A stretch of 33,897 nt of DNA from Gammaproteobacteria bacterium (lineage in GTDB: Bacteria > Pseudomonadota > Gammaproteobacteria > SZUA-140): contig JAKISP010000045.1 of NCBI GenBank assembly GCA_021648525.1, positions 1 to 33,897 on the forward strand. Direction: 5' to 3'. Shown here in pieces: positions 1-33,897 of the stretch. The first letter of the stretch is position 1. Every line of letters begins with the position of its first letter. The notes under the pieces are model-generated. The model was given only the letters and a program-made list of their open reading frames with translations, was not told where the DNA came from and made no database searches. Made by a program: the position numbers and the translations under genes.

Positions 1-52
1 GTAACGTTGCCGTTTTGTGAGTTGAATGTCGGGTGAATGATCCATGCGTGCT

Positions 53-98
53 CTCTGCTGTATTTAAAAAGCAGAGCCTGCATTAGCGGTTATCCGCT
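53..98. repeat. Two adjacent small inverted repeats at the window edge
   Basis: Two short hairpins lie downstream of the minus-strand CBS gene. The first has 7-bp arms CTCTGCT (53-59) and AGCAGAG (70-76). The second has 5-bp arms AGCGG (85-89) and CCGCT (94-98) with a 4-nt loop. Neither is followed by a clear T-run on the minus strand, so a terminator role for the CBS operon is possible but not shown. Nothing else is recognised in positions 1-246. Confidence 0.3.
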
Positions 99-246
99 GG
101 CTAGAGTGTCGTTTGTTTTGCGCTTACTATAGTGCAATTGAGGGGTGAATTGGGTTGGAATTATATTTTTCAGGCCATGGGTGCCAGAGAACAAAACCAC
201 TGTTCGTGCAAAGGCTTCGAAGTAGTCTATTGGTCGGATTATTGAA

Positions 247-669
247 TCAGGTTTGACGCTTTAGCCAGTTGCTTTCGATCATCTTTAGAATGTCACGCCA
301 GCTGATGATGCCAATGGGTTGTTGGCCGCTATCAATAACTGGAATGCATGAGATATTGTGTTGATTGAAGATTGCAATTGCCTCGAAGATGCCAGCCGTG
401 GCGGGCAGGGTAACAGGCTTATGAGACATGATCTGGTGGACCTTTTTATTCAGGGTGTGGGAATCATGACTGGTTTCAGAATGGGTGCCGATGTTAGGAC
501 TGATTGCTCGTAGCAGGTCTCGGTCAGAGATGACGCCGACTAGCTTGTTATGCTCAATCACGAGCAGATGATGAAAATGGACGTGATCAAAAATCTCTTT
601 TACTACCTTTAGCGGGTCGTCCATTTCGACCGTCACTATGTTGTGACTCATGATGGTATCGATAGTCAT
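247..669 (-). CDS. CBS-domain pair protein
   Basis: This 140-residue protein consists almost only of two CBS domains (about residues 3-62 and 74-135). Each has the usual pattern of an IMS start, a conserved hydrophobic strand and a G-V/I-I-S-x-R-D end (GVISDRDLL and GIISWRDIL). CBS pairs bind adenine nucleotides and act as regulatory modules. As a stand-alone protein its partner cannot be told. It lies 4 nt downstream of the yaiI-type gene on the same strand, so the two are probably co-transcribed. No good Shine-Dalgarno is visible, which fits translation coupled to the upstream gene. Family call sure, role unknown. Confidence 0.88.
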   Translation of the reverse strand: MTIDTIMSHNIVTVEMDDPLKVVKEIFDHVHFHHLLVIEHNKLVGVISDRDLLRAISPNIGTHSETSHDSHTLNKKVHQIMSHKPVTLPATAGIFEAIAIFNQHNISCIPVIDSGQQPIGIISWRDILKMIESNWLKRQT

Positions 670-673
670 ATGC

Positions 674-1114
674 TTATTGGGTTAGTAACCTGTCGAGGTG
701 GTTAGCAAATGCCATGCGGTCACTTTTATTGAGTGCTGGTGGGCCACCTGTATCGACACCGCTGGCGCGCATGGTGTCGAGGAAATCACGCATGTTAAGG
801 CGGGCCTTGATGTTGTCCGGGGTGAAAAGTTCACCGCGTGGACTGAGTGCATGGCCACCTTTTTCAATCACCTCATCGGCGAGTGGGATGTCGCTGGTGA
901 TCACCAGATCACCTGGTTCGACCCGTTTAACGATCTCATTATCGGCCACGTCAAACCCCTGAGGTACCTGCAGCATTTTTATAAAGGGTGAAGGAGGGAT
1001 GCGAATTAGCTGGTTCGCCACCAGCGTTGTCTCTATCCTGGTACGTGGCGCGGCGCGGAACAGGATCTCTTTGATCACCACCGGACAGGCATCTGCATCG
1101 ACCCATATCTTCAT
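674..1114 (-). CDS. yaiI: YaiI/YqxD family protein (UPF0178, DUF188)
   Basis: The 146-residue protein begins with the family signature [15 protein letters not shown]. It also carries the conserved central block with [15 protein letters not shown], followed by [12 protein letters not shown] and a C-terminal [12 protein letters not shown] segment. Its length matches the family. The fold is PIN/NYN-like, and the acidic residues near the start and in the centre could bind metal, but no substrate is established. It is the first gene of a probable two-gene minus-strand unit with the CBS protein. The ATG follows a weak purine stretch (AACAAG). Family membership is certain, function is not. Confidence 0.93.
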
Positions 1115-1385
1115 CTTGTTGAATTCTATTAATCAGCTTGTTTGGAGGACTCGATGTTAGCAATGAAACCGGGTTTTACCTAGAGGGTGGTAACAATTAC
1201 CTGAGTCAACGTGATTCTGAGACATTTTTCATGCGCGCAAGGCGTGATGAAGAGAATCGTGGTTCTTTTACGAGCAATGGCAATGCCGCCAGCGCCAGGG
1301 TGGAAAAGGGCCAGGTAGTTGTCAGAGTTGAATTGCTATGTTTAATACTGACAAGTTACATCGCTTTTTTAACTGCGCGTCAAAA

Positions 1386-1856
1386 CTACGTCGTGAGTGC
1401 GTGGCATTGAGGGCTCGGTGTCAGCGCATCGAGGCGATTTAACAGGGTGAGGATTTTGAGACTCTGTCCTACCTGTTTTTGTCCCTGCGCTCTACGTTTC
1501 TGCTGGCGTATAAGGGCTTCCCACTCTTGAATGGTATCTCGCTGGGCAGTCGGTAATAATGGGTTGCTAGCGGCAATATTAGGCTGAAAATAGAGCGCGG
1601 CGTGTTGATCGAATGTGAGTACTTTGAGTGAGTAGAGTTCACTGCTCATTTTGGCCATATTGGCAGGTGTAATGGCCCTGAGGTTGTAACGAGACATCAC
1701 CTCTTTGGCCGCTGCTGCGAAATAGAGTGCTTTATTCGCACCTGGGCGGTAGTGATACGGCACGAATTTGCTGGCGACACGGCCAGAAAACCTGAGATTA
1801 GCGGTATGGCGTGCATTATTGGGTAAGTAAGGAACGGATTGTTTTGCGTTAATCAT
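1386..1856 (-). CDS. Hypothetical protein, 156 residues, divergent from the AlkC-like gene
   Basis: An open frame extends back to 2087, but the ATG at 1856 is the likely start. It follows an AAAGG ribosome-binding site, and the upstream extension would overlap the divergent gene and is compositionally odd. The protein is soluble, with no signal peptide or membrane segment. It has an N-terminal basic stretch, a central segment with RYNLRAITPANMAKMSSELY, and a helical C-terminal part (EWEALIRQQKRR). I do not recognise a named family. It is transcribed away from the glycosylase gene across a shared intergenic region that contains the palindrome at 1955-1978, so both genes may answer to the same regulator. 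Confidence 0.68.
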   Translation of the reverse strand: MINAKQSVPYLPNNARHTANLRFSGRVASKFVPYHYRPGANKALYFAAAAKEVMSRYNLRAITPANMAKMSSELYSLKVLTFDQHAALYFQPNIAASNPLLPTAQRDTIQEWEALIRQQKRRAQGQKQVGQSLKILTLLNRLDALTPSPQCHALTT

Positions 1857-1954
1857 TGTGATGTAACCTTTCTTGTCATTATTATGAGGATTAGAGCAAA
1901 TTTTATGCCAATTATTGAAGGGCAGAAAGTGCAGAGTAATGGTTGTTTGATGGG

Positions 1955-1978
1955 CTACTGACACCATGCTGTCAGCAG
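1955..1978. promoter_or_regulatory. Candidate regulator operator, copy 1
   Basis: A palindrome CTGACA (1958-1963), N6, TGTCAG (1970-1975) lies 43 nt before the AlkC-like start and 98 nt before the divergent 156-residue gene. Two of three outer flanking base pairs also match (1956/1977 and 1955/1978). It is identical at 21 of 24 positions to the sequence at 4183-4206. The repetition in front of two stress-type genes suggests an operator. The WYL/YafY-type regulator at 5501-6181 is the obvious candidate ligand, which is inference. Confidence 0.62.
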
Positions 1979-2021
1979 TCTGGTGCGAGAATCTTCTCTT
2001 TATTAATGGTGGAACCTGAAT

Positions 2022-3173
2022 ATGAGCAAAACAGAAGTGAAAACACCTGTGTTGATGCGCGATGGTATTAGCGAAGTGAGCGTGCATGCGTTGGCACTAC
2101 GCCTGAAATCTAACTGGAAGCCATTTAACATCGGTCAATTTGAACAGTTGATCTTACCTCCACTGCCCGACCTTGGGTTGAGTGAGCGTATTCAGTTAGT
2201 CCGTCAGGCATTAAAAGAGGCACTACCAGATGATTTCCGCAAGGCGGTGTCGATTATGGTCGACTCCCTCGGGCCAGAAATTCCAGAACATGGCCTTGAA
2301 AACATCGACGTGGCTGGGCCGAATGGCTTTATCGTGATGTCGCAGACGGCCTATGTAGCGCGTTATGGCCTGGAATACTTTGATCTTTCGATGGCGGCTT
2401 TTTACCAGATGACCCGGCGCTTTTCAGCAGAAGGCTCAATACGTTATTTTATTTTGCAGCATGAACAGCAGACACTTAAACAGCTTGATAGCTGGGTGCA
2501 TGACGACAATTTTCATGTTCGACGGCTGGTATCAGAATGTACCCGCCCACGTCTGCCATGGATGATTCGTCTGCCTGAATATGTTGATAACCCTGCGCCA
2601 GTATTAAAGCTACTTAATAAACTTAAAGAGGATCCTTCGCTTTACGTACGTCGCTCGGTGGCAAATAACCTCAACGATATTGCAAAAGATAATCCGGCTC
2701 TTGTCACTGCGACACTGCAGCGTTGGAATAAAAAACCACCCAGCAAAGAGATGGCGTGGTTAACACGCCATGCACTGCGTACGTTGGTCAAACAGGGCAA
2801 TCCAGAGGCGTTGACGCTGCTGGGTTATCCCCAGTCGATTAAATTGAGCGTGGAGCAGTTCAGGGCTGGGCCAAAGCGTCTGGTGCTGGGTAATGAATTG
2901 AAGCTCAGAATTAAACTGGTTAGCAGTGAAAAAAAACCGGTGCCGTTGATGATTGACTTTGTACTGCATCATATGAAGGCGAATGGAAAGCTGCGCCCCA
3001 AGGTCTTCAAACTGGCGAAAAAGATGATTGCTCCGGGTGAAGTGTTGACGATCGAAAAACGTCATCCGATGCGTCCCATCACCACGCGAAAATATTACAG
3101 CGGTCGCCATGAAGTTGAATTGCAGGTCAATGGCAAGATTATCGCGAGTGATAGTTTCAATTTGCAGGTTTGA
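2022..3173 (+). CDS. alkC: AlkC-like DNA alkylation repair glycosylase (HEAT repeats plus Ig-like domain)
   Basis: The 383-residue protein has an all-helical N-terminal part (about 1-255) with the hallmarks of the AlkC/AlkD superfamily, such as HDDNFHVRRLVSECTRPRLPW split over two helices and DPSLYVRRSVANNLND. These non-base-flipping glycosylases remove 3-methyladenine-type and other cationic alkyl lesions. A beta-rich C-terminal region (about 278-383) fits the Ig-like domain known in the AlkC branch and absent from AlkD, hence the symbol. The ATG follows a GGTGGA site. The candidate operator lies 43 nt upstream, and the GGCT-like gene follows after 27 nt, probably in the same transcript. The exact lesion range is not readable from sequence. 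Confidence 0.87.
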   Translation: MSKTEVKTPVLMRDGISEVSVHALALRLKSNWKPFNIGQFEQLILPPLPDLGLSERIQLVRQALKEALPDDFRKAVSIMVDSLGPEIPEHGLENIDVAGPNGFIVMSQTAYVARYGLEYFDLSMAAFYQMTRRFSAEGSIRYFILQHEQQTLKQLDSWVHDDNFHVRRLVSECTRPRLPWMIRLPEYVDNPAPVLKLLNKLKEDPSLYVRRSVANNLNDIAKDNPALVTATLQRWNKKPPSKEMAWLTRHALRTLVKQGNPEALTLLGYPQSIKLSVEQFRAGPKRLVLGNELKLRIKLVSSEKKPVPLMIDFVLHHMKANGKLRPKVFKLAKKMIAPGEVLTIEKRHPMRPITTRKYYSGRHEVELQVNGKIIASDSFNLQV

Positions 3174-3200
3174 TAGTGCTGTGAATGGTATCCTCACGCT

Positions 3201-3659
3201 ATGAGCAGTGATGATTATCTATTTGTTTACGGCACACTGCGGGGTGGTGTGCTGCGTTCTGATGCGGGTGAGCGGGCCTTCTCACAGCTTGAAGCGGATG
3301 CCTCTTTTATGGGTCTTGCGACTATGGACGGGCGACTGTTTGAAGTGGATGGTTATCCTGCTGGCTGTTATCAGTTTGCAGTGGGTTCAGATGTGATTGG
3401 CGATCTTTACCAGGTGGATGCTGCCGCTGCTCTGTTTGTTACGCTGGATGCCTATGAAGAGAGTGATCCCCATTTTGAGCAGCCTCGTGAGTATCAACGT
3501 CAACGTGTGCCGGTCTCTTTAAGTGATGGTTCGGTCGTATATGCCTGGGTCTATCTTTATCACCGTTCGATAGATGCGTTGCTGATGATTGAATCAGGAG
3601 ATTACCTTCTTTGGCAAAAACAAAATGAAACGATAACAGGTGATATTAAACTCGACTAG
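3201..3659 (+). CDS. Gamma-glutamylcyclotransferase-like protein (YtfP/AIG2 fold)
   Basis: The 152-residue protein opens with the diagnostic VYGTLRGG loop (residues 9-16), which forms the substrate pocket of this family. It has the conserved acidic site in DAYEES (E86 or E87) where the catalytic glutamate is expected. Family members cyclise gamma-glutamyl amines or peptides, including glutathione-derived compounds, but many bacterial members have no assigned substrate. It starts 27 nt after the AlkC-like gene and has no clear Shine-Dalgarno, so it is likely the second gene of that unit. A role in thiol turnover during electrophile stress would fit the neighbourhood but is inference. Confidence 0.85.
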   Translation: MSSDDYLFVYGTLRGGVLRSDAGERAFSQLEADASFMGLATMDGRLFEVDGYPAGCYQFAVGSDVIGDLYQVDAAAALFVTLDAYEESDPHFEQPREYQRQRVPVSLSDGSVVYAWVYLYHRSIDALLMIESGDYLLWQKQNETITGDIKLD

Positions 3660-4182
3660 AATAGTGGGTTTTTAAAGGGGCTGCTGGGTAAGCTGTTGTT
3701 TTGGCTAATTGTCTTGTTAGATACCACGATGGCAGGTTTTTGTTTCTTTGGCCATAGCGAGCTTCTGTCTCATATTAATGTGATGGAGTGGCGCTCAATG
3801 CCTGGAATGTAATTGAATGCCATGATGGTTGATTAAATATTCGGCATAGCTGATGTTCAGGTTTGGTATAGCAAGGGAGTGTTAGACTTTACAGCGATCA
3901 ACGTAATTATTTATATATAAAAGCTGTACTGTGTTGACCTTTTTTGGTTAAATAGCCCTACTTGGTCGGGCATAGCTTGAGAATTGGTTGAGGGGGAACG
4001 ATTTTCAAGCTGTGTTTGGCTTAGTCCTGAACTAAGTCAGCTGTTATTCCACGCTGCATTGCCACCATCTTCAATGGCCGTTATTTTCTAAATAAAAACC
4101 ATTCTCATTTTTACCGATTTAGCTTAGGTGTTGCGTTGTTGTGTCTGCCGTTCGCCCATCTTTTTTTGCAAACTATTTTTAC
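3660..4182. other. Gene-poor spacer between the GGCT-like and VOC genes
   Basis: No convincing gene is seen. The GGCT frame stays open past its TAG stop for another 50 codons (to the TAA at 3810-3812) and encodes a hydrophobic stretch containing LLGKLLFWLIVLL. This may be chance or a decayed extension. The rest is AT-rich (for example around 3905-3925), with a short inverted repeat (CTTAGT/ACTAAG near 4020-4036). The candidate operator of the VOC gene lies directly after it. Confidence 0.5.
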
Positions 4183-4206
4183 CTACTGACACTATGCTGT
4201 CAGTAT
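4183..4206. promoter_or_regulatory. Candidate regulator operator, copy 2
   Basis: A perfect palindrome TACTGACA (4184-4191), N6, TGTCAGTA (4198-4205) lies 57 nt before the VOC gene. Its 24-nt neighbourhood matches copy 1 at 1955-1978 in 21 positions, including the six-base spacer except for one C/T change. No third full copy was found in the window. It is probably the operator for the VOC-DUF2461 unit, which ends close to the WYL regulator gene. Confidence 0.65.
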
Positions 4207-4262
4207 CCCCTTGTTATGCTGTTATCTCCAGAATGTGATTAAGTTTAAATAAGGAGATCTCT

Positions 4263-4646
4263 ATGTTAGAGGCACAAAAAGAAGCAGGGCGTTTTTGTTG
4301 GAATGAGCTACTCACCCGCGATGTCGCGGGTGCAAAGCAGTTTTATGGTGAGTTGTTTGGTTGGCAGATGGAAGATATTGACTGTGGTGGGATGAAGTAC
4401 ACCACGGTTAAGGTTAACGGTGACGATATTGGCGGTATCATGAAGACACCAGCGGAGGCGGGTGAGATGCCACCGATGTGGGGTAGTTATGTCACCGTTG
4501 ACGATGTCGATGTCAGTGCTGCGAAGGCTGTAACGATGGGTGGCACGATCTGCGTGCCGGCACAGGATATCCCTGATGCGGGCCGTTTTTGTGTGATTAA
4601 AGACCCGCAAGGCGCTATGCTGTCACTGTATTCACATAGCAAATAA
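4263..4646 (+). CDS. VOC/glyoxalase-fold family protein
   Basis: The 127-residue protein is a single vicinal-oxygen-chelate unit of two beta-alpha-beta-beta-beta modules. It starts with the typical FCWNELLTRDVAGAKQFYGELFGW block, here described in two parts: the WNEL strand and the KQFYGELFGW helix. It ends with the second-module signature GRFCVIKDPQGAMLSLY. VOC proteins include glyoxalase I, antibiotic-binding proteins and dioxygenases, and the substrate cannot be assigned. Start choice is firm because AAGGAG precedes the ATG by 7 nt. The candidate operator is 57 nt upstream, and the DUF2461 gene follows after 9 nt, so the two form an operon. A 20-bp palindrome sits inside the gene at 4313-4332. 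Confidence 0.88.
   Translation: MLEAQKEAGRFCWNELLTRDVAGAKQFYGELFGWQMEDIDCGGMKYTTVKVNGDDIGGIMKTPAEAGEMPPMWGSYVTVDDVDVSAAKAVTMGGTICVPAQDIPDAGRFCVIKDPQGAMLSLYSHSK
4313..4332. repeat. 20-bp palindrome inside the VOC gene
   Basis: Perfect inverted repeat with 9-bp arms CACCCGCGA and TCGCGGGTG around a 2-nt centre. It lies 50 nt after the start codon, in the part coding for the THR-rich turn before VAGAKQF. It may form a stem in the mRNA near the start. No T-run follows. Confidence 0.55.
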
Positions 4647-4655
4647 GGGTAGGGC

Positions 4656-5345
4656 ATGGCGGACGTTTACTTTAATGAAGGCACCTTTGATTTTCTTGAT
4701 CGACTCGCGGATAACAACCAGCGCGAATGGTTTCATGAGCATAAGGCATTTTATGAAGGATGTGTACGCGCGCCCGCCCTGCGTTTGATCACAGATGTGG
4801 CAGAAGCGCTGCCACATCTGTCACCACATTTTATCGCGAGTCCTAAAAAGATCGGTGGCTCGCTGATGCGGGTGCATCGCGATACCCGTTTTGGCAAAGA
4901 CAAAACGCCCTACAAAACCAATATTGGGGTTCAGTTTCGACATACCCTCGGCAAAGATGTACATGCCCCTGGCTATTACCTGCACATCTCATCGCAGGAG
5001 TGTTTTTTTGGCGCCGGTATCTGGCGACCGGATGCGCCATCGCTGGCCAAAATTCGCGCGCGTATTACTGAGCGAGAGGTCGAGTGGCTAAAGGCACGAG
5101 ATCATAAGCCGTTTAAGAAACAGTATCGTATCAGTGGCGAGTCGTTAAAGACCTCGCCGCGTGGTTTCAGCAAAGACCATCCAATGATCGAAGGCATCAG
5201 GCGTAAAGACTTTATCGCAATTCATGAGTTTGATATGAGTTTAGTCTGCTCTAAAAAACTAAAAGCGACCATGATGAAACGCTTTGCCGATGCCACACCG
5301 TACATGCGATTTCTTTGCAGTGCGTTGGAATTGCAGTTTGATTAA
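4656..5345 (+). CDS. DUF2461 (TIGR02453) family protein
   Basis: The 229-residue protein has the family pattern throughout: FLDRLADNNQREWFHEHKAFYE near the start (as NNQREWF and the following helix), then GGSLMRVHRDTRFGKDKTPYK split across the centre. The block GYYLHISSQECFFGAGIW follows, and the C-terminal GYKTSPRGF-like segment reads SLKTSPRGFSKDHPMI here. Length is normal. No enzymatic role is established for the family. It follows the VOC gene by 9 nt and is probably co-transcribed. An exceptional 13-bp hairpin lies inside it at 4791-4821. Confidence 0.9.
   Translation: MADVYFNEGTFDFLDRLADNNQREWFHEHKAFYEGCVRAPALRLITDVAEALPHLSPHFIASPKKIGGSLMRVHRDTRFGKDKTPYKTNIGVQFRHTLGKDVHAPGYYLHISSQECFFGAGIWRPDAPSLAKIRARITEREVEWLKARDHKPFKKQYRISGESLKTSPRGFSKDHPMIEGIRRKDFIAIHEFDMSLVCSKKLKATMMKRFADATPYMRFLCSALELQFD
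4791..4821. repeat. Perfect 13-bp inverted repeat inside the DUF2461 gene
   Basis: Arms ACAGATGTGGCAG (4791-4803) and CTGCCACATCTGT (4809-4821) pair perfectly around a 5-nt loop. Such a stem would be very stable in the mRNA. It lies about 140 nt into the gene, where it encodes a segment around DVAEALPHLS, and is not followed by a T-run, so it is not a standard terminator. Confidence 0.75.
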
Positions 5346-5500
5346 AACATTGCTCTTTTTTGCTACACCACGCTCTTGTATCTGGGTGACTTTCTTATTC
5401 AGGCACCTGTTCTTATTTCGTCATCTCGGCACCACGGGCATTTCCTCTGGGCATTTTTGTCGGGGTGACGAGCTAGTGTATTGTCGGATTTGATAAACTG

Positions 5501-6181
5501 ATGCGCCGCGCAGACCGACTCTTCCAGATCATCCAGCTACTGCGTAAAGACCGTGTTGTAACCGCACGCGAGATTGCGGACAAACTTGAAGTCTCAGTGC
5601 GCACCATCTATCGCGACATGCAAGATCTGTCGCTTTCAGGTGTACCGATCTCAAGTGAAGCGGGCAGTGGCTATAAATTATTGCCTGGTTTTCACCTGCC
5701 GCCCTTAATGTTTAGTGAAGAAGAATTAGCTGCATTATTGATCGGCGCACGTATGGTACAGGCGTGGACAGACCAGGGGTTGGCATCGGCTGCCAGCCAG
5801 GCGATGATCAAAATAGAATCCGCGGTACCCGAGCATCTACGCAAAGAACTGTCACGTGAAGATATTCTGGTGCCGGACTTTGGTATTGACCCAAAGGTCT
5901 CGAAACGGATGCAATTATTTCGTGTCGGGATTAAAGAGCTGCAAAAGATCGAGTTTAATTATAAGCGGGAAGATGGTCAGCCATCGAACCGTACTGTTCA
6001 CCCACTAGGGCTGTTTTACTGGGGCAAGGTGTGGACCTTGACTGCGTGGTGTGAGCTGCGGGATGGGTTTCGGAATTTTCGGCTGGATCGAATGACGCAT
6101 GTGTGTCTACTGGAAGAGGGGTTTGTGTCATTGCCGGGGCGGACGTTACAGGATTATATGCGATTGGTTTGTGATGAGTGA
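5501..6181 (+). CDS. WYL-domain transcriptional regulator (YafY/DeoR-type HTH)
   Basis: The 226-residue protein begins with a winged helix-turn-helix (about 3-58: RLFQIIQLLRKDRVVTAREI, then VSVRTIYRDMQDLS for the recognition helix). It continues through a linker into a WYL domain (about 138-215) with RTVHPLGLFYWGKVWTLTAWC and the closing FRNFRLDRM. WYL regulators sense nucleic acids or other ligands, and several control DNA-damage responses. It lies 155 nt after the VOC-DUF2461 unit with only a weak ribosome-binding site. No copy of the 1955/4183 palindrome precedes it, so autoregulation by that site is not indicated. It is the best candidate for binding those palindromes. Confidence 0.9.
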   Translation: MRRADRLFQIIQLLRKDRVVTAREIADKLEVSVRTIYRDMQDLSLSGVPISSEAGSGYKLLPGFHLPPLMFSEEELAALLIGARMVQAWTDQGLASAASQAMIKIESAVPEHLRKELSREDILVPDFGIDPKVSKRMQLFRVGIKELQKIEFNYKREDGQPSNRTVHPLGLFYWGKVWTLTAWCELRDGFRNFRLDRMTHVCLLEEGFVSLPGRTLQDYMRLVCDE

Positions 6182-6284
6182 TTGATCTGTTGATGTTTGT
6201 TATCCGTTGATTTTATCTGTGCGTGATTCATGTGATGTGGCATGATATGGCCTCTGGCCAATCGACTATTGTGTAAGTGAAAAC

Positions 6285-6863
6285 ATGAATCAATACCTCG
6301 TATCATCGGCATACATCAACTGGGATCGTTCTGATATCAGGGAACTGGCCGAGTTTCTATCATCGAACGATGGTGATGATGAAGCAACTGCAAAAACCTG
6401 TTTCGAATGGGTACGTGATAACATCAGGCACAGTTTCGATTACCAGGTGAATCCGGTGACCTGTAAGGCCTCAGATGTGCTGCGATATAAGACCGGTTAT
6501 TGCTACGCCAAGAGTCATCTACTGGCGGCACTGTTGCGAGCTAATGGTATTCCTGCTGGTTTGTGTTATCAACGGTTGAGTGTTGGTGATAAAGGCGCGC
6601 CTTATTGTCTGCATGGCCTGAATGCCGTCTACCTTAAAAACCACGGTTGGTACCGGATCGATGCGCGCGGAAATAAACCGGGTGTCGATGCGCAGTTTAC
6701 CCCGCCGCAAGAACAATTGGCATTTGCGTTAAACGATCACTGTGAGGCAAACTTGCCTGAGATATGGATAGAAGCGCTACCGGTGGTGGTTGAGGTGCTG
6801 GAGCGATATCAAACTTATGATGAGGTTTTTCAGAACCTGCCTGATATAGAATTAATCAAGTAG
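6285..6863 (+). CDS. Transglutaminase-like cysteine protease family protein
   Basis: The 192-residue protein has the transglutaminase-core triad in order: C73 in KTGYCYAKSHLLAALLR, H110 in YCLHGLNAVY and D126 in GWYRIDARGN. There is no signal peptide, so it probably acts in the cytoplasm. The substrate is unknown. Bacterial members of this short type are usually assigned only as transglutaminase-like or protease-like. It stands alone, 103 nt after the WYL regulator and 146 nt before the GrpB gene. The start ATG lacks a strong Shine-Dalgarno, but the coding pattern begins here. Confidence 0.88.
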   Translation: MNQYLVSSAYINWDRSDIRELAEFLSSNDGDDEATAKTCFEWVRDNIRHSFDYQVNPVTCKASDVLRYKTGYCYAKSHLLAALLRANGIPAGLCYQRLSVGDKGAPYCLHGLNAVYLKNHGWYRIDARGNKPGVDAQFTPPQEQLAFALNDHCEANLPEIWIEALPVVVEVLERYQTYDEVFQNLPDIELIK

Positions 6864-7009
6864 GATAGGCACATGTGTCCATCGCAATGTCACGGTGTAC
6901 CGATGATATTTAAGATGTGGTTATCGCTTTCGGAATCAGGTGAGTGGGTGGAGGTTTCGTGCGAGTAATGGTGAACACATGGGCCCACCCTACGGATTGA
7001 TTGTGAAAT

Positions 7010-7522
7010 ATGAGAACTATCGAGCTTGAAAAATACAACGACTGTTGGTCGGGTGAATTTCAACGAGAGGTTGAACTGATTAAGGCGGCGCTTTCTGGTA
7101 ACCTGATTCGTGCCTGTCACATTGGTAGTACCGCGATTAAGGGGTGCTGTGCAAAGCCTGTGATCGATATTATTCTGGAAGTGGTTTCGCTTGGTGAAAT
7201 CGATCAAACGAGTCACTTGTTTGAGGTGTTGGGGTATGAGGTTAAAGGTGAGTTTGGTATAGCGCGCCGCCGATTTTTTCAGAAAGGTGGTGATAGTCGA
7301 ACGCATCATCTTCACATATTTGAATCGGGTGATTTAGAAATTGAACGTCACTTACTGGTTGTCGAATTTATGAATGCACATCCTGACAAGATGGCCGAAT
7401 ACTCGGCATTAAAAATTAGACTATCACAAAAATATCGTGAATTCCCTGAGAAATATGCGGCTGGAAAGGTGCTGTTTATTAATCGAATCGAGCGTGCAGC
7501 AACCGCGTGGAAAGCTAGCTGA
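7010..7522 (+). CDS. GrpB/UPF0157 family protein (nucleotidyltransferase fold)
   Basis: The 170-residue protein carries the family core HIGSTAIKG followed by KPVIDIILEV, which corresponds to the GS...D motif of the nucleotidyltransferase superfamily. A second conserved block, RTHHLHIFESG, precedes an EIERHLLVVEFMNAHPD segment and the C-terminal KYAAGKVLFINRI helix. The length matches stand-alone GrpB proteins. The biochemical role is not settled for the family. No sign of an operon partner. The following 200 nt contain no recognised gene before the transposase remnant. Confidence 0.9.
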   Translation: MRTIELEKYNDCWSGEFQREVELIKAALSGNLIRACHIGSTAIKGCCAKPVIDIILEVVSLGEIDQTSHLFEVLGYEVKGEFGIARRRFFQKGGDSRTHHLHIFESGDLEIERHLLVVEFMNAHPDKMAEYSALKIRLSQKYREFPEKYAAGKVLFINRIERAATAWKAS

Positions 7523-7726
7523 TAAGAGTGGGTGGCGTGATTGGCTGGGTGTGTCGACGATTGATCGGTGATCTCGTGTTGAGATGGAAAAGAATTAAGT
7601 AATCTGCTTTTTGAGGGATTAAGTAGTATCGAGCCGTTACTGATAGCGAAAAGGTATCAAATGGAGACGACTGCTGAGTCTGCGGCAGCACTGTTGAGCA
7701 TTGTGGTAGTGAATTGATGGGAGTCG

Positions 7727-8431
7727 CTATATGCGCCAGTTAAAGTTAGCACGTTCAACTTGTTTTAGAACGACACGAACCAATTTTAGTCGCTCAGGAT
7801 AAATTGCTTCTTTTTCCGCATTTTTAGCGTTAAAAATGGAAAAAAACAGTGATTTTGATGCCTTTCTTTTATCAGTGAATCGAAACTTTATGCCGGCTTT
7901 TGAATGGCTCTTTGAAAGGAGTCGACTGAGCACTCTGACACCATCGTTCAGGAGCTGACTGTCACTCGGTGGTGCAATCGGGCTTTTAACAACGGTACTA
8001 TCGATACGGAGTTTTTTGAGATTGATATCGCCTTTTGCAAGCCAGCTTACTGACAGCATGACATGGATGCTTTCTAGCGTTTCTGGTTTTATGCTGCGAA
8101 TGGTTGACTGTAAGCATGACCGGCTGGGTGACAGATCACGGGGTAATCGTGCGAATGTGCGATAAGTCATAGAATCGGACAAATGGAACGAAAGCTGCTC
8201 ATAGCTGATACGAAGTTTCTGTTTAAGCAGTAAGCATCGAAAGATACTTTCAACACTTAGGCCATTGCGCCCAACCTTTTTCACGGACTCGTCACGTAAA
8301 TCCTTTTCAATCAACGGCAGTATTTCAGTGTGCTGATCCAGAATACAAGATAGTGTTTTAAGTTGAACACCAAACTCGTGTTCTGAGTAGTTTTCGAATA
8401 AACTGGCCTGGGTTATGCGGGTGAGTCGCAT
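7727..8431 (-). pseudogene. Truncated DDE transposase (ISNCY/IS5-like), N-terminal half
   Basis: The 234 residues match the N-terminal half of transposases that begin with a DUF772/InsH-like domain. GRNGLSVESIFRCLLLKQ and HLSDSMTYRTFARLP are typical, and IDSTVVKSPIAPPSDS contains the first catalytic aspartate. Related full-length proteins are roughly twice as long and carry further catalytic acidic residues. Here the frame ends in an unrelated tail (NFNWRI), so the gene is cut and cannot be active. The exact family (ISNCY group or an IS5 relative) is a judgement by eye. It marks the left edge of the insertion-sequence graveyard. Confidence 0.82.
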
Positions 8432-8438
8432 GCCTAAT

Positions 8439-8491
8439 CCTCTTGGTTTGTGGTTTTTTGTTCAGACTCTAAACTTAACAAATCCAAGAGG
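8439..8491. repeat. Inverted repeat at the outer end of the transposase remnant, terminator-like on +
   Basis: Arms CCTCTTGGTTTG (8439-8450) and CAAATCCAAGAGG (8479-8491) pair with one bulged base across a 28-nt loop. On the plus strand they are followed by six Ts (8493-8498). It lies just upstream of the transposase start. It could be part of the IS end or a terminator that shields the transposase from outside transcription, a common arrangement in insertion sequences. Confidence 0.45.
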
Positions 8492-8498
8492 GTTTTTT

Positions 8499-9626
8499 AA
8501 CCGATTACAAGAATATTTCTTTATTTTTCATGGTATTGAAGATTTCTGGATGGGCACTAGTTAAGTGTAAAATTACTTAATTATCAGTAAGTTAAAAGGG
8601 TATATTGCATTGATGGATTTAGTTGGCTTGCTTTGTTTTCAGCGCAATGTGTTTATTCTTAGGAAGATGCTTAAGGTAATACAGCAGGTTATCCACATGT
8701 AACTGCTTGATTAGCATTAGCTTAGCGCTTAACTAAGTGTCATTCGGGTCAAGTACAATATTGCACTATATATTATGGTTTGATAATCTTAACTGACTGG
8801 TGACCCCCGTACTCCACACTTGGGGGTAAAGCCTGAGCCAGCATGTTCACCTTCATTGCTTGGTACCCGGTGGCGCACTCTCCGGCGATGAATGGTACCT
8901 CTTTCCCGTAAGAGCCCTGTCTCATCATTTTAGAGGGGCAATGGTCAGTGCTATTAGAAGGCCTATCAGCAGAACAAGCTTCACCGCATCAGTGATCCCC
9001 AGCAGGTTGATGAAAAACTCGATGGTTTAATGATATAGACACTGATACTGAGTGCGGTAATCGCCTGAGTCCAGCAGACATTTATGCGCCATTCTGATCA
9101 CTGCGGATAAATGCTTATATGTTAGTGCTTAAAAAAGGGAAATTCACATGATCGAGAGACTGTACATTTGAACTAAATGGTAAACCAATGAGCACTGTCT
9201 GGATGTTTCAACATCCCAATAGACACCGTATCTGACTATAGAATTGAGGTTTACTATCAATATCAAACTATTTCACAAGCTGCCTGAGCTTGATTGACGC
9301 CATGTTAGAGCTTAACTTTTCCTCAGGTTGTCCAGGTGAAGGAGGCCACTTCAGTCCATGCCAAAAATTCACTCACTGACGCGACAGCTAATTCCTTTTG
9401 CCCCGACTGCCCTGCGTACGTTGCGTTTTCGCACAACATCGAATCACTTCGTTCTCTTGTCGCACTCAACACAACTCCCTCAAATGGCTCTACGGCGATG
9501 ATACCCACTGCCGCATCCTCTACGTCATTCGCTAACGCTCATCACTTCGAGTCTGCGGACGGGATCGCCTATCGGGGACTAGCGGCCAACGCTTCGCTAT
9601 CCATGGCCGCCAGCGAATGAGTACGA
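8499..9626. other. Gene-free stretch between transposase remnants
   Basis: No intact gene is seen in over 1.1 kb. On the minus strand, codons 9026-8925 read a short hydrophobic peptide (containing FFINLLGITDAVKLVLLIGLL split in two helix-like parts) ending in TGA. A one-base shift would extend it upstream with ITALSISVYII, so it may be a decayed membrane-protein end. Positions 9330-9620 are visibly richer in GC than their surroundings and are open in two overlapping frames without any recognisable protein. An inverted repeat (GCGGCCA 9582-9588, TGGCCGC 9604-9610) ends that island just before the IS110 scrap. Confidence 0.45.
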
Positions 9627-9743
9627 TTTTTTTTGTTTACCAGCATCAATGAGGCGATTGTAAGTTCCTTTGATTACAGGGTTGCATTGGCCGGCAGACA
9701 GCGTAGCCATATACATGGCCATGCGAATCTGGTGTCGTCCGCT
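9627..9743 (-). pseudogene. IS110-family transposase C-terminal fragment
   Basis: Read on the minus strand, 39 codons give the C-terminal signature of IS110/IS116/IS902 transposases: a GR.Q.R stretch leading into RMAMYMATLSA, then NPVIKGTYNRLIDAGK. In intact proteins this block lies near the C-terminus in the transposase_20 region and is followed by a conserved KK-V-A-L segment. Here the frame runs into unrelated sequence after QKK and meets a stop a few codons upstream. It is therefore an isolated, non-functional scrap about one tenth of the gene. Confidence 0.7.
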
Positions 9744-9771
9744 ACGTGCTCACGAATTAATAGAGGTGCCT

Positions 9772-9897
9772 TTAAAAAATAAACCTCACAACTGCGAATA
9801 CCGGTCTCGACACTGCTGCCACTGACTGGTTGTGTGGTGGTAGCCGCTTCTTTAATACAGCAGCCTTACGTTCTTCTGAATAACATGGCACTTCAAA
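9772..9897 (-). pseudogene. IS3-type orfA (HTH transposase) N-terminal fragment
   Basis: The minus strand encodes YSEERKAAVLKK followed by LPPHNQSVAAV, the usual start of a large group of IS3-type orfA helix-turn-helix proteins. After VSR the similarity is lost and the frame ends at a TAA (9774-9772). A one-base shift at that point restores a TGIRSCEVY-like continuation in place of the expected TGIS-x-x-TLY. The scrap abuts the IS110 fragment, so the two were juxtaposed by successive insertions and deletions. From 9898 to 10094 nothing further is recognised. Confidence 0.62.
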
Positions 9898-10094
9898 CGC
9901 TTTCCGCTCCCTGTCTGATTATTTAGCATTTTAACTGAGGTGACAATTATCCTGATACAGGGTGCTAGCGATAGCGCCAGGCATCTGCCGCAGTGATTTT
10001 GGTGACGCTGTTATTTTATGTCAATTACTTGTCGATCTGTTTTTATCTGTTTTTATCTATTTGTTTTACCTGGATAAAATATTATTTTATTTGG

Positions 10095-10110
10095 TGGCGT
10101 AATGATTGCA
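10095..10110 (+). promoter_or_regulatory. Sigma-54 (RpoN) promoter upstream of fliL
   Basis: TGGC (10095-10098) and TTGCA (10106-10110) are spaced with exactly 10 nt between the GG and GC doublets, as required for -24/-12 promoters. They match the consensus at nine of the defined bases and differ at three between the boxes. Transcription would start near 10120, giving a leader of about 40 nt before fliL. RpoN control of fliL-type operons through FleQ/FlrC activators is known in polar-flagellum gammaproteobacteria. The activator genes are not in the window. Confidence 0.65.
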
Positions 10111-10160
10111 TAAGGAGCAGAGAGATGTGTTTATAAATCGATCTGGGAAGGAAATCTGTT

Positions 10161-10721
10161 ATGCCATTAGACGAAGAAACTGAAGCAGTAGCGCAGGCTG
10201 CTCCTGTTGAAAAACCAAAAGGGAACCTGTTAAAGATCATCATTATTGTGCTGTCGTCTCTATTAGTTGTTGGCGGTAGTGTGGCCGCGACACTTTACTT
10301 TGCGGGTGTTTTTTCCGCATCAGAAAAGCTTAGTAGTGGTGATGAGGTATCAGATAAGGGTAGCTCTAAACCAGAGAAAGAGAGAAAGAATCTGGATAAG
10401 GAACCCGCAATCTATTTTATTTTTGAAAGCCCATTTGTAGTTAATTTCATCGATAAAAATCAAATCCGCTATTTACAGATCAATGTAGAGGTGATGTCTC
10501 GTGACCAGGAGGTGATTGATAGCATTGGAGCGCATTTACCAAAAATTAAGAATAATTTCCTGGTGTTATTCAGTGATCTTGATTTTGAAATGATCACCAA
10601 TGCGGCCGGTAAGCAGAAGCTACGAGAGCTTGCGCTTGAAGAGCTGAGAAATATTTTAAAGGATGAAACAGGCAATAACGACGTAGAAGCCCTTTATTTC
10701 ACTGGGTTTGTGATGCAGTAA
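10161..10721 (+). CDS. fliL: Flagellar basal body-associated protein FliL
   Basis: The 186-residue protein has a short cytoplasmic tail, one membrane segment (about 23-48) and a periplasmic domain. That domain includes IYFIFESPFVVNF and the conserved YLQINVEVMSRD pattern, ending in VEALYFTGFVMQ. FliL surrounds the stator at the basal body and affects motor torque. A GGAAGG site precedes the ATG by 7 nt. It is the first gene of the long flagellar block, 15 nt before fliM, and is probably driven by the sigma-54 promoter at 10095. A fliK gene, often found just upstream in Pseudomonas, is absent here; transposase scraps occupy that place. Confidence 0.95.
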   Translation: MPLDEETEAVAQAAPVEKPKGNLLKIIIIVLSSLLVVGGSVAATLYFAGVFSASEKLSSGDEVSDKGSSKPEKERKNLDKEPAIYFIFESPFVVNFIDKNQIRYLQINVEVMSRDQEVIDSIGAHLPKIKNNFLVLFSDLDFEMITNAAGKQKLRELALEELRNILKDETGNNDVEALYFTGFVMQ

Positions 10722-10736
10722 AGGTAGGGAATTCAA

Positions 10737-11744
10737 ATGTCTGTAAATGATCTATTAACACAGGATGAGATTGATGCGCTGCTGCATGGTGTGACTGGCG
10801 GCGATATTGAATCTGAAGATGATGATGTGCTGGATGATGGCTCGGCACATGAATACGATTTTAATAGTCAGGACAGAATTGTTCGTGGGCGTATGCCCAC
10901 GTTGGAGATGATCAACGAGCGTTTTGCACGCCACTTCCGCATTAGTCTTTTCAATATGCTGCGTAGAACAGCTGAAATTTCTGTCGGTAGTGTTCAGATG
11001 TTGAAGTTTGCAGAATACGTGCATAGCCTTTTTGTGCCAGCAAGTCTGAATCTTGTAAAAGTTGAACCATTACGAGGCACTGGATTATTCGTATTTGATC
11101 CCAAGCTGGTTTTTACAGTGGTAGATAATTTTTTTGGTGGTGAAGGAAAATTTCATGCCAAGATTGAGGGGCGTGAATTCACACCAACTGAGCAGCGTAT
11201 TATTCAACTGATGCTTGATCTGAGCTTTAAAGACATGAAAGAGGCATGGAATCCAGTGTTGCCAGTTGAATTTTCTTTTCAGGGAATGGAGGTGAATCCT
11301 CACTTTGCCAATATTGTGAGTCCAAGTGAAGTAGTGGTGGTGACTACATTCCATATTGAACTGGATGGGGGCGGTGGGGATCTTCATGTAACGCTGCCAT
11401 ATTCAATGGTAGAGCCTATTCGAGAGTTATTAGATGCGGGTGTGCAGAGTGACCGTGATGACAATGATGATCGTTGGTCGATTTCCCTGATCGAAGAAAT
11501 TAAAGAGGCGGATGTGGAAGTGAGTAGTGTTTTGACCGAGACTGAAATCACACTCAATGACCTTAACGCGCTTAAGGTAGGTGACATTATCCCGATTGAT
11601 CTGCCAGAAAAAGTGACGATTAGGGTTGAAGATATACCGGTATTTCGAGGGAATTTTGGCATTTCAGATGGAAAAAATGCAATAAAAATTACAGAGCGTG
11701 TAGTGGCTGAGAGTTCGAAACAGCTGAAAACAGTGATGGGGTAG
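10737..11744 (+). CDS. fliM: Flagellar motor switch protein FliM
   Basis: The 335-residue protein forms the C-ring together with FliN and FliG and receives phosphorylated CheY. Its N-terminal CheY-docking peptide is clear (LLTQDEIDALLHG, residues 6-18). A CheC-like middle domain follows (for example VFTVVDNFFGGEGKFHA), then a C-terminal SpoA domain from about residue 255 (VSSVLTETEITLNDLNALKVGDIIPID). The length is normal. A GTAGGG site precedes the ATG, and fliN follows after 5 nt. Its N-terminal peptide is the reference for the motif copies seen in CheA and CheZ of this window. Confidence 0.98.
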   Translation: MSVNDLLTQDEIDALLHGVTGGDIESEDDDVLDDGSAHEYDFNSQDRIVRGRMPTLEMINERFARHFRISLFNMLRRTAEISVGSVQMLKFAEYVHSLFVPASLNLVKVEPLRGTGLFVFDPKLVFTVVDNFFGGEGKFHAKIEGREFTPTEQRIIQLMLDLSFKDMKEAWNPVLPVEFSFQGMEVNPHFANIVSPSEVVVVTTFHIELDGGGGDLHVTLPYSMVEPIRELLDAGVQSDRDDNDDRWSISLIEEIKEADVEVSSVLTETEITLNDLNALKVGDIIPIDLPEKVTIRVEDIPVFRGNFGISDGKNAIKITERVVAESSKQLKTVMG

Positions 11745-11749
11745 TAAGT

Positions 11750-12154
11750 ATGAATGATACGACTGATAACAATGATGATGTAGGTGATGACTGGGCAGCC
11801 GCGATGAATGAACAGGCTGATGCAGAGGAAGTATCTGCAGCACCGGCTGATTTTCAGAACCTTCAACCAGACGCTGGTGGATTAAATGCGATGGAAGAAA
11901 ATATTGAGATGATTCTTGATATTCCAGTCACAGTATCAGTTGAAATTGGGCGTAGCAAAATTAATATTAGAAATCTTCTCAAGCTAAATCAGGGGTCGGT
12001 GGTTGAACTGGACAGGCTTGCTGGTGAGCCAATGGATGTGATTGTCAATGGTACGTTGATTGCGCATGGTGAAGTGGTTGTAGTCAATGAAAAATTTGGT
12101 GTTCGCTTAACTGATGTTATCAGCGCTGAAGAACGCGTTAAAAAGCTCAAATAG
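11750..12154 (+). CDS. fliN: Flagellar motor switch protein FliN
   Basis: The 134-residue protein has an acidic N-terminal extension with the usual DDWAAAMNEQ segment. A SpoA domain follows (about 55-130: LDIPVTVSVEIGRSKINIRNLL and SVVELDRLAGEPMDVIVNGTLIAHGEVVVV, cited in part), which is highly typical of FliN. It builds the base of the C-ring and takes part in docking export substrates. It lies 5 nt after fliM and 9-18 nt before fliO. Nothing unusual. Confidence 0.98.
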   Translation: MNDTTDNNDDVGDDWAAAMNEQADAEEVSAAPADFQNLQPDAGGLNAMEENIEMILDIPVTVSVEIGRSKINIRNLLKLNQGSVVELDRLAGEPMDVIVNGTLIAHGEVVVVNEKFGVRLTDVISAEERVKKLK

Positions 12155-12172
12155 TATTTTAAGGTGACACGC

Positions 12173-12622
12173 TTGATTAAGAATATCCTGCCAATAGCAC
12201 TGCTTTTTCCATTTTCCATTATGGCAAATGAGGCTTCTGTTGAACTTCAGAAAATGCCGGATGTGATGGGAGCTGGAAATATTTTTCAGATATTGGCTGG
12301 CTTGTTTGTCGTCCTTATGATGATTCTAGGTGCTGGCTGGATGATGAAGCGATTTGGTGGTTTAGGTGGGGTTTCAAATGATAATTTAAAGATCGTTGCT
12401 GGGATTAGTGTTGGTCAACGTGAAAAAATTATCGTGGTTCAGGTTGGTGAAGTACAGGTACTTGTTGGTATTGCACCCGGTAATATTCAAACACTGCATG
12501 TGTTGGAGAGTACGATCAATAGTGATAGTGGCCTGAAAATCAAGTCTCAGAAAAATGGAGATAGCCATCATGGTTTTATCAACCACCTTAAAAAACAGAT
12601 GAAAAATCGAGCTGAATCATGA
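12173..12622 (+). CDS. fliO: Flagellar biosynthesis protein FliO
   Basis: FliO assists assembly of the FliP ring of the flagellar export gate. About 150 residues: an N-terminal hydrophobic stretch (signal-like), then a membrane helix in [20 protein letters not shown], and a small cytoplasmic domain with [21 protein letters not shown], all typical of FliO. Start choice: AAGGTG (12161-12166) is correctly spaced for the TTG at 12173. The in-frame GTG at 12164 lies within that site and has none of its own, so TTG is preferred. The stop overlaps the fliP start by 4 nt. Confidence 0.92.
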
Positions 12623-13359
12623 ATCGCTTAATAATTTCGATATTTCTGGTTTTTGTATCAATTGCCACTGTGTCTGCGGATACTGGACTTCCTGCACTGA
12701 CGGTTTCACCAGCCGTGAATGGTGGAGAGACCTATACCTTAAGTATTCAAATATTAGCCTTGATGACGGTGTTGACGCTACTGCCAGCGGGATTGTTGAT
12801 GATGACCTCATTCACCCGCATCATCATTGTCTTTGCAATCTTAAGGCAGGCGCTCGGTACTGCCCAGACACCTACGACACAAACATTGGTGGGTCTTGCT
12901 CTGTTTCTGACTATTTTTATTATGATGCCTGTTTTTGAATCCAGTTATGAAGCGGGTGTTAAGCCTTATCTGGAAGAGAAAATCGAAGCGAAAGAGGCAG
13001 CAGAAAAAGCGATTGAGCCGTTTAGAAAGTTTATGCTGGCACAAACACGTGATAGTGATCTTAATCTATTCGCGAGTCTCTCTGGTAATGAAGATATTGA
13101 GTCTTATGATGAGATCCCATTATCAATGCTGTTGCCTGCATTTGTGACTAGCGAGCTTAAAACCGCTTTTCAGATAGGTTTTATGATTTTCATCCCTTTT
13201 CTAATTATTGATCTGGTAGTGGCCAGTGTGTTGATGGCAATGGGAATGATGATGTTGTCACCGCTGATTATTTCACTGCCATTTAAGTTGATGTTGTTTG
13301 TACTGGTCGATGGCTGGGCGTTAATTATGGGAACGTTAGCATCAAGCTTTTATATGTGA
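12619..13359 (+). CDS. fliP: Flagellar type III export gate protein FliP
   Basis: The 246-residue protein has a cleavable-type signal peptide (about 1-20, ending near SADTG) and the FliP signature [20 protein letters not shown]. The block [22 protein letters not shown] follows, with C-terminal helices around [21 protein letters not shown]. FliP forms the core pentamer of the export gate with FliQ and FliR. It overlaps fliO by ATGA, so translation is coupled. Confidence 0.98.
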
Positions 13360-13381
13360 TTGATGTCGAGAGGTAAGTCTT

Positions 13382-13651
13382 ATGGGGCCGGAGGATGTAT
13401 TAACACTGGGACGAAGTGCATTAGAAGTGACGATTGTCATCATTGCATTGTTGTTGATTCCTGCACTGATTGTTGGCTTGATGGTGAGTATGTTTCAGGC
13501 GGCAACGCAGATTAACGAGGCAACACTTAGTTTTATTCCTAAGCTTTTTATCACCTTTATTGTGATGTTGGTAGGTGGCCCGTGGATTTTGCAGGTGATG
13601 ACTACATATACCAGGCAGTTATTCGAAAATATTCCGATGGCAATTGGCTGA
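13382..13651 (+). CDS. fliQ: Flagellar type III export gate protein FliQ
   Basis: The 89-residue protein has two membrane helices (about 15-40 and 52-75) and the family pattern GLMVSMFQAATQINEATLSFIPK, given here in part as FQAATQINEATL. FliQ packs around the FliP-FliR core of the export gate. GAGAGGTAAG precedes the ATG. It lies between fliP (22 nt) and fliR (27 nt). Length and sequence are standard. Confidence 0.97.
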   Translation: MGPEDVLTLGRSALEVTIVIIALLLIPALIVGLMVSMFQAATQINEATLSFIPKLFITFIVMLVGGPWILQVMTTYTRQLFENIPMAIG

Positions 13652-13678
13652 TCCAGTTATTCCAGAGTTTATATAAAA

Positions 13679-14458
13679 GTGCATTTCACTGACGAGCAAT
13701 TGATTCTTCTTATTACCAGTTATTTCTGGCCATTTGCTCGTATTGCTGCATTTATTGCAGTTGCACCTATTTTTGGTGCCCGTATCGTACCGCAAAAAAT
13801 TCGTATGTTAATAGCGGTGTCATTGACGATGGTGATCGTACCTGTTTTACCACCACCCGAGGCTGGGCTGGATCCGTTAGGTGTTGATGGGATGTTGACA
13901 ACGATTGCACAGGTGATGATTGGGTTGGCGATGGGCTTTGCATTGAAACTGGTGTTTAGTGCGATTGAAACAGGTGGTCACATGATGGCCCAGACCATGG
14001 GACTTGGTTTTGCGCAAATGAATGACCCTGCGAATGGAGTATCGGTACCGGTTGTCAGCCAGTTTTATATCATTATGGCAACCTTAATATTTCTTGCATT
14101 GAATGGTCACCTGGTGATGATTGATGTGCTTGCTGAAAGCTTCCGGATGTTGCCTGTTGCAATGCAGGGTATTAGCCCTGATGGTATATGGGTGTTAATT
14201 TCGTGGTCTAGCTGGATTTTTACTGGCGCTGTATTGATGGCATTACCTGTCGTGGTTGCCCTGTTGCTGGTGAATGTTGCCTTTGGTGTGATGATGCGCG
14301 CTGCACCACAATTAAATGTTTTTGCAGTTGGTTTTCCTTTGACGTTGACCTTTGGTTTTATTTTTATGTGGGCGTCAATATCAATTTTCTTACCTCAGTT
14401 TAATGGCCTTGTTGAACACGCATTTATGGCTATTGGCAATATGGTATCTGCGAGATAG
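13679..14458 (+). CDS. fliR: Flagellar type III export gate protein FliR
   Basis: The 259-residue integral membrane protein has about six helices. Typical blocks include FWPFARIAAFIAVAPIFG, VSLTMVIVPVLPP and MGLGFAQMNDPANGVSVPVV. FliR closes the FliP-FliQ export channel. The start is a GTG at 13679 with only weak Shine-Dalgarno character upstream. No better in-frame start precedes it. The stop is 3 nt before the flhB start, so the two are tightly linked. Confidence 0.97.
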   Translation: MHFTDEQLILLITSYFWPFARIAAFIAVAPIFGARIVPQKIRMLIAVSLTMVIVPVLPPPEAGLDPLGVDGMLTTIAQVMIGLAMGFALKLVFSAIETGGHMMAQTMGLGFAQMNDPANGVSVPVVSQFYIIMATLIFLALNGHLVMIDVLAESFRMLPVAMQGISPDGIWVLISWSSWIFTGAVLMALPVVVALLLVNVAFGVMMRAAPQLNVFAVGFPLTLTFGFIFMWASISIFLPQFNGLVEHAFMAIGNMVSAR

Positions 14459-14461
14459 ACG

Positions 14462-15595
14462 ATGGCAGATAGCAAAACTGGTCAGGAAAAAACAGAAGAA
14501 GCAACACCCAAGCGCCTGCAGGAGTCGCGCGATAAAGGGCAGGTAGCGCGTTCACGTGAGCTCACTACCATGAGTCTGCTGCTTGCTTCTGGGTTTGGGT
14601 TTTTGATGCTCGGTGATCAGCTTGTGGTCGACATTATGAAGCTCATGAGGGAATCTTTTACCGCTAGTCGGATGGATTTCATGGATGTGAATAACATGAC
14701 GATTTTACTGGAGGACTCCATCGCCAATGCCTTAATTGCATTAGTCCCTTTTTTTGCGGTGGTTATGCTGGCTGCATTTTTTGCACCGATGGCGCTCAGT
14801 GGCTGGTCATTCAGTACTAAGGCGATGGCATTTAAATGGGAAAAAATTGATCCGATTAAAGGAGTGGGACGTATTTTTTCAATAAAAGGACTGGTGGAAC
14901 TGGTTAAAGCGCTGGCAAAATTTGTACTAGTAATGACGATAGCAGTGCTACTCCTGTGGAACCAGTCTGAGATGTATATGTTACTTGGTGTGAAGAGTGT
15001 TGAGCCTGCGATTGCACAGGCCGGTAATTTGCTGATGTGGGCTTTTATTTTATTAAGTTGCGCTACTATTCTAGTGGCGGTGATTGATGTGCCATTTCAG
15101 TTATGGGATCACGCCAGGCAGTTGAAAATGACACTCCAGGAAGTGAAGGACGAATTCAAACAGACAGAAGGTAACCCTGAAATGAAGCGCAAAGTGCGTG
15201 AAACTCAGATGGCAATGGCAGAAAAACGCATGATGGAGGATGTGCCGAAGGCGGATGTGATCATCACAAACCCCATGCATTACGCGGTTGCGTTGAAATA
15301 TGATCAGGCCAGTTCAGGTGCGCCGATTGTGGTGGCCAAGGGGCAGGATCTGATTGCGGCTAAAATTAGAAGCCTTGCGTACAGTAATAATATTCCATTG
15401 GTCGAAGCACCCCCACTGTCGCGCGCACTTTTCTATAGCACAGAGATAAATGATGAAGTGCCATCCGGCCTCTATCTTGCCGTAGCCCAGGTGCTGGCAT
15501 ACGTCTATCAATTAAGGCAAAAGGAGCCTCATTTCGATGAGGCACTGACCATGGATGGTTTACCGATTCCAGATGATTTAAAACGTGATGAGTAA
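14462..15595 (+). CDS. flhB: Flagellar export switch protein FlhB, with NPMH cleavage motif
   Basis: The 377-residue protein has four membrane helices followed by the cytoplasmic export-switch domain. FlhB cleaves itself between Asn and Pro of an NPTH motif, which changes substrate preference from hook to filament. Here the motif is N270-P271-M272-H273 (codons AAC CCC ATG CAT), so the usual threonine is methionine. The surroundings are canonical (DVIITNP before, HYAVALKYD after). The C-terminal tail is short. It starts 3 nt after fliR and ends 9 nt before flhA. Autocleavage may still occur since Asn and Pro are kept. Confidence 0.97.
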   Translation: MADSKTGQEKTEEATPKRLQESRDKGQVARSRELTTMSLLLASGFGFLMLGDQLVVDIMKLMRESFTASRMDFMDVNNMTILLEDSIANALIALVPFFAVVMLAAFFAPMALSGWSFSTKAMAFKWEKIDPIKGVGRIFSIKGLVELVKALAKFVLVMTIAVLLLWNQSEMYMLLGVKSVEPAIAQAGNLLMWAFILLSCATILVAVIDVPFQLWDHARQLKMTLQEVKDEFKQTEGNPEMKRKVRETQMAMAEKRMMEDVPKADVIITNPMHYAVALKYDQASSGAPIVVAKGQDLIAAKIRSLAYSNNIPLVEAPPLSRALFYSTEINDEVPSGLYLAVAQVLAYVYQLRQKEPHFDEALTMDGLPIPDDLKRDE

Positions 15596-15604
15596 GGTGA
15601 AGTT

Positions 15605-17779
15605 ATGGCTCAAGCAAGTTTAGGGGATACCGCTCGTCAAATTAGTCGTAATGGGCTGATTGGCGCACCACTGCTATTGATGTCAATTCTGGCGATGATG
15701 GTGTTGCCATTCCCGCCATTTTTGTTAGATCTGTTTTTTACCTTTAACATCGCGCTGTCATTAATTGTCATTCTATCGGGTGTTTACGCCAAAAAACCGC
15801 TCGACTTTGCCGTCTTTCCAACCATTCTATTGATTGCCACGCTGTTGCGCCTGGCGCTTAACATCGCATCGACACGAATTGTGTTGTTAGAGGGGCATAC
15901 CGGTACCGCTGCGGCAGGGCAGGTGATTGAGGCCTTTGGTGATTTTGTTGTCGGTGGTAATTACGCGGTAGGTCTGGTGGTTTTTGCTATTCTGGTGATC
16001 ATTAACTTTGTGGTGGTCACCAAGGGCGCGGGGCGTATTTCGGAAGTTAGCGCCCGTTTTACCCTGGATGCGATGCCTGGCAAACAGATGGCGATTGATG
16101 CCGATTTGAACGCAGGTGCGATTGACCAGGATGAGGCGATGCGCCGCCGTGCAGAGGTTGTCTCAGAAGCAGACTTTTATGGTTCGATGGATGGTGCGAG
16201 TAAATTTGTGCGTGGTGATGCGATCGCCGGTATCCTGATTCTCTTTATTAATATCATTGGTGGCCTGACAATCGGCATCTTGCAGCATGACATGGCATTT
16301 GCTGATGCGATGCATAACTATACCCTGTTGACCATTGGTGATGGCCTGGTAGCGCAGATTCCATCGCTGATTTTATCGACCGCAGCGGCGATCATGGTGA
16401 CACGTGTCTCTAGTGAGCAAGATATGGGGCAGCAGTTTGCGACGCAGATGTTTGATAACCCTCGGGCGCTTGGTGTGACTGCAGGTGTGATCGGTATTTT
16501 AGGGCTGATACCGGGTATGCCTAACATTATTTTTCTTAGCATTGCAGCATTGGCAGCGGGTGGTGCATATCTGTTGCACCAACGTATGCAAGAACGAGAG
16601 GCATTGGGGCTTGAACCGGGGCAGCCTGTGTCAGCAGGTGCTGATTCTCAGGCGGCTGCTAAGCCAGGGCAGTCGGGACAGCCGGGCCCGCAGGGTGGAC
16701 AACAACAGGTATCGGCGGCATCGGGTGAAGAGAGTGACGATAACAAAGACCTGAGCTGGGATGATGTTTTGCCAGTGGATGTAATCGGGCTAGAGGTTGG
16801 TTACAAATTAATTCCGCTGGTGGATAAAAATCAGAACGGACAGTTGATGGCACGTATCAAAGGTATCCGTAAGAAGCTGACACAGGAAATCGGCTTTCTG
16901 ATTCCGCCGGTACATATTCGTGACAACCTTGAATTATCACCCGGCGCGTATCGTATTACGTTAATGGGGGTTGCTGTTGGTGAATCTGATATCTATCCGG
17001 ATCGTGAAATGGCGATTAATCCGGGGCAGGTATTTGGTACTTTGCCGGGCACACCTACCAAAGACCCTGCTTTTGGAATGGACGCGGTCTGGATTGATCC
17101 TGGTCAACGTGAGCAGGCACAGGCGATGGGATATACCGTAGTTGATGCCAGTACCGTAGTGGCCACGCATATTAGTCAGCTGTTACAAAGCCAGGCGTAT
17201 GATCTGCTAGGCCGTGAAGAGGTTCAGCATCTACTGGATGGTATGGCAGTAAATGCACCTAAGCTGGTTGAAGGGTTAGTACCAGATATTATGCCGTTGG
17301 GTACGATTCAGAAAGTATTACGAAACTTGCTGGAGGAAAATATTCCGATCCGAGACATGCGCACTATTATCGAAACACTTGCGGTTGAAGGTTCTAGAAG
17401 TCAAGATCCTGACGCTCTGACCGCGGCGGTACGGATTGGACTTGGACGAATGATAATCCAGAATATCAATGGTTTATCAAGTGAACTTTCGGTGATCTCT
17501 CTTGATCCATCTTTGGAACAATTATTGCAAGAATCTATGCAGGGTGGTGGTGGATTAGAGCCAGGACTGGCTGAAAAAATTCATCAATCACTATTGGAAT
17601 CGGTGCAACGACAAGAGATGGCAGGACAGCCCGCAGTATTAGTCGTTTCAGCACCGTTAAGGCCCATGCTGGCCAAATTTGTAAGAAACACAATACCGAG
17701 TTTGCATGTGTTGTCTTATAACGAAATGCCAGATAACAGACAGATAAAGATTGTTTCGAATATTGGTAAACCGGACTAG
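15605..17779 (+). CDS. flhA: Flagellar export gate protein FlhA
   Basis: The 724-residue protein has about eight N-terminal membrane helices with the FHIPEP signatures: the KKPLDFAVFPTILLIATLLRLALN region, TKGAGRISEVSARFTLDAMPGKQ and LNAGAID. A long flexible linker rich in Gly, Gln, Pro and Ser follows (about 335-380). The cytoplasmic ring domain starts near DLSWDDVLPVDVIGLEVGY. FlhA uses proton motive force and docks late export chaperones. AAGGTGAAG precedes the ATG. The linker is more low-complexity than usual but is not in a catalytic part. Confidence 0.98.
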   Translation: MAQASLGDTARQISRNGLIGAPLLLMSILAMMVLPFPPFLLDLFFTFNIALSLIVILSGVYAKKPLDFAVFPTILLIATLLRLALNIASTRIVLLEGHTGTAAAGQVIEAFGDFVVGGNYAVGLVVFAILVIINFVVVTKGAGRISEVSARFTLDAMPGKQMAIDADLNAGAIDQDEAMRRRAEVVSEADFYGSMDGASKFVRGDAIAGILILFINIIGGLTIGILQHDMAFADAMHNYTLLTIGDGLVAQIPSLILSTAAAIMVTRVSSEQDMGQQFATQMFDNPRALGVTAGVIGILGLIPGMPNIIFLSIAALAAGGAYLLHQRMQEREALGLEPGQPVSAGADSQAAAKPGQSGQPGPQGGQQQVSAASGEESDDNKDLSWDDVLPVDVIGLEVGYKLIPLVDKNQNGQLMARIKGIRKKLTQEIGFLIPPVHIRDNLELSPGAYRITLMGVAVGESDIYPDREMAINPGQVFGTLPGTPTKDPAFGMDAVWIDPGQREQAQAMGYTVVDASTVVATHISQLLQSQAYDLLGREEVQHLLDGMAVNAPKLVEGLVPDIMPLGTIQKVLRNLLEENIPIRDMRTIIETLAVEGSRSQDPDALTAAVRIGLGRMIIQNINGLSSELSVISLDPSLEQLLQESMQGGGGLEPGLAEKIHQSLLESVQRQEMAGQPAVLVVSAPLRPMLAKFVRNTIPSLHVLSYNEMPDNRQIKIVSNIGKPD

Positions 17780-17806
17780 TGGAACAGAGTGTGTGAAGAG
17801 GTAGCC

Positions 17807-17854
17807 ATGGTGACAGAGCAGAAAATGAGCAGCAAAGATGGGGAGTCGTTATGA
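17807..17854 (+). CDS. Possible 15-codon upstream ORF coupled to flhF
   Basis: A short frame starts with ATG at 17807 after an AGAGG site. It encodes MVTEQKMSSKDGESL and stops with a TGA that overlaps the flhF ATG in an ATGA arrangement. It may be a leader that sets flhF translation by coupling, or chance. The peptide resembles nothing known to me. It is listed because of its ribosome-binding site and exact overlap. Confidence 0.3.
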   Translation: MVTEQKMSSKDGESL

Positions 17855-19209
17855 AAATTAAACGTTATTTTGCCCCCGATGTGCGACAGGCGATGCGGAT
17901 GGTGCGAGATGCTCAGGGTCCTGATGCTGTGATTTTATCGAATAAACGTGTTGATGGCGGAATCGAAATAGTGGCGGCGATCGATTATGATGAATCTGCT
18001 TTTCCGAGAACTATCCCAGTACAACAAGCACCACAGGCAAGGCAGAATAGTACCGTTGACCGTGCATCGCCTGAGCCGTCCGTGGCGCAATCCAGTACTC
18101 GGCAAGCAGCAGTACAGCCTTCAGTGGAATTACCTGAACAGCCAGGCATACCGGCGGATCGTTTAAGCGTGCCGATGAGTGCCGCATCTCGCTATGAAGG
18201 CAAAGAGAAGACCCATACGCGCTCGCAAGCGCCGCAGGCTAATATTCAATGGGGGCAGGAGCCTGCAATCGTTGAGATGCAATCTGAATTAAAGAGTCTT
18301 CGGGGGATGCTTGAAAAACAGCTCTCGGGGCTGGTCTGGGATGAGTTCACACGTCGTAATCCTGGAAAGGCCGAATTGATACAGCAATTAATGAATCTGG
18401 GTTTAAGTGATTCACTCTGTAAAACCCTGGCGGAAGAGGTTCCAGAGCGGGCTCATCCTGATGATCTGTTCAGAAATGCACTGGAATGTTTCTCACGAAA
18501 GATTCCGGTAGCAAATGATGAAATTTTAAACGAAGGTGGTGTGGTCGCACTGGTTGGTCCAACCGGGGTGGGTAAAACGACCACAGCGGCAAAATTAGCG
18601 GCACGTTATGCACTGCGACATGGTAATCGCCACGTTGCATTAGTGACGATCGACAACTACCGTGTCTGTGCCCATGAACAGCTGCGTACGTATGGCAGAA
18701 TTCTTGATATTCCAGTAAAAACAGCCGATAGCCGACAGGAACTTCGAAAAGTACTTGATGATCTCTGTGATCGTCGCCTGATATTAATTGATACGGCGGG
18801 GATGAGTCAGCGTGATAGCCATTTGAGTGAGCAGGCCTCTATGTTATGTGGTGATGATATGTTTATTAAAACATCATTAGTGGTGTCAGCAACTTCTCAG
18901 GTATCAAGTATGCGGGAAGTGATGAATGCATTTGGCCTCTTTAACCCGGTGAGTGTGATGATGACCAAGCTTGATGAGGCAACCAGTCTAGGTGGTGCGT
19001 TGGATATGACAACACAGTACGGCGTCCCTGTTTCATATATATGTGATGGGCAGCAGGTACCGGAAGATATGCATCTGGCGCGCGCATATGATCTGGTGAA
19101 CCGATGCGTCGATATAATGGAAAGACCTGTTCCTGGAGGGAATAGCGATAATGGTATGGAGATGATAGCCCAATCAATCGCAAGGGGAACGGTAAATGCT
19201 AATGTCTGA
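17851..19209 (+). CDS. flhF: Flagellar placement GTPase FlhF
   Basis: The 452-residue SRP-type GTPase directs the flagellum to the cell pole. The N-terminal part starts MKIKRYFAPDVRQAMRMVR and is followed by a poorly conserved linker (about 50-135). The NG domain shows G1 GPTGVGKTT (236-244), the DNYR block at 268-271, DTAG (314-317) and TKLDEA (372-377). GGGGAG precedes the ATG by 5 nt. It lies 71 nt after flhA, the largest gap so far in the block, where a 15-codon frame overlaps its start. It overlaps the longest flhG frame by 14 nt. Confidence 0.97.
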   Translation: MKIKRYFAPDVRQAMRMVRDAQGPDAVILSNKRVDGGIEIVAAIDYDESAFPRTIPVQQAPQARQNSTVDRASPEPSVAQSSTRQAAVQPSVELPEQPGIPADRLSVPMSAASRYEGKEKTHTRSQAPQANIQWGQEPAIVEMQSELKSLRGMLEKQLSGLVWDEFTRRNPGKAELIQQLMNLGLSDSLCKTLAEEVPERAHPDDLFRNALECFSRKIPVANDEILNEGGVVALVGPTGVGKTTTAAKLAARYALRHGNRHVALVTIDNYRVCAHEQLRTYGRILDIPVKTADSRQELRKVLDDLCDRRLILIDTAGMSQRDSHLSEQASMLCGDDMFIKTSLVVSATSQVSSMREVMNAFGLFNPVSVMMTKLDEATSLGGALDMTTQYGVPVSYICDGQQVPEDMHLARAYDLVNRCVDIMERPVPGGNSDNGMEMIAQSIARGTVNANV

Positions 19210-19225
19210 GATAGGAGTAAGTCAA

Positions 19226-20086
19226 ATGTCAGGCCTGCGCCATGTGGCTAACCCAAATCCGGTTCGTGTCATTACGGTGACGAGTGGCAAGGGGGGGGTT
19301 GGTAAAACAAATATCTCTGTTAATATGTCGGTGGCATTGGCCGCCAGTGGTCAAAACGTCCTGTTAATGGATGCCGATCTCGGTCTGGCCAATGTAGACG
19401 TCTTATTAGGTCTGCAGCCCGCTTATAACCTTTCACATGTGGTGAATGGTGAACGCTCACTGGAAGAGGTGATAGTGACTGGACCTGAAGGGGTGAGAGT
19501 GATTCCGGCCTCATCAGGTTTAAAGAATATGGCCGAACTGAGCCATGTCGAACATGCCGGTTTGATTCGTGCATTCAGTGAGTTGAGCTTTAATCCTGAT
19601 GTGCTAGTAATCGATACTGCCGCGGGCGTTTCAGACAGTGTTGTGACATTTAGTCGAGCCTCGCACGAGGTGATTGTGGTGGTTTGTGACGAGCCAGCTT
19701 CGATTACTGATGCTTATGCAACGATTAAATTATTGAGTCGTGATCACGGGCTTTATCGCTTCCGTATTGTGGCTAATATGGTTCGCAGTTCCCAGGAGGG
19801 TATTGAGCTATATAAGAAACTTGTAAAAGTGACAAATCGTTTTCTTGATGCAACGCTCGATTATATGGGCGCAGTCCCCTATGACGACTATTTAAGAAAG
19901 GCTATCCAGAAACAGCGTTCAGTGATTGATGCATATCCTCGCAGTAAGGCATCCATTGCATTTAAAAAACTGGCGCAAAAGACGGATCAATGGCCAACAC
20001 CGGACTCGGCGAGTGGATATCTGGAATTTTTTGTCGAGAGATTGTTTAAATCCACTAATGATGGAACGATGAAAACCTATGAATAA
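19226..20086 (+). CDS. flhG: Flagellar number regulator FlhG (FleN), MinD/ParA-type ATPase
   Basis: The protein has the deviant Walker A motif SGKGGVGKTN, the LLMDADLGLANVDVLLGL block and VIDTAAGVSD, all typical of FlhG/FleN. FlhG limits flagellar number by acting on FlhF and on the master regulator FleQ. The frame is open from an ATG at 19196 inside flhF. The ATG at 19226 has a strong AGGAG with good spacing and gives 286 residues, so it is preferred. The stop overlaps the fliA start by 8 nt. Assignment firm. Confidence 0.96.
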   Translation: MSGLRHVANPNPVRVITVTSGKGGVGKTNISVNMSVALAASGQNVLLMDADLGLANVDVLLGLQPAYNLSHVVNGERSLEEVIVTGPEGVRVIPASSGLKNMAELSHVEHAGLIRAFSELSFNPDVLVIDTAAGVSDSVVTFSRASHEVIVVVCDEPASITDAYATIKLLSRDHGLYRFRIVANMVRSSQEGIELYKKLVKVTNRFLDATLDYMGAVPYDDYLRKAIQKQRSVIDAYPRSKASIAFKKLAQKTDQWPTPDSASGYLEFFVERLFKSTNDGTMKTYE

Positions 20087-20828
20087 TCTAGCCATGTACG
20101 TCACTATCCAGGACGAAGAAAAACCTGCCAGCAATGGTGCCGATGACCTGGTAACTCGTTATGCACCTTTGGTGAAGCGCATTGCCTATCACATTATGAG
20201 TCGCCTGCCACCGAGTGTTCAGGTTGATGACCTGATACAGGCCGGGATGATTGGTTTACTGGAAGCATCGCGTAACTACGATGCTAAACAGGGAGCAAGT
20301 TTTGAAACCTATGCCGGCATTCGTATCCGTGGTTCGATGCTTGATGAGATCCGTAAGGGTGACTGGGCACCGCGTTCAGTGCATCGTAAAGCAAGACAGG
20401 TCGCAGAAGCGGTGCGTAAAATTGAAAATGAGACGGGTCGTGATGCAAGGGATCATGAAGTGGCCGAAGCACTGGAGATGCCACTCGAAAAATATCACAA
20501 GACATTGCAGGATGCGAGTAGCTGTCGTTTGCTGAGTTTTGAAGACATGGGTATGAATGAAGATTCAGTGCCATCAAAACTAAGTGGACCGGCAACTAAC
20601 CCATTCGATGGTGTGCAGAAAGATGATTTCAAGAAAAATCTGGCGGAAGCGATCTCGGGACTGCCTGAGCGTGAGCGACTAGTATTAACACTTTATTATG
20701 ATGAAGAACTTAATCTACGTGAAATTGGCTCAGTGATTGGTGTGAGTGAGTCACGTGTTAGTCAGATTCATAGTCAAGCCCTGATTCGACTACAGGCACG
20801 ACTGGGTCATTGGGTTAACAACGATTGA
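20079..20828 (+). CDS. fliA: Flagellar sigma factor FliA (sigma-28)
   Basis: The 249-residue sigma-70-family protein has region 2 with VDDLIQAGMIGLLEASRNYD and GASFETYAGIRIRGSMLDEIR. It then carries WAPRSVHRKAR, and region 4 with LPERERLVLTLYYDEELNLREIG and VSESRVSQIHSQAL. It directs late flagellar and chemotaxis genes and would be held by FlgM, which is not in the window. The start overlaps flhG by 8 nt, so it is translated in a coupled way. cheY follows after 16 nt. Confidence 0.98.
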   Translation: MNNLAMYVTIQDEEKPASNGADDLVTRYAPLVKRIAYHIMSRLPPSVQVDDLIQAGMIGLLEASRNYDAKQGASFETYAGIRIRGSMLDEIRKGDWAPRSVHRKARQVAEAVRKIENETGRDARDHEVAEALEMPLEKYHKTLQDASSCRLLSFEDMGMNEDSVPSKLSGPATNPFDGVQKDDFKKNLAEAISGLPERERLVLTLYYDEELNLREIGSVIGVSESRVSQIHSQALIRLQARLGHWVNND

Positions 20829-20844
20829 ATAGCGGGAGGCTACC

Positions 20845-21237
20845 TTGGATAAAGATATGAAAATACTCATTGTGGATGATTTTTCTACAATGCGGCGAAT
20901 CATAAAAAATCTCTTGCGAGACCTTGGTTTTAATAATACCTCTGAGGCTGATGATGGTAATACGGCCTTACCGATGTTGCAGTCAGGGAACTTTGATTTT
21001 CTTGTGACAGACTGGAACATGCCGGGAATGGAAGGCATTGACCTGTTAAAGGCTGTACGCGCCGATGAAAAATTAGCGAATCTACCGGTACTGCTGGTGA
21101 CGGCTGAAGCTAAGAAGGAGCAGATTGTTGAAGCCGCTCAGGCGGGCGTGAATGGCTATGTGGTTAAGCCATTTAATGCTGCTACGCTGAAAGAAAAAAT
21201 AGAGAAAATTTTTGAGCGAATTGAGGCATCACAGTAA
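20845..21237 (+). CDS. cheY: Chemotaxis response regulator CheY
   Basis: The 130-residue single receiver domain shows D11-D12 in [12 protein letters not shown], the phosphoacceptor D56 in [11 protein letters not shown]86 in [10 protein letters not shown] and K108 in GYVVKPF. It carries the signal from CheA to FliM and is dephosphorylated by CheZ. The start is a TTG at 20845, which has GGGAGG with 6-nt spacing. The next in-frame ATG (20857) would be too far from that site. cheZ follows within 7-25 nt. Confidence 0.98.
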
Positions 21238-21261
21238 AAATCCATGGAAGGAGATGCAGAG

Positions 21262-22008
21262 ATGGCATTCAGCGAATCAATATTAAGTGAACAATGCCTG
21301 GTGCAGGCACGGGGCCTGGTCAGTAGTATAGAAAATGGATGTGAAGATGCTGCGATTGGGCATCTACGAGAGATTAGTCGTATCAATGAAACTAAAATGT
21401 TTCAGGAGATTGGACGGCTAACACGTGAACTTCACGACACGTTAGTTGGCTTTGGTATCGAAACTGATATATCAGACCTTGCTGAACATGAAATTCCGGA
21501 TGCAAGAGAGCGTCTTAATCATGTGATTAAGGTGACTGATCAAGCGGCACATAAAACATTAACCGCTGTTGAAGACGCGATTCCTGTCTGCCGAGAACTA
21601 GAAGAGAGTGCATCAAAGATAGAAGATCAATGGAAGCGTTTTATATCTCGCGATCTGTCGGCGGATGAATTTCGTGAACTATCGCGCGAAATTGGTGAGC
21701 ATCTGGAGGTCTCCTCAGACCGTTATTCAAAGATTAAAGCGTACCTGAATGATATTTTGATGGCGCAGGATTTTCAGGATATTACGGGTCAGATTATTCG
21801 CAGGGTCATCGGTCTAGTGCAAGATGTTGAAGATAAGTTGATTGGCTTGATTAAAATTTCAGGCAGCTTTGGTAATGATGATAACAGGTTAGAAAGAAAG
21901 CCGGCTGAAAAAGTACTAGAGGGGCCTCAAGTACCCGGAAAAGAGAGTGCAACTGCGTTGAAAAATCAGGATGAGGTTGATGACCTGCTCTCAAGCTTAG
22001 GATTCTAG
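21262..22008 (+). CDS. cheZ: CheY-P phosphatase CheZ
   Basis: The 248-residue helical protein has the CheZ signature ILMAQDFQDITGQIIRRVIGL, here noted as AQDFQDITGQ, where the phosphatase glutamine lies. It ends with the CheY-binding tail NQDEVDDLLSSLGF at the very C-terminus. The frame is open from an ATG at 21244. The ATG at 21262 follows AAGGAG with 8-nt spacing and is preferred. cheA follows after 7 nt. Its tail resembles the FliM N-terminal peptide and the CheA linker repeats of this window. Confidence 0.96.
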   Translation: MAFSESILSEQCLVQARGLVSSIENGCEDAAIGHLREISRINETKMFQEIGRLTRELHDTLVGFGIETDISDLAEHEIPDARERLNHVIKVTDQAAHKTLTAVEDAIPVCRELEESASKIEDQWKRFISRDLSADEFRELSREIGEHLEVSSDRYSKIKAYLNDILMAQDFQDITGQIIRRVIGLVQDVEDKLIGLIKISGSFGNDDNRLERKPAEKVLEGPQVPGKESATALKNQDEVDDLLSSLGF

Positions 22009-22015
22009 TGATAAT

Positions 22016-24106
22016 ATGGCGATCGATACAGATGATGAAATCCTGCAGGACTTTCTTGTAGAGGCAGATGAAATACTTGAAAAACTCGGTGAACAGCTGG
22101 TTGATCTTGAACAGAGCCCTGAGGATTCCGAGCTACTGAATGCTGTTTTTCGCGGCTTTCATACCATTAAAGGGGGGGCTGGATTTTTAGCTCTGACTGC
22201 ACTGGTAGAAGTTTGTCATCATGCAGAAGATGTTTTTAATATTTTAAGGCAAGGGGAACGCGTAGTTGATGCACCCTTGATGGATGCCTTTCTGCGCGTG
22301 ACCGATAGCGTAAATGATATGTTTGGTGAAGTAAGAGAGGGTATTGATCCAGCACCTGCTGATCCTGAGCTAATCGAAACGCTAAAACGCTTTCTTTCTG
22401 GAGATGAAGAGCAGGCGCCAGCTCCCGAATTAACGCCTGAGCCTGTTATTGAAGCGCCTGCTGCTATCCCTCCTTCTGATGGTGGTGAAGAGATAACGGA
22501 TGATGAATTTGAATCATTGCTGGATCAATTGCACGGTGGTGGCACACCAAAGGCTGTTAAGCCTGATGCGCCAATGGCCACCGATAGTGCCGCTGATATA
22601 AATGGTGCTTCGAATGATGAAATCACCGATGATGAATTTGAATCATTACTTGATCAACTGCACGGTGGTGGCGCACCTAAAGCCGTTGATTCTGGCGTGC
22701 CAGCAGTGGGAAAAAAAGCGCACACATCAGTAGATGGTGGGTTAATTACTGATGGTGAATTCGAAGATCTGTTAGATGAATTGCATGGTAAGGGTGGAAT
22801 GACGAAGGCTGCTGTGCCTGCTGAAAATTCATCTGCAGGGAAAAAAGAAGCACAGCCCACAGCAAAGGTTGAGCCAGTTGTTAAGCCTCCCAAACCTGCA
22901 CCAGCTAAAGCTGCAGTGAAAAAGAAAGAGAATTCACCTGCACAGGCCGAGACGACGGTGCGTGTTGACACTAAACGTCTTGACGACATTATGAATCTCG
23001 TGGGTGAGCTGGTACTCGTTCGAAACCGACTGTCGACATTAGAATCCACCAAATCTGATGAAGCGATGACACAGGCAGTCGCAAACCTTGATCTGGTGAC
23101 CACCGATCTTCAAAATTCTGTGATGAAAACAAGAATGCAACCGATCAAAAAAATATTTGGTCGTTTTCCTCGTGTGGTACGTGATCTTGCGCGAAGCCTG
23201 AAAAAAGAGGTTGGTCTTGAGTTGATTGGAGAAGAGACTGATCTTGATAAAAACCTTGTTGAAGCGCTTGCTGATCCACTTGTGCATCTGATTCGTAATT
23301 CCGTTGACCACGGTATTGAAATGCCTGATGTCCGCGAAAAAGCGGGTAAGGATCGTGCTGGCGCTGTTGTGTTGTCGGCTGCACAGGAAGGCGATCATAT
23401 CTTATTAACGATCGATGATGATGGCGCTGGAATGGATGCTGATAAATTAAGAAGTATTGCGGTTAGCAAAGGGCTATACGATGAAGATACGGCGGCAAGG
23501 CTTGATGATAAAGAGTGTTTTCACCTGATATTTCTGCCTGGTTTTTCAACAAAAGAAGAGATTTCTGACATATCAGGCCGCGGAGTCGGGATGGATGTGG
23601 TTAAGACGCGTATCGCTCAGCTCAATGGTTCGATTGACATTGACTCTGAAATGGGTAAGGGCAGTCGAATTGCAATTAAACTACCGTTAACGCTCGCGAT
23701 CATGCCGACGTTAATGGTGTTACTTGAAGAACAGGTTTTTGCGTTGCCATTAGTGAGTGTGGTTGAAATATTTAATCTCGACTTAACTAAGTCAAAGGTG
23801 GTCGACGGACAACCCGTTGTGTTAATTAGAAACAAGGCATTGCCTATTTTCTATTTAAGAGAGTGGCTGATTAAAGGCGCAAGCCGAAGCGAAGAACAAA
23901 AAGAGGGGCATGTTGTTGTTGTTAGTTCTGGTGCTCAGCAAGTCGGTTTTGTTGTTGATCAGTTAATTGGCCAGGAAGAGGTGGTGATCAAGCCACTCGG
24001 GTCTATGTTGCATGGTACACGCGGATTAGCGGGTGCGACAATCACAGGGAATGGGAAAATATCACTGATCCTGGATGTACCAGAATTATTAACTGCATAC
24101 GCATAA
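22016..24106 (+). CDS. cheA: Chemotaxis histidine kinase CheA with three linker repeats
   Basis: The 696-residue kinase has an N-terminal Hpt domain with H49 in FRGFHTIKGGAGFL. A long linker (about 130-315) follows, then the dimerisation domain (from about 316), the ATPase domain with the N-box LIRNSVDHG (N428), and a C-terminal CheW-like domain. No globular CheY-binding P2 domain is evident. Instead the linker holds three copies of a motif, EITDDEFESLLDQLHGGG (159-176), the same at 202-219, and LITDGEFEDLLDELHG (243-258). These resemble the FliM and CheZ CheY-docking peptides. The rest of the linker is rich in Ala, Pro and Lys. Confidence 0.98.
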   Translation: MAIDTDDEILQDFLVEADEILEKLGEQLVDLEQSPEDSELLNAVFRGFHTIKGGAGFLALTALVEVCHHAEDVFNILRQGERVVDAPLMDAFLRVTDSVNDMFGEVREGIDPAPADPELIETLKRFLSGDEEQAPAPELTPEPVIEAPAAIPPSDGGEEITDDEFESLLDQLHGGGTPKAVKPDAPMATDSAADINGASNDEITDDEFESLLDQLHGGGAPKAVDSGVPAVGKKAHTSVDGGLITDGEFEDLLDELHGKGGMTKAAVPAENSSAGKKEAQPTAKVEPVVKPPKPAPAKAAVKKKENSPAQAETTVRVDTKRLDDIMNLVGELVLVRNRLSTLESTKSDEAMTQAVANLDLVTTDLQNSVMKTRMQPIKKIFGRFPRVVRDLARSLKKEVGLELIGEETDLDKNLVEALADPLVHLIRNSVDHGIEMPDVREKAGKDRAGAVVLSAAQEGDHILLTIDDDGAGMDADKLRSIAVSKGLYDEDTAARLDDKECFHLIFLPGFSTKEEISDISGRGVGMDVVKTRIAQLNGSIDIDSEMGKGSRIAIKLPLTLAIMPTLMVLLEEQVFALPLVSVVEIFNLDLTKSKVVDGQPVVLIRNKALPIFYLREWLIKGASRSEEQKEGHVVVVSSGAQQVGFVVDQLIGQEEVVIKPLGSMLHGTRGLAGATITGNGKISLILDVPELLTAYA
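22490..22816 (+). repeat. Three tandem-spaced linker motifs within cheA
   Basis: Coding repeats at 22490-22558, 22619-22687 and about 22742-22816 encode the motif [TD]-x-D/G-E-F-E-x-L-L-D-x-L-H-G with 41-43 residue spacing. The first two encode 22 of 23 identical residues while their codons differ at several wobble positions. The similarity is therefore kept at the protein level and is not a very recent duplication. The stretches between the copies are unrelated and poor in hydrophobic residues. Confidence 0.85.
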
Positions 24107-24126
24107 CAACAGGATAGAGGTGAGAT

Positions 24127-25194
24127 GTGACTGTTCGTGTACTTGTTGTTGATGATTCTGGGTTTTTCAGGCGCCGCTTGACGGAAATATTGAATTCAGA
24201 CCAGCATATAGATGTAGTTGGATATGCTATTGATGGTGCACAAGCGATCATAAAAGCAAGGGAACTGCGCCCGGATGTGATTACAATGGATATTGAAATG
24301 CCGGTGATGGACGGCATTACGGCTACAAAAAAAATAATGGCGGAGGTTCCTACGCCAATTCTAATATTTTCATCATTAACGACGAGTGGTGCAAAGTCTA
24401 CATTTGATGCGCTTGATGCGGGGGCTCTTGATTTTCTACCGAAAAAAATTGATGACATTTCTAGTGAACTGGATATTACGCGGCGTTTGTTGTGTGCACG
24501 AGTCAGGGTGCTTGGCGCCAGAGGACTAGCGATTAAAGAAGAGGCTTCATATACCGCTTCTTCCCGTACTTTAGCGGCATCAAGTACGATACGTGAAAGT
24601 CAGAGAAATGCGGGATTTGATTTAAACAAGATTAAGCTGATTGCTATTGGAACTTCAACCGGTGGGCCCGTCGCGTTACAGAAAATCTTAACCGCAATGC
24701 CTGATGATTTTCCTGTACCGGTAATCATTGTCCAGCATATGCCGGCCAGTTTTACTCCGTCATTTGCTGAGCGCCTCGACTCTTTATGTAAAATTAAAGT
24801 TAAGCAAGCCGATCATGGAGATGAAGTTAAAGCGGGAGTCGCCTATATTGCGCCCGGCGGCGTACAGATGATGGTTGACAGATGTGGCAGTCGCTTGCTG
24901 TTAAAGATTGAAGAAGCAAAGCCTGGTCAGACATACCGGCCAGGTGTTGATATTACATTTTCATCACTTGCCAGGGTTTGCTCATCTGAGCTGCTGGCGG
25001 TGGTCCTGACCGGTATGGGGGCAGACGGAAGAGAGGGTGCGCGCTTACTTAAGCAACGTGGTGCAACTATCTGGGCGCAGGATGAACAGAGCTGTGTTGT
25101 TTACGGGATGCCGATGGCGATTGTTGACGCTAATCTGGCAGATGAAATTTTATCACTCGATAAGATTTCTTCATTATTTAGCGGGGAGGAATAA
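24127..25194 (+). CDS. cheB: Chemoreceptor glutamate methylesterase CheB
   Basis: The 355-residue protein has an N-terminal receiver domain with phosphoacceptor D55 (ITMDIEMPVMDG). The C-terminal methylesterase domain has its triad at S177 (IGTSTGGP), H204 (IVQHMPASFT) and D300 (TGMGADGREG). It demethylates or deamidates chemoreceptors for adaptation. The start is a GTG at 24127 with AGAGG 7 nt upstream. It lies 20 nt after cheA and 3 nt before motC. No cheR is in the window, so the partner methyltransferase must be elsewhere. Confidence 0.98.
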   Translation: MTVRVLVVDDSGFFRRRLTEILNSDQHIDVVGYAIDGAQAIIKARELRPDVITMDIEMPVMDGITATKKIMAEVPTPILIFSSLTTSGAKSTFDALDAGALDFLPKKIDDISSELDITRRLLCARVRVLGARGLAIKEEASYTASSRTLAASSTIRESQRNAGFDLNKIKLIAIGTSTGGPVALQKILTAMPDDFPVPVIIVQHMPASFTPSFAERLDSLCKIKVKQADHGDEVKAGVAYIAPGGVQMMVDRCGSRLLLKIEEAKPGQTYRPGVDITFSSLARVCSSELLAVVLTGMGADGREGARLLKQRGATIWAQDEQSCVVYGMPMAIVDANLADEILSLDKISSLFSGEE

Positions 25195-25197
25195 TCA

Positions 25198-25938
25198 ATG
25201 GATATGATGACGATTGCAGGGGTTATCCTTGCTTGTATTGCAATCCTTGGTGGTAACTATCTTGAAGGCGGTCATCTTTCTTCGCTGTTGTTGCCGGTTG
25301 CATTTCTGATTGTGGGCGGTGGTACCGTTGCCTGTCTTCTTGTACAGACCACGATGGATGTCTTTATGAAGGCACTTAAATTAACTCGCTGGATGATTTT
25401 CCCACCAAAACTGGCTGCAGTCGAGGCGATTGAAAAGATTATTAACTGGAGTAACATCGCACGTAAAGAAGGGTTATTGGGTCTTGAGGCTTTGGCTGAA
25501 AATGAAGAGGATCTATTTGCGAGAAAAGGGCTGCAACTATTAGTGGATGGCAGTGAGCCTGATGCGATTCGCGGTATCATGGAAGTCGAGCTAGACACCA
25601 AAGAGCACTATGATACCCAGGCTGCAAAGGTATGGGAGGGGATGGGAGGCTATGCGCCGACGATCGGAATTATTGGTGCGGTGATGGGATTGATCCATGT
25701 GATGCAAAACCTTTCTGATCCCAGCAAACTAGGCGCAGGTATTGCCGTTGCATTCGTTGCCACAATCTATGGGATTGGTTTGGCCAACCTTCTTTTCCTG
25801 CCGATGGCGAATAAGATGAAAGCCATTATTCATGGCCAGACTAAATTTCGTGAAATGATTATTGATGGGATTGTTGCCATTGCTGAAGGTGAAAATCCAC
25901 GAAGTATTGAAACTAAGCTTCAAGGTTTTATCCATTAG
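25198..25938 (+). CDS. motC: Flagellar stator protein MotC (MotA/PomA family)
   Basis: The 246-residue protein has four membrane helices and the MotA family blocks GGNYLEGGHLSSLLLP, GGGTVACLLVQTTMDVF and YAPTIGIIGAVMGLIHVMQNL. It pairs with the MotB-type protein encoded next and pushes on FliG when ions flow. The position behind cheB and before parC matches motC of Pseudomonas, a second stator set beside motAB. GGGGAGGA precedes the ATG. The ion used cannot be decided from this subunit alone. Confidence 0.95.
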   Translation: MDMMTIAGVILACIAILGGNYLEGGHLSSLLLPVAFLIVGGGTVACLLVQTTMDVFMKALKLTRWMIFPPKLAAVEAIEKIINWSNIARKEGLLGLEALAENEEDLFARKGLQLLVDGSEPDAIRGIMEVELDTKEHYDTQAAKVWEGMGGYAPTIGIIGAVMGLIHVMQNLSDPSKLGAGIAVAFVATIYGIGLANLLFLPMANKMKAIIHGQTKFREMIIDGIVAIAEGENPRSIETKLQGFIH

Positions 25939-25950
25939 TGGCGAAGTAGT

Positions 25951-27144
25951 ATGGCACGTAAACCAAAACATGAAGAACATGAAAATCATGAGCGCTGGTT
26001 AGTCTCGTATGCGGATTTTATTACCCTGCTATTTGCTTTCTTTGTCGTGATGTACTCAGTTTCTTCCGTTAATGAAGGAAAATATCGAGTATTGTCTGAT
26101 GCTATTGTTGCTGCATTTCAACAGTCACAGAAATCATTGAAACCGATTCAAATTGGTCAATCAGCTCGCTCAGCACAGTCTGCAACTCTTGAATTTAAAG
26201 ATACAGCTAACCCAATTAAAGTGCCTGAAGGTCCTTTGAGTCATCCATCTCGTGCCAATAAACATGAAGGAGATAATCAGGAAGACGAAGTTGATTTTTC
26301 TGAATTTCCGATGGCGAATGAGCGAATGTTGAAAGAGGGGGATAGTAGTGATGACGATCAATCTGCGGTAGATCAACAAGGCTTATCTGAAGCCCAGTTA
26401 AGAATGATTGCAAATGAAATTGAAGCGGCGATGCAACCGCTAATTGATCGTGATTTAATCTCGGTTAAGCGTACTAAGCGCTGGATTGAGGTTGAAATCA
26501 ATACGGATATTCTTTTTACGAGTGGTAGCGCAAAAATTCAGCTCCAGTCAATACCTGTATTAGAGGCGCTTTCACGTATTCTTGCCGCCTTTCCAAATGA
26601 CCTGCGGGTTGAAGGGTTTACTGATAACGTGGCTATTAAAAGCACTGTATATCCCTCTAACTGGGAACTTTCTGCTGCACGTGCTGCGAGTGTTGTGCGG
26701 CTTTTTTCTGTTCATGGCATTGAGCCTGAAAGAATGGCGGCGATTGGCTATGGGGAGTTTCGTCCGCTAATGAGTAACGAAACTCTGGAAGGGCAGATTA
26801 AGAATCGTCGTGTGATGGTGGTAATTACTGCTAATCGAAATATGAAGCGCCCTAAGTCCGAAGAGGAAGAAAAAATAGCAGAACCTGAAGATGACATCAT
26901 TGATGTAGAGACTGAGATCGCTGATGCAGAGACTGATACGCGTATCAATAGTGATTTTTTAAGGCTTGATGCGTTGATTGATTCATCAGGACTACATCGC
27001 ACCGCCCCTGTATCAGTGGACGAACTGTTGCCATTGGAAACCACAGTGCCGGGTTCATCACTGATATCACCTGTCTGGATTCCTGGGGTTAATATAAAAG
27101 ACTCACTTTCTGCTCCATTAGGTTTGTCGTCAGGGGGAGAGTAG
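25951..27144 (+). CDS. motD: Flagellar stator protein MotD (MotB family) with long C-terminal tail
   Basis: The 397-residue protein has one membrane helix (about 17-38) with the ion-binding D22 in WLVSYADFITLLFAFF. A variable acidic linker follows, then an OmpA-like peptidoglycan-binding domain (about 190-290: VEGFTDNVAIKS and ELSAARAASVVRLF). About 100 more residues follow: a stretch rich in Glu and Asp, then a Ser/Pro tail. That is longer than MotD of Pseudomonas. Its stop overlaps the parC GTG by one base (TAGTG), so coupling is likely. It anchors MotC to the cell wall. Confidence 0.95.
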   Translation: MARKPKHEEHENHERWLVSYADFITLLFAFFVVMYSVSSVNEGKYRVLSDAIVAAFQQSQKSLKPIQIGQSARSAQSATLEFKDTANPIKVPEGPLSHPSRANKHEGDNQEDEVDFSEFPMANERMLKEGDSSDDDQSAVDQQGLSEAQLRMIANEIEAAMQPLIDRDLISVKRTKRWIEVEINTDILFTSGSAKIQLQSIPVLEALSRILAAFPNDLRVEGFTDNVAIKSTVYPSNWELSAARAASVVRLFSVHGIEPERMAAIGYGEFRPLMSNETLEGQIKNRRVMVVITANRNMKRPKSEEEEKIAEPEDDIIDVETEIADAETDTRINSDFLRLDALIDSSGLHRTAPVSVDELLPLETTVPGSSLISPVWIPGVNIKDSLSAPLGLSSGGE

Positions 27145-27929
27145 TGCGCATCTGGGCGGTTGCTAATCAGAAGGGTGGTGTTGGTAAGACCACCACCGCA
27201 GTGACGCTGGCGGGGTTATTATCACAACAGGGGCATCGTGTATTGTTAGTTGATATGGATCCGCATGGTTCGATGACCTCATATATGGGTTATGACCCGG
27301 AAGGAGATGGGAGTAGCCTTTATAGCCTGTTTCATGGCGGTAGTGGTCCTGTTGATGAGATGATTCGTAAAACGCAGTGTAAGATGATCTCTATTTTTAC
27401 CGCATCAACGGCATTAGCGACGCTTGATCGACAGCTTGGCACACAGGATGGTAAGGGGTTGGTGATTGCACGCGGCCTGGCACAGGTAAATGATGATTAT
27501 GATTATGCCTTACTGGATTGCCCGCCAACACTGGGTGTATTGATGGTCAATGCGCTGGCCGCCTGCCATTACCTGATTGTACCTGTTCAATCTGAATTCC
27601 TTGCGCTAAAAGGACTTGAGCGCATGATGCGAACGATTTCGATGATGAATCATGCACGTATGCAGCCGATCCCATACCTGATTGTCCCAACCCTTTTTGA
27701 TCGTCGAACGCGAGCTTCTGGGCAGGCGTTAGATAATATGAAAGAACGCTATCCTGAAACATTATGGAATGGGATTATTCCAGTCGATACACAATTTCGT
27801 GAAGCGAGTCGCGCGGGGCGTCCTGTGTCATTACTCTCACCTCGCTCGCGTGGTTCCCTTGCGTATGATGAACTATTGCAGGATTTACTGGTCTTTGATT
27901 TACCCGGTTCCAGGGCTAAAACAGGATGA
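27144..27929 (+). CDS. parC: ParC-type ParA ATPase for polar chemoreceptor arrays
   Basis: The 261-residue ParA/Soj-type ATPase has the deviant Walker A motif QKGGVGKTTT (residues 9-18), LLVDMDPHGSMTSYMGY and the LLDCPPTLGVLMVNAL block. In Vibrio and Pseudomonas the gene in this place, next to a CheW-like partner, positions chemotaxis arrays at the pole (ParC, with ParP). It is not a chromosome-partition gene here because no parB follows. It starts with a GTG overlapping the motD stop and overlaps parP by ATGA. Confidence 0.9.
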   Translation: MRIWAVANQKGGVGKTTTAVTLAGLLSQQGHRVLLVDMDPHGSMTSYMGYDPEGDGSSLYSLFHGGSGPVDEMIRKTQCKMISIFTASTALATLDRQLGTQDGKGLVIARGLAQVNDDYDYALLDCPPTLGVLMVNALAACHYLIVPVQSEFLALKGLERMMRTISMMNHARMQPIPYLIVPTLFDRRTRASGQALDNMKERYPETLWNGIIPVDTQFREASRAGRPVSLLSPRSRGSLAYDELLQDLLVFDLPGSRAKTG

Positions 27930-28594
27930 ATGACAAAAAATCACGACCCCTTGTGACACAGGGAAAGGCTTTAACACAATACCTGGATTCACTTCTAATG
28001 GAGGTTTCCGAGGAGGTTGACGTTGATGTTTCTGCCGATGTGATTGATAAAATTGATGTGATGCCGGAAGTGGCAGTTTCATCGCAAGTTGAAGTTCAGG
28101 CTGTTGTTGATAGCGTAGATCAAATCCCAGAGTGGGGGATGGCTCCATTTAAAGCACTCTTTTTCAATGTCGGTGATACGACTCTGGCTGTGCCGCTTGA
28201 AAAACTCAGCGGTATATTGACTGAGTGTGACGATATTAAAGTGATGCCGGGAAACGCTAAGCGTTACCTCGGCGTGTTGGTGCACCGTGGTAAAACGATT
28301 AGAGTGATCGATTTTGAAGCCCTGGTGACTGAGCTAAGTGGTGAGCCTCGGGTGCTATCAAGTGGTGAGGTTTTACCCCCCAATCGTATTATATTGATTG
28401 AAGGTGAGCGAATTGGCATTGCCTGTCGAGATGTGACTGACGTTGAAGAGATTAAGACGAATGATGTACGTTGGCGTGTTGGGTCCACTAAACGTCCCTG
28501 GTACCGGGGAATTGTGGTGGAGAAAATGTGTGCGCTGCTTGATGTTGATGCGCTGTTGTTATTGTTGAACGATGATGCTGAAGGAACACTCTGA
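27926..28594 (+). CDS. parP: ParP-type CheW-domain array protein
   Basis: The 222-residue protein has a short N-terminal segment (LTQYLDSLLMEV), a variable linker, and a CheW-like domain (about 72-215). That domain holds FKALFFNVGDTTLAVPLEKL, YLGVLVHRGKTIRVIDF and RIILIEGERIGIACRDV. In Vibrio, ParP binds ParC and the localisation domain of CheA and integrates into arrays. Coupling to parC by an ATGA overlap and the position before cheW support this role. The N-terminal part is shorter than in Vibrio, so the interaction with ParC is inferred by context. Confidence 0.87.
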   Translation: MNDKKSRPLVTQGKALTQYLDSLLMEVSEEVDVDVSADVIDKIDVMPEVAVSSQVEVQAVVDSVDQIPEWGMAPFKALFFNVGDTTLAVPLEKLSGILTECDDIKVMPGNAKRYLGVLVHRGKTIRVIDFEALVTELSGEPRVLSSGEVLPPNRIILIEGERIGIACRDVTDVEEIKTNDVRWRVGSTKRPWYRGIVVEKMCALLDVDALLLLLNDDAEGTL

Positions 28595-28634
28595 CTTTCA
28601 AGGTCACTCTTCTCAATTATCTTGATCCTGACCC

Positions 28635-28650
28635 TGGTGCAGATTGTGCA
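28635..28650 (+). promoter_or_regulatory. Weak sigma-54-like site upstream of cheW
   Basis: TGG (28635-28637) and TGCA (28647-28650) have the correct 10 nt between the GG and GC doublets, but both boxes deviate (TGGTGC and TGTGC). The 142-nt gap between parP and cheW is the largest inside the che part, so a promoter here is plausible. The match is too poor to be sure. Confidence 0.22.
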
Positions 28651-28736
28651 TGTTTATTCGAAAGGTTTGTAGCGCCTGTTCGTTGACGCTATAGATAGAA
28701 AGTGTGAGATGCCTGAAATATTGAAGGGAGTGTAAG

Positions 28737-29213
28737 ATGAATCAAAAGGCAACAAACCCTCAGGATGAAGTGCTTCAATGGGTCACCTTTAAGCTGGAGG
28801 GGGAGGCCTATGGCATCAATGTGATGCAAGTACAGGAGGTGTTGCGTGTGAGTGAGATTACACCTGTTCCTGGTGCACCATCCTATATTCTCGGTATTAT
28901 TAATTTGCGTGGTAATGTTGTGACGGTACTTGATACCCGCATGCGCTTTGGTTTACCCATGTATGAAACGGATGATGCCTCGCGTGTGGTTATTGTTGAG
29001 TCTAATGGCAATGTATTGGGTATTCTGGTTGATAGTGTCGCGGAGGTAGTCTATTTGCGTTCATCAGAAATTGAGTCTACACCTAATCTTGGCAATGATG
29101 AAAGCTCAAGATATATCCAGGGTGTCTATAGCAATGAGGGTAATCTCCTGATCCTGGTGGATGTGAATAAGCTTCTATCAAATAATGAATGGCAAGACGT
29201 CGCTGAATTTTAG
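28737..29213 (+). CDS. cheW: Chemotaxis coupling protein CheW
   Basis: The 158-residue protein is a single CheW domain: QWVTFKLEGEAYGINVMQVQEVLR in its opening strands, PGAPSYILGIINLRGNVVTVLD in the middle and GNLLILVDVNKLL at the end. It links chemoreceptors to CheA. AAGGGAG precedes the ATG with 6-nt spacing. It lies 142 nt after parP, so it may have its own promoter. A small unknown gene and the DUF2802 gene follow closely. Confidence 0.97.
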   Translation: MNQKATNPQDEVLQWVTFKLEGEAYGINVMQVQEVLRVSEITPVPGAPSYILGIINLRGNVVTVLDTRMRFGLPMYETDDASRVVIVESNGNVLGILVDSVAEVVYLRSSEIESTPNLGNDESSRYIQGVYSNEGNLLILVDVNKLLSNNEWQDVAEF

Positions 29214-29231
29214 TGCTTAAGGTGGTGCGTG

Positions 29232-29414
29232 ATGGTTGAGATTGGTTACATTCCACTGGCAAGGTCACTCCGATTGAGTCGGCCGTTTGGCAAAGTACCA
29301 GGTAAGCAACGCACGGCTCATGAGCAGGAAAAAGAGCAACGTGATAAGAATGCCAAGTCAAAAAATAAAGCGAATGATACGGCAGATAATCCCCATTTTG
29401 ATGGTTATGCATGA
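29232..29414 (+). CDS. Small basic/acidic hypothetical protein, 60 residues
   Basis: The frame has an AAGG-GG site before the ATG at 29232 (a GTG one codon earlier is less likely). It lies 19 nt after cheW and 11 nt before the DUF2802 start. The protein has a short conserved-looking beginning (VEIGYIPLARSLRLSRPFG), a highly charged middle (EQEKEQRDKNAKSKNKAND) and ends HFDGYA. No membrane segment. I recall similar charged small proteins with His-Ile-Asp-type ends in flagellar regions but cannot name a family. The operon position argues that it is real and co-expressed with cheW. Confidence 0.6.
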   Translation: MVEIGYIPLARSLRLSRPFGKVPGKQRTAHEQEKEQRDKNAKSKNKANDTADNPHFDGYA

Positions 29415-29425
29415 GGTGATAAGTG

Positions 29426-29839
29426 ATGGAGTATAGTGAATATTATTTGGTGTTAGCCGGTGTGTTGAATGCCGCATTAATAACAGTTGTGATAAGACTT
29501 GCAGTGCAGCAACGTCAGCGCAGCCTGTCTTACGAATATAAGCTGAAATTATTGAGCGATGATGTGAGTGCGCTCTGTTCGGGTGCCGCAGGGGCGGCAG
29601 GACATCTTAATAGAGTAGAGCAGAAAGTAAAGCGAGTAATGGAACGACAGGATCAACTTGATTCCCGGGAGCCTTCGGCTCGTGCACTTGATCAGGCCAA
29701 TAGAATGGTTCGTCAGGGCGCTACTGTTGAAGAACTGATTACTACCTGTGGTCTGGTAAGGGCTGAGGCAGAATTATTGATGTTGTTGCATCGGCCACAG
29801 AATGAAGATGATAGCCCATTGCGCGTTGTTTCAGGGTGA
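29426..29839 (+). CDS. Membrane-anchored DUF2802 protein
   Basis: About 137 residues: an N-terminal membrane helix (about 7-27, LVLAGVLNAALITVVI), a heptad-rich region that may form a coiled coil (HLNRVEQKVKRVMERQDQL), and the family C-terminal block QANRMVRQGATVEELITTCGLVRAEAELL, shown in part. It sits after cheW as in Pseudomonas and relatives, where its role is not established. The ATG at 29426 has GAGGTG 7 nt upstream; a GTG at 29423 is too close. Its last 9 nt overlap the end of the convergent minus-strand gene. Confidence 0.88.
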   Translation: MEYSEYYLVLAGVLNAALITVVIRLAVQQRQRSLSYEYKLKLLSDDVSALCSGAAGAAGHLNRVEQKVKRVMERQDQLDSREPSARALDQANRMVRQGATVEELITTCGLVRAEAELLMLLHRPQNEDDSPLRVVSG

Positions 29840-31702
29840 AGGACAAAAACTGACAGATTCAATGCCTTCAAACTCTGAACCTGGCTTGCCTATATAATAG
29901 CCCTGTGCGTAGTCTATGCCGTAGGATTTGATCATTTTCAATATTTCTTCGCTTTCAACAAATTCCGCCACGGTTTTTTTACCGAGTGTTTTTGAGATCT
30001 CTACCATGGATTTAACCAGTGCCTGGTCGACTTCATCATTAACCAGATTGGTAATAAAGCTACCATCAATTTTGAGATAATCTACGGGGAATTTTTTCAG
30101 ATAGCTGAAAGAGTTAAACCCAACACCAAAGTCATCGAGTGCAAAGCTGCAGCCTAGCTCACGTAATTTTATAATCATTTCTCGAGTCTGCTCATAATTC
30201 TCAATAGCGGCCGTCTCTGTGATCTCGAAGGTAATGCGTTTACCTTCGATCTGTGATTCAGCTAATGCATCTTTGATACGCTGCAACAACCCTGGGTCAT
30301 GGAATGCATGGCTGGACAGGTTGATGTTTAAAGAAACATAAGATTTGTTTTCTGGTAGTTGCTTTAGCGCATTGATTGCCTGTTTAATCACCCAGTTGTC
30401 AATATCATGAATCATGCCGATTCGCTCTGCTACTGGAATAAAGACGTCGGGTGAGATGAGCTCATTATTATCATCGTACATACGAATGAGTGCTTCATAA
30501 TGTTCAATTTGACTGGTTTTCAGGTTAATTATCGGTTGGAACATCAGGCAAAAACGGCTATTGTTCAGCGCGTCTTTAATTTTAGGGGCCCAGAAGGCTT
30601 CATCTCGTAGCTGATGGATTTCCCTGTCCTGATTATCATATTGGTGAACCATGTTGCGCCCATGCTTTTTTGCGACAAAACAGGCCTGGTCGGCACGGGC
30701 AAGCATTTCACTGGCGCTAATGTTTTCACCTTTAATAGTAATAGCAAGCCCAATACTGACACCGATGTTATAGACCCTGTCATCGATTGAAAATACGAAT
30801 TTTTTCATCGCGCGCCTGATTTTTTCAGAGAATGAAAGTGCCGCTTCTGGTGTGTCATTTTTAATAAGTATTGAGTATTCATCTGAGCTAGTACGGGCAA
30901 TGGTTTTGTCATTATCAATGAAATCACGTAACAGGTTGGCGATGTTTACCAGCAGTTGATCCCCTGCCTGATGTCCCTCAAGATCATTGATGACCTTGAA
31001 TTGATCAATATCAATATGAAGTAATGACACTGTCTGGTCTGTTTTAATGCTAAGGGAGAGCGCCTTACTCAGGGCCTTAACGAGACGACGACGACTATAA
31101 AGCCCGGTTAGGTCATCATGATTAACGAGGTGTTGAAGGCGCGCATCGATGACTTTTCGTTCGGCTAATTCAGTTTCAATCGCTTGTCTGTTAATCATTC
31201 TGATGGTGCGCTCTTTTTTAAGCAGTAGTGCCGAGTAGATACGTGGCGAAAAATGAGCGGGGCGTAGTGGGGTGTAGATGACATCAGTAATACCACAGTT
31301 GAAGGCCTGTTTTGCACTTGCCTCAAACCATTCTGGATCTGAAGCAATTAGAATGAGCGGGATGTCACGCCAGACATGGCTTTGATTGATGCGCTTACAG
31401 AGTGTTTGCCAATTAGTATCCAGAGTGCTGCTGATCAAGACGAGGTCGATCTCTTCTTGTTGCAGTTGTAGTGACTGGTTTAATTCAGAAATAAGTTCCT
31501 TACCATTGGCTATCATTTGTGTGTTTCTAAAGCCACTACGATGAAGTAATGCTTCAATGAAAAGCGTGTGATTGGTATTCTCATTTGCAATAATAATACG
31601 CATTGCATGGAGCCCATCGGTTTGATGGGATTCCTGGGTATGATCGGGGCTATCGTTCTGGTGCACTTGAGTGAGAGTTGCTTTTAAAGGTTGGTCGCCC
31701 AT
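29831..31702 (-). CDS. Receiver-like/GGDEF/EAL protein, probable c-di-GMP phosphodiesterase
   Basis: The 623-residue protein has three domains. The receiver-like domain (about 34-155) has S91 where the phosphoacceptor Asp is expected. The GGDEF domain (about 195-355) has SSDEY (272-276) in place of GGDEF, so cyclase activity is unlikely. The EAL domain (about 375-615) keeps E403-A-L-x-R, the Asn in LNINLS, FEITE, ALDDFGVGF, LKIDG, AEFVE and YAQGYYIGKP, so it should hydrolyse c-di-GMP. There is no membrane segment. An in-frame ATG at codon 34 could be the true start. It lies beside flagellar genes, consistent with motility control, and overlaps DUF2802 by 9 nt tail to tail. Confidence 0.92.
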   Translation of the reverse strand: MGDQPLKATLTQVHQNDSPDHTQESHQTDGLHAMRIIIANENTNHTLFIEALLHRSGFRNTQMIANGKELISELNQSLQLQQEEIDLVLISSTLDTNWQTLCKRINQSHVWRDIPLILIASDPEWFEASAKQAFNCGITDVIYTPLRPAHFSPRIYSALLLKKERTIRMINRQAIETELAERKVIDARLQHLVNHDDLTGLYSRRRLVKALSKALSLSIKTDQTVSLLHIDIDQFKVINDLEGHQAGDQLLVNIANLLRDFIDNDKTIARTSSDEYSILIKNDTPEAALSFSEKIRRAMKKFVFSIDDRVYNIGVSIGLAITIKGENISASEMLARADQACFVAKKHGRNMVHQYDNQDREIHQLRDEAFWAPKIKDALNNSRFCLMFQPIINLKTSQIEHYEALIRMYDDNNELISPDVFIPVAERIGMIHDIDNWVIKQAINALKQLPENKSYVSLNINLSSHAFHDPGLLQRIKDALAESQIEGKRITFEITETAAIENYEQTREMIIKLRELGCSFALDDFGVGFNSFSYLKKFPVDYLKIDGSFITNLVNDEVDQALVKSMVEISKTLGKKTVAEFVESEEILKMIKSYGIDYAQGYYIGKPGSEFEGIESVSFCPSP

Positions 31703-31761
31703 GATTGTTCTTTAAGATCGCTAGTTAAATGATTGAGTATTATGTTATTTAGTGTGCACTG

Positions 31762-31790
31762 ATTATAGCGGCACCAAGTATCATTTTTTG
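31762..31790 (-). promoter_or_regulatory. Candidate sigma-70 promoter of the GGDEF/EAL gene
   Basis: On the minus strand a perfect TATAAT (31767-31762) lies 60 nt before the start codon. The -35 position at 17-nt spacing reads CAAAAA, which is poor, so an activator may be needed or the match may be chance. The 145-nt gap after the FlhB-like gene supports separate transcription. Confidence 0.35.
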
Positions 31791-31847
31791 ATGCTGATCA
31801 GGTGAGTTTATCTGGATCTATTTTACTGTGATCAATACGGCTTAGTA

Positions 31848-32120
31848 CTAGATGTTGTATTTCCCAGATATGATATAAGCAAAAGCGATGACCTGCGCGA
31901 TGGTGATATAGAGGGCACGTGGGATCTCGTCGCCCAGTTCAAGCTGGGATAGTAGCTGTACTAACTCTGCATCTTCATGTAGGGGGATGTTGTTTTCTTC
32001 GGCAATCTTCAATATTTCTTCGCCGATATGGCCTCTGCCCCTGGCTGTTATGGTGGGTGCATTTTCGCCATCGTACATTAAGGCGACGGTGGTGATCTGA
32101 TCTGCTTTGTCTGTTTTCAT
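31848..32120 (-). CDS. Stand-alone FlhB C-terminal domain protein (FlhX/FhlB-like)
   Basis: The 90-residue protein aligns with the part of FlhB that follows the cleavage site. TTVALMYDGENAPTITARG matches the FlhB stretch YAVALKYD...APIVVAKG, and NNIPLHEDAELVQLL and PRALYITIAQVIAFAY match the rest. It lacks membrane helices and the NPTH motif. Such proteins (COG2257 type, called FlhX in some species) can contribute to the substrate-specificity switch. It overlaps the FliK-like gene by ATGA on the same strand, which couples a ruler protein with a switch-domain protein. Confidence 0.92.
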   Translation of the reverse strand: MKTDKADQITTVALMYDGENAPTITARGRGHIGEEILKIAEENNIPLHEDAELVQLLSQLELGDEIPRALYITIAQVIAFAYIISGKYNI

Positions 32121-33568
32121 ACGCGTGTATCCACTAGTAATGTGTGTCGCTGTTGACGAGGTGGTGCTGGCGGAGAGCCGTGCTGGCAGTTGATTTCATC
32201 GGAACTAACCCCGTGTTCATCAAGGGCATCTCGTAATAATTGTAAATTATTATCAATCAACTGGACTGTGCTTTCCTCATCAGCCCAGAGTGTGGTTGAG
32301 GTCTGCTCCCCTTGAACCGTGATCGTTGCATAGATAGTGCCTATTGCAGGTAGATCTAGTGTAAGTGTAATTCGCCAGCGTGAATCTTGTTCTTCACCTT
32401 CTTCAGTGTCCTCTTTTTCAATGCGTAACTGCACAACATCTATATTTTCACCGTTACGCAACGGCAGTTCAAAGGCCCATGATTGTGACGTATTACTGTC
32501 CTGTGGCATCGATGCAAGCTGACTTAGTTGTACACGCGCAATACTGCTCTCTGATTGACGGATTAGCTCGTCGATAATCTGGTCTCGATGCTGGAGTAGA
32601 ACAAGCGTTGGTGATTGTGTCTTTTGAGGCTGTAGTGGCAAGTGCCGAAAAAAAGGAACTGGAATGCGACTGCTCGAAGTGGTTAGTTCAGCCAGGCGTG
32701 ATGGTGCTGTAGAACGTGTGCTTTCTTCTCTGCTGATTCTGTTTGAAGGGGTATTTAACAAACGTAGTAATTGTTCTTTGACTGACAGGTTAGGCGTTGT
32801 GTGTGGTTGACGAGTGTTACTGCTCGTGTTTGGTATGATACTAGCGTCTTGTGTGGTTAGCGGCAGTGGGATCTTCGAAGAGGGGCTCTGGTGGCTGGCG
32901 GGAGCTTGTCGCAACAAGCCCAGTAACTGTACCAGATTTGCTTTGAAGTCCTGGCTGACAGCTTGTGCCTGTGACGTGGTTGATGAGGTTCTATTGGCCG
33001 GTGTTGTGGTAGTCTGAGCTTGTTGAAGGTTTGCGAGCTTTTTTTCAAGCAGAATACCTGAATCGAGAATCGCCTGACGTAGCGCTTTTGGGTCGCCAAC
33101 TTTATCGATATGCGTAATATTTTCGATCAATTTTCTTACACTGTTGCTAATTTCTGGCGTTAGTGGGGAAGTCAACTGCGTTTTTAATTGTGAAATTGCT
33201 GAAAGGTTGGCAAGTAGTGGTGTCAGAGGGGCTTGTTTAGGTAATAATATCTTCAGTGCGGCATTTTGTACTGATCTGGATTGCTGTGTTGTGAGTAGTA
33301 GTGGCGGGGCAACTCGTAGCAAAGGTTTATCTCCCGTACGTACTACTGTTAATGTGAGTGTTTCCCCGTTCTGGTGTTGTTTAGCGGTTGGTGCTTGCAG
33401 CAGAGTGTTACCAATACGTAATTTAACACTGTTTTTCAGGCTTTCGATCACCACTGCTTTTAGTGTCTGCCCTACCTGCAATGAGCGAGCGGTGGCTTTT
33501 TGCTGAGTCGCCGTTTGAGACGTCGCGGTGTGAGGTGCTGGAGTGGGTGGGTTATTTTTGATTTCCAT
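32117..33568 (-). CDS. fliK: FliK-family flagellar hook-length control protein
   Basis: The 483-residue protein has an N-terminal domain of about 90 residues with QVGQTLKAVVIESLKNSVKLRIGN. A long Thr/Ser/Pro/Gln-rich middle follows, as expected for a secreted ruler. The C-terminal Flg_hook domain (about 370-455) has WAFELPLRNGENIDVVQLRI, and RWRITLTLDLPAIGTIYATI, cited in parts. FliK measures hook length and triggers the FlhB switch. It is paired with the FlhB-like protein and sits at the far end of the cluster instead of upstream of fliL. It could be the only fliK or a paralogue, since other flagellar genes are outside the window. Confidence 0.85.
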   Translation of the reverse strand: MEIKNNPPTPAPHTATSQTATQQKATARSLQVGQTLKAVVIESLKNSVKLRIGNTLLQAPTAKQHQNGETLTLTVVRTGDKPLLRVAPPLLLTTQQSRSVQNAALKILLPKQAPLTPLLANLSAISQLKTQLTSPLTPEISNSVRKLIENITHIDKVGDPKALRQAILDSGILLEKKLANLQQAQTTTTPANRTSSTTSQAQAVSQDFKANLVQLLGLLRQAPASHQSPSSKIPLPLTTQDASIIPNTSSNTRQPHTTPNLSVKEQLLRLLNTPSNRISREESTRSTAPSRLAELTTSSSRIPVPFFRHLPLQPQKTQSPTLVLLQHRDQIIDELIRQSESSIARVQLSQLASMPQDSNTSQSWAFELPLRNGENIDVVQLRIEKEDTEEGEEQDSRWRITLTLDLPAIGTIYATITVQGEQTSTTLWADEESTVQLIDNNLQLLRDALDEHGVSSDEINCQHGSPPAPPRQQRHTLLVDTRV

Positions 33569-33897
33569 TTGGCTGCTTGAGTTAGTACCGTGTTATTGGT
33601 TGCATTTTATGGTCAGATTTGCCCGTGAAACGATAACTGTTTTGATCTATGATTTTATCGGCTGTTACTAGTAATTGACCACTTGAAATCGACGAATTAA
33701 TTGAATAAATATGTAACCGATGAGCAGTGTAATTGGCAAGGTTTTCCATGGTATGTACCTAAATTACGTTCTATAGAGCCTTTTGCAAAACTCTGGCAGT
33801 ACTGGGGTAATAAATTGGCTGATTTTTGAAAACGTCAAAAAAATTCTTAGCCCGTTCATTACGGACTCTAATATCTCAAACGGATGATCATTTTTTG
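33569..33897. other. Upstream region of the FliK-like gene to the window end
   Basis: No gene is seen in the last 329 nt. A sigma-28-like -10 element is present at 33655-33662 on the minus strand. The remainder has no recognised repeats, RNA genes or long frames. The region is AT-rich in its last 100 nt. Confidence 0.5.
33655..33662 (-). promoter_or_regulatory. Sigma-28 (FliA) type -10 element before the FliK-like gene
   Basis: GCCGATAA on the minus strand matches the FliA -10 consensus in all eight positions and lies 87 nt upstream of the start codon. At the expected 11-nt spacing the -35 box (TGGTCAAT) is poor compared with TAAAGTTT, so the promoter is only a candidate. Confidence 0.33.

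Follow-up and report, generated by a model that had tools for sequence, protein, structure and literature searches.

The P2 domain of CheA (Pfam families PF07194 and PF09078) is a single folded domain located between P1 and P3, and it is proposed to keep the response regulator concentrated near P1. CheY and CheB are both ligands of P2, and a survey found P2 to be missing from more than half of CheA proteins (~52%), even though it used HHpred, which was needed to find most P2 domains because the Pfam P2 models are insensitive (PMC10542144). Away from the kinase, FliM and CheZ bind one common face of CheY (PMC3774744, citing earlier work).

A second described element lies in the same linker between P1 and P3. 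This is the CheA localization and inheritance domain (LID) of Vibrio, which was reportedly defined by Ringgaard in 2014. The LID is the segment of the linker that is bound by Vibrio ParP, and it is said to occur solely with ParC and ParP (PMC5706961, PMC7534058).

Chemotaxis in Pseudomonas, Vibrio, Shewanella and numerous further gammaproteobacteria is driven by CheA of the F6 class. One member of this class is encoded on a gammaproteobacterial contig of 33,897 nucleotides, the whole of which is referred to here as the window. In this major CheA class a repeated short motif, which is real, universal and CheA-specific, takes the place of P2.

The chemotaxis operon and its CheA

The window contains a polar-flagellum and chemotaxis operon in which fliM is followed further along by flhF, flhG, fliA, cheY, cheZ, cheA, cheB, motC, motD, a gene for a ParC-like ATPase, a gene for a ParP-like CheW-domain protein and cheW (Table 1). 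The order cheY-cheZ-cheA-cheB-motCD-parC-parP-cheW is that of the F6 class, and a distance of 3 kb separates cheA from the ParC- and ParP-like genes downstream of it. The CheA protein has the domain order P1, P3, P4, P5 of F6-type flagellar CheA and is ~50-80% identical to members of the class. Its P1-P3 linker of ~200 residues holds three copies of a 14-residue motif with the shared form I-T-D-x-E-F-E-x-L-L-D-x-L-H-G. Repeats 1 and 2 are the product of a DNA duplication, with 81% identity over 88 nt at a spacing of 129 nt.

Table 1. Positions of the features discussed in the text, numbered from the first nucleotide of the window
Feature	Position	Strand	Residues	Description
fliM	10737..11744	+		CheY-binding peptide at the N-terminus, DLLTQDEIDALLHG, with which the repeats are compared; N-terminus MSVNDLLTQDEIDALLHG at 10737
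cheY	20845..21237	+		Proposed ligand of the repeats; F6-type face residues Q94, V103, N104, K117 (E. coli numbering)
cheZ	21244..22008	+		C-terminal CheY-binding tail NQDEVDDLLSSLGF at 21964-22005
cheA (F6-type)	22016..24106	+	P1/Hpt aa 8-100, linker ~aa 110-312, P3 aa 313-372	Followed by P4 and P5; no P2 (Pfam, AlphaFold)
Repeat 1	22496..22537	+	aa 161-174	TDDEFESLLDQLHG; predicted helix 552-562 of fusion chain
Repeat 2	22625..22666	+	aa 204-217	TDDEFESLLDQLHG; predicted helix 595-606 of fusion chain
Repeat 3	22748..22789	+	aa 245-258	TDGEFEDLLDELHG; predicted helix 636-646 of fusion chain
cheB	24127..25194	+		Directly 3' of cheA; possible secondary ligand of the repeats through its receiver domain
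parC-like ParA ATPase	27144..27929	+
parP-like gene	27926..28594	+		Probable ParC-binding N-terminus (YLDxLL), CheW-like AIF domain; LID partner and main rival ligand

Conservation and specificity of the repeat

The window CheA was used as a query against 369 genomes of the same class, which contained ~130 members of the CheA class. From these genomes 120 CheA loci, mostly of the F6 class, were fetched, together with 80 named loci including those of Pseudomonas, Stutzerimonas, Vibrio, Photobacterium, Shewanella, Marinobacter and Xanthomonadales. At least one repeat is present in 152 of the 154 gammaproteobacterial class members, those of Pseudomonas, Vibrio, Photobacterium and Shewanella among them, and of the two exceptions one gene is truncated and the other N-masked. 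Copy number ranges from one to eight, with three the commonest, and the copies are spaced by a median of 41 residues (5-95% range 29-56).

The consensus of 429 copies reads I (85%), [TS], [DE], [DE], E (96%), F (99%), [ED], A (52%), L (88%), L (98%), D (90%), x, L (81%), H (65%), G (75%). In a 20-row alignment E207, F208, L212 and L215 (L128 numbering) are invariant, on a par with catalytic residues. Chance is excluded as an origin of the repeats since they are conserved across the CheA class. The strict pattern [DEA]EF[DE]x[LM][LI]D has 325 matches in the CheA reading frames of all the fetched loci and none in ~2.1 million residues of non-CheA reading frames from the same loci. When the DNA form of the pattern was searched in five whole genomes, all 14 matches fell inside cheA, as checked against the cheA coordinates. 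The repeat is a universal and CheA-specific mark of the F6 class.

Some members of the class depart from the usual form. Eight repeats occur in the CheA at locus L096 (genome G033), whose linker runs to ~577 residues and includes a long PAAAPAK tandem tract, and the CheAs at L086 (G192) and L099 (G297) carry longer repeats, for instance three copies of EGVDPDGEITDDEFEALLNQRD, in which the FliM-like half is kept and D-x-L-H-G is lost. Searches of PDB sequences with the short peptides gave chance matches only, and no description of these CheA repeats was found in the open-licence literature.

Absence of a P2 domain

Pfam matches P1, P3, P4 and P5 in the window CheA and leaves P2 unmatched, as it does in the Vibrio, Pseudomonas, Shewanella and Dyella homologues. 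Neither PF09078 nor PF07194 has a match at any F6-class CheA locus among the 369 genomes, and both families do match other CheAs and named control genomes. Moreover, no match emerged when 80 linkers of the class were set against P2-like domains, profile to profile. For AlphaFold2, CheY, CheZ and residues 1-325 of CheA were joined as one read-through chain, the first run being shallow. The prediction contains no folded domain in the linker of the window CheA, where a globular P2 would occupy ~65-80 residues; the linker is disordered save for three separate helices, which coincide exactly with the repeats. The possibility that a P2 domain had been overlooked by Pfam is ruled out by the whole-genome searches, the profile-profile comparison and AlphaFold taken together.

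The statement of the first-pass annotation, which was made from the sequence alone, that the window CheA has no globular P2 holds by all these approaches and can be extended to the whole CheA class. Structure prediction, named there as the place where a P2 might come to light, shows none in the linker. The genome to which the window belongs also encodes a second, E. coli-like CheA, which has no repeats and contains a P2-like domain in its linker. This domain falls below the Pfam reporting limit and was recognised from its resemblance to other CheAs with P2. Whilst P2 is one folded domain, the F6 proteins have between one and eight short helical motifs set in disorder, without sequence or profile similarity to P2.

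Likeness to the FliM and CheZ peptides

The first-pass annotation had aligned the three linker motifs with the FliM N-terminus and the CheZ tail encoded in the window; the sequences are as it quoted them and the likeness is confirmed. All three repeats are predicted helices, amphipathic and with an E-hydrophobic-[DE]-x-L-L core. The FliM N-termini of 29 genomes vary little around the pattern L-[ST]-Q-[DE]-E-[IV]-D-A-L-L. The repeat consensus I-[TS]-[DE]-[DE]-E-F-[ED]-A-L-L fits this pattern at each position, down to the Ser/Thr cap and the hydrophobic residue that precedes it, so that the two have hydrophobic-[ST]-x-x-E-hydrophobic-[DE]-A-L-L in common. CheZ tails read Q-D-[ED]-V-D-D-L-L-S-S-L-G-F, and the L-L-x-x-L continuation of the repeat fits their V-D-D-L-L-S-S-L stretch, the common form being E-hydrophobic-[DE]-x-L-L-x-x-L. 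The closest pairs come from Vibrio and Photobacterium, where the first CheA repeat, ITQDEF[ED]xLL, stands against LTQDEIDALL in the FliM of the same organism.

Scored against shuffled linkers at p<0.05, 93% of F6-class linkers match the FliM profile and 90% the CheZ profile, compared with 14-33% and 0-36%, respectively, in other CheA groups. The repeat nevertheless differs from both peptides. Unlike the FliM peptide it has Phe for Ile/Val, carries an extra D-x-L-H-G tail, is repeated and lies inside a kinase; unlike the CheZ tail it is not at the chain end, has Phe for Val and lacks the terminal G-F. The CheZ tails themselves vary at this position in a group made up mostly of Xanthomonadales (L135-L138, L189, L208, L222), where they read D-A-D-D-L-L with Ala for the usual Val, and FliM keeps Ile where it was read.

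ParP, CheB and CheZ as possible partners

The reading of the linker as a set of docking sites in the first-pass annotation left out its overlap with the LID (Alvarado 2017, PMC5706961), which occupies the same linker in the same CheA class, usually with ParC and ParP genes nearby. Given that Vibrio ParP binds a segment of this linker (PMC5706961, PMC7534058), and that ParC- and ParP-like genes occur in the operon of the window and at most repeat-bearing loci, the repeats could be the LID or part of it, binding the AIF domain of ParP and so anchoring the array at the pole by way of ParC, with no docking of CheY. The LID is described as confined to ParC/ParP systems (PMC5706961), whereas the repeats also persist without them. 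At least seven near-complete genomes of several families (G192, G297, G010, G170, G022, G025, G154) have neither ParC nor ParP and keep the repeats or their core in recognisable form, and G001 gives the same picture at 91% completeness. Absence of ParC here means that the ParC search finds only a protein like chromosomal ParA (~34% identity, 120-150 bits, like the ParA of the window genome itself), and absence of ParP that the ParP profile yields scores at the CheW level only. The LID cannot be the whole story, and is ruled out as the sole explanation, because these genomes retain the repeats. The motif, moreover, resembles the CheY-binding peptides of two unrelated proteins, and a role in ParP binding without CheY docking is unlikely. 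The repeats bear on the real nature of the LID; in the open-licence LID papers neither a repeat motif nor a link to FliM or CheZ was found.

The manner in which the repeats persist without ParP is not uniform. G192 and G297 keep the core EF[ED]xLL but have lost the D-x-L-H-G half (ITDDEFEALLNQRD, ITDEEFELLLQMRE), and in G025 the repeats are degenerate. A refinement of the CheY-docking proposal is suggested by the retention of the core in ParP-less lineages, by the loss of the second half in G192 and G297 and by the multivalency of the repeats, namely that all of them dock CheY and that ParP additionally reads some copies or the D-x-L-H-G half. However, G010, G170, G022 and G154, which are also without ParP, retain L-H-G or L-Y-G, making the split unclean. 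Such dual use is a serious possibility, if a less than even one.

CheB was allowed as an alternative to CheY in the first-pass annotation. P2 domains bind CheB as well as CheY (PMC10542144) and cheB directly follows cheA in the window, yet five genomes of 95-99% completeness (G154, G297, G220, G103, G151) have no CheB domain and keep the repeats or their core. These genomes rule out CheB as the sole partner and make docking of its receiver domain in place of CheY very improbable indeed. CheZ is ruled out as the sole partner in the same way, as CheZ is absent from G101, G170, G022 and G148, in which the repeats are kept. At L128, L129 and L139 (G170, G022 and G148) cheY directly precedes cheA and there is no CheZ in the genome.

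Since genomes without them keep the repeats, ParC, ParP, CheB and CheZ are each dispensable for repeat retention. At every locus whose upstream part is present and intact, cheY was found next to cheA. By elimination CheY appears to be the best candidate for a universal partner, being the sole tested one that is not dispensable, and of the two ligands named in the first-pass annotation it is the favoured one. The elimination points to CheY only jointly with the likeness to FliM and CheZ, because CheA itself, CheW and the receptors are also universal. The universality of CheA leaves room for a role within the kinase, where the repeats would fold back on P1, P3 or P4, or would be acidic helices of a generic kind that position P1. 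The near-invariance of E, F and L-L in a fast-changing linker, together with the variable copy number and spacing, is easier to reconcile with peptides that dock independently than with packing inside the molecule, and an internal role is quite improbable.

A proposed CheY dock

Judged from sequence, the repeats are probably, by a modest measure, multivalent docks for CheY, FliM- and CheZ-like helices in a CheA without P2, a reading that allows additional use by ParP. The repeats would be short docking motifs in a disordered linker, each forming a helix upon binding CheY, presumably on the alpha4-beta5-alpha5 face that is used by FliM and CheZ. Docking would concentrate CheY beside the phosphohistidine of P1 and so speed phosphotransfer, the repeats doing multivalently what the globular P2 does elsewhere. 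The repeats of the kinase would also compete with FliM and CheZ for CheY, and the use of some copies by ParP as well would be compatible with CheY docking. The earlier proposal that the repeats replace P2 in this way is supported in part: the absence of P2, the multivalency and the likeness to FliM and CheZ hold class-wide, and its steps to CheY binding and to competition between kinase, phosphatase and motor keep a conditional form.

Several observations on CheY are supportive only. On their docking face, CheY proteins of the F6 class conserve Q94, V103, N104 and K117 (E. coli numbering). Their betaproteobacterial counterparts have N94, A103, S104 and mostly D117, with no difference in the FliM and CheZ peptides. 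The substitutions R92K, Q94N and V103A, which face P2, arose when this CheY type joined a P2-bearing CheA (PMC7184735). CheA3 and CheY3 of Shewanella oneidensis are a positive two-hybrid pair (PMC7666153), and the Shewanella homologues in the present sample have the repeats and no match to P2. The face signature, the three substitutions and the two-hybrid pair would each also fit common descent, or binding through P1 alone.

There are also difficulties for the CheY-docking proposal. In the fusion chain neither the repeats nor the CheZ tail, which served as the positive control (pLDDT 41-47), docked confidently on CheY; in the second run CheY and P1 had pLDDT above 90 and the repeats 66, 72 and ~44 (range 43-72). 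With its positive control failing as well, this model carries no weight for or against docking. Phe takes the first hydrophobic position in 99% of copies, a position filled by Ile/Val in FliM and CheZ, and the D-x-L-H-G tail is conserved beyond the needs of FliM-like binding. FliM and CheZ peptides prefer phosphorylated CheY. This preference is the opposite of what a phosphotransfer dock needs and counts against docking, as does the overlap of the linker region with the published ParP-binding LID. With a defined motif of 10-14 residues, CheY recognition by P2-less CheA can be tested with peptides and point mutants.

Other CheA classes without P2

Conserved islands are also seen in other linkers that lack P2. 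Those of betaproteobacterial CheAs (L191, L192, L194, L201, L204, L218) contain PDWxALYxALTG, which is like VDALLKGVTG of betaproteobacterial FliM, and a second island, FGRRxxDxPG...GRR. The first of these is possibly a convergent CheY dock; when its extension was sought with a betaproteobacterial CheA query, only more distant CheA classes were reached. In Campylobacterota (L188, L190, L193, L207) the island is YxxMSxEEVEAEIERLLxxRQ in one or two copies, with a core, EIERLL, that resembles EIDALL of FliM; against shuffles this island gave no significance with its four sequences.

It is tentatively suggested that P2 is one of several solutions, and that P2-less CheA classes may dock CheY by class-specific motifs that convergently copy the other ligands of CheY (EFEALLDxLHG in the F6 class of gammaproteobacteria, DW[DE]ALYxAxTG in betaproteobacteria and EIERLL in Campylobacterota), so that kinase, phosphatase and motor would compete via one peptide language. 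If the CheY-docking proposal is true, there would be one CheY-recognition code common to all three.

Further features of the window

The ParP N-terminus, in the window protein and in the alignment, contains a nearly invariant helix, A-L-x-x-Y-L-D-x-L-L-x-E, which from its sequence is probably the ParC-binding site. The AIF part of ParP is poorly conserved, with 16-36% identity overall. Two further reading frames were identified by eye, both on the minus strand. A transposase-like one (7727-8431) has housekeeping genes on both sides and lies upstream of the flagellar operon. The other, of 90 residues and like the C-terminal domain of FlhB, adjoins a FliK-like gene (31848-33568); it is situated downstream of the che operon and on the opposite strand to it.
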